DNA of 64,000 nt from Phenylobacterium immobile (ATCC 35973) (GCF_001375595.1 NZ_CVJQ01000001.1:1860001-1924000); one strand, 5' to 3'; shown: positions 1-64,000, counted from the stretch's first letter. Translations and numbers: made by a program. Notes: generated from the sequence alone by a model not told the origin.

Positions 1-312
1 CCATGGCCAGCACCGGCAATGGACGGCCGCCTTGCGCGCGCGGACGGCGGCCAAGGGGCTAGCCTTCGCCCGGGCGGGTTCGCCCTACGGCACAGCGTTA
101 TCAATGACTGGGCTCGCGTCCTGGTGCGGGAGCGAAACCTGGCTGGCGCTGGCTCCGGTGGACGACATCGTGCCGATGCTGTTTCGCGTGGGACCGGGCG
201 GACGGGCGCTTGCGGCAGCCATAACCACTCGGGCCAAAGGGCATTCAAGATCCTGCACGCCCGCTATCCGAAGTCGGAATGGACGGCGAAGGCCCCATGC
301 TTCTACGACTGA
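1..312 (+). pseudogene. Frame-broken remnant: DUF3142-like start, TPR-like tail
   Basis: No intact gene covers this stretch. Reading from base 2, one frame gives a protein-like run with LASWCGSETWLALAPVDD and VPMLFRVGPGGRAL, which resembles DUF3142-family proteins as I remember them. That resemblance is lost near base 225. A different frame (from base 1) then ends in FKILHARYPKSEWTAKAP and a TGA at 310-312, which looks like the end of a TPR-type protein. The simplest reading is two neighbouring genes joined by a deletion or frameshift, cut on the left by the window edge. The family names are from memory, so this is tentative. Confidence 0.35.
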
Positions 313-321
313 GCGTGCATG

Positions 322-350
322 AAAAAGGCCCGGACGTCGCCATCCGGGCC
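322..350 (-). terminator. Rho-independent terminator of glnA
   Basis: An 8-bp perfect stem (GGCCCGGA at 327-334 with TCCGGGCC at 343-350, 8-nt loop) is followed, reading the minus strand, by a run of five T. It lies 25 bases beyond the glnA stop codon, the expected place for the end of a glnB-glnA transcript. Confidence 0.8.
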
Positions 351-375
351 CCCTCATAACGTCAGCTTTCGCCGA

Positions 376-1788
376 TTAGCACTTGTAGTACATGTCGAAT
401 TCGACCGGGTGAGGATGGAGCTGGAGGCGCATGACCTCTTCCATCTTCAACTCGATGTAGGAGTCGATGAAGTCGTCATCCATGACGCCGCCGGCCTTCA
501 GGAAACCGCGGTCCTTGTCCAGGTTTTCGAGGGCTTCGCGCAGCGAGCCGCAGACTTCCGGGATTTTCTTCTGTTCGCGGGGCGGGAGGTCGTAGAGGTT
601 CTTGTCGGCGGGGCCGCCCGGATCGATCTGGTTCACGATGCCGTCGATGCCGGCCATCAGCAAGGCGGTGAAGGTCAGATAGGGATTGCCCATCGGGTCG
701 GGGAAGCGAGCTTCCAGACGCTTGGCCTTCGGGCTGTCGACGTGCGGGATGCGGATCGAGGCCGAACGGTTGCGGGCCGAATAGGCCAGCTTCACCGGGG
801 CTTCGTAGCCCGGCACCAGACGCTTGTAGGAGTTGGTCGTCGAGTTCGAGAAGGCGTTGATGGCCTTGGCGTGCTTGATGATGCCGCCGATGTACCAGAG
901 GCACATTTGGCTGAGGCCCGCGTACTTGTCGCCGGCGAACAGCGGCTTGCCTTCGCCCCAGATCGACTGGTGCACGTGCATGCCCGAGCCGTTGTCGCCG
1001 AACATCGGCTTGGCCATGAAGGTGGCCGTCTTGCCGTAGGCGTCAGCGACATTGTGGATGACGTACTTATAGAGCTGCAGGCGGTCGGCCATGACGACCA
1101 TGGTGTCGAACATCAGGCCAAGCTCGTGTTGAGCGGGCGCGACTTCATGGTGGTGTTTTTCCGGCTTCATGCCGAGCTCGCCCATGATGGAGAGCATTTC
1201 GCCGCGCATGTCCTGCAGGCTGTCGACCGGGTTCACCGGGAAATAACCGCCCTTCGGACCCGGGCGGTGGCCCATGTTGCCGCCTTCGTAGGCCTTGTTC
1301 GTGTTCACCGGCAGTTCGACCGAGTCGTAGCTGTAGCCGGTGTCATGCGGCTGGGTGGACCACTTCACGTCGTCGAACACGAAGAATTCGGCTTCCGGGC
1401 CGAAGTAGACCGTGTCGCCGATGCCGGCCGACTTCACGAAGTTCAGCGCGGCCTTGGCGATTGAGCGCGGGTCGCGATTGTAGGGGGTGCCCGTGTCGGG
1501 GTTCACGACGTCGCAGAAGATCGCCAGCGTCGTCTGCTGGTAGAAGGGATCGATGATCGCAGTGTCCAGGTCCGGACGCAGCTTCATGTCGCTTTCGTTG
1601 ATGGCCTTCCAGCCGGCGATCGACGAGCCGTCGAACATGGTGCCGTCGGTCAGGAAGTCGTCATCGACGAGCGCGAGGTCGAAGGTGACGTGCTGCATCT
1701 TGCCGCGAACGTCGGTGAAGCGGACGTCGACGTACTTGACGTCTTTTTCCTTAATAAGAGCCAGAATATCCTTGGCGGTGTTGGCCAT
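376..1788 (-). CDS. glnA: Glutamine synthetase type I
   Basis: Makes glutamine from glutamate, ammonia and ATP in the cytoplasm and is the main entry point for ammonium assimilation. The 470-residue length matches dodecameric GSI-beta enzymes. Visible family signatures are [10 protein letters not shown] near residue 50 (beta-Grasp domain), the EAEFFVFDD segment near 135, [10 protein letters not shown] near 265 and NRSASIRIP near 340. Tyr399 in NLYDLPP is the site normally adenylylated by GlnE, so activity should be under covalent control. It lies 91 bases downstream of glnB on the same strand, as in the alphaproteobacterial glnBA operon, and ends at a clear hairpin terminator. Confidence 0.97.
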
Positions 1789-1866
1789 GGAAACGATCCC
1801 CTTTCCTTGAGCGCCGCGGCCCCTTGGACCGCGTTTTCGGTGGTTGGTGACTTAGACAGATTCTTC

Positions 1867-1879
1867 GAACCGCCTCGGT

Positions 1880-1881
<2 letters not shown>
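1867..1881 (-). promoter_or_regulatory. Short hairpin in glnB-glnA spacer
   Basis: GAACCG (1867-1872) and CGGTTC (1876-1881) form a perfect 6-bp stem with a 3-nt loop that includes the end of the glnB stop codon. It could slow transcription, protect an mRNA end or separate glnB from glnA expression. No T-run follows, so it is not a strong terminator. The structure is seen; its function is not known. Confidence 0.3.
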
Positions 1882-2657
<776 letters not shown>

Positions 2658-4103
2658 TTGAGCAGTATCCTGACGGTCGCCGAGATGCGCACAGCCGACG
2701 CCGCGGCGCTCGGCGCGGGCGCTTCCAACGCCATATTGATGGAGCGTGCGGCCGCAGCCGTGACGGAGGCGATCTGCGCGCGCCTGACGCCCCAACCGCT
2801 GACGGTGATCTGCGGGCCCGGCGACAATGGGGGCGACGGCTATGTGATCGCCCGCCTGTTGAAGTCTCGCGGCTGGCCCGTGACCGTTTGGGCGATCGCG
2901 GAGCCTGCGAGCGAGGGTTGCCTTCGTGCGCGGCAGGAATGGGCGGGGCCGGTCGCCCTCGCGGGGGCCGCGCCGCCGGAAGGCCTGGTGGTCGACGCGA
3001 TGTTCGGCGCGGGGCTGGCGCGCCCCTTGAGGGGCGAGGCCGCGACCTTGGCGGCGCGGCTCGCCGAGAGTCCCAGTCGGGTAGTCGCCGTCGACCTTCC
3101 CAGCGGTCTTTCGGGCGACACAGGCCGTCCCTTGGGAGCCTGCGTCGCCGCGGCCCTGACCGTCACCTTTCATGCGCGCAAGATCGGCCACGTCCTGGAG
3201 CCTGGCCGCAGCCTGTGCGGCGAGGTCGTCGTCGCCGACATCGGCCTGGCGCCCCTGGCGACGACGGTTGTCGAGAATGACGTCGCCCTCTGGTTAGCCG
3301 GGTTTCCCTGGCCAGACGCTGCGTCCCACAAGCACTCCCGAGGCCGGATGCTGGTGGTCAGCGGCGACGCCTGGAACACCGGCGCCGCACGGCTGTCAGC
3401 GCGAGCCGGCCTGCGCATCGGCGCCGGCGTTGTCACGCTCTTCTCGCCCATCGAGGCGGCGGCGACCAACGCCGCGCATCTGGAGGCGGTCATGTTGCGC
3501 CCCTTCGAGACCGACATGGAGCTGGAGCAGGGTGCGGCGGACGTCGACGCCGCGGTCATCGGTCCGGCGGCGGGTGTGACGGAATCGACCTTGCTGAACG
3601 TGATGGCGCTGGCCCGTACGGGCGCGGCCCTGATCCTCGACGCCGACGCCATCACCATTTTTCGCGCCGACAGCGACGAGTTGTTCTCCATTCTGGATCG
3701 CGACGACGTGCTGACGCCGCATCCCGGCGAGTTCGAGCGGTTGTTTCCGGGGCTCCTGGCCAAATCGGAACACAGGATCGCCGCAGCGCGTGAAGCCGCG
3801 GGGATCGCCGGGGCCGTGGTTCTGTTGAAAGGCTCGGACACGGTGATCGCCGCGCCGGACGGGCGCTGCGCCGTCAGCCTCAACGGGTCGCCCTGGCTGG
3901 CGACCGCGGGATCGGGGGACGTGCTGACGGGGTTCATCGGCGGGCTGATCGCCCAGGGGATGGATAGTTTCGATGCGGCCTGCGCCGGCTGCTGGATTCA
4001 CGCCGAGGCGGCTGAATTGCATGGCCCCGGTCTGATCGCGGAGGACTTGCCGGACCTGGCGCCTGAAATCCTGCGCCGACTCTACGACGCGCGCCAGGAC
4101 TAG
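2658..4103 (+). CDS. nnr: Bifunctional NAD(P)H-hydrate epimerase / ADP-dependent dehydratase
   Basis: Repairs damaged NAD(P)H: the N-terminal YjeF_N domain epimerises NAD(P)HX and the C-terminal ribokinase-like domain dehydrates it back to NAD(P)H. The epimerase half (about residues 1-205) carries GPGDNGGDGYV; the dehydratase half (about 215-475) carries LTPHPGEFERL and GSGDVLTGFIGGL. I place the start at TTG 2658 because GGAGG at 2646-2650 is well spaced before it and MSSILTVAEM is the usual family beginning, giving 481 residues. Its TAG stop shares a CTAG tetramer with the convergent epmB stop. Confidence 0.93.
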   Translation: MSSILTVAEMRTADAAALGAGASNAILMERAAAAVTEAICARLTPQPLTVICGPGDNGGDGYVIARLLKSRGWPVTVWAIAEPASEGCLRARQEWAGPVALAGAAPPEGLVVDAMFGAGLARPLRGEAATLAARLAESPSRVVAVDLPSGLSGDTGRPLGACVAAALTVTFHARKIGHVLEPGRSLCGEVVVADIGLAPLATTVVENDVALWLAGFPWPDAASHKHSRGRMLVVSGDAWNTGAARLSARAGLRIGAGVVTLFSPIEAAATNAAHLEAVMLRPFETDMELEQGAADVDAAVIGPAAGVTESTLLNVMALARTGAALILDADAITIFRADSDELFSILDRDDVLTPHPGEFERLFPGLLAKSEHRIAAAREAAGIAGAVVLLKGSDTVIAAPDGRCAVSLNGSPWLATAGSGDVLTGFIGGLIAQGMDSFDAACAGCWIHAEAAELHGPGLIAEDLPDLAPEILRRLYDARQD

Positions 4104-5140
4104 ACGAGCGGCGGATAGGCGTGGAGGCGGCCTTGCGGATCCTCCACGTATTCGCCGTCCCAGTAGTGCGGTCCCACCGGGACCTTGCCGTGGCCGCCGG
4201 GGATATCGAGGACGTAGGTGGGCTGACACAGGCCGGACCAGCGCCCGCGCATAGCGCGCATCACCGCCTGGCCTTCGTCGAGGGTGGCCCGCAGATGGCT
4301 GGTGCCCGGCGCAAGGTCGCCATGGTGAAGGTAATAGGGCTTGATGCGTGTCTCGACGAATGCGCGCATGAGGGCGCCCAAGACCTCTGGATCATCGTTG
4401 ACGCCCTTGAGCAGGACGCTCTGGGACAGCATGGGGACGCCGGCGTCGACGATGCGAGCGCAGGCGGCGCGGGCTTGAGGCGTGAGCTCGCGCGGATGAT
4501 TGGCGTGCAGGGCCAGGTAGACGGCCTTGTCTCCGCATTTCAGCGCGCGCACCAGGGCGGGCGTGATCCGTTCGGGATCGACGGCCGGGACTCGGGTGTG
4601 GAGGCGTACGACCTTCACGTGGGCGATGTCGGCGAGGCGGGCCATCACCGCCTTAAGCCGTCGCGGCGACAGGACGAGGGGATCGCCGCCTGACAGGATC
4701 ACTTCCCAGATGGCCGGCGTCGCGGCGATGTAGGAGAGGGCGGTCTCGATCTCGGCTGGCGTGAGGGCGCCGACCCCGCCGGGGCCGACCATCTCGCGCC
4801 GGAAACAGAACCGGCAGTAGGTGGCGCAGGCGTGGGTGAGCTTGAGCAGGCAGCGGTCTTCGTAGCGGTGGACGACGCCGGGGACAGGGCTGTGTGCGTC
4901 GTCGGCGATGGGATCTGCGGACTCCTCCGGCAAGTGGTTGAATTCCTCAGCCTGGGGCAGGAATTGCCGCGCAATGGGGTCGGCTTCGTCCAGCGGGTCG
5001 ATCATCTCGGCCAGGGCCGGCGTCACCGCCACCGCGTAGCGGGCGGCGACCCGCTCCAGGGCGGGCAGCTGTTCCGCGCGGATCAGGCCGGCGTCGGCGA
5101 GCGCCACGGCGCTCGTGAGCGTCTTGAGGGGCTTGTTCAT
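4100..5140 (-). CDS. epmB: EF-P beta-lysylation protein EpmB (lysine 2,3-aminomutase family)
   Basis: Radical-SAM, PLP-dependent aminomutase expected to turn (S)-alpha-lysine into (R)-beta-lysine for attachment to elongation factor P. The cluster motif CATYCRFC is at Cys105/109/112, and GGHGKVPVGP near the C-terminus should hold the PLP lysine. At 346 residues it fits EpmB rather than the longer catabolic KamA. The start at 5140 overlaps the epmA stop as ATGA, with a GGAG just upstream, so the two are translationally coupled. Adjacency to epmA and efp is the main argument for function. Family members are often annotated simply as lysine 2,3-aminomutase. Confidence 0.92.
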   Translation of the reverse strand: MNKPLKTLTSAVALADAGLIRAEQLPALERVAARYAVAVTPALAEMIDPLDEADPIARQFLPQAEEFNHLPEESADPIADDAHSPVPGVVHRYEDRCLLKLTHACATYCRFCFRREMVGPGGVGALTPAEIETALSYIAATPAIWEVILSGGDPLVLSPRRLKAVMARLADIAHVKVVRLHTRVPAVDPERITPALVRALKCGDKAVYLALHANHPRELTPQARAACARIVDAGVPMLSQSVLLKGVNDDPEVLGALMRAFVETRIKPYYLHHGDLAPGTSHLRATLDEGQAVMRAMRGRWSGLCQPTYVLDIPGGHGKVPVGPHYWDGEYVEDPQGRLHAYPPLV

Positions 5141-6195
5141 GGACAGATCTCCGCAACGGGGCTCCATAGCACCTGCTCGATGTGGTTCGCGCCAGAGGCG
5201 AGCATCACCAGCCGATCAAAGCCAAGCGCCGCGCCAGAAGCCTCAGGCATGATCTGCAGCGCCGCCAAGAAGTCCGGGTCGATGGGGTAACGTTCGCCGT
5301 AGACGCGAGCCTTCTCGGCCATCTCGGCCTCGAAGCGCGCGGCCTGCTCCGTGGCGTTGGTCAGCTCGCCGAAGGCGTTGGCGAGCTCGACCCCGCAGGC
5401 ATAGAGCTCGAAGCGCTCGGCCACCCGCGGATCGTCGGCCTTACGCCGCGCCAGCGCGGCCTCGGCGGCGGGGTATTCGTGGAGGATGGTGGGGCGGCCG
5501 TGGCCGAGGTTGGGTTCGACCTTCTCCACAAGCACACGGCTGAAGACGTCCGACCAGGTGTCGTCGTCAGCTACGCGAACGGCCACGGCCGTCGCTGCTG
5601 TGGCCAGGGCGTCGCGATCCGTCGCGCCGGTCGTAGCGATGGTCGCCAGGAGGTCGATCTGCGCGAAGTCTTCGAAGGCCTCGGCTAGCGTCAATCGAGC
5701 GGGTTCGGCGAAGGGGTCGCAGGTCGAGTCGCGCCATGTTAGCGCCGGACGGCCGGCCGCTTCGGCGGCCAGCGCCAGCAGCAGGGCGCAGTCCGCCATT
5801 AGAGACTCATAGGGCTCTTCCGCCCGGTACCACTCGAGCATGGTGAATTCGGGATGGTGGAGGCGGCCGCGCTCGCGGTTGCGCCAAACCTTGGAAATCT
5901 CAAAGATGCGCTGCTCTCCGGCGGCCAACAGGCTCTTGCACGCGAATTCGGGAGAGGTGCGCAGGTAGAGGGCGCGGCGGGCGCCATCAAGCCCGAGCGC
6001 CTCGGTCTGGAAAGCATGTAGATGGGCTTCGTTGCCGGGGGAGACCTGCAGGCCCGCTGTCTCGACTTCGACAAAGCCGCGGTCGTCGAACCAGGCCCGC
6101 ACGGCCTTCAAGATACGGCCGCGCGCTTCCAGGAACGGCCGGCGGTCCTGGTGGATGTCAGGCCGCCACCAAGGGGACGGAGAAGGCAGGTTCAC
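5137..6195 (-). CDS. epmA: EF-P--(R)-beta-lysine ligase EpmA
   Basis: A class II lysyl-tRNA-synthetase-like enzyme (formerly GenX/PoxA/YjeA) that lacks the anticodon-binding domain and attaches (R)-beta-lysine to a lysine of EF-P. The 352-residue length matches. Motif 2 is seen in [20 protein letters not shown], and motif 3 lies near the C-terminus in [14 protein letters not shown]. It is the first gene of the epmA-epmB pair and is divergent from efp, about 120 bases away, so writer and substrate are encoded together. Confidence 0.94.
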
Positions 6196-6315
6196 GGGCG
6201 AAATCTTCGGCAGGCTGGCGATTTGGCCGCCGATCGTATAGGTGCGCCGACACAGGCTGTCGCCAGCAGAGTCATAGGCGGACCCCGGTCCGCAGAAATC
6301 TTAAGGACAAGAAAC

Positions 6316-6882
6316 GTGAAAGTTCAGGCCAGCTCGCTGCGCAAGGGCGCCGTCGTCGACATGGATGGCAAGCTGTACGTCGTGCTCAACGCTGAAAATA
6401 TCCACCCAGGCAAGGGCACGCCCGTGACCCAGCTCAACATGCGCCGCATCTCGGACGGGGTGAAGGTGTCGGAGCGCTATCGCACCACTGAGGTGGTCGA
6501 GCGCGCGACGGTGGATCAACGCGACTACACCTTCCTCTACAAGGACGGCGAAGAGTACCACTTCATGAACCCCGAGAGCTTCGACCAACTGGTGGCGCGC
6601 GACGACATCATCGGTGAACTCGGCGCCTATCTCGCTGATGGCATGACGGTAACCTTGCAGACCCACGAGGGGGCGCCCATCGCGCTGGAGTTGCCTGCCC
6701 GGGTGACCCTCGAGGTTGTGGACACCGAGCCGGTGACCAAGGGTCAGACGGCTTCAGGTTCGTATAAGCCGGCGATGTTGGCCAACGGTGTGCGCACCAT
6801 GGTGCCGACCTACATTACCGCCGGCACCCGCATCGTGGTGCTGACCGAAGACGGTTCCTATTACGAGCGCGCGAAGGACTGA
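6316..6882 (+). CDS. efp: Elongation factor P
   Basis: Binds ribosomes stalled on polyproline stretches and promotes peptide-bond formation. From the GTG start at 6316 it has 188 residues, the standard length. The KOW-like N-domain carries the modified loop HPGKGTP with Lys33, equivalent to the lysine beta-lysylated in Escherichia coli, which fits the divergent epmAB genes. Two OB domains follow, ending in [13 protein letters not shown]. The GTG is chosen because [10 protein letters not shown] begins the conserved fold; the frame is open much further upstream without similarity. Confidence 0.95.
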
Positions 6883-6910
6883 TTAGTCCTGGCCTCGCGC
6901 CAAACAGCAA

Positions 6911-6940
6911 AACGGCGCGGAGGGTGACCTCCGCGCCGTT
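6911..6940. terminator. Strong hairpin between convergent efp and rplI
   Basis: A perfect 13-bp stem (6911-6923 with 6928-6940) closes a GTGA loop, 28 bases past the efp stop and 24 bases past the rplI stop. It probably terminates both transcripts. The T-tract is weak in both directions, so termination efficiency is an inference from position and stem strength. Confidence 0.7.
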
Positions 6941-6964
6941 CGCATGTCGACCTTGGTCGGAAGC

Positions 6965-7546
6965 TTAGTCTTCCGAGTCGCCTTGGATCGAACCCGCACC
7001 GCCTTCAAGGAGGTCGGCCTGGGCTTCTTCGTCGGCGAGACGATCTTCTTCGAACTGCGAGTTGATGACGTTCTCACCGCGCGCCTGGCGCTCGGCTTCG
7101 TCTTGGCTGCGCGCGATGTTCAGGGTCACGGTGACCGTGACCTCGGCATGTAGGCGCACCTTCACCTCGTGGACGCCGATCGTCTTGATCGGCTTGTCCA
7201 GGACGACCATCGAGCGTTCGACCTTGCCGCCTTCGGCGTTGACCGCGTCGGCCACGTCACGACCGCTGACCGAGCCGTAGAGCTGGCCGCTTTCGCCAGC
7301 CTGACGGATCAGGATGTACGACGTGCCGTCCAGACCTTCGCCGGATTGGGCGGCGTCAGCCTTGGTGCGGGCGTTGCGGGCCTCGATGTCGGAGCGCTGG
7401 GCTTCGAACACCTTCAGGTTGGCGTTGTTGGCCCGGAGCGCCTTGGCGCGGGGCAGCAGGAAGTTGCGGGCGTAACCGTCCTTGACGTTGACCACGTCGC
7501 CGAGGGTTCCCCAGCCTTCCACGCGTTCGAGCAGAATGACTTTCAT
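6965..7546 (-). CDS. rplI: 50S ribosomal protein L9
   Basis: Large-subunit protein that binds 23S rRNA and projects from the L1 stalk side. The N-terminal domain starts MKVILLERVEGWGTLGDVVN and contains GYARNFLLPRAKAL, the classic L9 signature; a long helix and C-terminal domain follow. At 193 residues it is longer than the 149-residue Escherichia coli protein because of an acidic tail (ending IQGDSED), common in alphaproteobacteria. It is the last gene of rpsF-rpsR-rplI, 12 bases after rpsR. Confidence 0.97.
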   Translation of the reverse strand: MKVILLERVEGWGTLGDVVNVKDGYARNFLLPRAKALRANNANLKVFEAQRSDIEARNARTKADAAQSGEGLDGTSYILIRQAGESGQLYGSVSGRDVADAVNAEGGKVERSMVVLDKPIKTIGVHEVKVRLHAEVTVTVTLNIARSQDEAERQARGENVINSQFEEDRLADEEAQADLLEGGAGSIQGDSED

Positions 7547-7558
7547 CTGTGCGCTCCC

Positions 7559-7834
7559 TTACTTCACGACGTAGGGGAGGAGGGCCAGGAAGCGGGCGCG
7601 CTTGATGGCCTTGGCCAGTTCGCGTTGCTTCTTGGCCGACACCGCGGTGATGCGCGAGGGCACGATCTTGCCGCGTTCCGAGACGTAACGCTGCAGCAGC
7701 TTCACGTCCTTGTAGTCGATCTTCGGGGCGTTGGCGCCGGAGAACGGGCAAACCTTGCGGCGGCGGAAGAACGGGCGGCGGGCGCCGCCTGCCGATGCGC
7801 CGGCGGTCGGGGCCGTGGAGGTTTCGTCAGTCAT
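7559..7834 (-). CDS. rpsR: 30S ribosomal protein S18
   Basis: Small-subunit platform protein that pairs with S6. The 91-residue product has a low-complexity Thr/Ala/Gly N-terminal stretch (residues 2-18) and then the conserved core [29 protein letters not shown] and [20 protein letters not shown]. It sits between rpsF and rplI, 18 bases after rpsF, in the usual S6-S18-L9 operon. Confidence 0.97.
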
Positions 7835-7852
7835 AGCGAGAGCCTCCCTTTC

Positions 7853-8215
7853 TTAGAATTGCGGGACATCGTCGCGACGATCGCGGTCGCGATCGCGGCG
7901 GGCGAGGACCGGAGACAGCTCCAGGTCCAGTTCTTCGACGCGAACGGTCATGAACCGCAGGACGTCTTCGTTCAGCGACAGCTGGCGTTCCATTTCCTTC
8001 ACGGCGTCCGACGGAGCGTCGATGGCCAGGAGGGAATAGTGACCCTTGCGGTTCTTCTTGATCCGGTAGGTCAGGTTGCGCAGGCCCCAGTATTCGATCT
8101 TGGCGACATTGCCGCCGCCGGCTTCGATCTGGGCCTTCAGGGTGTCGTTGAGGGCTTCGGCCTGTTGCGGCGAGATATCCTGCCGCGAAATGACCACGTG
8201 TTCGTAAAGCGCCAT
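7853..8215 (-). CDS. rpsF: 30S ribosomal protein S6
   Basis: Binds 16S rRNA with S18. The 120-residue protein has the ferredoxin-like S6 fold: [13 protein letters not shown] at the start, [21 protein letters not shown] in the middle and a charged tail rich in Arg and Asp. I chose the ATG at 8215 because MALYEHV is the usual beginning; an in-frame ATG six codons upstream (8233) is possible, and neither has a textbook ribosome site. First gene of the rpsF-rpsR-rplI operon. Confidence 0.95.
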
Positions 8216-8393
8216 ATGGCTATTTACTTCCATGCTTGGGGCGGCGCGTCCGGTGGCGGAAGGTCCGACCGGATACGATGGATCTCTGATGCGCGGCGGC
8301 CGGGAGTTTCCCGAACCCTTTAGTGTTCCGCGCGAGACCGCTCCCGTGAAGAGGCGGGCGAATAGGGGAAAACCGCGGTTCTGGCAAGGAATA

Positions 8394-8417
8394 CCTCCCC
8401 CTGCGTAGAGGGGGAGG
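8394..8417 (-). terminator. Hairpin after the peroxiredoxin gene
   Basis: A perfect 9-bp stem (CCTCCCCCT at 8394-8402 with AGGGGGAGG at 8409-8417, 6-nt loop) lies 12 bases past the stop of the minus-strand peroxiredoxin gene and is followed by a short T-rich stretch. It probably insulates the upstream gene from the ribosomal operon. Confidence 0.55.
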
Positions 8418-8428
8418 GCAAGCATCCC

Positions 8429-8983
8429 CTACTTCTTGGCCCTCCAGGCCTTCACCGCGGCCAGGCTCTGGTTGACGTGTTCGTTGGGGTTGAGGTTGTC
8501 GTAGGCCAGCAGGATCTTGCCGTTGGGGGCGATCACATAGGTGGTGCGCGCCGACAGGTCGGTGGGCGGGGTGATGCCGGCGACCTTAAGAGGGGCGTCG
8601 TAGCTCTTGGCGATCTTGGCGCCCGGATCGGCGGCCACGGGGAACTTGCCGCCGCAGTGCTCGGTCTCGGCGGAGAAGGCGGCCAGTTCGTCGATCTTGC
8701 CGGCAGTGACGCCGATCACCGATGCGCCCTGAGCCTTGAAGTCGTCGACGGCCTCCGAGAACAGGTGGGCCTCGATGTTGCAGCCCTTGGTGTGGGCCGA
8801 GGGGAAGAAATAAAGCACGACGGGTCCCTTTTTCAGGGCGTCAGCCAGCTTGTAGGTGAAGGGCTTGCCGGCGAGGTAGGCGGGCGCAGTGAAGGCCGGG
8901 GCCACCGTCCCGGGCTTGAGGTCGGCCAGGGCGGGGCTGGCGGCGAAGGCGGCGAGCGCGAAGGCGGCGGCGAGGCGTTTCAT
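8429..8983 (-). CDS. Exported peroxiredoxin (AhpC/TSA-Bcp type)
   Basis: Thiol peroxidase predicted to reduce peroxides outside the cytoplasm. Residues 1-20 form a signal peptide (MKRLAAAFALAAFAASPALA). The thioredoxin-fold domain has the peroxidatic site FFPSAHTKGC with Cys68 and a possible resolving Cys110 in ETEHCGG. The site differs from the usual PxxxTxxCT by having Asn after the cysteine. The 184-residue length fits Bcp/PrxQ plus a leader. It is a single-gene unit on the minus strand. Confidence 0.85.
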   Translation of the reverse strand: MKRLAAAFALAAFAASPALADLKPGTVAPAFTAPAYLAGKPFTYKLADALKKGPVVLYFFPSAHTKGCNIEAHLFSEAVDDFKAQGASVIGVTAGKIDELAAFSAETEHCGGKFPVAADPGAKIAKSYDAPLKVAGITPPTDLSARTTYVIAPNGKILLAYDNLNPNEHVNQSLAAVKAWRAKK

Positions 8984-9149
8984 GGCGGAGCTTCCTGGAG
9001 GCGTTTTGGGGGCTTATTTCCAACCAGACTACGCCCCTGGCGCGGATTGGGAAGCGCGACCGTCAGCGCCGACCCTTAACTTGCGGGGCGTTTTCATATC
9101 CCCTAAGTCCTCCCGCCTCAGAAGAAGCAAGAAAGTGAGAGGGAGCGGC

Positions 9150-10094
9150 ATGAGCCTAGCGTTCATCTTTCCCGGACAGGGCAGCCAGGCCGTCGGCATG
9201 GGCGCCGAACTGGCCGAGGCCTTCGCCTCGGCGCGCGAAGTCTTCCAGGAGGTCGACGACGCCCTGGGCCAGAACCTCTCTCGGCTGATGCGCGAGGGCC
9301 CTGAAGACCAGCTCACCCTAACCGAAAACGCCCAGCCCGCCCTCATGGCGGTGAGCCTGGCGGTGATGCGCGTGCTGGAGCGCGACTTCAGCGCTGGCAT
9401 CGGCAAGGCGGCCTTCGTGGCGGGCCATAGCCTGGGTGAATATTCGGCCCTCGCCGCCGCTGGCGCGCTCAGCCTTTCCGATGCGGCCCGACTCCTGAGG
9501 GTGCGCGGCCAGGCCATGCAGCGCGCCTTGCCGGTGGGCGCAGGCGCCATGGCCTCCCTGATCGGTCCGAAGACCGATGTCGCTCTGGCCGAGGAGGCCG
9601 CCGCCGAGGGCGCCAAGTTCGGCGTCTGCGTGGTCGCCAACGACAACAACCAAGGCAATGTGGTCATCAGCGGCGACAAGGCCGCCGTCGGCGCCGCGAT
9701 CGAGAAGGCCAAGGCGCTAGGGGCGCGTGCGATCCTGCTGAACGTGTCGGCGCCGTTCCACTGCCCGCTGATGCAGCCGGCCGCAGACGAGATGGCCGAG
9801 GCCCTGGCGTCGGCGCGGATCATCGCGCCCGCTGCGCCCGTGGTGACCAATGTCACGGCGCGGCCGACGCTGGATCCGGAAGCGATCCGCGGCCTTCTGG
9901 TCGATCAGGTGACCGGCCGGGTGCGCTGGCGCGAGAGCATGCTATGGCTCGCTGGCGAAGGCGGAATCACACGGTTCGCCGAGGCGGGTTCGGGCAAGGT
10001 CCTGGCTGGGATGGCGAAACGGATCGCCCCTGACGCAGCGGCCGTTTCCCTGAACAGCCCGGCCGATCTCGAAACCTTCGCCGCGACCGTCTAA
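9150..10094 (+). CDS. fabD: Malonyl-CoA:ACP transacylase
   Basis: Loads malonyl groups on acyl carrier protein for fatty-acid synthesis. The 314-residue product begins MSLAFIFPGQGSQAVGMG and has the nucleophile motif GHSLGEYSALAA, an active-site His in VSAPFHCPLM, and the Gln in PGQGSQ. The ATG at 9150 follows a purine-rich GAGAGGGAG. First gene of fabD-fabG-acpP-fabF, with 10 bases to fabG. Confidence 0.96.
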   Translation: MSLAFIFPGQGSQAVGMGAELAEAFASAREVFQEVDDALGQNLSRLMREGPEDQLTLTENAQPALMAVSLAVMRVLERDFSAGIGKAAFVAGHSLGEYSALAAAGALSLSDAARLLRVRGQAMQRALPVGAGAMASLIGPKTDVALAEEAAAEGAKFGVCVVANDNNQGNVVISGDKAAVGAAIEKAKALGARAILLNVSAPFHCPLMQPAADEMAEALASARIIAPAAPVVTNVTARPTLDPEAIRGLLVDQVTGRVRWRESMLWLAGEGGITRFAEAGSGKVLAGMAKRIAPDAAAVSLNSPADLETFAATV

Positions 10095-10104
10095 GGAGCC
10101 CGCC

Positions 10105-10845
10105 ATGTTCGACCTGACCGGCAAGACCGCCCTCGTCACCGGGGCCACCGGCGGCATCGGCGCCGCGATCGCCCGCGCGCTGCACGCCCAGGGCGCGACG
10201 GTCGTGCTCTCCGGCACCCGCGAGGTGGCGCTGCAGACGCTGGCCGAAGAGCTCAAGGAGCGTGTCGCCATCGCGCCGGCGAATCTGTCGGACTCCGCGG
10301 CCGTGGACGGCCTGGTGGAGAAGGCGGAGACCATCGCCGGCCAGCCGCTGGACATCCTGGTCGCCAACGCCGGCATCACACGCGACGGCTTGATCTTGCG
10401 AATGAAGGACGCCGACTGGGAAGACGTGATCAAGGTGAACCTTGAGAGCTACTTCCGGCTGGCCCGGGCGGCGACCAAGGGCATGATGCGTCGTCGCCAT
10501 GGCCGCATCATCGGCATCACCTCGATCGTCGGCGTGACCGGCAATCCAGGGCAAACCAACTACGCCGCCTCCAAGGCCGGCATGATCGGCTTCTCCAAGG
10601 CGCTCGCTCAGGAGGTCGCGACCCGCGGAATCACCGTGAACTGCGTCGCCCCCGGCTTCATAGAAAGCCCGATGACGGACGCCTTGAACGAATCCCAGAA
10701 GGCCCAGATCATGGGGACAATCCCGGCCAACCGGCTCGGGACCGGATCGGAAGTCGCGGCGGCCTGCGCCTACCTGGCGAGCGCCGAGGCGGCTTATGTC
10801 ACAGGGCAAACCTTGCACGTCAACGGCGGCATGGCGATGATCTGA
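10105..10845 (+). CDS. fabG: 3-oxoacyl-ACP reductase
   Basis: NADPH-dependent short-chain dehydrogenase that reduces beta-ketoacyl-ACP. The 246-residue product has GATGGIG (nucleotide binding, near residue 16), NAGITRDGLI, a catalytic Ser in GITSIVG, YAASKAG (Tyr and Lys) and the C-terminal VTGQTLHVNGGMAM typical of FabG. An AAGGAG site precedes the ATG. Position between fabD and acpP confirms the assignment. Confidence 0.96.
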   Translation: MFDLTGKTALVTGATGGIGAAIARALHAQGATVVLSGTREVALQTLAEELKERVAIAPANLSDSAAVDGLVEKAETIAGQPLDILVANAGITRDGLILRMKDADWEDVIKVNLESYFRLARAATKGMMRRRHGRIIGITSIVGVTGNPGQTNYAASKAGMIGFSKALAQEVATRGITVNCVAPGFIESPMTDALNESQKAQIMGTIPANRLGTGSEVAAACAYLASAEAAYVTGQTLHVNGGMAMI

Positions 10846-10856
10846 GCAGCGCCTAT

Positions 10857-10875
10857 CTAGGGCGTGGCGCCCTAG
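10857..10875 (+). terminator. Hairpin after fabG
   Basis: CTAGGGCG (10857-10864) and CGCCCTAG (10868-10875) form a perfect 8-bp stem with a 3-nt loop, 11 bases past the fabG stop. There is no T-run, so it may be an mRNA 3'-end stabiliser or a processing site rather than a full terminator; acpP needs far more mRNA than fabDG. Confidence 0.4.
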
Positions 10876-10913
10876 TCGGGAACATGCTAACCGGCTGGCC
10901 GAACCAATCCATG

Positions 10914-10934
10914 CTGCGGCGGAAGACGCCGCAG
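10914..10934 (+). promoter_or_regulatory. Hairpin in the acpP leader
   Basis: CTGCGGCG (10914-10921) pairs perfectly with CGCCGCAG (10927-10934) across a GAAGA loop. It ends 30 bases before the acpP start and could stabilise the very abundant acpP mRNA or mark a processed 5' end. The structure is seen; the role is inference. Confidence 0.4.
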
Positions 10935-10964
10935 TTAGAAGCTGACTAACGAGGGACCTACCTA

Positions 10965-11204
10965 ATGTCCGACGTCCTTGAGCGCGTCCGTAAGATCGTC
11001 ATCGAACACCTGGACGCCGATCCGGAGAAGGTCACTGAAAAGGCCAGCTTCATCGACGATCTGGGCGCCGACAGCCTCGACAACGTCGAGCTTGTGATGG
11101 CCTTTGAAGAAGAGTTCGACATCGAAATTCCCGACGACGCGGCCGAACACATCCAGACGGTCGGCGACGCCGTGAAGTTCATCCAGGAGCGGGTCGGCGC
11201 CTAA
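10965..11204 (+). CDS. acpP: Acyl carrier protein
   Basis: Carries growing acyl chains on 4'-phosphopantetheine. The acidic 79-residue protein has [18 protein letters not shown] with the attachment serine (about Ser37) and helix II recognition residues. The GAGGGA before ATG 10965 is a good ribosome site. The spacer to fabG is 119 bases and carries two hairpins, suggesting it can be expressed separately from fabDG. Confidence 0.97.
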
Positions 11205-11309
11205 TCGGCCCCCCAATCTGAGTTGACTCTCTGCTGACACCCATGGGCCGCCGCGCCGTTGAGGACCAAACTCCTCGGCCGCGGCGGCTTTCGTTTGAGG
11301 ATCGCCCGT

Positions 11310-12602
11310 TTGAGCACCACTGCCCGCCGCGTCGTCGTCACCGGAATCGGCCTTCTGACCCCGTTGGGTCAGGGGACGGAGCTGAGCTGGAAGGCGATTC
11401 TCGAAGGCAAGTCCGGGGCCGGTCGGATCACCACGTTCGACCCCACCGACTACGCCTGCCAGGTCGCCTGCGAAGTGCCGCGGGTGGATGGCCGGGGCGG
11501 CGGCGGACCTGAGATCGAGGGCTCGTTCGATCCTGACAAGACCATGTCGCCGAAGGATCAGCGCCGGGTCGACGACTTCATCCTTTACGCCATGGCCGCC
11601 GCCGACGAGGCTGTCCGCGATGCCGACTGGATGCCGACGGACGAACATGAACGTCGGCGCACGGGCGTTATCCTGGGATCGGGCATCGGCGGCTTGGCGA
11701 CGATTGAACGGACTTCCATCGAACTGGCGGAGAAGGGTCCTCGGCGGGTCAGCCCGTTCTTCATCCCCTCGGCGCTGATCAACCTGGGAAGCGGCCAGGT
11801 CTCGATCCGCTACGGTTTCAAGGGTCCTAACCACGCGGTTGTCACCGCCTGCGCGACGGGCGCCCATGCGGTCGGCGACGCGACGCGCCTGATCAAATAT
11901 GGCGACGCGGACGTGATGCTGGCGGGCGGGGCGGAAGCAGCGATCTGCCCGGTCGGCATCGCCGGCTTCATCGCCTGCCGCGCGATGTCCACCGGGTTCA
12001 ACGACTCCCCTCAAAAGGCCAGCCGCCCCTACGACAAAGGCCGGGACGGGTTTGTCATGGGCGAGGGTGCGGGCGTCCTGGTGCTGGAAGAATACGAACA
12101 CGCCAAGGCGCGTGGCGCGAAGATTTACGCCGAGGTCGTCGGCTACGGATTGGCCGGCGACGCCTATCACATCACTGCGCCTGTCGAAGACGGCGACGGC
12201 GGCTTCCGGGCCATGGAGGCGGCGATCCGCGACGCCGGCATCAGCCCTGCCGATATCGACTACGTGAACGCCCACGGGACCTCGACGCCGCTCGGCGACG
12301 AGATCGAGCTTGGCGCGGTGTCGCGGTTGATGGGCGAGTCGGTGAACGGCCTGACCATGAGCTCGACGAAATCGGCGACAGGGCACCTCCTGGGCGCTGC
12401 GGGGGCGATCGAGGCGGCCTTCACCTGCTTGGCGATCCGCGACCAGATCGCGCCGCCGACGATCAATCTTGACGATCCGTCGGTGGAGACGCCGATCGAT
12501 CTGGTGCCGAACAAGCCCAAGCCGATGGCGATCAATGTGGCGCTGTCCAACAGCTTCGGCTTCGGCGGCACCAACGCCTCGGTGATCTTCAAGAAAGTCT
12601 GA
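11310..12602 (+). CDS. fabF: 3-oxoacyl-ACP synthase II
   Basis: Condensing enzyme (KAS II) that extends acyl-ACP. The Cys-His-His triad is visible: Cys in VVTACATGAHAVGDA, His in VNAHGTSTPLGD and His in STKSATGHLLGAAG; the end NSFGFGGTNASVIFKK is typical. I place the start at TTG 11310 (MSTTARRVVVTGIGLLTPLG, 430 residues) because GAGGAT precedes it and the alternative ATG at 11259 adds 17 non-conserved residues. It follows acpP in the fab cluster. Confidence 0.95.
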   Translation: MSTTARRVVVTGIGLLTPLGQGTELSWKAILEGKSGAGRITTFDPTDYACQVACEVPRVDGRGGGGPEIEGSFDPDKTMSPKDQRRVDDFILYAMAAADEAVRDADWMPTDEHERRRTGVILGSGIGGLATIERTSIELAEKGPRRVSPFFIPSALINLGSGQVSIRYGFKGPNHAVVTACATGAHAVGDATRLIKYGDADVMLAGGAEAAICPVGIAGFIACRAMSTGFNDSPQKASRPYDKGRDGFVMGEGAGVLVLEEYEHAKARGAKIYAEVVGYGLAGDAYHITAPVEDGDGGFRAMEAAIRDAGISPADIDYVNAHGTSTPLGDEIELGAVSRLMGESVNGLTMSSTKSATGHLLGAAGAIEAAFTCLAIRDQIAPPTINLDDPSVETPIDLVPNKPKPMAINVALSNSFGFGGTNASVIFKKV

Positions 12603-12603
12603 C

Positions 12604-13653
12604 GTGGCCCGCACGCGCCGTCGTGCGCAGAACCGACGTCGCCGTCTTGCCCCGGCTTTCCGACGCCCCACAGCTCTGGGTGCGATCGGCCAGGGCGCCA
12701 TCGCGCTGGCGGCGTGCCTGGGCCTGGCTGCGCTTTGGACGGGCTGGACCTACCTGGGGCCAGGCCCGGACGCGGTCTCCGGCGGGCTGGTGTCGATCGT
12801 CCTGCCGAAGGGCGCCGGCGTCGGCGACATCGCCGAGCAGTTGAAGGATGCCCGTGTCATTCGCTCCGAGAGCGTCTTCATCATGGTGGCGCGCGCGACG
12901 GGCGCCGCCGGTGGACTGAAGGCCGGCGAGTACGAGTTCCGACAAGGTGCGCCTATGGCCGACGTCCTGGCGGACATTCGGGCGGGCAAGGTGGTGCGCC
13001 GCATGGTGACGATCCCCGAGGGCTGGACCAGCGCCATGGCCGCCGAGGCCGTCGGCAAATCCGCCGTGCTGACGGGATCGACGGTTACGCCCGAGGAAGG
13101 GGTGCTACTGCCTGAGACCTACCGCGTCGAACGTGGGCAGACCCGGCAATCGGTGCTGGCGCGGATGGAGAAGGCTCAGGGCGACCTCCTCGCGGAGCTG
13201 TGGCCGGGGCGGCAGAAGGATTTGCCGTTCAAGACGCAGCGCGAGGCGGTGACGCTGGCTTCGATCGTCGAGAAGGAGACGGGGCTCGCTTCGGAGCGTC
13301 CACGGATCGCGGCGGTCTTCATCAACCGGCTGCGGAGGGGCATGCGGTTGGAGAGCGACCCGACGATCATCTATGGCGTGACCGCAGGCCGGCCGCTAGG
13401 ACGCCGGATCTTGGCCTCGGAGATTGCTGCGCCGACAGCCTACAACACCTATCAGATCGACGGACTGCCGCCGACGCCAATCGCCAATCCGGGCCGCGAC
13501 GCCATTGCTGCGGTGTTGAATCCGCCTAAGACCACCGAGCTATTCTTCGTGGCCGACGGCCAGGGGGGGCATGTTTTCGCCTCGGACTATGCGACCCATC
13601 AAGCCAATGTGGCGCGCTATCGCGCCTACCAGCGAAGTCAGGGCATCCGATGA
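12604..13653 (+). CDS. mltG: Endolytic murein transglycosylase MltG
   Basis: Inner-membrane enzyme that cuts nascent glycan strands and sets their length. The 349-residue protein has an Arg-rich cytoplasmic N-terminus, one membrane segment near residues 25-45, a LysM-like part (IVLPKGAGVGDIAEQL) and the YceG domain with VTIPEGWT, the catalytic Glu in ASIVEKETG and FINRLRRGMRLESDPTIIYG. The GTG start lies 1 base after the fabF stop, and the end overlaps yicC as ATGA. Confidence 0.94.
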   Translation: MARTRRRAQNRRRRLAPAFRRPTALGAIGQGAIALAACLGLAALWTGWTYLGPGPDAVSGGLVSIVLPKGAGVGDIAEQLKDARVIRSESVFIMVARATGAAGGLKAGEYEFRQGAPMADVLADIRAGKVVRRMVTIPEGWTSAMAAEAVGKSAVLTGSTVTPEEGVLLPETYRVERGQTRQSVLARMEKAQGDLLAELWPGRQKDLPFKTQREAVTLASIVEKETGLASERPRIAAVFINRLRRGMRLESDPTIIYGVTAGRPLGRRILASEIAAPTAYNTYQIDGLPPTPIANPGRDAIAAVLNPPKTTELFFVADGQGGHVFASDYATHQANVARYRAYQRSQGIR

Positions 13654-14534
13654 GCGCGACCGTTTCCGGGATGACCGGCTTCGGACGGGCTGAGGGCGTC
13701 CACGGGGGCTGGAGCTGGGCGGTCGAGGCGCGCAGCGTCAACGGACGCAACCTCGAAGTTCGGTTCCGTGGCCCGCCAGGGTTTGACACCCTGGAACGAG
13801 TGGCGCGCGAGGCCGCGCAGAGCCGGTTCCAGCGGGGGCAGTTGACGATTGGTCTCCAGGCCAAGCGCCAGGAGGCGATGGGCGGCGTTCGCATCAATGT
13901 CGAAGTTCTGGAGCGCTATCTGGCTGCGGCCAGTCCCTATGTGGCCACGGGCCTCGCGGCGCCCCCGACCATGGACGGTCTGCTGGCCCTGCGCGGCGTG
14001 ATCGAGCAAGATGCTGGCGAGGACGAGGCGGATAGCGCTGAGGCGGAGGCGGCCATGGCCGCCTCGCTCGGCCTGGCGATCGCCGCCCTGGAGTCCGCGC
14101 GCAGGGAGGAGGGCGAACAGCTGTCGCCGATCCTGGGCGGCCTTATGGATCGCATATCGGACCTGACAGTCCAGGCGGGCGCGCTGGCCGTTGATCAGCC
14201 CGGGGCCATCAAGGCGCGCTTCGCGCGGCGGATGGCCGAGCTGCTCGGTGAGGCCGTCAGTGAAGAGCGTGTCGTCCAGGAGGCCGCCGCCATGGCCGTG
14301 AAGGCTGATGTGCGCGAGGAGCTCGACCGCTTGGCTGGCCACGTCCGTGCGGCCCGCGCGCTGCTGGCTTCGGGTGAAGCCGTGGGGCGACGACTGGATT
14401 TCCTGACTCAGGAATTCATGCGCGAAGCCAACACCCTGTGCTCAAAGTCAGCGATCGGCGCGTTGACGACCGTTGGCTTGGATCTCAAGGCGACGATCGA
14501 GCAATTTCGCGAACAGGTGCAGAATGTGGAGTGA
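13650..14534 (+). CDS. yicC: YicC family endoribonuclease
   Basis: YicC proteins have been described as RNases acting on structured RNA, and as partners in RyhB decay in Escherichia coli. The 294-residue product has the conserved start MTGFGRA (residues 8-14), the VEARSVNGRNLEVRFR segment and a C-terminal EFMREANTLCSKS motif. It starts inside the mltG stop codon (ATGA) and is followed 6 bases later by gmk, the classic yicC-gmk arrangement. Confidence 0.92.
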   Translation: MSATVSGMTGFGRAEGVHGGWSWAVEARSVNGRNLEVRFRGPPGFDTLERVAREAAQSRFQRGQLTIGLQAKRQEAMGGVRINVEVLERYLAAASPYVATGLAAPPTMDGLLALRGVIEQDAGEDEADSAEAEAAMAASLGLAIAALESARREEGEQLSPILGGLMDRISDLTVQAGALAVDQPGAIKARFARRMAELLGEAVSEERVVQEAAAMAVKADVREELDRLAGHVRAARALLASGEAVGRRLDFLTQEFMREANTLCSKSAIGALTTVGLDLKATIEQFREQVQNVE

Positions 14535-14540
14535 ACGCCG

Positions 14541-15197
14541 ATGAGCGATGACCACGGCCGGCCTTGGGAAACCCAGCGTCGCGGCCTTCTGCTGCTCGTA
14601 TCCAGCCCCTCGGGCGCCGGGAAGACCTCGTTGTCGCGCCGTCTGGTGGCCGACTATTCCGATATGGTCCTGTCGATATCGGCGACGACACGGGCGCCCC
14701 GGCCGGGCGAGCAAGAGGGGCGCGAGTACTTCTTCAAGACCCGCGAAGCCTTCGAAGCGATGATCGCAGCCGGCGAACTTCTGGAGTGGGCTGAGGTCAA
14801 CAAGAACCTCTACGGCACGCCGAAGGCGCCGGTGATGGCGGCCTTGGAGACCGGCAAGGATGTGCTGTTCGATATCGACTGGCAGGGTGCGGCCCAGGTC
14901 GCTGAGCATGCGCCGCACGACAGTGTGCGCGTGTTCATTCTCCCGCCGTCCTGGACCGACCTGTCGCGCCGCCTGCATGCGCGCGCTCAGGATTCAGAAG
15001 CTGTGATCCGCGCGCGCCTCGATCTGGGCAAGCAGGAGATCGAGCGCTGGGCCGCCTATGATTATGTGATCGTCAACAAGGATTTCGACCGCGCCTACGC
15101 GGACCTCGGGCATATCTATCGCGCCGAGCGGATGAAGCCCGGCCGCAACCCTTGGCTGCCGGGCTTTGTCGACAGCCTGCTTGACGAGACGATCTAA
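14541..15197 (+). CDS. gmk: Guanylate kinase
   Basis: Converts GMP to GDP with ATP. The 218-residue product has the P-loop SSPSGAGKTSL near residue 20, the GMP-binding region SATTRAPRPGEQEGREYFF, and IDWQGAAQV. The N-terminus is about ten residues longer than the Escherichia coli protein. It is the last gene of a tightly packed run that begins at fabF. Confidence 0.96.
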   Translation: MSDDHGRPWETQRRGLLLLVSSPSGAGKTSLSRRLVADYSDMVLSISATTRAPRPGEQEGREYFFKTREAFEAMIAAGELLEWAEVNKNLYGTPKAPVMAALETGKDVLFDIDWQGAAQVAEHAPHDSVRVFILPPSWTDLSRRLHARAQDSEAVIRARLDLGKQEIERWAAYDYVIVNKDFDRAYADLGHIYRAERMKPGRNPWLPGFVDSLLDETI

Positions 15198-15317
15198 CGT
15201 TCAGAACAGCGATTACGCCGCACCGCGTCGCGAGCTTTTGCCTGGGCGCAGCGCGGACTTAGGTCGATCTGTCGGGCGGCCGGGGGTCTTGATGCGCGCG
15301 ATGAGCGAACAGGCATG

Positions 15318-15851
15318 TCAGTAGGCGGGAGCCTTGGCGGCTGTCGACGCCGGCAGGACCGCGTTGGCCGTTTCCTGGATGGGGGTGTCCGTTGGCTCCA
15401 AACCCGCGGCCTTGAGGCCGGCCGCGACTGTGCGATTGGGCTCGCCGGATAGGGTTGTGAAGGTGAGGGTGGCGCTCTGGGCGCGCAGTTCACCTCGGTT
15501 GGCGAAGCCCCGCTTCTCCGATGCGTTCAGGGTCACGCCATAGGTCTTTCCAGGCCAGGCCCGGCACAGCAGGACAAAGGTCTTCTCGTCGTTGAGCAGG
15601 CGCGGGGTCTGAACGCACTCCAAGGGTTCGCCGCCCGGCGCCGGCCCGTAGTCGAAGCCGTTCAGCAGCATCTTCTGGTTGAAAGTCACTTTCAGGACCA
15701 GAACACCCGGCGCCACCGTCTGGTCTTGGGCCGGGTAGGTCGCCACGACTTTCGGCGCTTCGCCCGAAAACACCGTCACGGGCGAGACGGTCTGGGCGAA
15801 CGCTGGTGCGGCGGCGACGGTCGCCGCCAGGGCGAGGCAGATCAGGCGCAT
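15318..15851 (-). CDS. Exported Ig-like domain protein, function unknown
   Basis: A 177-residue secreted protein. Residues 1-20 (MRLICLALAATVAAAPAFAQ) form a signal peptide ending AFA-Q. The middle resembles bacterial Ig-like (Big_5/SbsA-type) domains: VVATYPAQDQTVAPGVLVLK, FNQKML and ATLTFTTLSGEP. The C-terminus is Ala/Pro-rich. Two cysteines (in LECVQTP and VLLCRAW) could form a disulfide. It lies alone, convergent with gmk. The start at 15851 is preferred over one ten codons upstream because it begins the signal peptide. Function not known. Confidence 0.75.
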   Translation of the reverse strand: MRLICLALAATVAAAPAFAQTVSPVTVFSGEAPKVVATYPAQDQTVAPGVLVLKVTFNQKMLLNGFDYGPAPGGEPLECVQTPRLLNDEKTFVLLCRAWPGKTYGVTLNASEKRGFANRGELRAQSATLTFTTLSGEPNRTVAAGLKAAGLEPTDTPIQETANAVLPASTAAKAPAY

Positions 15852-15985
15852 GAGTCCACTTTGCGCGCCAAGCGTGACCAAGAGAAGGCCCGAAGCGGCG
15901 CTCTGGCGGCGGACAACAGTTTGTCAGGTGGGTTGAACTTCACCGTATGAGCGGCCAACTCGGACGCTGACGCGCTGGAGATTCG

Positions 15986-17188
15986 ATGCCGCACGACGAC
16001 AGCTTGATCCTGATCCTGGTCGCCGGATTCGTGCTGGCCTTCGTCTTCGGCATGCTGGCGCTACGCCTCAAGCTGTCGCCCCTGGTCGGCTATCTGCTGG
16101 CGGGCGTGGTGGTGAGCCCGTTCACACCAGGCTGGGCGGCCGACAGCGGCCTGGCCTCACAGTTGGCTGAGATTGGCGTGATCCTGCTGATGTTCGGGGT
16201 CGGTCTGCACTTCTCGGTCGCCGACCTGATGAAGGTGCGCAAGGTCGCCATCCCTGGCGCCGTCGTGCAGATCGCGGCGGCCACTCTGCTGGGGTGGGGC
16301 GTGGGTCGGCTATGCGGGATGGGCGACGCCGAGGCGCTGCTGATGGGCTTTGCGCTCTCCGTCGCCTCAACAGTGGTTCTGCTGCGCGCGCTCGAGGAGC
16401 GCAAGGCGGTAAAGAGCGACGCTGGCCGCATCGCCGTCGGCTGGCTGATCGTCGAAGACCTGGTGATGGTCCTGGCGCTGGTCCTTCTACCGCTGGTTGC
16501 GAGCGCGGCCTCCGGCGCCGCCACCCCCGCGTCGATCGCCATTAGGGTTGGCGCGACCCTCCTCAGCGTCACGGCCTTCATCGCCCTGATGTTGGTGGTG
16601 GGCGGCCGGGTGCTGCCCTGGCTTCTCGTAAAGATCGCTCATACCCGATCGCGCGAACTCTTCACCCTAGGCGTTCTGGCGATCGCCCTAGGCATCGCCT
16701 GGTTGGCCTATGCCGTCTTTGGCGCATCATTCGCGCTCGGCGCCTTCATCGCCGGCGTCGTCTTGAATGGCACTCCGCTTGGCCACAACGCTGCGGAGCG
16801 TTCGCTGCCGCTGCGCGACGCTTTCGCCGTCCTGTTTTTCGTCTCGGTGGGCATGTTGTTCGATCCGCGTGTGCTGGTCGAAGCGCCGCTTGAGGTCGCC
16901 GCGGTGCTGGCGATCATCGTGGTAGGCAAGGCCATCGCGGCGCTGATGATCGGCGCGGTCTTCAAGGTCGAGCGCGGCGCGAGCCTGACCATCGCCGCCA
17001 GTCTCGCTCAGATCGGCGAGTTCTCTTTTATTCTCGCGGGGTTAGGATTGAAGCTTCATATTCTTTCGCGCGAAACCCACGACTTGATCCTGGCCGCGGC
17101 GCTGCTATCGATCGTGCTTAATCCGTTCGCCTTCCGATTGGCCGACCGACTGCGCGGCGCGCCGAAGGCGGCGGAGGCGTCAGCTTAG
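15986..17188 (+). CDS. CPA2-family cation:proton antiporter lacking the RCK domain
   Basis: A membrane protein with about 12 hydrophobic segments, close in sequence to the membrane half of YbaL/KefB-type antiporters: LMFGVGLHFSVADLMKVRKV, SVASTVVLLRALEERKAV and GWLIVEDLVMVLALVLLP. The full family usually has 550-600 residues with a C-terminal TrkA-N (RCK) domain; this protein stops at 400 residues in LRGAPKAAEASA with only a short tail. It presumably exchanges K+ or Na+ for protons without nucleotide or glutathione control. No frameshift is visible downstream. Confidence 0.88.
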   Translation: MPHDDSLILILVAGFVLAFVFGMLALRLKLSPLVGYLLAGVVVSPFTPGWAADSGLASQLAEIGVILLMFGVGLHFSVADLMKVRKVAIPGAVVQIAAATLLGWGVGRLCGMGDAEALLMGFALSVASTVVLLRALEERKAVKSDAGRIAVGWLIVEDLVMVLALVLLPLVASAASGAATPASIAIRVGATLLSVTAFIALMLVVGGRVLPWLLVKIAHTRSRELFTLGVLAIALGIAWLAYAVFGASFALGAFIAGVVLNGTPLGHNAAERSLPLRDAFAVLFFVSVGMLFDPRVLVEAPLEVAAVLAIIVVGKAIAALMIGAVFKVERGASLTIAASLAQIGEFSFILAGLGLKLHILSRETHDLILAAALLSIVLNPFAFRLADRLRGAPKAAEASA

Positions 17189-17410
17189 ACCGGCGTCGCG
17201 GTTACGGATATCTCTGAGGGTCACCGGATCGCCCGGCATCTTAATCTGTGCGCCTGCCAACTTTAGCGCAGCCACACGGTGTTCATCGAAGCCCGGCACA
17301 CAGGCTACTTCCTCCCAGGAGAGATAAGGACGCCACAGAATAAGATCGTAAGCACTTGATAAACCTACGAGCTTCGCCAGTGGTTCAACGCTTGCGGTGT
17401 TTAGGTCCAA
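17180..17410 (-). CDS. Small helix-hairpin-helix protein
   Basis: A 76-residue protein beginning MDLNTASVEPLAKLVGL and continuing WRPYLSWEEVACVPGFDEHRV, which looks like the helix-hairpin-helix unit of ComEA-type DNA-binding proteins without a membrane anchor. I place the start at TTG 17410 because GGAGG (17417-17421) is 6 bases upstream and MDLNTAS begins the fold; the frame stays open to GTG 17479. Third codon positions are less GC-rich than in neighbours. Its end overlaps the antiporter gene by 9 bases on the opposite strand. DNA binding is inferred from the fold only. Confidence 0.55.
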   Translation of the reverse strand: MDLNTASVEPLAKLVGLSSAYDLILWRPYLSWEEVACVPGFDEHRVAALKLAGAQIKMPGDPVTLRDIRNRDAGLS

Positions 17411-17566
17411 GCTCGGCCTCCGCGTAACATGGGTCACCCAGCACGCGACCAACCCAGGGCGACAGCCCGAGTTCCGCACAGAACGTCACGATTGTGAATT
17501 AAAATGTGGACAAACGCCGTCATTGACGACCTCGCGCCCGTTGCTTCTGGCCGCTATACGACGGGG

Positions 17567-17989
17567 ATGATCGGTCGTTTGAACCATGTCGGGGTTGCGA
17601 CCCCCTCTATCGCCGAGGCGGTTTTGGTGTGGCGCGACATGCTGGGCGCCGACGCCATCCGGCCAACATTCGACATGGTCGAGCAGGGCGTGCGGGTCTG
17701 CTTCATAGATCTGCCCAATGGCCAGATCGAGCTTATCGAACCGCTGGGCGAAAGCTCGCCGCTGCATGGCTTCCTGGCGCGCAACCCGCGCGGAGGGCAG
17801 CATCACCTCTGTTTCGAGGTTGAGGACATCATTGCGACACGCGACGCCCTGATGGCCAAGGGCGCCACGATCCTGAATGCGGGCCAGCCACGGATCGGCG
17901 CCCACGGCGTGCCGGTGATCTTCGTGCGGCCCGCTGACATGGGCGGCGTCTTGATCGAGTTGATGGCTAAACCTGAGGAGACGCACTGA
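17567..17989 (+). CDS. mce: Methylmalonyl-CoA epimerase
   Basis: Interconverts the (2R) and (2S) forms of methylmalonyl-CoA in propionate breakdown. The 140-residue VOC-fold protein begins MIGRLNHVGVATPSI with the first metal His (His7); further ligands are in GGQHHLCFEV and GGVLIELM. The ATG at 17567 fits family beginnings; an in-frame ATG at 17504 adds 21 non-conserved residues. Its stop overlaps the next start by one base (TGATG), so it is coupled to the DUF1467 gene. Confidence 0.92.
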   Translation: MIGRLNHVGVATPSIAEAVLVWRDMLGADAIRPTFDMVEQGVRVCFIDLPNGQIELIEPLGESSPLHGFLARNPRGGQHHLCFEVEDIIATRDALMAKGATILNAGQPRIGAHGVPVIFVRPADMGGVLIELMAKPEETH

Positions 17990-18249
17990 TGGGCGTTCTG
18001 ACCGGATTTGCGATCTACCTGACCGTCTGGTGGACGGTGTTGTTCGTCGTCCTGCCGCTGGGCACGGTGACCCACGCCGAAGCCGACATCAGGTTGACCG
18101 ATGGCAGCGACCCGGGTTCCCCGGTGAACCCGAACCTGAAGAAGAAGTTCATCACCACCACCTGGGTGTCGGCGCTTGTCTGGTTGATGATCTGGGCGGT
18201 GATCCATTTCCACCTGATCAACCTGTCTGATCTGCCCTGGCGCAGCTAA
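17989..18249 (+). CDS. DUF1467 family membrane protein
   Basis: An 86-residue inner-membrane protein with two hydrophobic segments (about 4-26 and 58-78) separated by a polar loop containing ADIRLTDGSDPGSP and NPNLKKKF. DUF1467 is an alphaproteobacterial family, commonly found between mce and proS; its role is not known. The start overlaps the mce stop, and proS follows after 56 bases. Confidence 0.88.
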   Translation: MGVLTGFAIYLTVWWTVLFVVLPLGTVTHAEADIRLTDGSDPGSPVNPNLKKKFITTTWVSALVWLMIWAVIHFHLINLSDLPWRS

Positions 18250-18305
18250 GCTGCGCCGGCGGTCAAAGACCGCGCTGCGAGATTCGAAACACCTGAGGAT
18301 TATCT

Positions 18306-19619
18306 ATGCGTCTGTCGCGTTACTTCATGCCTACCCTGCGCGACGCGCCGGCCGACGCCCAGATCGTGTCGCACCAGTTGATGTTGCGCGCCGGCATGAT
18401 CCGCCAGGAGGCCGCCGGCATCTACGCCTGGCTGCCGCTGGGCCTGAAGGTGCTGAAGAAGATCGAACAGATTGTCCGTGAGGAGATGAACCGCGCCGGC
18501 GCCGTCGAAATCCTCATGCCGACGCTGCAACTCGCCGACCTGTGGCGCGAGAGCGGCCGCTATGAAGCCTATGGCGAGGAGATGCTGCGCATCAAGGATC
18601 GCCACGAGCGCGACCTTCTCTACGGCCCTACCGCGGAAGAGGTCGTGACCGATATTTTTCGGTCATACGTGAAGTCCTACAAAGACTTGCCGAAGAATCT
18701 TTACAACATTCAATGGAAGTTTCGCGACGAGCGGCGCCCGCGTTTCGGCGTGATGCGCGGGCGTGAGTTCCTGATGAAGGACGCCTATTCCTTCGACGTC
18801 GACGAGGCCGCCGCACGGCGGGCCTACAACCGAATGTTCCTAGCCTATCTCAACGTCTATTCGCGCCTGGGCCTGAAGGCGATCCCCGTGCGGGCCGACA
18901 CTGGTCCGATCGGCGGCGACCTGAGCCACGAGTTCATCATCCTGGCCGAGACCGGCGAGAGTGAGGTTTTCGCACATAGGGATCTGGTGGAGATGGGCGC
19001 GCCCGGCGCCGACATCGATTGGGACGGGGATCTCCAGCCCCTGGTCGATCAACGCACTCGCCTCTACGCTGCGAGCGACGAGATGCATGATCCCGCTCGG
19101 TTTGAAGCCGAAGCGCCGGAAGACAAGCGCATGATGGCGCGTGGTATTGAGGTCGGCCACATCTTCTACTTCGGTGAGAAATATTCCAAGCCGATGAAGG
19201 CCTCGGTGACCGGGCCGGACGGCGTCGACAAGCCTGTGCACATGGGCTCCTACGGTGTTGGCGTCTCGCGCCTGGTGGCCGGGATCATTGAGGCCAGCCA
19301 TGACGACGCCGGCATCATCTGGCCGGACTCCGTCGCGCCCTTTGGCGTCGGCATCGTCAACTTGCGCCCCGGCGACGCGGCGGTCGACGCGGCTTCCGAA
19401 GAAGCTTACCGCGCGCTCGCCGCCTTTGATCCGTTGCTGGACGACACCGACCAGCGCCCCGGCGCGAAGTTCGCCGCCATGGACCTGGTGGGCATCCCCT
19501 GGCAGCTGGTGATCGGGCCCAAGGGTTTGGCTGATGGCGTCGTCGAGCTGAAGCGCCGCGCGACCGGCGAGAAGCAGAGCCTGCCTTTGACCGACGCGCT
19601 GAAGGCGATCGGCGCGTGA
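18306..19619 (+). CDS. proS: Prolyl-tRNA synthetase
   Basis: Charges tRNA-Pro with proline. At 437 residues this is the short alphaproteobacterial ProRS without the roughly 180-residue editing insertion found in most bacteria, so mischarged Ala-tRNA-Pro needs a separate ProXp-type editor. Motif 2 is seen in [20 protein letters not shown] and motif 3 in [18 protein letters not shown] precedes the ATG. The stop overlaps the lolC GTG start as GTGA. A tRNA-Pro gene lies 2 kb downstream. Confidence 0.96.
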
Positions 19620-20920
19620 GCGCAGGCGCCGCCGGCCAAGGCTACGTCGGAAAGAGCGCCGCGCCGTTCGGCCTATGGGAGCGGATGCTGGCGAGTCGCT
19701 ATCTGCGGGCCAAGCGCAGCCAGGGCGGCGTCGCCCTGATCTCGGTGATCTCCTTCATCGGCATCCTGCTCGCGGTGGCGACGCTCATCATCGTCATGAG
19801 CGTGATGAACGGCTTCCGCGCCGAGCTGCTCGGCCGGATTCTCGGCTTCAATGGTCACCTGTATGTGGCTGGCGCGCCGTTGGATCCGGATCAGCGGCAG
19901 GCGGCCGTCCAGCGCCTCCTCAAGGTCCCGAACGTCGTCCAGGCCTCCCAGGTGGTCGAGGCCCAGGCGATCGCGGTCGGGCCGTCACAGATCTCCGGCG
20001 CGATCGTCCGCGGACTATCGCCAGCTGACCTCAAGGCCACTCAGTTGGTGTCGGGCAACATCAAGTCCGGCTCCCTGCGCGAGTACGGCGTGGGTGAGTA
20101 CGGCGGCGACACCGTGGTGATGGGCGAACGACTGGCGCAGATGATCGGCGTGAAGGTCGGCGACTACGTGACCCTCATCTCGCCCTCGGGCGGCGCCACG
20201 GCGTTCGGCGGCGCGCCGCTGCAAAAGCCCTATCTGGTCGGCGCGACCTTCGCCGTGGGCATGAGCCAGTACGACCAGACCTATGTCTATATGCCGATCA
20301 GCCAGGCGCAGCTGTTCTTCGGTCGGGAGAACGCCATCGACGTCATCGAAGTGAAGGTCGCCGATCCCGACGCCGCGGCGCGGATGAAGCCCGGCGTCGA
20401 GCAGGCCTTGGGGCGCGGCGCCATCGTCACGGACTGGACCCAGCGGGACAGCTCATTTTGGGGCGCTTTGAAGGTCGAGCGCAATGTGATGCGTCTGATC
20501 CTCATGCTCCTGGTGGCGATCGCCGCGATGAACATCATCTCCGGCCTTGTGATGCTGGTGAAGAACAAGGGCCGCGACATCGCCATCCTTCGGACCATGG
20601 GGGCAGGGCAGGGGTCGATCCTGCGCATTTTCGTCATGGCCGGCGCCTCTGTCGGCGTCCTGGGCACCGCCGCGGGGATGCTGATCGGCGTGCTCTTCTG
20701 CCTGTACATCGGCCCGATCCAGAACTTGGTGGAATGGGCGACGGGCCAGACTGTCTTCTCGTCAGACGTCTATTACCTGAGCCGCGTGCCGGCCAAGGTC
20801 GATCCGGCGGAGGTGGGAGTCATCGTCTTCTGGGCGCTGGCCATGAGCTTCCTCGCCACCCTGCCGCCAGCCTGGCGGGCCAGTCGGCTCGATCCGGTGG
20901 AGGCGCTTCGCTATGAGTGA
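19616..20920 (+). CDS. lolC: Lipoprotein-releasing ABC transporter permease (LolC/LolE family)
   Basis: Inner-membrane permease that extracts lipoproteins and hands them to LolA. The 434-residue protein has an N-terminal amphipathic segment ([19 protein letters not shown]), a first membrane helix at about 40-65, a large periplasmic MacB-like domain (about 70-270) and three C-terminal helices. It starts at GTG 19616 inside the proS stop and overlaps lolD by 8 bases. No second permease gene is nearby, so the complex may be a homodimer, as in the LolF-type arrangement. Confidence 0.94.
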
Positions 20921-21614
20921 CACCGTCCTGTCGATCCGCGGCCTGGAGCGGCGCTACGTGACCGGGGACAAGACCCTGACGGTGCTGAGCGGCGTCGACC
21001 TGGATGTGTCCGCGGGCGAGATTGTTGGCCTTGTGGGTCCCTCGGGATCAGGCAAGTCGTCGCTGCTGCACGCTGCGGGCCTGCTGGAGCATCCTGACGC
21101 CGGACGGATCAGCATCCTCGGCCAGGATTGCTCGGATCTCGCCGACCGTCCGCGGACCCATGTGCGCCTGTCGACCATCGGCTTCGTCTACCAGTTCCAC
21201 CACCTGCTGCAGGAGTTCTCGGCCCTCGACAATGTCGCCTTGCCGCAGATGATCCTGGGGGCCTCGCGCAAGGCCGCACGCGATCGGGCGGCGACGCTGC
21301 TAGGGGAACTGGGGCTGGCCGACCGCATCGAACATCAGCCGGCGCAGATGTCGGGCGGTGAACAGCAGCGCGTCGCCATCGCCCGCGCGCTCGCCAACAA
21401 TCCACGACTGCTGCTTGCCGACGAGCCCACCGGCAACCTCGATCCTGCGACCTCGGCGGCGGTGTTCGATAATCTCTACGGCCTGGCGCGAAAGCAGGGA
21501 GTCGCCTGCGTGATCGCCACCCATAACCTTGAACTCGCCCGGCATATGGACCGTATCCTCGCCATGAAGGACGGCCAGCTGGAGCCGCGTGGGCCGGGCG
21601 ATCTCGCGGCCTGA
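20913..21614 (+). CDS. lolD: Lipoprotein-releasing ABC transporter ATP-binding protein
   Basis: ATPase that drives lipoprotein release with LolC. The 233-residue protein has Walker [10 protein letters not shown], the Q-loop [10 protein letters not shown], the signature [15 protein letters not shown] and Walker [13 protein letters not shown], all typical of the LolD/MacB group. It overlaps the end of lolC by 8 bases. Confidence 0.96.
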
Positions 21615-21660
21615 TTGCCGCGGGGAGCAAAGCCTTATAGGACGCACTCACGGTCGGTTT

Positions 21661-21737
<77 letters not shown>

Positions 21738-21989
21738 ACCGGCCTCTAAGCCTGCAGCAAGGCTCATTGATGATCGACGCGTCATGTCACGGCGGCGCGG
21801 TGAGGTTTTCAGAGTGGCGACCGCGCCGGCGGATGGCGGCGAACGGCCGCCTGTTCCCCGCTGAAGCGCTGGAGTTGATCGCTATGCGGCACACGACAGG
21901 CTCGGCGTAAGAGACCGCGCCGCGCCGCTGGAAACTTCAGCGCAATCCCAGTATGTCGGCGCTGATCGCTGGTTCGTCAGGATTTCCAT

Positions 21990-22295
21990 ATGCTCGCGCG
22001 CATCTTCCGCCCCGCCAAGAACGCCATGCAGTCCGGCCAGGGCATGAGAGCCGACTGGCTGCTGGAGTTTGAGCCGGCCTCGGCGCGCAGGTCAGATCCC
22101 TTGATGGGGTGGACCCAGACGACCGATACCGAAGGCCAGGTGCGCCTCAGCTTCGAGACCAAGGAAGATGCGGTGCGTTACGCCGAAGCGCACGGCATCG
22201 CGTTCCAGCTGGTTGATCCGAAGCCCGTGAAGCGGATCATCAAGGCCTATGCCGACAATTTCGCCTTTGGTCGCAAGGTGCCCTGGACGCACTGA
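21990..22295 (+). CDS. NDUFS4-like ETC complex I accessory subunit
   Basis: A 101-residue protein of the 'ETC complex I subunit conserved region' family, found in alphaproteobacteria and mitochondria (NDUFS4/AQDQ) and thought to stabilise the NADH-binding arm of complex I. Visible features are ARIFRPAKNAMQSG, WLLEFEP, DPLMGWTQTTDTEGQVRLSF and the end YADNFAFGRKVPWTH, all typical. It is away from any nuo operon here and sits between two tRNA genes. Confidence 0.9.
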   Translation: MLARIFRPAKNAMQSGQGMRADWLLEFEPASARRSDPLMGWTQTTDTEGQVRLSFETKEDAVRYAEAHGIAFQLVDPKPVKRIIKAYADNFAFGRKVPWTH

Positions 22296-22308
22296 TTCTC
22301 AAGAACAC

Positions 22309-22385
22309 GACCCCGTAGCTCAGCTGGATAGAGCACGTGCCTTCTAAGCATGTGGTCGCAGGTTCGAATCCTGCCGGGGTCGCCA
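22309..22385 (+). tRNA. tRNA-Arg (TCT)
   Basis: A complete 77-nt cloverleaf with encoded CCA. Acceptor GACCCCG pairs with CGGGGTC. Anticodon stem CGTGC/GCATG (one G-T pair) encloses CTTCTAA with anticodon TCT at 22343-22345. It begins 13 bases after the NDUFS4-like gene. Confidence 0.97.
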
Positions 22386-22699
22386 CGATCGCCTGATCGA
22401 CCCGCCGTCAGTCGACTTGCGTGGTCGGCAGCCAGGTGGCGAGGATCCGCCGGAAGACATCGGCGTCGATCTCGTAGTCCATGTCCTGGGCGCGGCCGAG
22501 AACCTCGTCAATCTGCGGACCATGATGGTCAAGCCGTCGGAGCCGCAGGTCACCAAGCCGTCGGTCTGGGGTGGTGAGGAGGCAAAGCCCGAGAGCTCGG
22601 CGAGCGCTCGGCTTCCTTCGACTCGTCGACATGCTAGGCTGTGAAGCTCAACCTCGCCTCCGTATGGCGGCAAGCTCAGCGAAACGGACGCAGCGGAAC
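22386..22699. other. Spacer with a possible decayed minus-strand gene end
   Basis: This 314-base stretch lies between tRNA-Arg and the SnoaL-like gene. On the minus strand, 22408-22632 reads as a short open frame whose last part looks protein-like (IDEVLGRAQ, YEIDADVFRRILATWLP). The first half does not. It may be the 3' remnant of a lost gene next to a tRNA, or chance. I saw no convincing repeat of the tRNA-Arg 3' end here, so there is no direct sign of an integrated element. Confidence 0.3.
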
Positions 22700-23062
22700 A
22701 TGACCGACCTGGAAGCGCTCCTGGACCTCGATCGTCGCCGCGTGGACGGCTGCAACGCCCAGGACGCCGCGATGATGCGCGCCGTGTTGGCCGACGACTA
22801 CGTCCATATCCACACCGGCGGGACCTTCGATACCGCGGACAGTTATGTCGAGGGAGCAACGAGGGGAGATCGGCGGGTTGAGCCGCGGACGCTTCAGGTA
22901 CGCATCTGGGGCGATAGCGCGGTGCTGATCGGCCCCCAGGTCATGCATATCAAGACGCCGAACGGAGAGCGTATCCTCAACATGGTCTGCACCCAAGTCG
23001 CGCAGCGGACCGCCAACGGTTGGAAGTTCGTATCACTGCAGGCGACGGCGCTGCCCGCCTAG
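22700..23062 (+). CDS. SnoaL/DUF4440-like (NTF2 fold) protein
   Basis: A 120-residue protein that looks like a single NTF2-like domain: an N-terminal helix with LLDLDRRRVDGCNAQDAAMM, the LADDYVHIHTGG motif and a beta-sheet with VRIWGDSAVLIGPQV and GWKFVSLQAT. Such domains bind small ligands or act as simple enzymes; nothing fixes its substrate. The ATG at 22700 follows AGCGGA. Its TAG stop shares the tetramer CTAG (23059-23062) with the next gene on the other strand. Confidence 0.75.
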   Translation: MTDLEALLDLDRRRVDGCNAQDAAMMRAVLADDYVHIHTGGTFDTADSYVEGATRGDRRVEPRTLQVRIWGDSAVLIGPQVMHIKTPNGERILNMVCTQVAQRTANGWKFVSLQATALPA

Positions 23063-23244
23063 CCGAGCGGCTTTTGGTAGATGTCGTCGTCCTCGACGCC
23101 AGCCGCGTCGAGGAGACGTTTGGCCGAGGCGATCGCGGCTTCGCGCGTTAATGAGATGGCGACTCCGTCGGGGCCCGTGATGGCGACCTCGTTATCGACC
23201 TTGGTGATCTCGAGCGGAGTGTTGAACGCTTGGGTATGACCCAT
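23059..23244 (-). CDS. Small hypothetical protein (61 aa)
   Basis: A 61-residue acidic protein with a short beta-rich part (LEITKVDNEVAITGPDGVAI) and a helix (TREAAIASAKRLLDAAG), ending DDDIYQKPLG. It begins 2 bases after the DUF3606 stop on the same strand, so the two are probably co-transcribed. I do not recognise a family. The even amino-acid composition and operon position support a real gene. Confidence 0.6.
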   Translation of the reverse strand: MGHTQAFNTPLEITKVDNEVAITGPDGVAISLTREAAIASAKRLLDAAGVEDDDIYQKPLG

Positions 23245-23246
23245 GC

Positions 23247-23435
23247 TCAGGAACTCCTCAGCCGGGTCGCCGCCTCGTCGAGGGCCGTGCGGTTGTTCCC
23301 GTGTCGCGCGATGAGTTCGCGGGCCTGGTCGGCGCTGATGCCGTGCTTGTTGGCGAAATATTCGACTTCATAGTCTTCGCCGCCTGCCACGCGGCTGCGG
23401 TCGGGCTCGCCGCGATTGTTGGTGCTATCGGCCAC
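23247..23435 (-). CDS. DUF3606-like small protein
   Basis: A 62-residue hydrophilic protein. The C-terminal half (EYFANKHGISADQARELIAR) resembles DUF3606, a short helical family common in alphaproteobacteria. The GTG at 23435 is chosen because GGGAG lies about 8 bases upstream and the N-terminus then reads MADSTNNRGEP. It is followed directly by the 61-residue gene. The role is unknown; family members often sit near stress-response genes, which is family context and not proof here. Confidence 0.65.
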   Translation of the reverse strand: MADSTNNRGEPDRSRVAGGEDYEVEYFANKHGISADQARELIARHGNNRTALDEAATRLRSS

Positions 23436-23493
23436 TATCGTTGTCTCCCATGAAGTTGAGAGGCCAACGACGACTCGGCGAGGGATGTTCCCG

Positions 23494-24897
23494 TTAAGGC
23501 CCGGAGATTTCCTCCAGCGCCCGCTTGGCGGTGCGCGGGCCGAACCCACCGATCACGCCGACGACGACGAGCATAGCGCCGGCGATGAAGACGAAAACGC
23601 CCGGCGCGCCATAGCTCTCCAGGAAGAAGGCGACCATGAAGCTGGTCAGAACCGTCGACACCCGGCTCCAGCTGTAGACGAAGCCCACCGCGCGCGCGCG
23701 GATGCGCGTGGGGAACAGTTCAGCCTGGTAGGCATGGTAGGCGTAGGACAGCAGGTTGTTGCTCAGTGTGATCAGAACGCCGAGCAGGATCAGGGCGGCG
23801 GCGGCGCGCTGGGTGGTGAAGAGCAAGCCGAAGGTGGCGGTGCCGATCGCCGCGGCGATGATCTGGTGCTTCCGCTCAAACCGGTCGGCGATGAAGCTGA
23901 AGATCAAGGGACCGATCGGATAGGCGAAGGCGATGACGAAGGACCAGAGCAGGCTCTTGGTCACGGTCACGCCCTGGGAAGCCAGGAGCGAGGGCACCCA
24001 GTTGCCGAAGCCGTAGAAGCCGATGGTCTGGGCGAAGTTGAACACCGCCAGCATGATCGTCCGCCGCCGATAGGGCGGCTGGAATATCTCGGCGAAACGT
24101 CCACGACCTTCGAGGGGGCTGGACGGCTGCGGCTCAGCTCTCGGCTGGACCAGGGGGCCGGTCTCAGCCTCGACCTTCTGCTCGATGCGGCGCGTGATGC
24201 GGTCGGCCTCTGCGAGACGGCCGTGGGTGGCCAACCAGCGGGGAGACTCCGGCACGCGGGCGCGGATGAACCAAACGAAGACCGCGCCGATCGCGCCGGC
24301 CAGCATCACCCAGCGCCAGCCTTCCAGGCCGAACGGCGCCAGAGGCGTCAGCAGGTAGCAGGCGATGGCGACGGTCGGGACGGCCATGAACTGGATCGCC
24401 TGGTTGATGGCGAGCGCCTTGCCGCGGACCTCGCGGGCGACCAGTTCGGTGACGTATGTGTCGATGGTGACCATCTCGACACCGAGGCCGATGCCCGAGA
24501 TAAATCGCCAGAGATGCAGGCCATCGGCCGTGTTCTGGCAGGCCATGGCGACCGTAGAGACGGTGTACCAGATCAGCGACCAGGTGAAGATGAGCCGTCG
24601 GCCGAAGCGGTCGGCCGCCTGGCTGAAGACGATGGTGCCGATGAACAGCCCAGCGAAGGTGGCAGCGGCGAAGGTCGCTTGGTCGCTGAGTCCGAAGAGG
24701 CCGGAATCCTTGCCAAAAATCCCCTCGGCGGTCAGCGCCGGGGAGATGTAGGCCGTCATGAACAGATCGTAGAATTCGAAGAACCCGCCCAGCGAGAGCA
24801 AAGCGACGAGACCCCACACATGTCGCGACATCGGCAGCCGGTCCAGGCGCGCGCCGATGCCGGCCGCCGTCGCGGCTCCCGATGCTGTGTGCTCCAC
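23494..24897 (-). CDS. MFS transporter, sugar/metabolite-porter type
   Basis: A 467-residue inner-membrane transporter with about 12 hydrophobic segments. Major-facilitator signatures are visible: GGFFEFYDLFM in helix 1, DRFGRRLIF after helix 2, GIGLGVEMVTIDTYVTELV near helix 4, and PESPRWLATHGR at the start of the central loop, as in the sugar-porter family. The loop (about 225-265) is polar and Glu/Arg-rich. The substrate cannot be read from sequence. It lies 32 bases downstream of the SDR gene, probably one transcript. Confidence 0.88.
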   Translation of the reverse strand: MEHTASGAATAAGIGARLDRLPMSRHVWGLVALLSLGGFFEFYDLFMTAYISPALTAEGIFGKDSGLFGLSDQATFAAATFAGLFIGTIVFSQAADRFGRRLIFTWSLIWYTVSTVAMACQNTADGLHLWRFISGIGLGVEMVTIDTYVTELVAREVRGKALAINQAIQFMAVPTVAIACYLLTPLAPFGLEGWRWVMLAGAIGAVFVWFIRARVPESPRWLATHGRLAEADRITRRIEQKVEAETGPLVQPRAEPQPSSPLEGRGRFAEIFQPPYRRRTIMLAVFNFAQTIGFYGFGNWVPSLLASQGVTVTKSLLWSFVIAFAYPIGPLIFSFIADRFERKHQIIAAAIGTATFGLLFTTQRAAAALILLGVLITLSNNLLSYAYHAYQAELFPTRIRARAVGFVYSWSRVSTVLTSFMVAFFLESYGAPGVFVFIAGAMLVVVGVIGGFGPRTAKRALEEISGP

Positions 24898-24929
24898 CCG
24901 TCAGGCCCCCCTGAGCAGCGGGGCCAGAA

Positions 24930-25919
24930 TCAGCCGCCGCCGTAACCACCGATGATCGGCAGGATTTCGCCTGTGATGTAGCTTGCCGTCTGCGGTGAAG
25001 CCAGGAAGACATAGGCGGGCGCAATCTCTTCTGGTTGGGCGGGCCTGGCCATTGGCGTCTTGGCGCCGAACTCGGCGATGTTGGCGGGCGACTTGTCGGC
25101 TGGATTGAGCGGCGTCCATACCGGCCCTGGGGCGATGGCGTTCACGCGGATGCCTTTGGGAATGAGGTGGCCCGAGAGCGCGCGGGTGAAGGCGTGGATG
25201 CCGCCCTTGGTCATCGAGTAGTCGAGGAGCTCCTTTGAGCCCTCGATGCCGGTGATCGAGCCGGTCATCAGGATGCAGCCGCCAGGCCTCATGTGCGGCA
25301 CGGCGGCCTTGGCCATGTGGAAGTAGCCATAGAGGTTGGTCTTGATCGTCCTGTCGAAGTGCTCTTCGGTCAGGTCTTCGAAGGCGTTCACGTGCTCCTG
25401 AAAGGCGGCGTTGTTGACCAGGACGTCCAGTCGACCGAAGGCCTTCAGGGTCTTGGCCACGGCGTCGGTGGCGAAGGCCGCATCCGCCACGTCGCCAGGC
25501 AGCAGGATGGCGCGGCGGCCTTCGGCCTCAACGGCTTTGGCGGTAGTCTGGGCGTCTTCCGTCTCATCGAGGTAGGCGATCGCCACGTCGCAGCCTTCGC
25601 GGGCGAAGAGGACGGCGACCGAACGGCCGATCCCGGAATCGGCGCCGGTGATGAGGGCGGCCATGCCCTCGAGCTTGCCGGAGCCCTTATAGAACGGCGC
25701 ATCCCACATGGGTTGGAGCTCAAGGTCGGCTTCGAGCCCGGGTTTCTGCAGATGCTGTCGCGGCAGGGGCGGCGCGGGATATTCGCGCGCGCCAGCCTGC
25801 ATCGGCTTTGCCTGAGGTTTCTTGAAGCTCCGAGACTCCTTTGCGTCGACCTCGTCCTGAATCTTTCGCTCAGCCAGCGCGGTCTTGCGGGCGGCGTCTT
25901 CAAAGTTCTCTGTGGCCAT
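24930..25919 (-). CDS. SDR family oxidoreductase (YghA-like)
   Basis: A 329-residue short-chain dehydrogenase with an extra N-terminal segment of about 80 residues rich in charged residues and Pro, as in YghA/general stress protein 39-type enzymes. The Rossmann motif GADSGIGRSVAVLFAREG, NNAAFQEH, GSITGIEGS and YSMTKGG (Tyr/Lys pair) are present; the C-terminus SYITGEILPIIGGYGGG is typical. It probably uses NAD(P)H; the substrate is unknown. Members often belong to stress regulons. Confidence 0.88.
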   Translation of the reverse strand: MATENFEDAARKTALAERKIQDEVDAKESRSFKKPQAKPMQAGAREYPAPPLPRQHLQKPGLEADLELQPMWDAPFYKGSGKLEGMAALITGADSGIGRSVAVLFAREGCDVAIAYLDETEDAQTTAKAVEAEGRRAILLPGDVADAAFATDAVAKTLKAFGRLDVLVNNAAFQEHVNAFEDLTEEHFDRTIKTNLYGYFHMAKAAVPHMRPGGCILMTGSITGIEGSKELLDYSMTKGGIHAFTRALSGHLIPKGIRVNAIAPGPVWTPLNPADKSPANIAEFGAKTPMARPAQPEEIAPAYVFLASPQTASYITGEILPIIGGYGGG

Positions 25920-25973
25920 CTGGGCTCTCCTTCGAGCCCTGCAATCTGCCAGCCGGCGCCAAGGTTCCGAGGA

Positions 25974-27116
25974 TCAGGCCGGATAGGCTTCCAGCGCCTG
26001 AGCCAAGTCGGCGATCAGATCATCGGGGTCTTCGAGGCCGACGTGAAGGCGGATCATTGGGCCGCCGTAGTCGCGGCGAAGTTTGCGCGCGCGCAGCTGG
26101 GGATCGCAGGTCACCGCCAGACTTTCAAAGCCGCCCCAGGAGAAGCCGAGGCCGAACAGCTTCAGCCCGTCGATCACCGCGTCCACGGGTCCGGGCTTGA
26201 GGACGATGGAGAAGAGGCCGCAGGGACCGCTGAAGGTGCGCTCGTAGATGGGGTCGCCAGATAGGGCCGGGTGCAGGACGGTCTCGACGGCCGGATGGCT
26301 CTGCAGCCACCGGGCGACTTTCAAGCCGCTGTCGCCGTGGCGGGCGAGCCGCGTGGGCAGGGTGCGCAGACCCCGCAACATAGCGTAGGCGTCTTCCGGC
26401 GAGACCGCCCAGCCGATGTGCAGTCCGCCGTCCGACAGCGCCTTGGCCAGCGCAGGATGGCGCGCGGCGGCCGAACCCATGAAGACGTCGGAGTGGCCGC
26501 CCATGTACTTGGTGAGGGCCTGGATCGAGATATCGACCCCGAGGTTCAGCGGCTTGCAGAGGTAACCCGCGCCCCAGGTGTTGTCGCAGGCGGTCAAGAT
26601 GCCGCGGGCGCGGGCCAGAGCGGCCACGGCGGCCATGTCCTGCAACTCGAAGCTGAGCGATCCCGGCGATTCCATGAGGATCAGTTTGGCCGCGGGCGAT
26701 GCGCCGGCCACGAGGTCCTCCGGCGAGGTCCTCGGATCGAAATATGTGGTGGTGACGCCGAAGCGCTTCAGCACAGTCGCGCAGAACCGGGCGGTGGGCC
26801 GATAGATCGTGTCGGTGACCATCACCTCGTCGCCCGCCGACAGGACCGCCAGCATGGCGCCGGTGACGGCGGCGAGGCCGGAAGGATAGAGCTGTACGCC
26901 CGTGGCGCCCTCGAGGTCGGCCAGCGCGTCCATCAGGGTGGTCTGCGCCGCCAGGCCTTGTCTCCCGTAGGTGACGTAGCCGTCATCGTCATAAAGCGAC
27001 GCAGCGTTCGGCAGCAGGATGGTCGAGCCCTTCTGGATCGGCGGGCCGACCGTGCGGGGCAGGGAGGCGGCGGCCTTGCCGGCGCGGATGGCCCTCGTGG
27101 CGTCGTGCTCCGCCAC
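25974..27116 (-). CDS. metC: Cystathionine beta-lyase
   Basis: PLP enzyme that splits cystathionine to homocysteine, pyruvate and ammonia. The 380-residue protein has the Cys/Met-metabolism PLP fold: YGRQGLAAQTTLMDAL, LYPSGLAAV, CDNTWGAGYL and the PLP lysine in ALTKYMGGHSDV. The end GLEDPDDLIADLAQAL is typical of the family. It is the last gene of a tight cysK-sseA-metC run, 3 bases after sseA. Related cystathionine-gamma enzymes are the main alternative. Confidence 0.9.
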   Translation of the reverse strand: MAEHDATRAIRAGKAAASLPRTVGPPIQKGSTILLPNAASLYDDDGYVTYGRQGLAAQTTLMDALADLEGATGVQLYPSGLAAVTGAMLAVLSAGDEVMVTDTIYRPTARFCATVLKRFGVTTTYFDPRTSPEDLVAGASPAAKLILMESPGSLSFELQDMAAVAALARARGILTACDNTWGAGYLCKPLNLGVDISIQALTKYMGGHSDVFMGSAAARHPALAKALSDGGLHIGWAVSPEDAYAMLRGLRTLPTRLARHGDSGLKVARWLQSHPAVETVLHPALSGDPIYERTFSGPCGLFSIVLKPGPVDAVIDGLKLFGLGFSWGGFESLAVTCDPQLRARKLRRDYGGPMIRLHVGLEDPDDLIADLAQALEAYPA

Positions 27117-27119
27117 GCC

Positions 27120-27962
27120 TTAAGCGCCAGTCGCGACGGGGAGGTCGTTGCGACCGCCCCATTCGGTCCAGGATCCGTCGTAGACCGGGACGTCGAGTCT
27201 GCCGAGGCGGGCGAAGGCTAGCGCCAGGATCGCGGCGCTCACGCCGGAGCCGCAGGTTGTGATGATCGGCCGGTCCAGATCGACGCCGGCCTCGGTGAAG
27301 ACTGCGCGCAGGTCGTCCGGAGGCAGCATGGCGCCGTCGGGACCGATGACCTGCTGCCAGGGCGTATTCAGCGCGCCGGGCATGTGGCCGGACCGCAAGC
27401 CGGGGCGGATCTCAGGGACGTCGCCGCGAAAGCGGTCGGCGGCGCGGGCGTCGACGATCTGGACATCGCCCGCCTCCAGGTGCGTGCGGACCTGATCTGC
27501 GTCGGCGACCAGGGCTGCGTCGAACTGCGCCGCCACCTGGACGGCCGTCGCCGTGCCGCCCCCCTGTTCGACGGGATGGCCGGCGGCGCGCCAGAGCGTC
27601 AACCCGCCGTCGAGCACGAACACCTTGTCGAACCCGGCTGTGCGCAAGTGCCACCAGACGCGGGGGCCGGAGAAGATGCCTTGGGCGTCATAAATGACGA
27701 TGGTGTCGCCACGGTTCAGGCCGAGGGCGCCGACCGCGGCGGCGGTCGCCTCAGGCGCCGGCAGCATGTGCGGCAGGCTGCTCGCCTTGTCCTTGATGTC
27801 CTCGATATCGAAGAAGACGGCGCCAGGGATATGGGCGGCTTCGTACTCGCCCCGCGGCGATCTTGGGTCGCCCGGCAGGAACCAAGTGGCGTCGACCACC
27901 TTCACGTTCGGCTCGTCCAGGCGGGCGGCCAGCCAGTCGACTGTGACGAGGGGATCGGTCAT
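27120..27962 (-). CDS. sseA: 3-mercaptopyruvate / thiosulfate sulfurtransferase
   Basis: Two-domain rhodanese of 280 residues. The inactive N-domain (about 1-130) contains HIPGAVFFDIEDI; the catalytic C-domain has ITTCGSGVSA with the persulfide Cys237. The CGSGVS loop matches mercaptopyruvate sulfurtransferases better than the CRxGxT of rhodaneses. It lies between cysK and metC with 2- and 3-base gaps, so it is co-expressed with cysteine and methionine metabolism. Confidence 0.92.
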   Translation of the reverse strand: MTDPLVTVDWLAARLDEPNVKVVDATWFLPGDPRSPRGEYEAAHIPGAVFFDIEDIKDKASSLPHMLPAPEATAAAVGALGLNRGDTIVIYDAQGIFSGPRVWWHLRTAGFDKVFVLDGGLTLWRAAGHPVEQGGGTATAVQVAAQFDAALVADADQVRTHLEAGDVQIVDARAADRFRGDVPEIRPGLRSGHMPGALNTPWQQVIGPDGAMLPPDDLRAVFTEAGVDLDRPIITTCGSGVSAAILALAFARLGRLDVPVYDGSWTEWGGRNDLPVATGA

Positions 27963-27964
27963 GT

Positions 27965-28978
27965 TCAGGCGATCCAGGGCGGCGTCGGAAGGCCCTTTTC
28001 CGCGAGGAAGGCCGAGTTGTATATCTTCGACTGATAGCGCGAGCCGTGGTCGCAGAGCACGGTCACGATGGTGTGGCCAGGACCGAGATCCTTGGCCATG
28101 CGGATAGCGCCGGCGACATTGACGCCAGTGGAGCCGCCCATGACCAGGCCCTCGTGCTCAACCATGTCGTAGATGGCCAGCAGCATCTCTTCGTCACTGA
28201 TGCGATAGGCGCGGTCGACTTTCAGACCCTCGAGGTTCGCGGTGATCCGCCCCTGGCCGATGCCCTCGCTGATCGAGCCGCCGTCCGACTTCAGTTCGCC
28301 GTCGGTATAGTAGCTGTAGAGGGCCGCGCCGTGGGGGTCGGCGAGGCCGATGGCGACGCTGGGCTTTCGCGCCCTGAGCGCCTGGGCGACGCCCGCCAGG
28401 GTGCCGCCTGAACCCACCGCGCAGATAAAGCCGTCAACCTTGCCGCCGGTCTGGGCCCAGATCTCAGGGCCTGTGGTTTCGACGTGGGCCTGGCGATTGG
28501 CGACATTGTCGAACTGATTGGCCCAGATCGCGCCAGCCGGTTCTTTCTCGTTCAACTCCTCGGCCAGCCGGCCAGAATAGCGGACGTAGTTCATGGGGTT
28601 GGAATAGGGCGCCGCATCCACCTCGACCAGTTCGGCGCCGTAGAGCCGGATGGCGTCCTTCTTCTCCTGGCTCTGGGTGCGCGGGATGACAATCGTGCAC
28701 TTGTAGCCCAGCGCCTTGGCGACCATCCCCAGACCTATCCCGGTGTTACCCGCGGTGCCCTCGACGATACGGCCGCCCGGCTTCAGCAGGCCCTTGGCCT
28801 CAGCGTCGCGGATTAGGAACAGGGCGGCGCGGTCTTTCACGGACTGACCCGGGTTCATGAACTCGGCCTTGCCGAGGATTTCGCAGCCCGTCGCCTCGCT
28901 GGCGTACCGAAGGCGGATGAGCGGCGTATCGCCAATGGCGTCCAGGACGCTGTTGCGGATGGGGGCGCTAGCAGTCAT
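27965..28978 (-). CDS. cysK: Cysteine synthase family PLP enzyme
   Basis: Expected to make cysteine from O-acetylserine and sulfide. The 337-residue fold-type II PLP enzyme has the PLP lysine in NPGQSVKDRAA (about Lys47), the phosphate-binding GTAGNTGIG and GSGGTLAGVAQAL. It belongs to the longer alphaproteobacterial branch with YSNPMNYVRYSGRLAEEL. First gene of cysK-sseA-metC. Cystathionine beta-synthase-like activity cannot be ruled out from sequence. Confidence 0.88.
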   Translation of the reverse strand: MTASAPIRNSVLDAIGDTPLIRLRYASEATGCEILGKAEFMNPGQSVKDRAALFLIRDAEAKGLLKPGGRIVEGTAGNTGIGLGMVAKALGYKCTIVIPRTQSQEKKDAIRLYGAELVEVDAAPYSNPMNYVRYSGRLAEELNEKEPAGAIWANQFDNVANRQAHVETTGPEIWAQTGGKVDGFICAVGSGGTLAGVAQALRARKPSVAIGLADPHGAALYSYYTDGELKSDGGSISEGIGQGRITANLEGLKVDRAYRISDEEMLLAIYDMVEHEGLVMGGSTGVNVAGAIRMAKDLGPGHTIVTVLCDHGSRYQSKIYNSAFLAEKGLPTPPWIA

Positions 28979-29022
28979 GCCCGCTACTTAAGGCCCAGGC
29001 GCCTCCAGGAACAGAGGGCCGA

Positions 29023-30249
29023 TCAGGCCTTGGCGAGATTAAGCTGCACCACGTCAGTTCGCCGGCTACGGAAGCCGGCTTCGCAGTAAGCCAGGTAAAA
29101 GCGCCAGAGCCGGTGAAAGCGGGCGTCGAAGCCTTGGTGCTTAATCTCGTCCCATGCGGCTTCGAAACCCTGAGCCCAGGCCGCAAGCGTTCGTGCATAG
29201 TCCTGGCCGAAGTGCAGGGCGCCATCGCAGACGAGTCCCTGCGCGGCGATCTCGCTCGCCAGTCGGCTTTGCGAAGGCAACATGCCGCCCGGGAAGACGT
29301 ACTTCTGGATGAAGTCTGAGCGGCTGCGGTACTCCTCGAAAAGATCGTCGCGGATGGTAATGATCTGCAGGCCGGCGCGGCCATCATCCTTGAGCCGATC
29401 GCGAATGGTCTCAAAGTAGATTGGCCAATATTTTTCACCAACCGCCTCGAACATCTCGATCGAGGCGACGCGGTCGTAAGTCCCGCGGACGTCGCGGTAG
29501 TCGATGAGTTGGATGTCGGCGCGCTCGGCGAGGCCGGCCTCGAACAGCCGCTTTCGGGCGAAATCGTACTGCTCGCGCGATATGGTGACGCCGCTTACCT
29601 GGGCGCCGACTTCGCGGGCTGCGAACTCCGCAAAGCCTCCCCAACCGCAACCGATCTCCAAGACGCTGTGGCCCGCCTGCAGGCCCATGCCGCGGGCCAG
29701 GACCTCATACTTGCGTGTCTGAGCGGTCTCGAGGCTGGCGTCGACCCCGTCATAGAGGGCGGAGGAGTAGGTCATCGAGGGGTCGAGCCAGGCGGCGTAG
29801 AAGTCGTTGCCGAGATCGTAGTGCACCTGAATATTGCGGCGGGAACCGGCGCGCGAGTTGCCACGCAGAGCATGGCCGATTCGCTGAATCAGCCGGGTGA
29901 GTGGATTGCCAAGCGTCACCTGCTTTATCTCATCGAAGTTGAGGCTAAGGGCCTCGAGCAAGGCGGCGAGGTCGGGGCTGTCCCACTCTCCGGCCAGGTA
30001 TCCCTCGGCGAAGCCGATATCGCCCGCGACGAGGACGCGGCGCGTCGTGCGGTAGTCCCGTAGGATAAGGCTGCCGTGTGGTCCTGCGCGCTGACCTTCC
30101 AGGCGAAAGGCTTCGCCCCGTGGTGAAACAAAGCTCAGGGAGCCAATCCGCCAGTTTTGCGAAAGGCTCTGAATGATGGCGCGGAAGGCTGCGGGCGCGC
30201 CGTCGAAACGCGCGCGTCCGCCAATGGAGTTGTCCTGGGCGAGGCTCAT
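29023..30249 (-). CDS. cfa: Cyclopropane-fatty-acyl-phospholipid synthase
   Basis: Adds a methylene bridge from S-adenosylmethionine to double bonds in membrane phospholipids. The 408-residue protein has an N-terminal lipid-binding part (about 1-120, with DIGFAEGYLAGEWDSPDL) and a methyltransferase domain with QVHYDLGNDFYAAWLDPSMT, the SAM motif VLEIGCGWGGFAEFA and FPGGMLPS. The ATG at 30249 gives the normal length; the frame is open further upstream across the divergent kdsA region without similarity. Located upstream of cysK on the same strand. Confidence 0.93.
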   Translation of the reverse strand: MSLAQDNSIGGRARFDGAPAAFRAIIQSLSQNWRIGSLSFVSPRGEAFRLEGQRAGPHGSLILRDYRTTRRVLVAGDIGFAEGYLAGEWDSPDLAALLEALSLNFDEIKQVTLGNPLTRLIQRIGHALRGNSRAGSRRNIQVHYDLGNDFYAAWLDPSMTYSSALYDGVDASLETAQTRKYEVLARGMGLQAGHSVLEIGCGWGGFAEFAAREVGAQVSGVTISREQYDFARKRLFEAGLAERADIQLIDYRDVRGTYDRVASIEMFEAVGEKYWPIYFETIRDRLKDDGRAGLQIITIRDDLFEEYRSRSDFIQKYVFPGGMLPSQSRLASEIAAQGLVCDGALHFGQDYARTLAAWAQGFEAAWDEIKHQGFDARFHRLWRFYLAYCEAGFRSRRTDVVQLNLAKA

Positions 30250-30444
30250 GTCCGGTCCGAAGCGTCCTTCCGGCGATTTGAAGACCCAGACGCGTCTCTT
30301 GGCCAGGGCGTCGATGATTGGACTTACGGGCCTGGGCAAGCGGCGGACGCGGTCCGGGTGACGGAAATCGTCTTGTGGCGCTCCGCGCGACGGGTCACTT
30401 AGCGGGTCATACAAGCGCGGCGCGGCGCGAAGGGTTGGAGCGGC

Positions 30445-31302
30445 ATGGCCGTCTTGAAGCTGGAACGATGGGGGTTGAACGTCGGCGACGGGCATCCGTT
30501 GCTGGTGATCGCCGGGTTGAACGTGCTGGAAGACGAGGCTCTGGCGCTGGAGACGGCGCACACCCTGAAGGCGATTTGTGCGCGGCTGGACCTGCCGTTC
30601 GTCTTCAAGGCCAGTTTCGACAAAGCCAACCGCTCGTCCATCAGGAGCTATCGCGGTCCCGGTCTGGAAAAGGGGTTGGCCATCCTGGCCAAGGTGAGGG
30701 CCGAGGTCAGCGTGCCAATCGCCACCGACCTCCACGAAGTCGTCCAAGCCGGGCCGGTGGCGGCTGTGGCCGACATTGTGCAGATCCCTGCCTTCCTGGT
30801 GCGTCAGACTGATCTGGTGGTCGCCGCCGCCCGGGCGACGCACGCGGCTGGCGGCTGGCTGCACGTCAAGAAGGCCCAGTTCCTCGCGCCTTGGGACTGC
30901 GCCAACATTCTCTCAAAGATTAAGGAGGCGACGGAAGGTGCGGATTTAACGCTTCTTTGTGAGCGGGGGTCGTCGTTCGGATATAACAATCTCGTCGTGG
31001 ACATGCTGGGTATGGCCGAGATGAAGAAGCTTGGCGTGCCGGTGACGATCGACGCCACCCACGCCGTGCAACTGCCGGGAGCCGACTCCCGCAACGGCGT
31101 GGCCTCCACGGGCGGTCGCCGTGACGGGGTGCCCATCATAGCCAAGGCCGCCGTGGCGGCAGGCGCCGACGGCGTTTTCTTGGAGTTCCATCCTGATCCT
31201 GATCGTGCCCTGTGCGACGGTCCAAGCTGCCTCCCGCTCGCGGAAGCGGAGAGTCTGCTGACGACGCTCAAGGCGCTGCATGGCGTCGTGAACGGAGGCT
31301 GA
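30445..31302 (+). CDS. kdsA: 3-deoxy-8-phosphooctulonate synthase
   Basis: Condenses phosphoenolpyruvate with arabinose-5-phosphate to Kdo-8-phosphate for LPS. The 285-residue product has FKASFDKANRSSIRSYRGPG, ATDLHE, VHIKKAQFLAPWD-like VKKAQFLAPWDC and DATHAVQLPGA, all family signatures. Asn rather than Cys at the metal position near the N-terminus (GLNVLE) would suggest the metal-independent class. GGAG precedes the ATG. First gene of kdsA-hldE-hldD. Confidence 0.94.
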   Translation: MAVLKLERWGLNVGDGHPLLVIAGLNVLEDEALALETAHTLKAICARLDLPFVFKASFDKANRSSIRSYRGPGLEKGLAILAKVRAEVSVPIATDLHEVVQAGPVAAVADIVQIPAFLVRQTDLVVAAARATHAAGGWLHVKKAQFLAPWDCANILSKIKEATEGADLTLLCERGSSFGYNNLVVDMLGMAEMKKLGVPVTIDATHAVQLPGADSRNGVASTGGRRDGVPIIAKAAVAAGADGVFLEFHPDPDRALCDGPSCLPLAEAESLLTTLKALHGVVNGG

Positions 31303-31305
31303 GGC

Positions 31306-32778
31306 GTGGAGCTTGCCGATCTTCAGGACCTACTGAACCGCGCGCCCGGGCGGCGGGTGGTTTGCCTCGGCGACTTGATGGTCGACCGCTTCGTCTATGG
31401 CCAGGTCACCCGCGTGTCGCCCGAGGCGCCGATCCCCGTGCTCGCCCGCTCTCGAGAGCTGGTGATGCTTGGCGCGGCGGGCAACGTCGCGCGCAACGTG
31501 GCGGCGTTGGGCGGCGAAGTCGCTCTGATCGGCGTGATCGGCGGCAATGACCCCAACGGCCGCGAGGCCCTGCGCCTCGTCGAGCAGGAAACGCAGATCG
31601 AAGGCTATCTTGTCGATGATCCTGACCGCCCGACCACACTGAAGACCCGCTTTGTCTCTGGCGGCCAGCAACTGCTGCGGGTCGATCTCGAGGACGACAA
31701 GCCGATCGGCGGGACTGTCGAGCAGCGGGTGATCCGGTGCGTGGAGGATTCCTGCCAGGGCGCCGGGGTTGTGTTGATTTCGGACTATGGCAAGGGCGTA
31801 GTGACCGACGCCGTGATCGCCGCGGCGCGGCGCGCGGCGACGGCTTGCGGCGCCAAGATCGTCGTCGACTCCAAGGCGCGATCCTTCGCCCGTTATGGCG
31901 CGGTCGACCTCATCAAGCCGAATGCAGCCGAGTTGGCCTATGCGACCGACATGCCGACAGAGAGCGATGATCAGGTGGCGGCGGCGCTCTTGCGCGCGCT
32001 GGAACTTTGCGAGGCGAAAGCCGTCGTCGTAACGCGGGCGTCGAAGGGCATTTCAGTCGCGGTGCGGGGCGAAGCCGTGCGTCACTTCCCGGGCGTGCCG
32101 CGAGAGGTGTTCGACGCTTCGGGGGCGGGCGACACGACCCTGGCGGCCCTGGGACTGGCCCTTGCCGCCGACGGTGCGCTGGAAGACGCCGTCGCCTTCG
32201 CTCAGCTGGCCTCAGGCGTGGCGGTGGGCAAGGTCGGCACGGCCACTGTCTCCCCGGATGAGCTCGTCGAGGCCGCGCTCTCGGCGCACATGGCGCCGGC
32301 CGAGGCGAAGATCGTCGGTCCGCAGCGGCTGAGCGAGATCGTGGCGCGCTGGCGGGCGAAGGGCCTACGGGTCGGCTTCACCAACGGCTGCTTCGATATC
32401 CTGCACAAGGGCCACGTGGCCTACCTCACCCAGGCTCGGGCTTGGTGCGACCGGCTGGTGGTCGGCGTAAACAGCGACGCCTCTGTCCGCCGGTTGAAGG
32501 GCGAGAGCCGCCCGCTGAACGGCCTGGAGTCGCGCGCCATGGTGCTGGCCGGCATGTCCAGCGTCGATCTGGTGGCGCCCTTCGAAGACGACACGCCGAT
32601 CGGCCTGATCGAGCTCGCCAGGCCCGATATCCTGATCAAGGGCGCGGACTATGCCGAGGACGGCGTGGTGGGCGCCGACCTCGTCCGCGGCTGGGGGGGC
32701 GAGGTCAAGCTTGCTCCGCTTGTGAACGGCTATTCCACCACAGGCGTCATCGCCCGCATGCTGGAGACCAAATCATGA
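31306..32778 (+). CDS. hldE: Bifunctional heptose-7-phosphate kinase / heptose-1-phosphate adenylyltransferase
   Basis: Two steps of ADP-heptose synthesis for the LPS inner core. The N-terminal ribokinase domain (about 1-325) has MLGAAGNVARNVAALGG and the catalytic DASGAGDTTLAAL; the C-terminal cytidylyltransferase-like domain (about 345-490) has GCFDILHKGHVAYL with the HxGH signature and the VRRLKGESRPLNG loop. The GTG start at 31306 follows GGAGG. The stop overlaps hldD as ATGA. Confidence 0.95.
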   Translation: MELADLQDLLNRAPGRRVVCLGDLMVDRFVYGQVTRVSPEAPIPVLARSRELVMLGAAGNVARNVAALGGEVALIGVIGGNDPNGREALRLVEQETQIEGYLVDDPDRPTTLKTRFVSGGQQLLRVDLEDDKPIGGTVEQRVIRCVEDSCQGAGVVLISDYGKGVVTDAVIAAARRAATACGAKIVVDSKARSFARYGAVDLIKPNAAELAYATDMPTESDDQVAAALLRALELCEAKAVVVTRASKGISVAVRGEAVRHFPGVPREVFDASGAGDTTLAALGLALAADGALEDAVAFAQLASGVAVGKVGTATVSPDELVEAALSAHMAPAEAKIVGPQRLSEIVARWRAKGLRVGFTNGCFDILHKGHVAYLTQARAWCDRLVVGVNSDASVRRLKGESRPLNGLESRAMVLAGMSSVDLVAPFEDDTPIGLIELARPDILIKGADYAEDGVVGADLVRGWGGEVKLAPLVNGYSTTGVIARMLETKS

Positions 32779-33776
32779 CCCGCAAAATTATCTTCGTGAC
32801 GGGGGGGGCCGGCTTCATCGGCTCCAACATCGTGGCGAGGCTGGCCGAGGATCGCGGCCTCGACGTCGTGGTCTGCGACCGGCTGCGGGAGGCCGACCTC
32901 GGCAAGTGGCGCAACATCGCCAAGCACCCTATCGGCGATTTCGTGGCGCCGGAGGACATGTTCGATTGGCTGGAAAGGCGCTGGCGCGAGGTCGAGGCGG
33001 TGGTCCACATGGGGGCGATCTCGTCGACCACCGAACCGAACGCCGACAAGATCATCGAGCAGAACTTCTGCCTGTCGCGCGATCTCTTCCGCTGGTGCGC
33101 CGACCGTCAGCGCAGGATGATCTACGCCTCCTCGGCCGCCACCTACGGGGCGGGCGACGCAGGCTTTGTCGACGACAACGATTTCGAGGCGCTTGCGGCC
33201 CTGCGGCCGCTTAATACCTACGGGTGGTCAAAGGCCCTCTTCGATGCGTTCGCCGTGCGTCAGGCCGCGCGTGAGTACGCCCCACCGCAGTGGGTGGGCC
33301 TGAAATTTTTCAACGTCTACGGCCCAAACGAGGAACATAAGCGCTCAATGAAATCGGTCGCCTCGCAGGTGTGGCCAAAGGTGCGGGACGGCCAGACCGT
33401 GCAACTGTTCAAAAGCTATCGGGAAGGCGTGCCGGACGGCGGTCAGATGCGCGATTTCGTCTATGTTCGCGACGTCGCCGAGGTCGTGGCCTGGTTAATT
33501 GCGAACGAGCAGGTGAACGGCGTTTTCAACCTCGGCTCCGGCGAGGCGCGGACCTTCGCGGATCTCGCCAAGGCGGTGTTCGCCGCCGCCGGCCGTGAGC
33601 CGCAGATCGAATACACCGCCATGCCGCCGGCGATCCGCGACAAGTACCAGTACTTCACCCTGGCCCCGATGGAGCGCCTTCGCGCCGCGGGCTACGATCG
33701 GCCGATGACTTCGCTCGAAGACGGGATCAGCGACTATGTCGAACGCTACCTCAGCCAGCCGGATCATTATCGCTAG
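32775..33776 (+). CDS. hldD: ADP-L-glycero-D-manno-heptose-6-epimerase
   Basis: Last step of ADP-heptose synthesis. The 333-residue extended SDR has TGGAGFIGSNIVARL, HMGAISSTTEPNADKI, SSAATYGAG, YGWSKALFD (Tyr/Lys) and NVYGPNEEHKRSMKSVASQ, which match HldD closely. It starts within the hldE stop codon at 32775, so kinase, adenylyltransferase and epimerase are translated as a unit after kdsA. Confidence 0.95.
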   Translation: MTRKIIFVTGGAGFIGSNIVARLAEDRGLDVVVCDRLREADLGKWRNIAKHPIGDFVAPEDMFDWLERRWREVEAVVHMGAISSTTEPNADKIIEQNFCLSRDLFRWCADRQRRMIYASSAATYGAGDAGFVDDNDFEALAALRPLNTYGWSKALFDAFAVRQAAREYAPPQWVGLKFFNVYGPNEEHKRSMKSVASQVWPKVRDGQTVQLFKSYREGVPDGGQMRDFVYVRDVAEVVAWLIANEQVNGVFNLGSGEARTFADLAKAVFAAAGREPQIEYTAMPPAIRDKYQYFTLAPMERLRAAGYDRPMTSLEDGISDYVERYLSQPDHYR

Positions 33777-33779
33777 GCC

Positions 33780-34904
33780 ATGAGGCCTCCTGGCTGGATC
33801 ACCGCCGCCGCCATCGGGCTGGTCGCGCTGGTCGTCGGCGCGGCGGCGCTGTTCTGGGGCGATGTGATGCAGAGCACGCTGGATCCGCGCACGCCGTTCC
33901 AGACCTATACGCCGCCGCCAGCGCCGGACTACGAGGAGCCCCAGGCCTGGCTGTTGAAGCCCCGCAGTGTCGAGCGGCCTCAGGCGGATCTTGAGGCTGA
34001 TGTCTTCTTCATCGCGCCCACGACATATGACGGCGGCCGGGATTGGAACGCGCCGATCGGAGACCCTGCGGCGGACCAGCTGTTCCGGCGGGTCATGGCC
34101 CCCAACTACGCGGGGGCGTTTACGCGGGTGGGGCGGATTTTTGCGCCGCGCTATCGGCAGGCCGGGCTCTATAGCCAGCTGACCCTGCGCGAGGACGCCC
34201 GTGATGCGCGCCGGTTCGCCTACGGCGATGTCGCCACGGCCTTTCGCTGGTACGTCGCCCACAGCGGCGACCGGCCCTTCGTCCTGGTCGGGGTGGAGCA
34301 GGGCGGCTTTCTGGGGCAACGTCTCTTGGCCGAGGAGATCACGGCGCGGCCGCAGGTGCGTTCGCGCCTGGTGGCCGCCTATCTGATCGAAACTGCGGCC
34401 CCCGCCGACCGCCCCGCCGCCGTTCCCTGCGTGCGCAAAGACCAGGCTGGCTGCTTCGCGGCCTGGATCAGCGCGCGGGTGAATCGGGAGGATCGCGCGC
34501 GGGAGTTGCTGGATCGCGCCCTCGTTTGGACCGCCAAGGGTGAGGTCGAGAACCTGCGCCGCCGTCCGGCCCTGTGCTTCAATCCGATCCTGGGCGCGGT
34601 GAGCGATCAACCGGCGTTGGCGCGGTCGCACCTGGGCGCGGCGAACGCCACGGGGCTCGAATGGGACGCCAGGCCCGCGTTCCTGAAGCGCCAGGTCGCC
34701 GCACAGTGCCGGGGCGGGGTCTTGCGGGTGTCGCAGCCGAAGTCACCGTCCCTCCGTCCGGCGGGCAGCTGGATCGAGCGGCGGCGCGCGCCAGGGTTCA
34801 ACCTGTTCTACGCCGATCTTGAGGCCGACGCTCGCGGGCGGGTCGCCGCCTGGCGGGCCCTAGCCCGCGGCGCGCAGTCCCAGCCCGGCCTTCCAGTCGA
34901 ATAG
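33780..34904 (+). CDS. DUF3089 family protein with altered nucleophile elbow
   Basis: A 374-residue protein with an N-terminal membrane anchor (about residues 7-25) and an alpha/beta-hydrolase-like domain of the DUF3089 type: ADVFFIAPTTYDGGRDWNAP, MAPNYAGAFTRVGRIFAPRY, RPFVLVGVEQGGFLGQRLL. In active hydrolases the last motif is GxSxG; here it reads GVEQG (171-175) with Glu173 in place of Ser, so it may be inactive or use another mechanism. It starts 3 bases after hldD, which may link it to LPS, but that is only position. The 3' end overlaps recG by 45 bases. Confidence 0.8.
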   Translation: MRPPGWITAAAIGLVALVVGAAALFWGDVMQSTLDPRTPFQTYTPPPAPDYEEPQAWLLKPRSVERPQADLEADVFFIAPTTYDGGRDWNAPIGDPAADQLFRRVMAPNYAGAFTRVGRIFAPRYRQAGLYSQLTLREDARDARRFAYGDVATAFRWYVAHSGDRPFVLVGVEQGGFLGQRLLAEEITARPQVRSRLVAAYLIETAAPADRPAAVPCVRKDQAGCFAAWISARVNREDRARELLDRALVWTAKGEVENLRRRPALCFNPILGAVSDQPALARSHLGAANATGLEWDARPAFLKRQVAAQCRGGVLRVSQPKSPSLRPAGSWIERRRAPGFNLFYADLEADARGRVAAWRALARGAQSQPGLPVE

Positions 34905-36947
34905 CGCCTCCAGCACCTCGAGCCCTGCCGCTCGCGGCCCGGCCTTGGCCAAGCCCTGGCTGACGATCAGGCGAGCGTCATCGCCGGCCGCGGCGATCAG
35001 GTCGCGGTGGGCGATGGGGTCGGCGAAGACGTAGTCGGGAAAGCCGCTCTGGCGCAGGCCTAGCGCGTCGCCGCCGCCGCGCAGTTCCAGGTCGGTTTCG
35101 GCGATGACAAAACCGTCGTCGGTGCGTCGTAGGATATCCAGCCGTCGCTGTGCGATCTCCGACAAGGGCGGATCATAAAGCAGAACGCAGGCGCTTTCCC
35201 GTTGGCCGCGCCCGACGCGACCGCGTAGCTGGTGGAGCTGGGCCAGGCCAAAGCGCTCGGCCTGCTCGATCACCATGATGGTGGCGTTGGGCACATTGAC
35301 GCCGACCTCCACGACGGTGGTCGCCACCAGGATCGACAGGCGGTTCTCCGCGAAGTCGGCCATCACCGCGTCCTTGGCGGCGGCGGTCATCTTGCCGTGG
35401 ATGAGGCCGACGCGCCTTGCCAGCGCTGGTCCGAAGCTGGCGGCGAGCTCCTGAGCGCGGGTCTCGGCGGCCTTCAGATCGACCAGTTCGGATTCGGCGA
35501 CCATGGGGCAGATCCAGAAGGCCTGGGCGCCTTCCGCCAGCACGTTGCGTAGGCGCGCTTCCACCTCGGCGACACGGGTCATGGGGACGGCGCGGGTCGC
35601 CACCGGCGTGCGGCCAGGCGGCTTCTCGTCGATGCGGCTGACGTCGAGATCGCCGTAGACGGTCAGCTCCAGCGTGCGCGGTATCGGCGTCGCCGACATG
35701 GCCAACAGGTGCGTGGACGCGCCTTTTGACTGCAGCCGCTGGCGTTCACTGACGCCGAAGCGATGCTGTTCATCGATCACCGCCAGCTGCAGCGCCTCGA
35801 AGATAACGTCGTCCTGGAAGACGGCGTGGGTGCCGACGACGACCTTGGCCGCACCGGAAGCCAGGGCGCGCAGCTTTTCAGCGCGGCTCGCGCCCTTGTC
35901 GCGCCCCGTGAACAGGATCGTCGACACGCCGTGGCCAGCCAGCGGCTCGGCGATGGTCTCGAAGTGTTGACGCGCGAGAATCTCGGTGGGCGCCATGAGG
36001 ACGCTTTGTCCGCCGCCCGCAGCGACATCGGCCATAGCGCACATGGCGACGACCGTCTTTCCGGAGCCGACATCGCCCTGGATAAGCCGGCTCATTCGCT
36101 TGCCGGCGGCGAGATCGCCGCGGATTTCGGCCAGAGACCGGCTCTGTGCGCTCGTGAAAGCGAAGGGCAGGTCAGCTTGCAGCCGCGCGGCGACGTCGCT
36201 AGCCGCGATGCGGGACGCGGGCTGGTCTTGCCGAGCAGCCTTGCGTTCGGCGAGGGCCAGTTGATGGGCGAGAAGCTCGTCATAGGCGAGCCGGCGCCAA
36301 TGGGGGCTCTGGGCGGAAAGTTCGGCTTCGCTCCGTGGATTATGAAGGCCCGCCAGGGCCTCGCGCCAGGCGGGAAAGCGCTCCTGCGCGCGCCAGGGAC
36401 CATCCAGCCATTCGGGCGGCTCCGGCGCGCGTGAGAGCGCTTCCAGAGCGAACTTGCGGACGGTGCGGGGCGGCAGGCCAGCGGTAGCCGGATAGACGGC
36501 CTCGACCTCCGGCACCTCGGCGGCTTTCTCGGCGTCGACGAAATAGTCCGGATGGATCATCCGCCATTCGCCGCGGTCGAGCTCGACCTTGCCGGAGATC
36601 ACCCGCTTGGCGTTCAGCGGGTGGCGTTGTTCGAGGCTTGCGCCGAAATTCCCAAAGAACACCAGGGTGAGGAATCCCGTTTTGTCGAACACCCGGATGC
36701 GCCACGGCTGCTGGGGTCCGCGCGGCGGGGTGTGGCTTTCGACATGGACGGCGAAGGTCATGACCTCGCCGTCGACCGCCTGGCCGATCTCAGCCACGGT
36801 GCGGCGGATCAGCGAATGCGGCTTCAAGAACAGGACATCGCGCACGATCGGCCCGGCCAATTTCTCGAGAAGAGGCGCGACTCGTGGCCCCACGCCCTTG
36901 AGCGTCGAGATCGGAGCGAACAGCTTGAACAGAATCTCAGGCCGCAT
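34860..36947 (-). CDS. recG: ATP-dependent DNA helicase RecG
   Basis: Remodels stalled forks and branched DNA. The 695-residue protein has the N-terminal wedge/OB domain (about 1-260), helicase motif I LIQGDVGSGKTVVAM, Ia MAPTEILARQHF, II VIDEQHRFGV, III MSATPIPRTL, and VVEVGVNVPNATIMVIEQAERFGL-type motif V with the QLHQLRGRVGRG motif VI. The end overlaps the DUF3089 gene on the other strand. Divergent from sdhE-mfd, 56 bases away. Confidence 0.96.
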   Translation of the reverse strand: MRPEILFKLFAPISTLKGVGPRVAPLLEKLAGPIVRDVLFLKPHSLIRRTVAEIGQAVDGEVMTFAVHVESHTPPRGPQQPWRIRVFDKTGFLTLVFFGNFGASLEQRHPLNAKRVISGKVELDRGEWRMIHPDYFVDAEKAAEVPEVEAVYPATAGLPPRTVRKFALEALSRAPEPPEWLDGPWRAQERFPAWREALAGLHNPRSEAELSAQSPHWRRLAYDELLAHQLALAERKAARQDQPASRIAASDVAARLQADLPFAFTSAQSRSLAEIRGDLAAGKRMSRLIQGDVGSGKTVVAMCAMADVAAGGGQSVLMAPTEILARQHFETIAEPLAGHGVSTILFTGRDKGASRAEKLRALASGAAKVVVGTHAVFQDDVIFEALQLAVIDEQHRFGVSERQRLQSKGASTHLLAMSATPIPRTLELTVYGDLDVSRIDEKPPGRTPVATRAVPMTRVAEVEARLRNVLAEGAQAFWICPMVAESELVDLKAAETRAQELAASFGPALARRVGLIHGKMTAAAKDAVMADFAENRLSILVATTVVEVGVNVPNATIMVIEQAERFGLAQLHQLRGRVGRGQRESACVLLYDPPLSEIAQRRLDILRRTDDGFVIAETDLELRGGGDALGLRQSGFPDYVFADPIAHRDLIAAAGDDARLIVSQGLAKAGPRAAGLEVLEALFDWKAGLGLRAAG

Positions 36948-37003
36948 GCTCGCACCATACTCGCTGGCTTTGGGCTGGCGCGCCCTCTATATCCGCGGCC
37001 TTC

Positions 37004-37292
37004 ATGCAGAATGATCCACACGACGAGATCCGGCTGAAGAAGCTGAAGTTCCGCGCCTGGCGTCGGGGCTTCCGCGAGGCCGACCTGATCCTGGGTCCGT
37101 TCGCGGACGCCTACGCCTCGGCCATGTCCCCCGCCGAACTCGACGCCTTCGAGCTGATCTTGGATCAACCTGACCAGGATCTCTACGGTTGGATCCTCGA
37201 CCGGGAGCCGACGCCGCCGGAGTTCGACGGCGAGATCATGCGACGCATCAAGGCGTTCCGAGACCAGGCCTACGCGATGCGGGCGGACGACC

Positions 37293-37303
<11 letters not shown>
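37004..37303 (+). CDS. sdhE: FAD assembly factor SdhE (SdhAF2 family)
   Basis: Helps attach FAD covalently to succinate dehydrogenase. The 99-residue helical protein has the conserved region KLKFRAWRRGFREADLILGPF, with RGFRE matching the RGxxE FAD-transfer motif, then DLYGWILDREPTPPE. The recG-sdhE-mfd order is common in alphaproteobacteria. It overlaps the start of mfd by 11 bases. Confidence 0.92.
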
Positions 37304-40778
<3,475 letters not shown>

Positions 40779-40833
40779 AGCCTGTGATCTTGTAACGCTG
40801 GGCGTTTAGCGGCGAGTTCAAGGGAGAACACCC

Positions 40834-41187
40834 ATGAAAAGTCTGAAGGCGTTGGTCGTGTCGGCTATTCTCGCCGTCGTCGCCTCACCCGCCGCCGCAC
40901 AGGCTGCGGTGAGCCAGGACGTGAGTTGCCTGGTGCTTTCAATGGCGCCCGCGCAGTCGACGAACCTAGCCATCAAGCAGAACGGCTTGATGGCGCAGTC
41001 CTATTTCATGGGCAGGCTCGACGCGCGGGACGCCGCCAATCTTAGCGCGTTGCTGAACGCCCAGGTCGTTGGTCTGACCCCGGAACGCGGCAAAGCCGAG
41101 AACGCCCGGTGCACGATGCTTATCGACAACCGTATTACGGCGATGAGGGCGACGCTTTCGCGCGTGAAGTCGCAAGCGGGTGTCTGA
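40834..41187 (+). CDS. Exported hypothetical protein (117 aa)
   Basis: A 117-residue protein with a signal peptide (about residues 1-22, MKSLKALVVSAILAVVASPA with AAAQA cleavage). The mature part has two cysteines (VSCLVLSMA and ENARCTML) that could form a disulfide and a helical middle with SYFMGRLDARDAANL. AAGGGAGA precedes the ATG. It lies alone 55 bases after mfd. I do not recognise a named family; function unknown. Confidence 0.75.
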   Translation: MKSLKALVVSAILAVVASPAAAQAAVSQDVSCLVLSMAPAQSTNLAIKQNGLMAQSYFMGRLDARDAANLSALLNAQVVGLTPERGKAENARCTMLIDNRITAMRATLSRVKSQAGV

Positions 41188-41225
41188 GCGCCGTGGGTTT
41201 CCTGACCTGCGTGTTCAGGTGGGGT

Positions 41226-41384
41226 TCAGGCGGAGCGCTCTAGAAAGATCGCAAGGTTGGTCGTCGCGCTCTCCCGTCCCTCGAAGCGGCGGCCGCCCTT
41301 GATGGAAGACACGCCCATCGGCGGCGCGTCGCCCCACCCGGGCGGCGCGCCGTTTTCCGTGTCGACCCGTTTTCCATTTGCCAT
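41226..41384 (-). CDS. Small hypothetical protein (52 aa)
   Basis: A 52-residue hydrophilic frame reading MANGKRVDTENGAPPGWGD at the start and RESATTNLAIFLERSA at the end. Its third codon positions are strongly G/C-rich, like real genes here, which the overlapping frames are not asked to explain. It fills the gap between the 117-residue exported protein and the YihY gene, convergent with the former. The ribosome site is weak. No family recognised. Confidence 0.5.
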   Translation of the reverse strand: MANGKRVDTENGAPPGWGDAPPMGVSSIKGGRRFEGRESATTNLAIFLERSA

Positions 41385-41438
41385 GCGCGCAAGCCTTGGC
41401 CACTTTCCGCCCGCTTTGGCGCGGACGGAGACCTTGGC

Positions 41439-42323
41439 TTGAGAAGAGCAGATCCGCTCCGTTGGGACATGGCGCACTGGCTGCGCGTCGGGCTGAACAC
41501 CGTGGGACGGGCGCTTACGCGTCTCTGGGGCCGCGACGTGATGCTCTACACGGGCGGAGCGTCGTTCTTCGTCATGCTGGCCATCTTTCCTGCCTTGGCT
41601 CTTATGATCGGCGGCTACAGCCTGTTCAGCGACCCAGAGCACGCCGCGGAAACCGCGCGAGGGCTCGCGCAGATGGCGCCGGCCGAGGCCAGGCCCCTGC
41701 TACAGGGCGAATTTCTGCGGCTGGCGCACGCGCCTCACGTCGCCATGTCGGCGCAGAGCGTACTAGCCTTTCTGATCGGCGCCTACGCGGCCCATCGCGG
41801 CCTAAAGGCGGTGATCGCCGGCCTATCCTTTATCCACGACGAGGATGAGCCTCGCGGTTTCGTCAGTTTCAACCTCATGGTGCTGGCGGTGCTGATCGCG
41901 GTCTTCGTGCTGATCGCGGTGATTACGACGGTGTTCTTCAGTTTGCGGGTGATGGGCTCGACCTTCGCGCTGCGGCCGCTGCGGGGTGTCTCGTGGCTGC
42001 TCAGCGAATGGACGTGGGCCAGTATCGGCCTGACCCTGTGCATGGGCCTGATCTACCGTTTCGTCATGTCACGCCGGCCCGTCGACTGGCGCGCTTCCTT
42101 TGCAGGCGGTGCGGCCGCGGCTGGCCTGTGCCTGTTCGCGTCCTGGGGGATCGCCGTCTATGTCGAGCAGATCGCCCACCTGGGGGCGACCTATGGCTCA
42201 GTTGCTGCGATCATCGTCTTTCTGATCTGGTTGTCGTGGAACGTGAATGCGCTGTTTTTCGGCGGCGCGCTCGCCACTGAGATCGAGCTGTCGATCGACG
42301 CAGCACGACCGTTCAGTCCCTGA
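41439..42323 (+). CDS. YihY/virulence factor BrkB family membrane protein
   Basis: A 294-residue inner-membrane protein with six hydrophobic segments. The family was once called ribonuclease BN but that activity belongs to another gene; its role remains unclear. Visible features are YTGGASFFVMLAIFPALALM, AAHRGLKAVIAGLSFIHDE and IVFLIWLSWNVNALFFGGAL. I keep the TTG start at 41439 because GGAG (41427-41430) sits 8 bases before it; an ATG at 41469 lacks a good site. The end overlaps the TusA gene on the other strand by 11 bases. Confidence 0.85.
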   Translation: MRRADPLRWDMAHWLRVGLNTVGRALTRLWGRDVMLYTGGASFFVMLAIFPALALMIGGYSLFSDPEHAAETARGLAQMAPAEARPLLQGEFLRLAHAPHVAMSAQSVLAFLIGAYAAHRGLKAVIAGLSFIHDEDEPRGFVSFNLMVLAVLIAVFVLIAVITTVFFSLRVMGSTFALRPLRGVSWLLSEWTWASIGLTLCMGLIYRFVMSRRPVDWRASFAGGAAAAGLCLFASWGIAVYVEQIAHLGATYGSVAAIIVFLIWLSWNVNALFFGGALATEIELSIDAARPFSP

Positions 42324-42540
42324 CGACGACGAAGGAAAGAGTCTTCCCATCCTCATCACGCTCTATAATCCGGGCGCCGATCTGGCTAGCGAAGTGCGGC
42401 ACGTCGATGCGCGCCAACGGGTCGTCGGCCAAAAGGCGCACACGCACGCCGTGGCCCGCCGTCTCCAGCGCGCGGCGCAGGCGAAGCGTCGGGACCGGGC
42501 AGCGATGGCCGCGGGCGTCGACAAGGACGTCTACGTCCAT
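42313..42540 (-). CDS. TusA-family sulfurtransferase-like protein
   Basis: A 75-residue protein with the TusA/SirA fold: DARGHRCPVPTLRLRRAL carries the CPxP motif with Cys14 as the sulfur carrier, then VRVRLLADDPLARIDVPHFA. TusA relays sulfur to tRNA thiolation or cofactor synthesis; family members have other sulfur-trafficking roles, so the exact partner is open. It starts 3 bases after the enoyl-CoA hydratase stop. Confidence 0.85.
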   Translation of the reverse strand: MDVDVLVDARGHRCPVPTLRLRRALETAGHGVRVRLLADDPLARIDVPHFASQIGARIIERDEDGKTLSFVVVRD

Positions 42541-42543
42541 GAC

Positions 42544-43344
42544 TCAGCGGCCCCGCCGGAAGCTGGGCGCTCGCTTTTGCAGAAAGGCCATGACGCCTTC
42601 AGCGAAGTCAGAGGAGCGCGCGGCCTTGGCTTGAGCGTCGCGCTCGGTCTGAAGATGGTTGGCCCAGGAGGCGTCGAGGCCTTCCCACGTCAGGCGCCGG
42701 ATTGCGCCCATCACCTCGGGTCCGGCTGCGATTTCACGGGCTAAGGCGTTGGCGGCTTCGGCCAGGGCGTCGTCGTCGACCACGGCGTTCACCAGACCCC
42801 AATCCAGCGCCTTGGCGGCGTCGACGGGGCGAGCCAGCAGCATCATCTCCATCGCCCGCGCCTTGCCGATGAGGCGCGGGAGCAGCCAGGTCGAGCCGCC
42901 GTCGGGGGCCAGGCCGATGGTTTTGAAGCCTTGGAGGAAATAGCCGCTGCGCCCAGCGACCAAGATGTCGCCCATCAGGGCGAGCGAGCAGCCTATGCCC
43001 ACAGCGCCGCCGTTGACCGCGCAGACGATTGGCACGGGGCAGTCGCGCAGGCTCTGGATCAAGGGGTTGAAGACCTGATCTAGGCGCGCGCCGGCGTCAA
43101 AGTCTGCGGGATCAGCGGGAAAGGGCGCTTCAGGATCGCGCAAGTGCGCGCCCGAGCAGAAGGCCTGGCCCGCTCCGGTGATCACGAGACAGTCGGCCTC
43201 GATGGCGCGCGAAGTGATCTGACCAATCAGGCTGGCGAGCTCAGCCGCCATCCTCAGCGAGAGCGCATTACGGGAGGATGGATCATTGAGCATGGCGGTG
43301 ATCACGCCGTCTGCCGCCTCGACGGTCAGTTTGGTGTAGTCCAT
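42544..43344 (-). CDS. Enoyl-CoA hydratase/isomerase family protein
   Basis: A 266-residue crotonase-fold enzyme acting on a CoA thioester. It has NDPSSRNALSLRMAAEL, the oxyanion-hole stretch GAGQAFCSGAHLRDPE, and VNGGAVGIGCSLALMGDI for the second oxyanion Gly. The usual second catalytic Glu position follows in FKTIGLAPDGGSTWLLPRLI (Asp-Gly-Gly), where many hydratases have E or P, so isomerase or hydratase activity cannot be told apart. The ATG at 43344 gives the standard length. Upstream partner of the TusA gene. Confidence 0.85.
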   Translation of the reverse strand: MDYTKLTVEAADGVITAMLNDPSSRNALSLRMAAELASLIGQITSRAIEADCLVITGAGQAFCSGAHLRDPEAPFPADPADFDAGARLDQVFNPLIQSLRDCPVPIVCAVNGGAVGIGCSLALMGDILVAGRSGYFLQGFKTIGLAPDGGSTWLLPRLIGKARAMEMMLLARPVDAAKALDWGLVNAVVDDDALAEAANALAREIAAGPEVMGAIRRLTWEGLDASWANHLQTERDAQAKAARSSDFAEGVMAFLQKRAPSFRRGR

Positions 43345-43372
43345 CGGGCCTCTCCACGCCCGCGCGGCGCCG

Positions 43373-44692
43373 TCACACAATATCGGGTTGGGGGAAAGTC
43401 GCACCAGGCAGATGGCTCTGTTGGGTTATCGCGGTGCGCTCGGCGTCTGACAGGCGATTGAGCACGGCGATATAGCCATCCGCTACGCCGTCGCCGTTCA
43501 GGTCGACCTCAAGCACGGTGAACGGTGTTTCGGGCGCCGGAGGGTGCGGTTCGCCGCCGCCTGGCGTAGGTTTGATCGTCGTTTCGCCGTGGAAGCCAGC
43601 GCCGCGGATCAATCCCTTCAGCGCGCCCTCTGGCGGAGGCCCATCGCCGAAGCGCATCCCTGCAGCGCGGCCATCGGCGGTGACCAGGCGATCGCCTTCG
43701 AGAAAGCGGAAGTCGAGGATTGCGCCCAGTAGTCGATCGGCGCCGCCTGCTTCATTTGGGGCGCGTAGAACGAAGGAGTCGCCGCCAACGCCGCCCGCCG
43801 CGAGCGTGTGAGCGTCGAGATAGAGGTGGTCGTCTCCGGCGCCCCCGATCAATGTGTCCCAAAGGCCTTCTGGGGCGCCGCCACCGGAAAGTGTGTCGGC
43901 GCCATCACCGCCAGAGATGAAATCCGCGCCCTTCGCGCCGATGAGCCGATCATTGCCGTCGGTGCCTGCCACGTGCGTCACCGCATCAAACCGCATGAAC
44001 TCCGGCTCTTCGGAAAGGCGCCACTGCCCACCGCTCCCGCTCGCTTCGGAGCCTGCCAGGGCGATTGTCGGAAGGCTGGTCGCCGCCGCTGCGGACGCCG
44101 CATGCGCGGTCTCGGCGGCCGCGAGGGCGTTGCGCGCCTGACTCGGATCTGACGGCGCTGTCGCATCCTGCCCAGCCGCGCGCGGCGCGTCGGATGGGGG
44201 CGGGGCGTTGGCGCCATTTTCGGTGGCCTCAGCGACCGTGCTCGGGGTCGGGGCGTCAGGCTCGACCCCCGCCAGGGTGGCGGTGAACAACGGCAGGCGC
44301 GATTCGATGGCGAACGCCGCGCCCACGATCAACGCGATCAGCACCTGCGCTTCGCGACCATCATCATTGGCCGCCCGGAAGGCGGACCTGGGCGACGCCG
44401 GCAGGCGGTCCGCCAGGGCGCTGCGCAGGTCGGGCGCCTCGGCCATGACGTCATCGGCCGCGTAGTGGACGACAACGCGGGCGCCGATCCGGGCGACGTG
44501 GATCAGCACCTCAGAATCCTGGTCGGTCACCACGCACCAGGGGTCGCCGGAGTCGGACGCGCCGAACGCCACCTCGACGGGCGTGGCTTCAGCCGTCAAC
44601 TGGTCGACCAGCGCCTGCAGGCTCGCCCGCTCCGGGGCTGTCCAGCCGCCTTCGGCCTGAAGTCTGGCGATAAAGGGGAGAATGTCGCCCAT
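43373..44692 (-). CDS. RTX-repeat protein with N-terminal domain and internal hydrophobic segment
   Basis: A 439-residue protein in four parts. Residues 1-105 look globular (MGDILPFIARLQAEGGW, VLIHVARIGARVVVHYAADD) and have no signal peptide. Residues 116-129 are hydrophobic (VLIALIVGAAFAIE). Residues 140-215 are Ala/Pro/Thr-rich and probably disordered. Residues 240-305 carry RTX-like calcium repeats (GTDGNDRLIGAKGADFISGG, GGAGDDHLYL), and DLNGDGVADGYI (397-408) is an EF-hand-like loop. RTX proteins are normally type I secretion substrates; no transporter is nearby. Function unknown. Confidence 0.75.
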   Translation of the reverse strand: MGDILPFIARLQAEGGWTAPERASLQALVDQLTAEATPVEVAFGASDSGDPWCVVTDQDSEVLIHVARIGARVVVHYAADDVMAEAPDLRSALADRLPASPRSAFRAANDDGREAQVLIALIVGAAFAIESRLPLFTATLAGVEPDAPTPSTVAEATENGANAPPPSDAPRAAGQDATAPSDPSQARNALAAAETAHAASAAAATSLPTIALAGSEASGSGGQWRLSEEPEFMRFDAVTHVAGTDGNDRLIGAKGADFISGGDGADTLSGGGAPEGLWDTLIGGAGDDHLYLDAHTLAAGGVGGDSFVLRAPNEAGGADRLLGAILDFRFLEGDRLVTADGRAAGMRFGDGPPPEGALKGLIRGAGFHGETTIKPTPGGGEPHPPAPETPFTVLEVDLNGDGVADGYIAVLNRLSDAERTAITQQSHLPGATFPQPDIV

Positions 44693-44726
44693 GCGGCGGG
44701 TCTAGGGTCCTGGAGCCATATCTAGG

Positions 44727-45047
44727 TCAGGCGCTCGCTCTCAAGGCGTCGGCCTCGAAGAGCAGGCGGTGAAGTTCGGGTTCATAGAATTCCAGGAGCG
44801 TCCTGGCGAATGAACTCGGATTAAGGTTCAGGGCCAGCGCCCAGGCCGCCTGCATCTCGATAGGCACGCGGCCGACGCCGCTCTCCACCTGGGAGACGAA
44901 CGTGTAGTAGCGCAGGCCGACCCGCTCGGCGAGTTCGGCCTGGGTCAGGCTACGCGCTTCCCGCGCCGCCTTCAGCCAACGACCAGCCTCCTGGCGCAGC
45001 GCCTTGGTCTGGGCGGCCTTGGCGGGATCAGGCGCGGGTCTCGACAT
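44727..45047 (-). CDS. XRE-family helix-turn-helix regulator
   Basis: A 106-residue protein with a Cro/C1-type DNA-binding domain at about 18-75: LKAAREARSLTQAELAERVG is the helix-turn-helix and YYTFVSQVESGVGRVP the following helix. A C-terminal helical part (FARTLLEFYEPELHRLLFE) may dimerise. It is divergent from the large autotransporter gene with a shared 145-base AT-rich spacer containing dyads, so it is a good candidate for controlling both. That link is inference. Confidence 0.85.
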   Translation of the reverse strand: MSRPAPDPAKAAQTKALRQEAGRWLKAAREARSLTQAELAERVGLRYYTFVSQVESGVGRVPIEMQAAWALALNLNPSSFARTLLEFYEPELHRLLFEADALRASA

Positions 45048-45110
45048 GAAGGCCTTGCATCCGGTTTGAAGGGGCAGGCTTCCAGGCCTTGCCGCCCGGC
45101 GATTCCGCCG

Positions 45111-45144
45111 CTAGTTTAGTTTTAACGCAACTAGTAAACGATAG
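45111..45144. promoter_or_regulatory. AT-rich dyads between XRE gene and autotransporter
   Basis: Within an unusually AT-rich patch, CTAGTT (45111-45116) is mirrored by AACTAG (45129-45134), and GTTTA (45114-45118) by TAAAC (45135-45139). The octamer AACGATAG follows at 45137-45144 and recurs at 48211-48218. This placement, 50-80 bases before the autotransporter start and 65-95 before the XRE start, is what an operator for both genes would show. The sequences are seen; binding is inferred. Confidence 0.5.
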
Positions 45145-45192
45145 ATGCATCTTCGCACGTCGAACGTATCACGTCGTCAAGGAATGAGAAGC

Positions 45193-48100
45193 ATGAAGCG
45201 CAGGCTGCTGAACTCGGCCGTCTTCCCGTGGATGGTCCTTCCCCTTGTGATGGCCGGGCACGCTTGCGCCGAGACCAGCATCTCCACCGCCACGACGGCC
45301 CCGGTGGCGACAGCCACGGCGGCTAACGGCCAGCCCGACAGCCTGCTGATCACCACCGCAGGGTCTGTCGTCCCGACAGTTTCGGGTGCGGCGGTGACGG
45401 TGAATTCGAACCATGCCGTCACCAACAACGGTTCGATCAGCTTCAACGACGTGAACGACGCGACGGGCGTCCTGCTCGCGGGCGGCGCCGGGGGCGGCCT
45501 GACCAACACCGGCTCGATCAGTCTCGGCGAGACCTATGTGGCCGCCGACGGCGACAATGATGGCGATGTCGATGGCGTCTTCGCCCAAGGCGCGCGGCGT
45601 TACGGCGTGCGGCTGGGCGCCGGGACTTACACAGGGAACCTCAACAACGCGGGCTCCATCACCGTGAAGGGCGTTGATTCCGCGGCTGTCCTGCTCGAAG
45701 GCCGGCTGGTGGGATCGCTTTTGAGTTCAGGCTCGATCTCGGTGATTGGCGAACGCACCGTCGGCTTGTCGGCCGCCTCCGTCGCCGGCGATGTGCGGGT
45801 CACGGGCGCCGTCTCCGCGGCGGGCGAAGCCGCCACCGCGATCCGGCTGGGCCAGATCGACGGATTAGTCGCCCTTCAAGGCGCCATCACGGCGACGGGC
45901 TATCGCTACACCAGCCGGCTGACCGATGCGGAGCGGGCCAAGCTGGACGCCGACGACCTGAAGCAGGGCGGTGCGGCCGTGGCGATCACGGGCTCGGTCG
46001 GCCGCGGGTTGTTGCTTGATGCGCCCCCTAGCAATGTCGACGCCAATGACGCCGACGAGGACGATGACGGCGTCGACGATTCCGCGGAGCTGACGGCGGC
46101 GGTGACGTCCTATGGCGGCGCGCCAGCCATCCTGATCTCTGGCGACCAGGCCCTGAGCCTGGGCGCAGTCGGACCGGGCGCTCTGGCCTACGGCGTCGTC
46201 AACAAGGGTCAGGTCAATGCCTATGGCGTGTTCGACGGAATCGACGCCACGGCGCTGAAGATCGGCCGATCTGGCGGGCAGGGCGTAATTGTGACCGGCG
46301 GCATCAACAACCTGGGCGGCGCCGTTGTGGCTTCAGCGTACAACGCCTCGGCGACGGCGGTGCTCCTTGAGGGTGACGCGAGTGTTCCGGCCCTGTTGAA
46401 TTCCGGCGCAATCACGGCGACGCAGACGGGCGGAGCGCACAACGCCAGCGCCATCGTCGATCTGTCCGGAAGCCTGGGCTGGATCGAGAGCTCCGGGACG
46501 ATCACGGCGGGAGTCACGGCGACCACGGGGGTCAAGCCGACAGGCGAGGCGATCGCCATCGACCTGACGCGCAACGGCGCGGGTGCGACGGTCCGGCAAA
46601 CCGCCGGTAGCGAAGCCGCGCCTTCGGCCATCACCGGCGCCGTGCGGTTTGGCGCGGGCGACGACAGGCTGGAGATCCTGTCCGGCTCTTTGACGGGCGA
46701 CATGCGCTTCGGCGCTGGTGCGGACACGCTGGTGGTGGATGGGTTGGCCAAGGTGCAGGGCGCGCTGAGCGACGGCGACGGTCGGCTGACGATCGACCTC
46801 AGGTCAGGCCGGCTGGGCCTGACCAACGCCGGCGCGGTGGCGGTCAGCGCCCTGAACGTCGGCGCGACGGGCGTGTTCGCTGTCACCATTGATCCCACGG
46901 CCGGCGCGACCGGCGGGCTGAATGTGGCGGGCGAAGCCGCATTCGCGGATGGCGCGAAGGTGGAGGTCGCCCTGACCTCGCTTTTGAAGGATCCCGCCAG
47001 TTTCGAAGTGGTGCGGGCCGGTTCGCTGAAGGTCGGCGCCGTGGGCGCCACCCTGGGCGGCGCACCCTACCTCTATGCTGCGTCGCTGAAGGCCAATGCG
47101 ACCACGGGCGTGCTGTCGGTGGATCTAAGACGCAAGACGGTCGAAGAGATTGGCCTGACGGGTTCTGGAGCGCAGGCCTATGACGCGGTGTTTGGCGCGC
47201 TGGGACAGTCGAGCGCCCTGCAAGGCGCCTTCCTGGCGCAAACGACCCAGGCGGGCTTTGAAGGTCTCTATGATCAGATGCTGCCGGACCATGCCGGGGC
47301 GTCGCTGATGTCGGCCGCGGCGATCTCCGGGGCCATCGCCTCGGCGACGGCGGCGCCGAGGCGCGCCTCGACCAATGTCGATTCGGCCGTCTGGGCGCAG
47401 GAGATCGCCTTCAACATCCGCCGCGCCCGTGAAAGCGCCGCCGGTTACGCTTCCAGCGGCTTTGGCTTGGCGGCGGGGGCGGAAGCGATCTCAGGACCTC
47501 AGGCGCTGGGGCTCAGCATGAGCTTCGTCAGCACAGACTACCGTGACCGTGGGGCCGACGATCGCGAGCAGGTCTCGATGTCGCTGATCTCCGGCGGCGC
47601 CTATTGGCGTGTGCGACAGGGTGCGTTCCAGGCCCATGTCGGCGCGGGCCTTGGCTATGGCGTGTTCGACGGCAAGCGGCGCCTGAGCGGCGCGGGTCTC
47701 GACCTTGTGGCGGACGGCAAATGGCGCGGTTGGCTGGCGAAGGCCGACGCCAGCGCGGCCTACACACTGGAGGCTGGCCCCTTCTATGCGCGGCCTCAAC
47801 TGTCTGTGAATTATGTGCGGCTCGCGGAGAGCGGCTACCAGGAACGTGGCGGCGGCGACGGGTTCGATCTCAAGGTCTCCAGCCGCACAGGCGACTTCCT
47901 AACCGGCGAAGGCCTGATGGCGATTGGCGCGCGGTTTGGCGGCGACGACTACTGGGCGCCCGAGGTCAGCGTCGGTTATCGCCAGCGCCTTGCTGGATCG
48001 CCCGGCCGGACAACCGCCAGCTTTTCCGGCGGCGATTCCTTCACCGTCGACCCCGAACGACCCTTCAAGAGCGCCGTCCTTGCGCGCGGCGGGGTGAAGA

Positions 48101-48201
48101 TCGGCTTTAGCGACGTCTTAATTGCAGTCGATGGCGGCGGCGCCTTTGAGGCGAACTACCGCGAGTACGATGTGCGGGCGGTGATCCGATACCAATTCTG
48201 A
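45193..48201 (+). CDS. Autotransporter (type V secretion) with Ca-binding-like loops
   Basis: A 1002-residue surface protein. Signal peptide about 1-26 (MKRRLLNSAVFPWMVLPLVM, then AGHACAET). The passenger (about 30-640) is made of repeated short beta-strand units with Asn/Gly turns, such as NNGSISF, NTGSISLGET and NNAGSITVKG, as in beta-helix passengers. Two acidic loops, DGDNDGDVDG (119-128) and DADEDDDGVDD (about 286-296), look like calcium sites. The last 270 residues form the outer-membrane barrel, ending in VIRYQF with a terminal Phe. Start 45193 follows AAGGA at a good distance. Adhesion or surface function is likely but unproven. Confidence 0.88.
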   Translation: MKRRLLNSAVFPWMVLPLVMAGHACAETSISTATTAPVATATAANGQPDSLLITTAGSVVPTVSGAAVTVNSNHAVTNNGSISFNDVNDATGVLLAGGAGGGLTNTGSISLGETYVAADGDNDGDVDGVFAQGARRYGVRLGAGTYTGNLNNAGSITVKGVDSAAVLLEGRLVGSLLSSGSISVIGERTVGLSAASVAGDVRVTGAVSAAGEAATAIRLGQIDGLVALQGAITATGYRYTSRLTDAERAKLDADDLKQGGAAVAITGSVGRGLLLDAPPSNVDANDADEDDDGVDDSAELTAAVTSYGGAPAILISGDQALSLGAVGPGALAYGVVNKGQVNAYGVFDGIDATALKIGRSGGQGVIVTGGINNLGGAVVASAYNASATAVLLEGDASVPALLNSGAITATQTGGAHNASAIVDLSGSLGWIESSGTITAGVTATTGVKPTGEAIAIDLTRNGAGATVRQTAGSEAAPSAITGAVRFGAGDDRLEILSGSLTGDMRFGAGADTLVVDGLAKVQGALSDGDGRLTIDLRSGRLGLTNAGAVAVSALNVGATGVFAVTIDPTAGATGGLNVAGEAAFADGAKVEVALTSLLKDPASFEVVRAGSLKVGAVGATLGGAPYLYAASLKANATTGVLSVDLRRKTVEEIGLTGSGAQAYDAVFGALGQSSALQGAFLAQTTQAGFEGLYDQMLPDHAGASLMSAAAISGAIASATAAPRRASTNVDSAVWAQEIAFNIRRARESAAGYASSGFGLAAGAEAISGPQALGLSMSFVSTDYRDRGADDREQVSMSLISGGAYWRVRQGAFQAHVGAGLGYGVFDGKRRLSGAGLDLVADGKWRGWLAKADASAAYTLEAGPFYARPQLSVNYVRLAESGYQERGGGDGFDLKVSSRTGDFLTGEGLMAIGARFGGDDYWAPEVSVGYRQRLAGSPGRTTASFSGGDSFTVDPERPFKSAVLARGGVKIGFSDVLIAVDGGGAFEANYREYDVRAVIRYQF

Positions 48202-48210
48202 TGTTGCTAT

Positions 48211-48233
48211 AACGATAGTTGTATTATAACTAT
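48211..48233. promoter_or_regulatory. AT-rich dyad and shared octamer after the autotransporter
   Basis: Just past the autotransporter stop, AACGATAG (48211-48218) repeats the octamer at 45137-45144, and ATAGTT (48215-48220) is mirrored by AACTAT (48228-48233) across 7 bases. The half-site TAGTT also occurs in the upstream dyad. It lies about 105-125 bases before a 37-residue membrane peptide gene, so it may control that gene by the same regulator. Confidence 0.4.
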
Positions 48234-48336
48234 ATATGGGTTCCTCCCCTTCCGCCGTCTGGCCGGAGCGCGCGCGACACTTCCCCCCGTCGCCGTGTTC
48301 CGATCAGGCGGCGGACGCTGAGAAGGTCTTGGAAAG

Positions 48337-48450
48337 ATGCGTAAACGTTACGAAATCCGCTGGGCTCGCGTTCCTGAGACGCTCGGCATGGCGGTGACCC
48401 TGATCGCCTTGGGCGTGGTCTTGGCTGGCGGCCTGACCGGTCCTTTCTAG
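48337..48450 (+). CDS. 37-residue single-pass membrane peptide
   Basis: A short gene from ATG 48337 to TAG 48450, preceded by GGAAAG. The peptide has a basic start (MRKRYEIRWARVPET) and one hydrophobic segment (LGMAVTLIALGVVLAGGL), a positive-inside arrangement typical of small inner-membrane proteins. Its codons are G/C-rich at third positions. The stop shares a CTAG with the convergent histidine kinase stop. No family recognised. It could be a regulator of a membrane partner, but nothing in the sequence says which. Confidence 0.6.
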   Translation: MRKRYEIRWARVPETLGMAVTLIALGVVLAGGLTGPF

Positions 48451-49892
48451 GCGGAGCGCCGTGTCTCCGGTAGCGGCATGAAGGCTTCGATATTCGCCGG
48501 AAGCTGGGCGCGCATGTCGCAGCGTAGGCCCTCTGAAGCGTAGTCGAGCGAGACCGCGCCGCGCAGTTCGCCTTTGAAGGCGCCATGGATGAGGCGAGTG
48601 CCAAAGCCCTTGCGCGTTGGTGGCGTCACGAGGGGGCCGTTGCTTTCGCGCCATTCCAGACGAAGTTCGCCAGAGGGGCTCGCGCGCCACGTCAGAGCGA
48701 CCTGGCCGGTGTCGTTGGACAGCGCACCGTACTTCACTGCGTTCGTGGCGAGTTCGTGGAACACCAGGGCTAATGTCAGAGCTGCGGACGGTGTTAGGCG
48801 CATCGGCGCCCCGCTGACCTCGATCTGTCCGGAGGCGGCGGCGCTGAAGGGCCTCAAGGCTCGCATCGCGACATCATGCAGCGCCGCCCCGTTCCAATTT
48901 TCCCGCGTCAGGACGTCGTGGACTTCCGACAGACCGATCAGGCGGGCTTCGAAGGCGCCATAGGCGCGGTCGGGGTCACGTTCATGCCGCAGGGTCTGGG
49001 CGGCCATGGATTGCACGGTGGCCAGGGTGTTTTTAACCCGGTGATTCAACTCGTTGATCATCAGCCGCAGCTGGTCCCGATGACGCGCCTGTTGCGTCTC
49101 GGCCAGCTTGCGGGGCGTGATGTCCTCGACGACCGAGACGAAATAGTCCGGCGCACCGTCGGCTGTCCGCACAAGGGAAACCGTCAGGTTGGCCCAGAGC
49201 AAGTCTCCGGTTTTACGTAGGTAGCGCTTCTCCATGGTGAAAGTCTCGATGCGGCCTTCGAGCATCGACTGCACACGGCTTACATCTGCGGCTAGGTCAT
49301 CAGGGTGGGTGATCGCCTGAAAGGTGAGACTGAGCAGTTCCTCGCGGGCGTAGCCCAGGGTGGCGCACAGCCCGCCGTTGACCTCCAGGAACAGGCCATC
49401 TGGGGAGACGCGCGCAACACCGATGGCGGCCTGGTCAAAGACTGCGCGGTAGCGGGCTTCAGCGGCCTCCAGTCGCAAACGTTCCTCCACGCTGGCGGAG
49501 ACATACTCGCAATAGAGAACCAGTCCGCCGATTTCACCATCCTGGTCTCGCCAGGGCGACATCGACCAGTTGACCCACTCGACCGCGCCGCCGGGCTGCG
49601 GGAAAGGGTCCGCGGGATGCCGTCTGGTCTGGCCATCGTTAAGGACGAGGGCGTGCAGCTCACGCCAGCGCGCGGGGATGTTCGGAAAGACATCGTAATG
49701 GCGCCGCCCGAGGACGAGCGCGGGATCGCCCGGCATATCCTGGTCAGTCAGGAATCGGCTCGAAACGGCGAGGTAACGCATTTCACGATCGAAAATCGCG
49801 ATGCCTAACGGCGCCTGGGTGAGCGCGGTGATCACGGCCGACGGCGCCGCGCACGGGCTACCCGTAGCGTCTGTACGATCAGCGTCTTCCAT
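48447..49892 (-). CDS. HWE-family sensor histidine kinase with two PAS domains
   Basis: A 481-residue soluble kinase without membrane segments. PAS 1 is at about 18-135 (GIAIFDREMRYLAVSSRFL) and PAS 2 at about 145-265 (DQAAIGVARVSPDGLFLEVN, VVEDITPRKLAE). The dimerisation box ELNHRVKNTLATVQSMA holds the phosphorylated His284; the N-box FHELATNAVKYGALS has His379, and W414xE416 (LEWRES) completes the HWE signature. HWE kinases often answer light, redox or general stress. No response regulator is adjacent. The ATG 49892 is preferred over one 30 codons upstream. Confidence 0.9.
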   Translation of the reverse strand: MEDADRTDATGSPCAAPSAVITALTQAPLGIAIFDREMRYLAVSSRFLTDQDMPGDPALVLGRRHYDVFPNIPARWRELHALVLNDGQTRRHPADPFPQPGGAVEWVNWSMSPWRDQDGEIGGLVLYCEYVSASVEERLRLEAAEARYRAVFDQAAIGVARVSPDGLFLEVNGGLCATLGYAREELLSLTFQAITHPDDLAADVSRVQSMLEGRIETFTMEKRYLRKTGDLLWANLTVSLVRTADGAPDYFVSVVEDITPRKLAETQQARHRDQLRLMINELNHRVKNTLATVQSMAAQTLRHERDPDRAYGAFEARLIGLSEVHDVLTRENWNGAALHDVAMRALRPFSAAASGQIEVSGAPMRLTPSAALTLALVFHELATNAVKYGALSNDTGQVALTWRASPSGELRLEWRESNGPLVTPPTRKGFGTRLIHGAFKGELRGAVSLDYASEGLRCDMRAQLPANIEAFMPLPETRRSA

Positions 49893-49929
49893 GTACGGCC
49901 CCGGAACTCGAATACTGTGAGGGTGTGTC

Positions 49930-49949
49930 GATACTCGGGGTCGAGTATC
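49930..49949. promoter_or_regulatory. 20-bp perfect dyad between kinase and diguanylate cyclase genes
   Basis: GATACTCG (49930-49937) and CGAGTATC (49942-49949) form a perfect 8-bp inverted repeat around GGGT. Further ATACT half-sites occur at 49912-49916 and 49954-49958. The dyad lies 38 bases before the kinase start (minus) and 166 before the GGDEF gene (plus), so it is placed as an operator. A hairpin in either transcript is the other possibility. Confidence 0.45.
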
Positions 49950-50114
49950 TGTTATACTGGATGGTGAGACGAACGGTCGCAACCTGCGCGTCGATCGAGG
50001 TGCGCTTTGGCGATCAAAGCAACGCGCTGCGCAGAACCCGCACCGCGATCGCCGTGGAAATGACCAGGACGCCGGGAGACCCTGACACGTCTGTCGGCGC
50101 GAGGTGGGGGGAGA

Positions 50115-51167
50115 ATGGCGGCGTCAGACGCCATCAACACGCCGAAGGGGCCGCGTATCGGCCTGGCCGCGCGGCTGCTGGGCGCGCGGACGGCAGGGTT
50201 GTCGCTTGGCGCGCTAGCCGTGGGCGCTGTCCTGCTTGAGCAGCAGCGATCGGCTGTCCTTTTCGGCCTCCTGGTCGCCAACGCGCTTCTCTGGCCGATT
50301 GTCGCCTTTTTGCTGACCTCGCGGAGTGAACGGTCCGTTCGCCAGGAGAGCCTGAATCTCATCATCGACTCCGCCCTTGGCGGCGTCTGGATCGCCGTGA
50401 TGCACGGCGCCCTGTTGCCGAGCGCCTTGCTGGTCGCCACGCTCTCGATGGACAAGGTGGCGTTCGGCGGCTGGCGGCTGCTTGCGCCGGCGGCGGCTGC
50501 GCAGGTCTTGGCCGGCTCCGCTGTGTGGCTGGCGCTGGGATCGACGTTTGAACCTAATGTTTCAGCGCGGGTGGTTATGGCCTGCTTGCCGCATCTGGTG
50601 ATTTATCCCGTCATGGTCAGCACGGCGACGCACCGTCTGCTGAGGGTGAGCCAAGCCCAGCGCCGCCTGATCGCCGAGATGGCGCGACACGATTCCTTGT
50701 CCGGTCTACTGAACCGAGGGCAGTGGGAACGCGAGGCCGGCGACCAGTTGGCGCATCTGCGCGGACTGCCGGAAGGCGCAGCGCTGCTGCTGATCGACAT
50801 CGACAACTTTAAGACTATCAACGATCGCCACGGCCACTTGGTTGGCGATCAGGTTATCCGCAGCGTCGCCGACACCATACGTGGTCTTACTCGCGAGACC
50901 GACGTCGCCGGACGATACGGCGGCGACGAGTTCGTGGTCGTTCTCGCGGGCGCAAACGCGGACGCCGCCTGGCGGATCGCCGACCGGCTGCAATCGGCGA
51001 TCGCCACCACCGCCCATCTGATAGGCCTCCAGGGCCAACTGACCACGAGCATCGGGATCGCTTCGATCGGCCCGGAGATCGCCAGCCTTGAGCAGTGGGT
51101 CGGCAGAGCCGACGCCGCTCTCTATCAGGCCAAGGCCGGCGGCCGCGCGCTCGTGGTCGCCGGCTAG
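50115..51167 (+). CDS. Membrane-bound diguanylate cyclase (MASE2-like plus GGDEF)
   Basis: A 350-residue protein. About residues 25-170 hold five hydrophobic segments resembling a MASE2 sensor (ARLLGARTAGLSLGALAVG, SALLVATLSMDKVAFGG). The GGDEF domain is at about 185-345 with ARHDSLSGLLNRGQW, LLLIDIDNFKTINDRHGH and the intact active site YGGDEF (269-273). RETD (260-263) sits five residues before it and matches the RxxD product-inhibition site, so it should make c-di-GMP and be feedback-controlled. Divergent from the HWE kinase. Confidence 0.9.
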   Translation: MAASDAINTPKGPRIGLAARLLGARTAGLSLGALAVGAVLLEQQRSAVLFGLLVANALLWPIVAFLLTSRSERSVRQESLNLIIDSALGGVWIAVMHGALLPSALLVATLSMDKVAFGGWRLLAPAAAAQVLAGSAVWLALGSTFEPNVSARVVMACLPHLVIYPVMVSTATHRLLRVSQAQRRLIAEMARHDSLSGLLNRGQWEREAGDQLAHLRGLPEGAALLLIDIDNFKTINDRHGHLVGDQVIRSVADTIRGLTRETDVAGRYGGDEFVVVLAGANADAAWRIADRLQSAIATTAHLIGLQGQLTTSIGIASIGPEIASLEQWVGRADAALYQAKAGGRALVVAG

Positions 51168-52018
51168 CGCTCGGCGACCATCTCCGCCTCGATACGACCC
51201 AGGCCTTCGACCTCGCAGGCCACATGATCGCCGGGCTGGAGGTACCGCGGCGGCTTCATCGCCGTGCCGACGCCGCCTGGCGTTCCCGTGTAGATGATGT
51301 CGCCAGGTTCCAGGGTCATAACCTGCGACAGTTCTACGATCTGATCGTACACGTCGAAGATCAAGTTCGATGTATTTGAATTCTGGCGAACTTCTCCATT
51401 GACGATGGATCGGATGGCCAAGGCGTGCGGATCGGAGACCGCGTCGGACGTGGTGATCCAGGGACCGAAGGGGCCATGGGTGTCGAACGACTTTCCCAGC
51501 ATCCATTGAGCTGTCTTGCGTTGCCAATCCCGGGCGCTGACGTCGTTGCCGACACAGTAGCCGAAGATCGCCGCCGGCGCGTCGGCCTTGGAGATATGCC
51601 GACCGCCCTTGCCGATAACGGCGACCATTTCGACTTCATAGTCGACCATGGTCGAGGCCTTCGGCACGTCGATGGGATCGAAGGGTCCATGGGCGGCGGT
51701 GGGTTGCTTGCAGAACCAGATCTGGTGTTCCGGCGTCTTGCCACTCGTTTCGGCGACGTGGTCGGCGTATATCAGACCCATGCACAGGATCTTGTTGGGG
51801 CGCGGAACGGGCGCCAGCAGGCGCACTTGATCGAGGGGGATTGCGTCAGCGCCATCCAACCAGCCCGCGGCGACGCCCGAGAGCGCATCCCACTGCTCGA
51901 TCAGACCAATCATCCCCAGCGCTGAGATATCGGCGGGGGCCGGAATGACCCCAGCGTCGCTGACGAGGCCGATTTCCGGCGATTGCGCGCCGGCGCGCAA
52001 GAAGGTCGCGAGTTTCAT
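51164..52018 (-). CDS. Fumarylacetoacetate hydrolase family protein
   Basis: A 284-residue enzyme of the FAH superfamily, which cleaves or isomerises C-C bonds in acylpyruvates and aromatic breakdown products. Residues near 75-100 (PRPNKILCMGLIYADHVAE), the metal ligands around DYEVEMVAVIGKGG, GNDVSARDWQ, and GDIIYTGTPGGVG are typical. The ATG 52018 has AAGGA upstream. Its end overlaps the GGDEF gene by 4 bases on the other strand. Substrate unknown; a relative of 2-hydroxyhepta-2,4-diene-1,7-dioate isomerase. Confidence 0.87.
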   Translation of the reverse strand: MKLATFLRAGAQSPEIGLVSDAGVIPAPADISALGMIGLIEQWDALSGVAAGWLDGADAIPLDQVRLLAPVPRPNKILCMGLIYADHVAETSGKTPEHQIWFCKQPTAAHGPFDPIDVPKASTMVDYEVEMVAVIGKGGRHISKADAPAAIFGYCVGNDVSARDWQRKTAQWMLGKSFDTHGPFGPWITTSDAVSDPHALAIRSIVNGEVRQNSNTSNLIFDVYDQIVELSQVMTLEPGDIIYTGTPGGVGTAMKPPRYLQPGDHVACEVEGLGRIEAEMVAER

Positions 52019-52130
52019 ATGAGATTCCTTAATCGAGACGACGCCCAAGGCCCACGCTCTTTGGCGCGGGTTCTGCTGAAGGTTAGGCGAACGCGCGGGC
52101 CTGCTCCAAGACTTTCCGTCATCGACGCGA

Positions 52131-52220
<90 letters not shown>

Positions 52221-52294
52221 ATCGTCGACGCCGAGGCGCCGCGCCACCGGGTCCTATTGGGCTCCGGGGCGCGGCTCAAGAGGCAAGGCGTCGC

Positions 52295-53122
52295 CTAGCC
52301 CTTCAGGAAGGGGATCACCGCTCGAAGAAAGGCTTCCGGTTCTTCGAACTCCACGAAATGGCCGACGCCGCCGCCCCACAGATGCAGTTCGACATGGGGG
52401 ATGAGCGCCAGCGCAGAGAGCGCCGCGTCCATTGGCACCATCCGGTCCTGGTGGCCCCAGAGCACCAGGGTCTGGGGTTTAAGGTTCTGCGCGGCTTCAC
52501 GAAGATCCGCCGTGCCGAGGGGCGCGACGCTCGCCGGCGGATGAGCCATCGCCTGTTGGGCGGAAGCGAATCGGGCGTCGATCATTGCCTTGGTCAGCAA
52601 GCCCTCGCGCGGGATGAACAGGCGCATGATCTGCTCCATGTTCTCGTAACTGGGGTCCGCCCGAAAGGCGGTGAGGGCCTTGATGCCGTCGGGCGGGCTA
52701 GGGGTGAAAAGGTTTGGCCCAAGGCCAACCGGACATTTCAAAACCAGCTTCAGCACGCGCTCCGGATGGTCGTGGGCGAGACGAAGCATCGGCGCTGCGC
52801 CCATCGAGGGACCATACAGATGGGCCTTGCTGATGTTCAGGGCATCCATCACCGCGAGGATCGCGCGTGCGTAGAAACGATCATTGGTTTCACCGGGAAG
52901 CGCCTCCATCGGCGGGCTAGCCCCGTAGCCCGGCAAATCGAGCATCACGACGTGGAAGTGGCGGCTGAGTTCGTCCACCACCCATTTGGTGTTGTCCCAG
53001 CCGTTTGCGCCTGGACCGCCGCCATGGAGGCAGATCAAGGCGTCGCCGTCCCCAGCCTCATTGTAGTGGACGACGGTTCCCGCCGCTGCGATCTGACGGC
53101 GCGTGTCCTCAAAACTGAGCAT
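52295..53122 (-). CDS. Alpha/beta hydrolase, meta-cleavage product (C-C) hydrolase type
   Basis: A 275-residue hydrolase close to MhpC/BphD/HsaD enzymes. The oxyanion loop HGGGPGANGWDN, nucleophile GPSMG (Ser106), acid Asp in WGHQDRMVP and His in GVGHFVEFEEP form a complete triad. The family splits ring-cleavage products of aromatic or steroid rings. The FAH-family gene lies just beyond the tRNA on the same strand, which would fit a catabolic theme, but no ring-cleavage dioxygenase is present. GGGAGGAA before ATG 53122 fixes the start. Confidence 0.87.
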   Translation of the reverse strand: MLSFEDTRRQIAAAGTVVHYNEAGDGDALICLHGGGPGANGWDNTKWVVDELSRHFHVVMLDLPGYGASPPMEALPGETNDRFYARAILAVMDALNISKAHLYGPSMGAAPMLRLAHDHPERVLKLVLKCPVGLGPNLFTPSPPDGIKALTAFRADPSYENMEQIMRLFIPREGLLTKAMIDARFASAQQAMAHPPASVAPLGTADLREAAQNLKPQTLVLWGHQDRMVPMDAALSALALIPHVELHLWGGGVGHFVEFEEPEAFLRAVIPFLKG

Positions 53123-53263
53123 CACTTCCTCCCTGGCTTTGCAGCTGAGCTTAACCGGCATACGCCGTAAGGCCAACGCGATGGGATCGGCGGTTAACCG
53201 CTCCGCAAGTCTCGCCTGCCATGGTGGCGTTGCGGCGATGGTCGGCGGAGGCGGACGACCGGG

Positions 53264-54139
53264 ATGGGTCGGACTTTGCACATCGGAATCTGGCGGTTCG
53301 CGGCGGTGCTGGTTGCGAGCGCGAGCCTTGCCGCCTGCGCGTCGGGCGGTCCGAAGACCCTGAGCGCCGGCCAGAAGGTCGGCGCGCCCTATCGGGTCGC
53401 CGGCAAGACCTATGTGCCGAAAGCCGATCCTCATTACGACAAGGTGGGGACGGCGACCTGGTACGGGGACGCCTACCACAACCGCCCGACCGCCAGCGGC
53501 GAGCGGTTCGACATGAATCGGTTGACCGCGGCGCACACGACCCTGCCGCTTCCATCCATGGTCGAGGTGACCAATCTGGAGAACGGGCGCAAGGTCGTGG
53601 TGCGCGTCAACGATCGTGGCCCATTCTCGGGTGGGCGGATTATCGACCTCAGCCGCGGTGCGGCCCGGGCGCTGGGTTTCGAACGCCAGGGCTTGGCGAA
53701 GGTGCGCGTACGCTATATCGGTCCCGGCGCCGGCAACGCGCCACGGTTGGCGCGTGCGGAAGCTCCGCCCGCACCGCGCCCGGCCGGCGCCAGTGATGCG
53801 CTGTTCGAGGCTACTCATGGGGCGGTGAACCCGGCCGACACGCCGCCGGCGGATCGGCGTCCGCCCGACCAGCTGGTCAACGCGCCTACGATCAGTCTCT
53901 CCAACCCGTATCGTGTTCAGGTCGGCGCCTTCGCCGATCCAGCGAACGCTCGGCAGGCCGCCGATCGACTGTCGCCGGCTGGCGTCGCCGTGATCGAAGC
54001 CGTGGCCCGTGATGGCGTGACCTTCTACAGGGTGTACCTGCCGGCGCCGGCGGATGAGGCGCAAGCCTTCGCTTTACGCGATCAGGCCGCCGCCTATGGG
54101 TTCACGGAGGCCCGCGTCGTGCGGCCCGCTGGACTTTAG
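53264..54139 (+). CDS. rlpA: Septal ring lytic transglycosylase RlpA family lipoprotein
   Basis: A 291-residue outer-membrane lipoprotein that cleaves denuded glycan strands at the septum. Lipobox SLAAC puts the lipidated Cys at 25. The double-psi beta-barrel domain (about 60-155) has TATWYGDAYHNRPTASGERF and VRVNDRGPFSGGRIIDLS with the catalytic Asp. The C-terminal SPOR domain (about 210-288, NPYRVQVGAFADPANARQAA) binds septal peptidoglycan. In many alphaproteobacteria dacC follows; here tmk does, after 24 bases. Confidence 0.93.
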   Translation: MGRTLHIGIWRFAAVLVASASLAACASGGPKTLSAGQKVGAPYRVAGKTYVPKADPHYDKVGTATWYGDAYHNRPTASGERFDMNRLTAAHTTLPLPSMVEVTNLENGRKVVVRVNDRGPFSGGRIIDLSRGAARALGFERQGLAKVRVRYIGPGAGNAPRLARAEAPPAPRPAGASDALFEATHGAVNPADTPPADRRPPDQLVNAPTISLSNPYRVQVGAFADPANARQAADRLSPAGVAVIEAVARDGVTFYRVYLPAPADEAQAFALRDQAAAYGFTEARVVRPAGL

Positions 54140-54163
54140 CGGCGAAGCGGCCAATTTGGACCG

Positions 54164-54796
54164 GTGGCGCGCGGTCGGTTCATCACATTTGAAGGCGGGG
54201 AGGGAGCGGGTAAATCCACCCAGCTCCGGCGCCTGATTGCGCGCCTCCGGGCGCAGGGTCTGAACGCCTTGGCGACCCGCGAGCCCGGCGGATCCGCAGG
54301 CGCAGAGCAGATCCGCGACCTGGTGCTGAGGGGCGCGGCTGACCGTTGGAGCGCGATCTCGGAAACGCTGCTGATGTACGCGGCGCGCCGTGACCATATC
54401 GAGCGCGTGATCGAACCCGGCCTCTCCCAGGGGGCCTGGGTGATTTGCGACCGTTTCGCCGACTCGACGCGCGCTTACCAGGGCGGTCCCGCCGGCGCGC
54501 CGCCAGGGCTGATCGCGGCCCTTGAGACGCATGTTCTCCAGGGAACCACGCCGGACCTGACCCTCGTGCTCGATCTCCCAGCCGAGATGGGCTTGGCCCG
54601 CGCGGAAGCCCGCGCCGGCGCGGAGATGCGCTTCGAGTCCAAGGGCCTAGCCTTTCATCAAAACCTGCGCGACGCTTTCATGGCGATCGCGGCCGCGGAG
54701 CCAGAGCGCTGCGCTGTGATCGACGCCGCCGGGGATCTCGATGCGGTTGAATCCGCAGTTTGGTCCGCCGTCTCCACGAGGCTCGACCTTGGCTGA
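54164..54796 (+). CDS. tmk: Thymidylate kinase
   Basis: Phosphorylates dTMP to dTDP. The 210-residue product has the P-loop FEGGEGAGKSTQL, the DRF motif in VICDRFADSTRAYQG and the LID region REARAGAEMRFE-like stretch. The GTG start at 54164 gives MARGRFITFEGGEG, the usual beginning. It overlaps the start of holB by 8 bases, the standard tmk-holB pair. Confidence 0.95.
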   Translation: MARGRFITFEGGEGAGKSTQLRRLIARLRAQGLNALATREPGGSAGAEQIRDLVLRGAADRWSAISETLLMYAARRDHIERVIEPGLSQGAWVICDRFADSTRAYQGGPAGAPPGLIAALETHVLQGTTPDLTLVLDLPAEMGLARAEARAGAEMRFESKGLAFHQNLRDAFMAIAAAEPERCAVIDAAGDLDAVESAVWSAVSTRLDLG

Positions 54797-55784
54797 GCTG
54801 ATCGCCCACCCACGCGACGTCTTTGACCTGGCGGGTCACGAAGGCGTTGAGGCTGAATTTGAAGCCGCGCGTGCGCGGGGGCGGCTGCATCACGCCTGGC
54901 TGCTCACCGGGCCCGAAGGGGTCGGCAAGGCTACCTTCGCCTATCGCGCGGCGCGTCGTCTGCTAGGCGCCGCCTCATCGCCTGAGCGTGGACCGTTGGG
55001 GGCCGATCCCGACGATCCGGTGGCCCGCCAAGTCGCTGCACGGTCCCATCCGGATCTTCTGATCCTTGAGCGAATTGGCGAAGACGGTAAGCCGCGCAAG
55101 GTCATTCCCGTGGACGAAGCGCGCCGACTTGGTGAGTTTTTCTCAAAGTCGCCGGCGTCGGCGCCGCACCGCGTCGCCATTGTCGACGCCGCTGATGATC
55201 TCAACGTCAACGCGGCCAACGCCATCCTGAAGACCCTGGAAGAACCGCCGCCGAGCGGGGTCCTGCTCATGGTCAGCCATTCGCCTGGCCGTCTCCTGCC
55301 TACGATTCGTTCCCGTTGCCGAAGGCTCGCCTTTGCGCCGATGGCGCTCGATGCCGCTGCGGCCTTCGTGTCAGCCCGCAGTGATGCGAACCCGGAAGAG
55401 GCGCTCCGCTTGGCGAAGATGGCCCGCGGCGCTCCGGGCCGCGCCTGGAGCTTGGCCGGGGAGGGGGCGCTCGCCCTGGACGATGCGGCCCGTGAGTTGC
55501 TGGCGGGATTACCGGGCGTTGACGCCGCAGCGGCGCTGGCCCTGGCCGACCGCTTCCGCGGGCCTGAGGGCCAGGCGCAGTTCAATCTGTTGTTCGAACG
55601 CCTCGCTGAGCGCGCGCACGCCTTTGCGCTGAACCGCATCGAGGCCGGCGTCGGCGGCCTCGACGGCTGGGCGCAGGCATGGGAGACGCTGCAGCGCCTG
55701 CCGCGTGAGGTTGAGGGCTTGAACCTCGACCGCGCAGATGCGCTTTTTACGGCTCTGGTCGATCTTCGCCGCGCCGCCGCCTGA
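54789..55784 (+). CDS. holB: DNA polymerase III delta' subunit
   Basis: Clamp-loader subunit that opens the beta clamp with delta and tau/gamma. The 331-residue product begins MAELIAHPRDVFDLAGHEGV and has HHAWLLTGPEGVGKATFAYR, VDAADDLNVNAANAILKTLE and the SRC-type RSRCRRLAF motif. I place the start at TTG 54789, with GAGG upstream and overlapping the tmk end; an upstream ATG at 54741 would run far into tmk. Confidence 0.93.
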   Translation: MAELIAHPRDVFDLAGHEGVEAEFEAARARGRLHHAWLLTGPEGVGKATFAYRAARRLLGAASSPERGPLGADPDDPVARQVAARSHPDLLILERIGEDGKPRKVIPVDEARRLGEFFSKSPASAPHRVAIVDAADDLNVNAANAILKTLEEPPPSGVLLMVSHSPGRLLPTIRSRCRRLAFAPMALDAAAAFVSARSDANPEEALRLAKMARGAPGRAWSLAGEGALALDDAARELLAGLPGVDAAAALALADRFRGPEGQAQFNLLFERLAERAHAFALNRIEAGVGGLDGWAQAWETLQRLPREVEGLNLDRADALFTALVDLRRAAA

Positions 55785-55800
55785 ACCTCGCGTTTGAACC

Positions 55801-56592
55801 ATGCTCATCGACAGTCACGTCAACCTCCATGCGCCGCAGTTTGACGAGGACCGCGAGGCGGTGATCGCCCGCGCCCGGGAGGCTGGCGTCGGTCTGATGG
55901 TCAACATCTGTGACAAGCTCGCCAACTATGAGAAGAACCGTGCGGTCGCCGAAGCCCCGGACATCTGGTGCACGGTGGGCGTCCATCCGCACGAAGCCAG
56001 AGAGACACCGGACCTCGCCCCGCAGACCCTGGTGGCGATCGCCGCTGATCCGCGAGTTGTGGGGATTGGCGAATGTGGGCTGGATTTTCACTATGACCTC
56101 AGCCCGCGGGACGTCCAGGCCGAGGTTTTCCGGGCCCATTGCGCAGCGGCGCGCGAGACCGGCTTACCGCTCGTGGTGCACACCCGCGAGGCTGATGACC
56201 TGATGGGCGACATCCTGGAAGACGAGCACGGGCAGGGCCCGTTTTCGATCCTGATGCATTGTTATACGTCTGGGCATGCGCTGGCGGCACGCGCCGACCG
56301 GCTGGGCGCTTGGTTCAGCGTGTCCGGCATCGCGACCTTCAAGGCCGCGGAAGATGTCCGCGACGTGATCCGTCAAATGCCGGCCGATCGCATTATCGTC
56401 GAGACAGACTGCCCTTATCTAGCGCCGATACCCCATCGTGGCCGGCGCAACGAACCGGCCTACATCGCCCACGTCCTGGCGAAGGTCGCGGAGATACGCG
56501 GTTGGACGCTTGAAGAGGCCGAGACGAGGACCGCATCTGCGTTCTTTGATCTTTTCCAGAGAATTCCCCGCCCCAGCGGAAGCGTGGCATGA
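55801..56592 (+). CDS. tatD: TatD-family metal-dependent deoxyribonuclease
   Basis: A 263-residue TIM-barrel hydrolase (3'-5' exonuclease of the TatD/YcfH group). Metal-site motifs GIGECGLDFHYD, VVHTREADDL, LMHCYTSG and VETDCPYLAP are intact, but the first motif, usually DSHxHL, reads DSHVNLH with Asn8 where the second His normally stands. The next His (His10) might substitute. It is 16 bases after holB and overlaps the MBL-fold gene by 4 bases. In the common alphaproteobacterial order metG lies between holB and tatD; here it is absent. Confidence 0.9.
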   Translation: MLIDSHVNLHAPQFDEDREAVIARAREAGVGLMVNICDKLANYEKNRAVAEAPDIWCTVGVHPHEARETPDLAPQTLVAIAADPRVVGIGECGLDFHYDLSPRDVQAEVFRAHCAAARETGLPLVVHTREADDLMGDILEDEHGQGPFSILMHCYTSGHALAARADRLGAWFSVSGIATFKAAEDVRDVIRQMPADRIIVETDCPYLAPIPHRGRRNEPAYIAHVLAKVAEIRGWTLEEAETRTASAFFDLFQRIPRPSGSVA

Positions 56593-57398
56593 CTGAGATT
56601 CTGGAGTTCACCATCCTGGGCAGCGGCTCCTCGGGGGGCGTGCCACGGTCCGACGGCGTTTGGGGGCGCTGCGATCCCGCCGATCCGCGCAACCAGCGTT
56701 CGCGCTGTTCGCTGCTGGTGCGCCGCAAAGGTCAGGAAGGTGAAGAAACTAGCCTGATCGTAGATACCGCCCCGGAGCTGCGCCAACAGGCCGTCGCAGC
56801 GGAGGTGCGCCGGTTGGACGCGGTGCTCTATACGCACGACCATGCTGACCAGACCCATGGGATCGACGACATCCGGCCGTTCTACCAACACCAGAGGCAG
56901 GTCATCGATTGCTGGATGGACGCGGCGACCCTCACCAGTCTTACGCGCCGGTTTGACTATGTTTTCGAGACGCAGGGCGGGTATCCTGCCATTGCGCGGC
57001 CTGCGCTGATCCCGCCCCATGGGGATTCCTGGTTCATCCGCGGGCCGTCGGGCCGCATTCCGGTGAAGACTTTTGATCAGGCGCATGGGCCAATCCGCTC
57101 GGTGGGCTACCGGTTCGGGGGCGTGGCCTATTCGCCGGACGTCTCAAGCCTTGACGAGGCCGCTTTCGCCGCCTTGCAGGGGCTGGATGTTTGGATCGTC
57201 GACGCCCTGCGCGACACGCCTCATCCCACCCACGCGAACGTCGAAGCAGCGTTGAGCTGGATCGCCCGGCTCAAGCCGAAGCGGGCGATCCTGACTGATC
57301 TGCACATCGATCTGGATTACCAGGAACTCAACGCCCGCCTGCCGCCCGGCGTCGAAGCGGCGTATGACGGCCTGCGCTTCGACCATCTGATTGAGTAG
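56589..57398 (+). CDS. MBL-fold metallohydrolase (PhnP-like)
   Basis: A 269-residue metallo-beta-lactamase-fold protein of the PhnP/YcbJ-type cluster that follows tatD in many alphaproteobacteria, function not established. It begins with LGSGSSGGVPRSDGVWGRC, and the metal motif reads THDHADQTHGIDD (82-94), with Gln88 where the usual HxHxDH motif has His. Other ligands, such as HPTHANVEAAL near 225, are present. The start overlaps the tatD stop (ATGA). Confidence 0.88.
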   Translation: MTEILEFTILGSGSSGGVPRSDGVWGRCDPADPRNQRSRCSLLVRRKGQEGEETSLIVDTAPELRQQAVAAEVRRLDAVLYTHDHADQTHGIDDIRPFYQHQRQVIDCWMDAATLTSLTRRFDYVFETQGGYPAIARPALIPPHGDSWFIRGPSGRIPVKTFDQAHGPIRSVGYRFGGVAYSPDVSSLDEAAFAALQGLDVWIVDALRDTPHPTHANVEAALSWIARLKPKRAILTDLHIDLDYQELNARLPPGVEAAYDGLRFDHLIE

Positions 57399-57406
57399 GA
57401 CAGCCG

Positions 57407-58027
57407 TTGAAATCACCACTCAACCTGGGATTTCTCGCCTCCGGAAACGGCACAAGCGCACGCGCCATTATCGCCGCGGCGCGCTCGGGCCAGCTGGCGG
57501 CGGAGCCTAAGCTGATGGTGAGCAATCGTCGTGATGCGCCGGCCCTGGATTTCGCGCGCGAGAATGGCGTCCCCGCACTGCATATCGCCACCTTGCCAGA
57601 TGCGGCTGCAGCGGATCACCGACTTGCAGAGGCTCTTTCGAGGCATGGCGTCGATTTCGTTGTTCTGTCCGGGTATCTTCGCCTGCTAGGCTCGAAGGTG
57701 CTGAGTCGGTTCCAAGGCCGCATCCTCAACATCCACCCTGGGCTTCTGCCGGAGTTCGGTGGGCACGGGATGTACGGCATGCGCGTGCACGAGGCGGTGA
57801 TCGCTTCGGGCGTTCGGGAGAGCGGCGCCACCATTCATCTTGTCGATGGCGAATACGACCATGGCGCTGTGGTCGCACAACGCGTGGTTCCGGTTCTTCC
57901 AGACGACAGCGCGGCTACGTTGCAGTTGAGGATCGCCGCGCAAGAGCCTGCGTTTTTTGTGGAAACCTTGATCCGGATAGCGAACGGCGAGCTTCACTTG
58001 CCCTTGGGGGGCCACGTTATTTCGTGA
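57407..58027 (+). CDS. purN: Phosphoribosylglycinamide formyltransferase
   Basis: Transfers a formyl group from 10-formyl-THF to GAR in purine synthesis. The 206-residue product has FLASGNGTSARAI for the phosphate, Asn108 and His110 in LNIHPGLLP, and the Asp-rich DGEYDHGAVVAQ stretch near 147-158, all needed for catalysis. The start is TTG 57407, 8 bases after the MBL-fold gene. PurN often follows purM, which is absent here. Some positions (SAR in place of the common SNL) differ, so a related formyltransferase is possible. Confidence 0.82.
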   Translation: MKSPLNLGFLASGNGTSARAIIAAARSGQLAAEPKLMVSNRRDAPALDFARENGVPALHIATLPDAAAADHRLAEALSRHGVDFVVLSGYLRLLGSKVLSRFQGRILNIHPGLLPEFGGHGMYGMRVHEAVIASGVRESGATIHLVDGEYDHGAVVAQRVVPVLPDDSAATLQLRIAAQEPAFFVETLIRIANGELHLPLGGHVIS

Positions 58028-58151
58028 GATTCGTTCGCCGGAGGATACGCTCAATTGAGCGGTCTTCAGCGCGGTCGAGCAGTTGCAGGAGCATGCCGAG
58101 CAGGCGGCTTGCACCGTAGATCAGCAGCACTTGGAGCACGACGCTGGGCAT
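58017..58151 (-). CDS. Small membrane-segment protein (44 aa)
   Basis: A 44-residue frame starting MPSVVLQVLLIYGASRLLG and ending in a basic tail (RSIERILRRTNLTK). The first 28 residues are a hydrophobic helix followed by LDRAEDR. Third codon positions in the middle are G/C-rich, as in real genes of this genome. It overlaps the purN end by 11 bases on the other strand. No good ribosome site is seen. Tentative. Confidence 0.4.
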   Translation of the reverse strand: MPSVVLQVLLIYGASRLLGMLLQLLDRAEDRSIERILRRTNLTK

Positions 58152-58451
58152 CGGGTCGTCCGAAGTTCGATGGTTGGACCGATACGCGACAGAAGCGTCG
58201 GAATACCACAAGTTAACTATCTTGGAAGCTACCCGGGGTTGTGAAAATGACATGCGTCGATTTCCGATAATATACATTAGGCGATGAACTGAAACAGGAC
58301 CTGCACGGGGCTGCGCTCGGGCGAACTCGCTAAATTGAATCTCTTCGCCTTCTGAAGGCGGTTGATCGTTCCTAACGTGAGATATGGATTTGTACCGGGC
58401 GCGCACCTATCTTGAAGCCAAGGGGAAGTCTTTCGAAACGGAGAGTCTTCG
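58152..58451. other. AT-richer spacer before the exported 163-residue protein
   Basis: About 300 bases with lower GC than neighbours and stop codons in most frames. A 6-bp hairpin with a 3-nt loop lies at 58346-58360. The stretch must hold the promoter for the plus-strand gene at 58452, and perhaps one for the small minus-strand gene. I see no tRNA, repeat or clear sRNA terminator in it. Confidence 0.4.
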
Positions 58452-58943
58452 ATGCGGACTGCAATCTTGGCTGGAGCCGCCGTGGCGGCGCTCAGCTTCT
58501 CAGGCGTCGCGCTGGCCGCGCCCGCGTCGGTCACCGTGAATGTCGGCCCGGAACTTCAGGAAAAGGCCGACAAATATGGCCAACGTGATCTGGATCTCCT
58601 GACGCGCGACCTGCAACGCACGGTGAGCCATCGCCTCGCACGATCGGGCGCCTATGACGATGCTCGGATCGAGCTGACGCTGGTCGACGCCAAGCCAAAC
58701 CGCCCGACCTTCGAAGAGATGGGCGCCAGCCTTGGCCTTTCGCCGCTCAGCTTCGGGATTGGTGGCGCGGAGATCGTCGGTCGCGCCATCCGCCCTGATG
58801 GTGTGGAAACGCCGATTGGCTACAAGTGGTATGAGACGGATATACGCCAGGCGCCCTATAGATCGACCTGGGGCGACGCGCAGATCGTCTTTGAACGCTT
58901 CGCCTACCGCCTCGCCAAGGGCGACCAGGTGGCGATGCGCTGA
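58452..58943 (+). CDS. Exported hypothetical protein (163 aa)
   Basis: A 163-residue secreted protein with signal peptide about 1-22 (MRTAILAGAAVAALSFSGVA, then LAAPAS). The mature domain is mixed alpha/beta: QRDLDLLTRDLQRTVSHRLA, RIELTLVDAKPNRPTF and GGAEIVGRAIRPDGVETP, then WGDAQIVFERFAYRLAKGD. No cysteines. I do not recognise a named family. It has CGGAGAG before the ATG and ends at a strong terminator, so it appears to be a single-gene unit. Confidence 0.72.
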   Translation: MRTAILAGAAVAALSFSGVALAAPASVTVNVGPELQEKADKYGQRDLDLLTRDLQRTVSHRLARSGAYDDARIELTLVDAKPNRPTFEEMGASLGLSPLSFGIGGAEIVGRAIRPDGVETPIGYKWYETDIRQAPYRSTWGDAQIVFERFAYRLAKGDQVAMR

Positions 58944-58970
58944 TCCCGCGCGGCTTTGCTTGCACTGATG

Positions 58971-59007
58971 AACGGCGCGCGGTCAGATCGGTCGCGCGCC
59001 GTTTTCT
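58971..59007 (+). terminator. Rho-independent terminator
   Basis: An 11-bp perfect stem (58971-58981 with 58993-59003) is followed by TTTTCTT. It ends the transcript of the exported 163-residue protein just before mazG. Confidence 0.85.
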
Positions 59008-59022
59008 TGTCCGGAACCCATC

Positions 59023-59847
59023 ATGAAGCGCCCGCCTCCGCCTGACGCCCTGCGGCCTATCGATCGGCTGATCGCCATAATGGCGCGCCTGCGCGACGCC
59101 GAGGACGGCTGTCCCTGGGACATCGAGCAAACCTTCGCGACCATTGCGCCTTACACGGTGGAGGAAGCCTATGAGGTAGCCGATGCGATCGAGCGCGGCG
59201 ACCTGGGCGACCTGAAGGATGAGTTGGGCGATCTATTACTGCAGGTCGTTTTCCATGCCCGGATGGCTGAAGAGGCCGGCGACTTCGCCTTCGACGACGT
59301 GGCGCGCGCCATCAATGACAAGATGATTCGCCGGCATCCCCATGTTTTTGGTGAAGAGTCCTACGCCGACCTCAGCGCCCAGGTTGAGGGCTGGGACGCG
59401 ATCAAGGCGGCTGAGCGGGCCGACAAAGGCCGGGCCGATAGCGTGCTCGACGACGTGCCGGTCGGCCTGCCCGCTCTGACCCGCGCCGTGAAGCTCTCCA
59501 AGCGCGCCGCCCGCGTGGGGTTCGTGTGGCCATCGATCCATGAGGTTCTGGCCAAGCTGGCGGAGGAAGTCGGTGAGCTGGAGGCCGAGATCGCCGCCGG
59601 CGACCTGGACAAGGCCCGCGCGGAACTGGGCGACGTACTGTTCGTCGTCGCCAATATCGCGCGCACGCTGGACGTCGATCCAGAAGACGCATTGCGTGGC
59701 ACGAATGCAAAATTCGTTCGTCGTTTCCAACACATCGAAGCGCAACTTGCGGTGAGCGGCCGCACGCCGCAACAGTCCGACCTCGCAGAAATGGATGCCT
59801 TGTGGAACGAGGCGAAGGCCATCGAGAAGAGCAAGGCGGCGGAATGA
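59023..59847 (+). CDS. mazG: Nucleoside triphosphate pyrophosphohydrolase MazG
   Basis: Hydrolyses NTPs/dNTPs to monophosphates and helps purge altered nucleotides. The 274-residue product has the start PWDIEQTFATIAPYTVEEAY, and two MazG domains: the first with EELGDLLLQVVFHARMAEE-like KDELGDLLLQVVFHARM, the second with EEVGELEAEIAAGD and ELGDVLFVVANIAR. The ATGA overlap with the GST gene couples their translation. Confidence 0.94.
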   Translation: MKRPPPPDALRPIDRLIAIMARLRDAEDGCPWDIEQTFATIAPYTVEEAYEVADAIERGDLGDLKDELGDLLLQVVFHARMAEEAGDFAFDDVARAINDKMIRRHPHVFGEESYADLSAQVEGWDAIKAAERADKGRADSVLDDVPVGLPALTRAVKLSKRAARVGFVWPSIHEVLAKLAEEVGELEAEIAAGDLDKARAELGDVLFVVANIARTLDVDPEDALRGTNAKFVRRFQHIEAQLAVSGRTPQQSDLAEMDALWNEAKAIEKSKAAE

Positions 59848-60470
59848 TCCTCATCGGCCAGTTCGATTCGCCCTTCGTGCGCCGGGTCGGCGTGGCGATG
59901 CAGGTCTATGGCCTGGCCTATGAGCACAGGCCCTGGTCGACCTTCGGCGACGCCGACCTGATCCGCCCGTACAATCCCCTCACCCGCGTGCCGACCCTCG
60001 TGCTGGACGGTGGCGAGGTGCTGATCGAGAGCTTCGCGATCCTGGATTGGCTCGACGAACTGGCGGGCCCGGATAAGGCGTTGATCGACGCCGCGGGCGA
60101 CGGTCGTCGTCAAACGCTGCGCCGCTCAGCCCTGGCCACGGGTCTCTGCGATAAGATGGTCAGCCTCATCTACGAGCGCGCCCTGCACGACGTGACGTCG
60201 GAGGCTTGGCTTAACCGCTGCGAAACCCAGGTCGGCGCAGCGATGGACGCGCTGGAGCGTGAGCGGGCGGGTGCAGCCCTTCCCTACTGGTCCGGTGATC
60301 GACTCACCCACGCCGACATCTCCCTTGCTTGCGCCGTCCGCTTCCTGGGCGAGGCGCATCCGACGATCTTTGCGCTCGCCCGCTGGCCGAACCTCGTGGC
60401 GCACGGGGAACGCTGCGAGGCGCTCGCGGCTTTCCAGGCTGTGAAGCAGGTTTTCATTCCGCCGGCTTGA
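59844..60470 (+). CDS. Glutathione S-transferase family protein
   Basis: A 208-residue protein with the N-terminal thioredoxin-like domain (about 1-80: GQFDSPFVRRVGVAMQVYGL, NPLTRVPTLVLDGGEVLIES) and a C-terminal helical domain (LTHADISLACAVRFLGE). SPFVRRV places Ser at the catalytic position used by many bacterial GSTs. The conserved cis-Pro in RVPTL and the ES glutathione-binding motif are present. It follows mazG with an ATGA overlap. Substrate unknown. Confidence 0.88.
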   Translation: MILIGQFDSPFVRRVGVAMQVYGLAYEHRPWSTFGDADLIRPYNPLTRVPTLVLDGGEVLIESFAILDWLDELAGPDKALIDAAGDGRRQTLRRSALATGLCDKMVSLIYERALHDVTSEAWLNRCETQVGAAMDALERERAGAALPYWSGDRLTHADISLACAVRFLGEAHPTIFALARWPNLVAHGERCEALAAFQAVKQVFIPPA

Positions 60471-60503
60471 AGCGGATGTCCCCAGGGTGGCGCTTAGGAC
60501 GTC

Positions 60504-61820
60504 TTACCGCGCCTTCACGTAGGCTTGCGGGAATCGTTGCTCGAACTGACCCAGGGCCTGCGGCGAAAGGCTGACTTCCAGACGCACGGAACCGTCGTGG
60601 TCGTCTGAGCGGTCGATGACGCGGCCATTGCGGTAGAGCCAGGCGATCGCCTCCCCCTCGCCTGCGGGCGTGTAGATTGCGACCGGCGCGGCCTCGTCGA
60701 CCAGACCCGCCAGGGCGTCGAGCAGGAGGTCGCACCCCTCCCCAGTCTCCGCCGAAACGCAGATCGCTTGTGGGTCAGCGCGCCGCGCGTCGCGTTCAGC
60801 TTCGTCTCGCGCGTCCGGGTCGAGCAGGTCGATCTTGTTCCAGACTTCGACCAGTCGCTGTTCATCGGCCTCGATGCCAAGTCGCGCGAGCACGGCGCGG
60901 ACATCCTTCGCCTGGGCCAGGCTCTCTTCGCTGGCGATGTCGCGCACGTGGAGCACGACATCGGCCTCGGCGACTTCCTCAAGGGTGGCGCGGAAGGCCT
61001 CGACCAGTTCGTGGGGCAGGTCGGAGATGAAGCCGACGGTATCGGACAGGATCGCCGGCCGGCCATCGGGCAGCTTCACCAGGCGCAAGGTCGGATCCAG
61101 GGTGGCGAACAGCATGTCCTGGGCCACGACATCGGACTGGGTCAGCCGGTTGAAGAGCGTCGACTTGCCGGCGTTGGTGTAGCCGACCAGGGCGACCGCC
61201 GGGTACGGATGGCGCTGGCGCGCGCCGCGCTGCAAGGTCCGGGTGCGGCGCACCTCGTCGAGGTCTCGTTTCAGGCGGCCGATCTTGTCGGCCAGAAGGC
61301 GGCGGTCGGTCTCGATCTGGGTTTCGCCTGGGCCGCCCATGACGCCGAAGCCGCCGCGTTGGCGCTCCAAGTGGGTCCAGGTGCGGACGAGGCGTGAGCG
61401 TTCGTAGGACAGGCGCGCCAGCTCGACTTGCAGGCGGCCCTCGCGGGTGCGAGCGCGGCGCGCGAAGATCTCGAGGATCAGGCCGGTGCGATCGATCACC
61501 TTGGCTTCCCAGGCGCGTTCGAGATTGCGCTGCTGGACGGGCGTCAATTGATCGTCGACCACCACCACCGTGGCGTCGCAGGCCTGGATGGTCAGTCCGA
61601 TCTCGTCGACCTTGCCGCGACCGAACAGGGTCGCAGGGGTTAGCTTGCGCAGGGGCGCGATGAGCGTCTCGCGCACATCGAGATCGAGCGCGAGGGCCAG
61701 GCCCACAGCCTCTTCCAGGCGTGCGGAGGCCGCCCGGTCGGGCCCTCGGCCCTCCCGGTCGGGGTGGACGACAACCGCGCCTTGAATGGGCGCGGCGTGG
61801 TCAATGAGTTTTGAGGTCAA
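60504..61820 (-). CDS. hflX: GTPase HflX
   Basis: Ribosome-associated GTPase that splits stalled ribosomes. The 438-residue protein has the N-terminal HflX domain (about 1-200, with [12 protein letters not shown] and [12 protein letters not shown]) and the G domain with G1 [13 protein letters not shown]3 [17 protein letters not shown] and G4 NKIDLLD. It follows hfq with a 4-base overlap, as in most proteobacteria. Confidence 0.95.
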
Positions 61821-62062
61821 TCGTCGCCGTCGTCGGCCGGCTCATACAGCTGCACGGGCTGAGCGGGCATGATGGTGGAAATCGCGTGCTTGTAGACGAG
61901 CTGGGACTGCCCGTCGCGGCGGAGCAGCACACAGAAATTGTCGAACCAGCTGACCACGCCCTGCAGCTTGACGCCGTTGACCAGGAAGATGGTGAGAGGG
62001 GTCTTGGACTTCCGGACGCTGTTCAGGAAGGTGTCCTGCAGGTTCTGTTTCTTATCGCTCAT
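61817..62062 (-). CDS. hfq: RNA chaperone Hfq
   Basis: Hexameric Sm-like protein that pairs small RNAs with mRNAs. The 81-residue product has Sm1 ([20 protein letters not shown]) and Sm2 with the conserved YKHAIST motif; the C-terminal tail is short, as in alphaproteobacteria. It lies between dat and hflX in the ntrX-dat-hfq-hflX order. A 104-base spacer to dat may hold its own promoter. Confidence 0.96.
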
Positions 62063-62166
62063 AGCGGTGGCTCAACTCTTCTTCTTTTCATTTCGGACGG
62101 CCAATGCGCCATCCACACACAAGGCGCACGCTAGCTTGCGCCCAACAGCGGAAGCAAGGGCTGGCG

Positions 62167-63030
62167 TCAGATGGCGCCGGCGATTGCGTGCTCGATATAG
62201 AGATTGCGCAAGCGCATCGCCACTGGGCCGACCGATCCATCGCCCACGGGCCGACCATCCACCGCGATCACAGGCAGGACCAGCGAGCCGGCGCCCGTAA
62301 TGAAGGCTTCCCTTGCAGCGATGGCGTCACCGGGCGTGAAGGGCCGCTCGTCGATCATCAAGCCTTCGGTCTGCATCGACTCGATCAGGGTCTTGCGCGT
62401 CACACCCCGCAGGATGTTGGCGTTGGTGTCGCGGGTCCGCAGGCGTCCGTCCTGGTCGACGATCCAGGCATTGGATGACGCGCCTTCGGTGACGAAACCC
62501 AGGTCATCGACGAACCAGGCCTCATAAGCGCCCGCCTCGCGCGCGGCCTGTTTGGCCAGCGCATTCGGCAGCAGGCCCACGGTCTTGATGTCGCAGCGAC
62601 CCCAGCGGTTTTCGGGCGTTGTGACCACCGTTACCCCCTTTGCCGCGCGCGCCTCTGAGGCCGCCCGGTCCAAGCCTCTGACTGTGATCACGACGGCGGG
62701 GCGCACTGGCGCGGTCGGAAAGGCGTGATCGCGCGGCGCGACGCCACGACTGACCTGGAGGTAGACCGTGCCTTCGCGCACGCGATTGCGCCGAACGGTC
62801 TCCTTCAGGACGAAGGTGAGCGCCTGGCGGCTCATCGGCATGGCGATCTTCAGTTCCGATAGGCTGCGCTCCAGCCGCTCGAAGTGACCTGCCGCATCAG
62901 CCATGCGGCCGCCGAACAGGGCCCAGACTTCGTAGACGGCGTCAGCCAGCTGGTAGCCGCGGTCCTCGATGTGGACGACAGCCTGGCCGTGGGGCACGAA
63001 ACGGCCATTGACGTAGGCGACACGGCCCAT
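62167..63030 (-). CDS. dat: D-amino-acid aminotransferase
   Basis: A fold-type IV PLP aminotransferase of 287 residues. It begins MGRVAYVNGRFVPHGQAVVH and has EDRGYQLADAVYEV, the catalytic Lys in CDIKTVGLLPN and TEGASSNAWIV for the phosphate loop. These match D-alanine-type transaminases more than branched-chain enzymes. The ATG overlaps the ntrX stop by one base (TGATG). Confidence 0.9.
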   Translation of the reverse strand: MGRVAYVNGRFVPHGQAVVHIEDRGYQLADAVYEVWALFGGRMADAAGHFERLERSLSELKIAMPMSRQALTFVLKETVRRNRVREGTVYLQVSRGVAPRDHAFPTAPVRPAVVITVRGLDRAASEARAAKGVTVVTTPENRWGRCDIKTVGLLPNALAKQAAREAGAYEAWFVDDLGFVTEGASSNAWIVDQDGRLRTRDTNANILRGVTRKTLIESMQTEGLMIDERPFTPGDAIAAREAFITGAGSLVLPVIAVDGRPVGDGSVGPVAMRLRNLYIEHAIAGAI

Positions 63031-64000
63031 CAGCCGACCTCTTCCTCGACTCCGCGACCACCGGATAAGCCAAGGCTCTTCAGCTTGCGGTGAAGCGCCG
63101 AGCGCTCCATGCCGATGAAGGCGGCCGTGCGCGAGATATTGCCGGAGAAGCGCATCATCTGGGCGTTCAGATACTCCCGCTCGAAGACCTCACGGGCTTC
63201 GCGTAGGGGCAGCGCGATGATCTTTTCAGCGCCCAACCCCCCGGCCTGGTCGCTGACCGAGGCCTCGGCTGGCAGCATCTCGGCGGTGATCGCATCGGCC
63301 GGCGCGCCGGAGGCCAGGATCAGCATGCGTTCAATGTTGTTGCGCAGCTGGCGGACATTGCCGGGCCAGGCGCGGACCTGCAGACTGGCCAGGGCGTCAT
63401 CGGCCAGACGTCGGCGCGGCATGCCGGTCGCCTCGGCGATGCGCTCGATGAAATATTCCACCAATTCTGGAATATCCTCGCGCCGCTCCGCCAGGCCGGG
63501 GACATTCACCGGCACGACGTTCAGGCGGTGGAAGAGGTCTTCGCGGAAGCGCCCGGCGGCGATCTCTTCGCGTAGATCGCGAGAGGTGGAAGAAACGACG
63601 CGGACGTCGACCTCGACATCGCTGTCGCCGCCGACGCGCCGGAACCTCTGCTCGACCAGGACGCGCAGAATGCGCCCTTGGGTTTCGCGCGGCATGTCGG
63701 CCACTTCGTCGAGGTAGAGCGTGCCGGCGTGGGCGCGTTCGAACACGCCGATCTTAGCGGTGCGCCCCCCCTCGCCTTCCTGGCCGAAAAGTTCGACATC
63801 CATGCGCTCCGGCGTCATGCCGGCCGCGCCGATGGCGACAAACTCCCCCTTGGCGCGCTGGCCGGCGGCGTGGATCAGTCGCGCCACCGTTTCCTTGCCC
63901 GCCCCGGAAGGACCAGAAATCAGCACGCGACTGTTGGCGGCCCCCAGCTTCGTGACCATGTTGCGCAGCTGCTGAGCGGCCACGGAACGGCCCAGCAGGC
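63030..64000 (-). CDS. ntrX: Nitrogen assimilation response regulator NtrX (partial)
   Basis: The gene runs off the right edge; the receiver domain and the start of the AAA+ domain are missing. The visible 323 residues begin LLGRSVAAQQLRNMV. They hold Walker A SGPSGAGKETVARL, Walker B TLYLDEVADMPRETQGRILR, the sensor region DVRVVSSTSRDL and LAERREDIPELVEYF, and a C-terminal Fis-type helix-turn-helix (ISRTAAFIGMERSALHRKL). The sigma-54 contact motif GAFTGA is absent (GRTAKIGVFERAHAG), as is usual in alphaproteobacterial NtrX. Followed by dat. Confidence 0.95.
   Translation of the reverse strand, partial: LLGRSVAAQQLRNMVTKLGAANSRVLISGPSGAGKETVARLIHAAGQRAKGEFVAIGAAGMTPERMDVELFGQEGEGGRTAKIGVFERAHAGTLYLDEVADMPRETQGRILRVLVEQRFRRVGGDSDVEVDVRVVSSTSRDLREEIAAGRFREDLFHRLNVVPVNVPGLAERREDIPELVEYFIERIAEATGMPRRRLADDALASLQVRAWPGNVRQLRNNIERMLILASGAPADAITAEMLPAEASVSDQAGGLGAEKIIALPLREAREVFEREYLNAQMMRFSGNISRTAAFIGMERSALHRKLKSLGLSGGRGVEEEVG

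What the first reader, a model, noticed from the sequence alone, without database searches (positions are those of the whole stretch)
44727..48450. XRE regulator, autotransporter and 37-residue peptide framed by repeated operator-like DNA
A divergent XRE gene and a 1002-residue autotransporter share an AT-rich spacer with dyads CTAGTT/AACTAG and GTTTA/TAAAC and the octamer AACGATAG (45137). The same octamer (48211), followed by ATAGTT/AACTAT, lies after the autotransporter and before a 37-residue membrane peptide. This suggests one regulator controlling a surface protein and a small membrane partner as a unit, with no described system of that form known to me. It is the best candidate in the window for an undescribed system.
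Basis: partly seen in the sequence, partly recalled or inferred. Interest (0 to 1): 0.6.

Follow-up and report, generated by a model that had tools for sequence, protein, structure and literature searches.

The report
XRE surface regulon with leader peptide
A small DNA-binding repressor in the soil and water bacterium Phenylobacterium appears to switch, through one shared DNA site, a large surface protein, its own calcium-binding partner and a tiny membrane peptide whose messenger RNA begins with a conserved folded structure; the grouping looks real and has not, as far as I found, been described.

Summary
The core observation holds, with corrections. A weight matrix built only from 43 relatives' XRE spacers ranks two sites first among about 128,000 window positions: 48218-48234 (-) at 19.8 bits and 45115-45131 (+) at 19.5; the third scores 7.6. 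The shared element is this 17-mer (consensus TACAGTnnTTACGnAAC), not the octamer AACGATAG. The genome is a Phenylobacterium.

In relatives the 37-residue peptide family sits at other loci. Yet 20 of 21 peptide genes carry the operator within 200 nt upstream, and all 19 peptide-bearing genomes sampled have XRE. Between operator and peptide lies a roughly 95-nt structured leader with C-rich loops, absent from Rfam; the window keeps a simpler hairpin (z = -4.4).

Best reading: a local XRE repressor, autoregulated with RTX, controls an autotransporter and a leader-controlled one-helix membrane peptide. Binding, repression, translation and leader function are inferred. New variant of a known kind (XRE control of surface adhesins).

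The parts
44727..45047 (-). XRE-family (HTH_3) DNA-binding protein, 106 aa, proposed autoregulated repressor
   Evidence: HTH_3 27.5 bits vs cut-off 23; orthologues at 70-79% identity in 47 of 101 Phenylobacterium genomes, the window's own included
43373..44692 (-). RTX calcium-binding protein, 439 aa, next gene behind XRE and probably its operon partner
   Evidence: HemolysinCabind E 1e-8; behind XRE in almost all relatives, also in Caulobacter, Niveispirillum and Azospirillum; model: N-terminal alpha/beta domain, long hydrophobic helix 113-142, RTX beta-roll 240-350
45089..45117 (+). Probable autotransporter promoter TTGCCG-N17-TAGTTT, overlapping the operator
   Evidence: Read from sequence; several relatives show TTGCnn-N17-TAnTAC or TACAGT; inference
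45114..45131 (+). Operator 1, GTTTAGTTTTAACGCAAC (matrix core 45115-45131), quasi-palindrome GTTnnGTTnnAACnnAAC
   Evidence: 19.5 bits, rank 2 in the window; only exact match to AGTWWWWACKHAAC in the whole genome
45193..48201 (+). Autotransporter, 1002 aa: signal-peptide-like N-terminus, repetitive passenger, C-terminal beta-domain
   Evidence: PF03797 E 2.5e-24; full-length relatives divergent from XRE
48204..48209 (+). Possible -35 (TTGCTA) of the peptide gene
   Evidence: Read from sequence; inference
48218..48234 (-). Operator 2, TATAGTTATAATACAAC on the minus strand, upstream of the peptide gene
   Evidence: 19.8 bits, rank 1 in the window by a matrix built from relatives only
48251..48315 (+). 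Leader hairpin with C-rich loop (ACUUCCCCCCG), proposed reduced form of the three-way-junction leader of relatives
   Evidence: z -4.4 for 48236-48336; covariance model R1 hit only E 1.2
48337..48450 (+). 37-residue peptide MRKRYEIRWARVPETLGMAVTLIALGVVLAGGLTGPF, basic N-terminus plus one hydrophobic helix
   Evidence: Best homologue 64% identical, E 1.6e-8; family invariant R-Y....W; codon positions 1/2/3 diverge 0.32/0.18/0.53 across 17 members

Best explanation
The XRE protein is a local repressor of a small envelope regulon. It binds the operator TACAGTnnTTACGnAAC (in this genome GTTTAGTTTTAACGCAAC), which overlaps the divergent promoters of the autotransporter gene and of its own XRE-RTX operon, so it represses both. 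The same operator overlaps the promoter of a gene for a one-helix membrane peptide (RYxIRWxRxxE family). That transcript begins with a structured leader whose C-rich loop probably adds a second, translational level of control. When repression is lifted the cell makes the autotransporter, the RTX protein and the peptide together and so changes its surface. Shown here: gene content, conservation, operator conservation, co-occurrence, leader folding. Inferred: binding by this XRE, repression rather than activation, translation of the peptide, the leader's function, and the surface or adhesion role.
For: The 16-bp pattern ACAGTNNTTACGNAAC has 34 matches in 31 of 101 genomes, 29 of them at the XRE spacer; comparing lists, all 31 genomes are among the 47 that carry XRE. 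Peptide genes found by homology: 20 of 21 have the operator within 200 nt upstream at 14-32 bits, against at most 3.7 elsewhere in about 3 kb. All 19 peptide-bearing genomes in a sample of 299 family genomes carry XRE; leader versus XRE co-occurrence 17/47 against 1/54, Fisher 7e-6. The operator also precedes XRE in Caulobacter, which has no such autotransporter there, and related sites precede XRE homologues in Bradyrhizobium, pointing to the linked XRE as the binder. XRE-RTX adjacency across genera. Leader stem with compensatory changes at 3 of 13 pairs and in operator-selected class B leaders, one of which matches the model at 8e-6. Relatives' peptide promoters are TTGAC-N17-TCCAGT with the operator starting at the -10, which suits repression by occlusion.
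Against: No binding or expression data. Operator 2 is degenerate and on the minus strand, whereas relatives' peptide operators mostly face the gene. The window leader is a poor match to the covariance model (E 1.2). The peptide's proximity to the autotransporter is not conserved. Co-occurrence statistics ignore phylogeny. Another XRE paralogue could bind the same site. The secreted protein at 58452-58940 carries the operator in seven relatives but not here.
Confidence: 0.7

Rival explanations
1. XRE regulates only itself, RTX and the divergent autotransporter; the site before the peptide in this genome is a decayed or chance A+T-rich match, and the peptide is a neighbour without a shared role.
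For: Operator 2 is degenerate, reversed and in an A+T-rich stretch (P 0.002-0.015 by local Markov shuffles); the leader model match is weak; adjacency is not conserved.
Against: Peptide homologues elsewhere carry strong operators in nearly all cases (20 of 21 counting the window's own); the window site is the best in the window by an independent matrix.
Confidence: 0.15
2. The sites belong to a different regulator, for example a CdxA/RtrA-like XRE paralogue acting on many surface genes, and the linked XRE is one target among several.
For: Caulobacter XRE paralogues bind overlapping sites and act mainly as repressors (PMC10688885); other XRE-like proteins are encoded in these genomes (weak hits).
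Against: The motif stays with this XRE gene across genera, including where the neighbours change, and its strict form is limited to XRE-bearing genomes; the consensus of PraR, the CdxA homologue of other genera, is CAAC-N5-GTTG (PMC5527310).
Confidence: 0.15
3. The leader upstream of the peptide is the functional product, a small RNA with C-rich loops that targets ribosome-binding sites, and the peptide is secondary or absent.
For: Leader structure is conserved with compensatory changes; the loop CCUCCCCCC is complementary to a ribosome-binding site (sequence).
Against: The peptide is conserved as protein: third codon positions diverge most (0.53 against 0.18 at the second), and R, Y and W are invariant.
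Confidence: 0.2

Closest known systems
PraR (Rhizobium, Azorhizobium) and CdxA/CdxB/RtrA/RtrB (Caulobacter) XRE repressors of adhesion genes
   Same: XRE-type regulators in Alphaproteobacteria; PraR represses genes of secreted attachment proteins (rapA2, rapB, rapC; PMC4149787) and the Caulobacter set is mainly repressive (PMC10688885)
   Different: PraR consensus CAAC-N5-GTTG (PMC5527310) differs from the operator here; no RTX partner gene, autotransporter or leader-peptide gene is part of those descriptions in the passages I read; protein orthology was not tested
Bartonella Brt RNA / Trp XRE system controlling the autotransporter adhesin badA
   Same: XRE-type regulator plus structured RNA controlling an autotransporter (PMC5387305)
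   Different: Brt RNA lies directly upstream of the XRE (Trp) gene; here the RNA is the leader of a separate membrane-peptide gene; BadA is a trimeric autotransporter, a different class
Alphaproteobacterial small RNAs with C-rich (CCUCCUCCC-type) loops
   Same: C-rich hairpin loops complementary to ribosome-binding sites (from my own knowledge)
   Different: No Rfam family matched up to E 1 except two chance-level hits away from the leader; here the structure is joined to a conserved ORF
Classical (type Va) autotransporters
   Same: Signal-peptide-like N-terminus, passenger, C-terminal beta-domain
   Different: Passenger function unknown; tied to an XRE/RTX pair

Membership tests
XRE / HTH_3 transcription factors | HTH_3 domain above curated cut-off | tested here: met
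   27.5 bits against 23
XRE / HTH_3 transcription factors | Binds specific DNA near its own gene | not testable with these tools
   Only indirect: conserved operator upstream of orthologues in several genera
PraR/CdxA adhesion repressors | PraR consensus operator CAAC-N5-GTTG | tested here: not met
   Conserved operator is TACAGTnnTTACGnAAC; compared by eye
PraR/CdxA adhesion repressors | Orthologous protein and gene neighbourhood | not tested
   No PraR or CdxA sequence was fetched for comparison
Type II toxin-antitoxin (HipB/Y4mF-like) | NCBIfam antitoxin model above cut-off | tested here: not met
   couple_hipB 29.1 bits against 71.65
Type II toxin-antitoxin (HipB/Y4mF-like) | Adjacent toxin gene | tested here: not met
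   Neighbours are RTX and autotransporter genes
Type Va autotransporter | C-terminal beta-domain PF03797 | tested here: met
   86.8 bits against cut-off 26
Type Va autotransporter | Passenger exported to the surface | not testable with these tools
   Needs an experiment
Bartonella Brt-Trp circuit | Structured RNA immediately upstream of the XRE gene | tested here: inconclusive
   The structured leader found here precedes the peptide gene, not XRE; the XRE spacer was not itself folded
Known RNA families (Rfam 15) | Match at gathering threshold or credible E-value | tested here: not met
   Two chance-level hits only, neither at the leader
RTX proteins | Gly/Asp-rich calcium-binding nonapeptides | tested here: met
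   PF00353 E 1e-8, RTX-containing proteins best in PDB by fold
RTX proteins | Type I secretion of the protein | not tested
   No secretion genes were looked for

The most novel reading that the evidence does not exclude
A previously undescribed two-layer circuit: one XRE repressor co-regulates an autotransporter, an RTX protein and a genus-restricted membrane peptide, and the peptide's mRNA carries a new three-way-junction RNA element that tunes its translation or acts in trans on ribosome-binding sites of the regulon; the peptide then modulates assembly or export of the surface proteins.
Probability: 0.3. Interest if true: 0.68.

Novelty: new variant of a known kind. Interest (0 to 1): 0.55.

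Why it matters
It gives a testable regulon, with exact binding sites, for surface proteins of unknown purpose in a widespread environmental genus. It adds a conserved small membrane protein family and a structured RNA leader that the public libraries searched did not recognise, and shows that a gene pair adjacent in one genome can be a scattered regulon in its relatives.

Tried and rejected
The octamer AACGATAG as the shared element: three copies in the window, not in the conserved motif. The 48211-48234 stem as an intrinsic terminator: no terminator-like site found and no T-run. XRE as a toxin-antitoxin component: model far below cut-off. Leader as a known RNA: no Rfam hit at it. The peptide as part of a conserved XRE/autotransporter locus: homologues are elsewhere. 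A first script for codon divergence failed and was repeated. Covariance model R1 holds only the closing stem because the alignment of the inner hairpins was poor.

Full report
What was checked. XRE is a 106-residue HTH_3 protein, the large ORF has an autotransporter beta-domain, and the 37-residue ORF has no Pfam match. The octamer AACGATAG is at both places but also at 23435 on the other strand, and 3 of 100 shuffles reach three copies, so it carries little weight by itself.

Relatives. The window lies in a 3.33-Mb genome of six contigs; named relatives of the same locus are mostly Phenylobacterium, with further ones in Caulobacter. XRE is present at 70-79% identity in 47 of 101 species of the genus, the window's own included. 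In the fetched loci the gene behind it is almost always an RTX calcium-binding protein and, in Phenylobacterium, the divergent gene is usually the autotransporter. In Caulobacter, Niveispirillum and Azospirillum the XRE-RTX pair is found without this autotransporter. Its model has a confident N-terminal alpha/beta domain, a long hydrophobic helix and an RTX roll; overall confidence is moderate (mean pLDDT 70.6).

The operator. XRE/autotransporter spacers of relatives share TACAGTnnTTACGnAAC with a second conserved block TAYrCGACG downstream at fixed spacing in most. A matrix built from 43 of these, without the window, puts 48218-48234 (-) and 45115-45131 (+) first and second in the window, 19.8 and 19.5 bits, the next at 7.6. 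Against Markov shuffles of the A+T-rich peptide spacer alone, the probability of that score is 0.002 with this matrix and 0.0065 and 0.0145 with two matrices that also include the peptide and third-class sites. In the whole genome the only exact match to AGTWWWWACKHAAC is the XRE spacer. In this genome the site reads GTTTAGTTTTAACGCAAC, a quasi-palindrome GTTnnGTTnnAACnnAAC.

The regulon. The pattern ACAGTNNTTACGNAAC has 34 matches in 31 of 101 genomes; 29 are the XRE spacer, and all 31 genomes carry XRE when the lists are compared. Three of the five others (L132, L133, L135) lie in front of small membrane peptides of the same family as the window peptide: RYAVRW..., RYAIRW..., RYEIRW.... Independently, peptide homologues found by protein similarity proved to have the operator in front of them. 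With the autotransporter-only matrix, 20 of 21 genuine peptide loci (the window's included) score 14-32 bits within 200 nt upstream, and nothing above 3.7 is found elsewhere in about 3 kb; the exception is a second copy in one genome (L281). In a sample of 299 family genomes, 19 carry the peptide, all of one genus and all with XRE; a twentieth hit lies inside a 447-residue frame of another genus and looks like chance. A third class of sites sits just upstream of a secreted protein of about 160 residues, weakly DUF3313-like, in seven genomes. Its window orthologue at 58452-58940 lacks the site.

The leader. Between operator and peptide lies a 95-nt segment that folds into a three-way junction: closing stem CUCGCCACCCGG/CCGGGUGGCGAG and two inner hairpins with C-rich loops. 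Three of 13 closing pairs show changes on both sides. The model finds 18 of 101 genomes and, at 8e-6, one operator-selected class B leader. Rfam has no match at it. The window leader is shorter; it folds well (z -4.4) with the loop ACUUCCCCCCG, but matches the model only at E 1.2. That the window leader is homologous is therefore likely from position, loop and the similar peptide, not proven by the model.

The peptide. 33-42 residues, a basic N-terminus with invariant R, Y and W, then one hydrophobic helix. Codon positions 1, 2 and 3 diverge by 0.32, 0.18 and 0.53, as expected for a translated protein.

How it most likely works. The operator starts at the -10 in relatives' peptide promoters (TTGAC-N17-TCCAGT) and overlaps the probable promoter in front of the autotransporter, so occlusion by XRE is the simplest mechanism. 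Persistence of the motif at XRE itself across genera argues for this XRE as the binder and for autoregulation. What relieves repression is unknown. The C-rich loop could pair with the peptide's own ribosome-binding site or with others; this is speculation.

Compared with what is known. PraR and the Caulobacter XRE set are the nearest functional parallels (PMC4149787, PMC10688885), but the PraR consensus CAAC-N5-GTTG (PMC5527310) differs. Bartonella Brt/Trp (PMC5387305) also joins a structured RNA, an XRE protein and an autotransporter, but in another arrangement. Two literature searches for the XRE/autotransporter combination in these genera showed no description of this system; the library lacks most subscription journals.

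Limits. No binding, expression or translation data. Co-occurrence counts were not corrected for phylogeny. The alignment used for the RNA model resolves only the closing stem. Operator 2 is reversed and degenerate relative to relatives.

Noticed in passing
window 58452-58940 (+): Secreted protein of about 160 residues (weakly DUF3313-like); orthologues in seven other genomes have the XRE operator just upstream, this one does not.
   Followed up: partly
L217, L231, L232 (near the centre of each): Palindrome TTTTAACTTAACAAGTTAAAA between two divergent genes, one of them a probable polysaccharide ABC-transporter ATPase (my reading of the sequence); possibly a different operator.
   Followed up: no
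L191: Contig labelled Sphingomonadaceae MAG carries XRE, RTX and autotransporter all on one strand; transferred or misbinned.
   Followed up: no
L281 (second locus in genome G099): Second copy of the peptide gene about 10 kb from the first, without an operator.
   Followed up: no
L136 3317-3332 (-): Operator directly upstream of another RTX-like gene in genome G096, a possible further regulon member.
   Followed up: no
spacer after operator 1 in relatives, e.g. L098, L100: Second conserved block TAYrCGACGyrTA, often palindromic, at fixed distance from the operator; could be a second binding site. It is degenerate in the window.
   Followed up: partly
L118, L120, L121: More distant XRE paralogue (44-46% identity) followed by a gene with an RTX-like N-terminal domain, without the autotransporter.
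   Followed up: no
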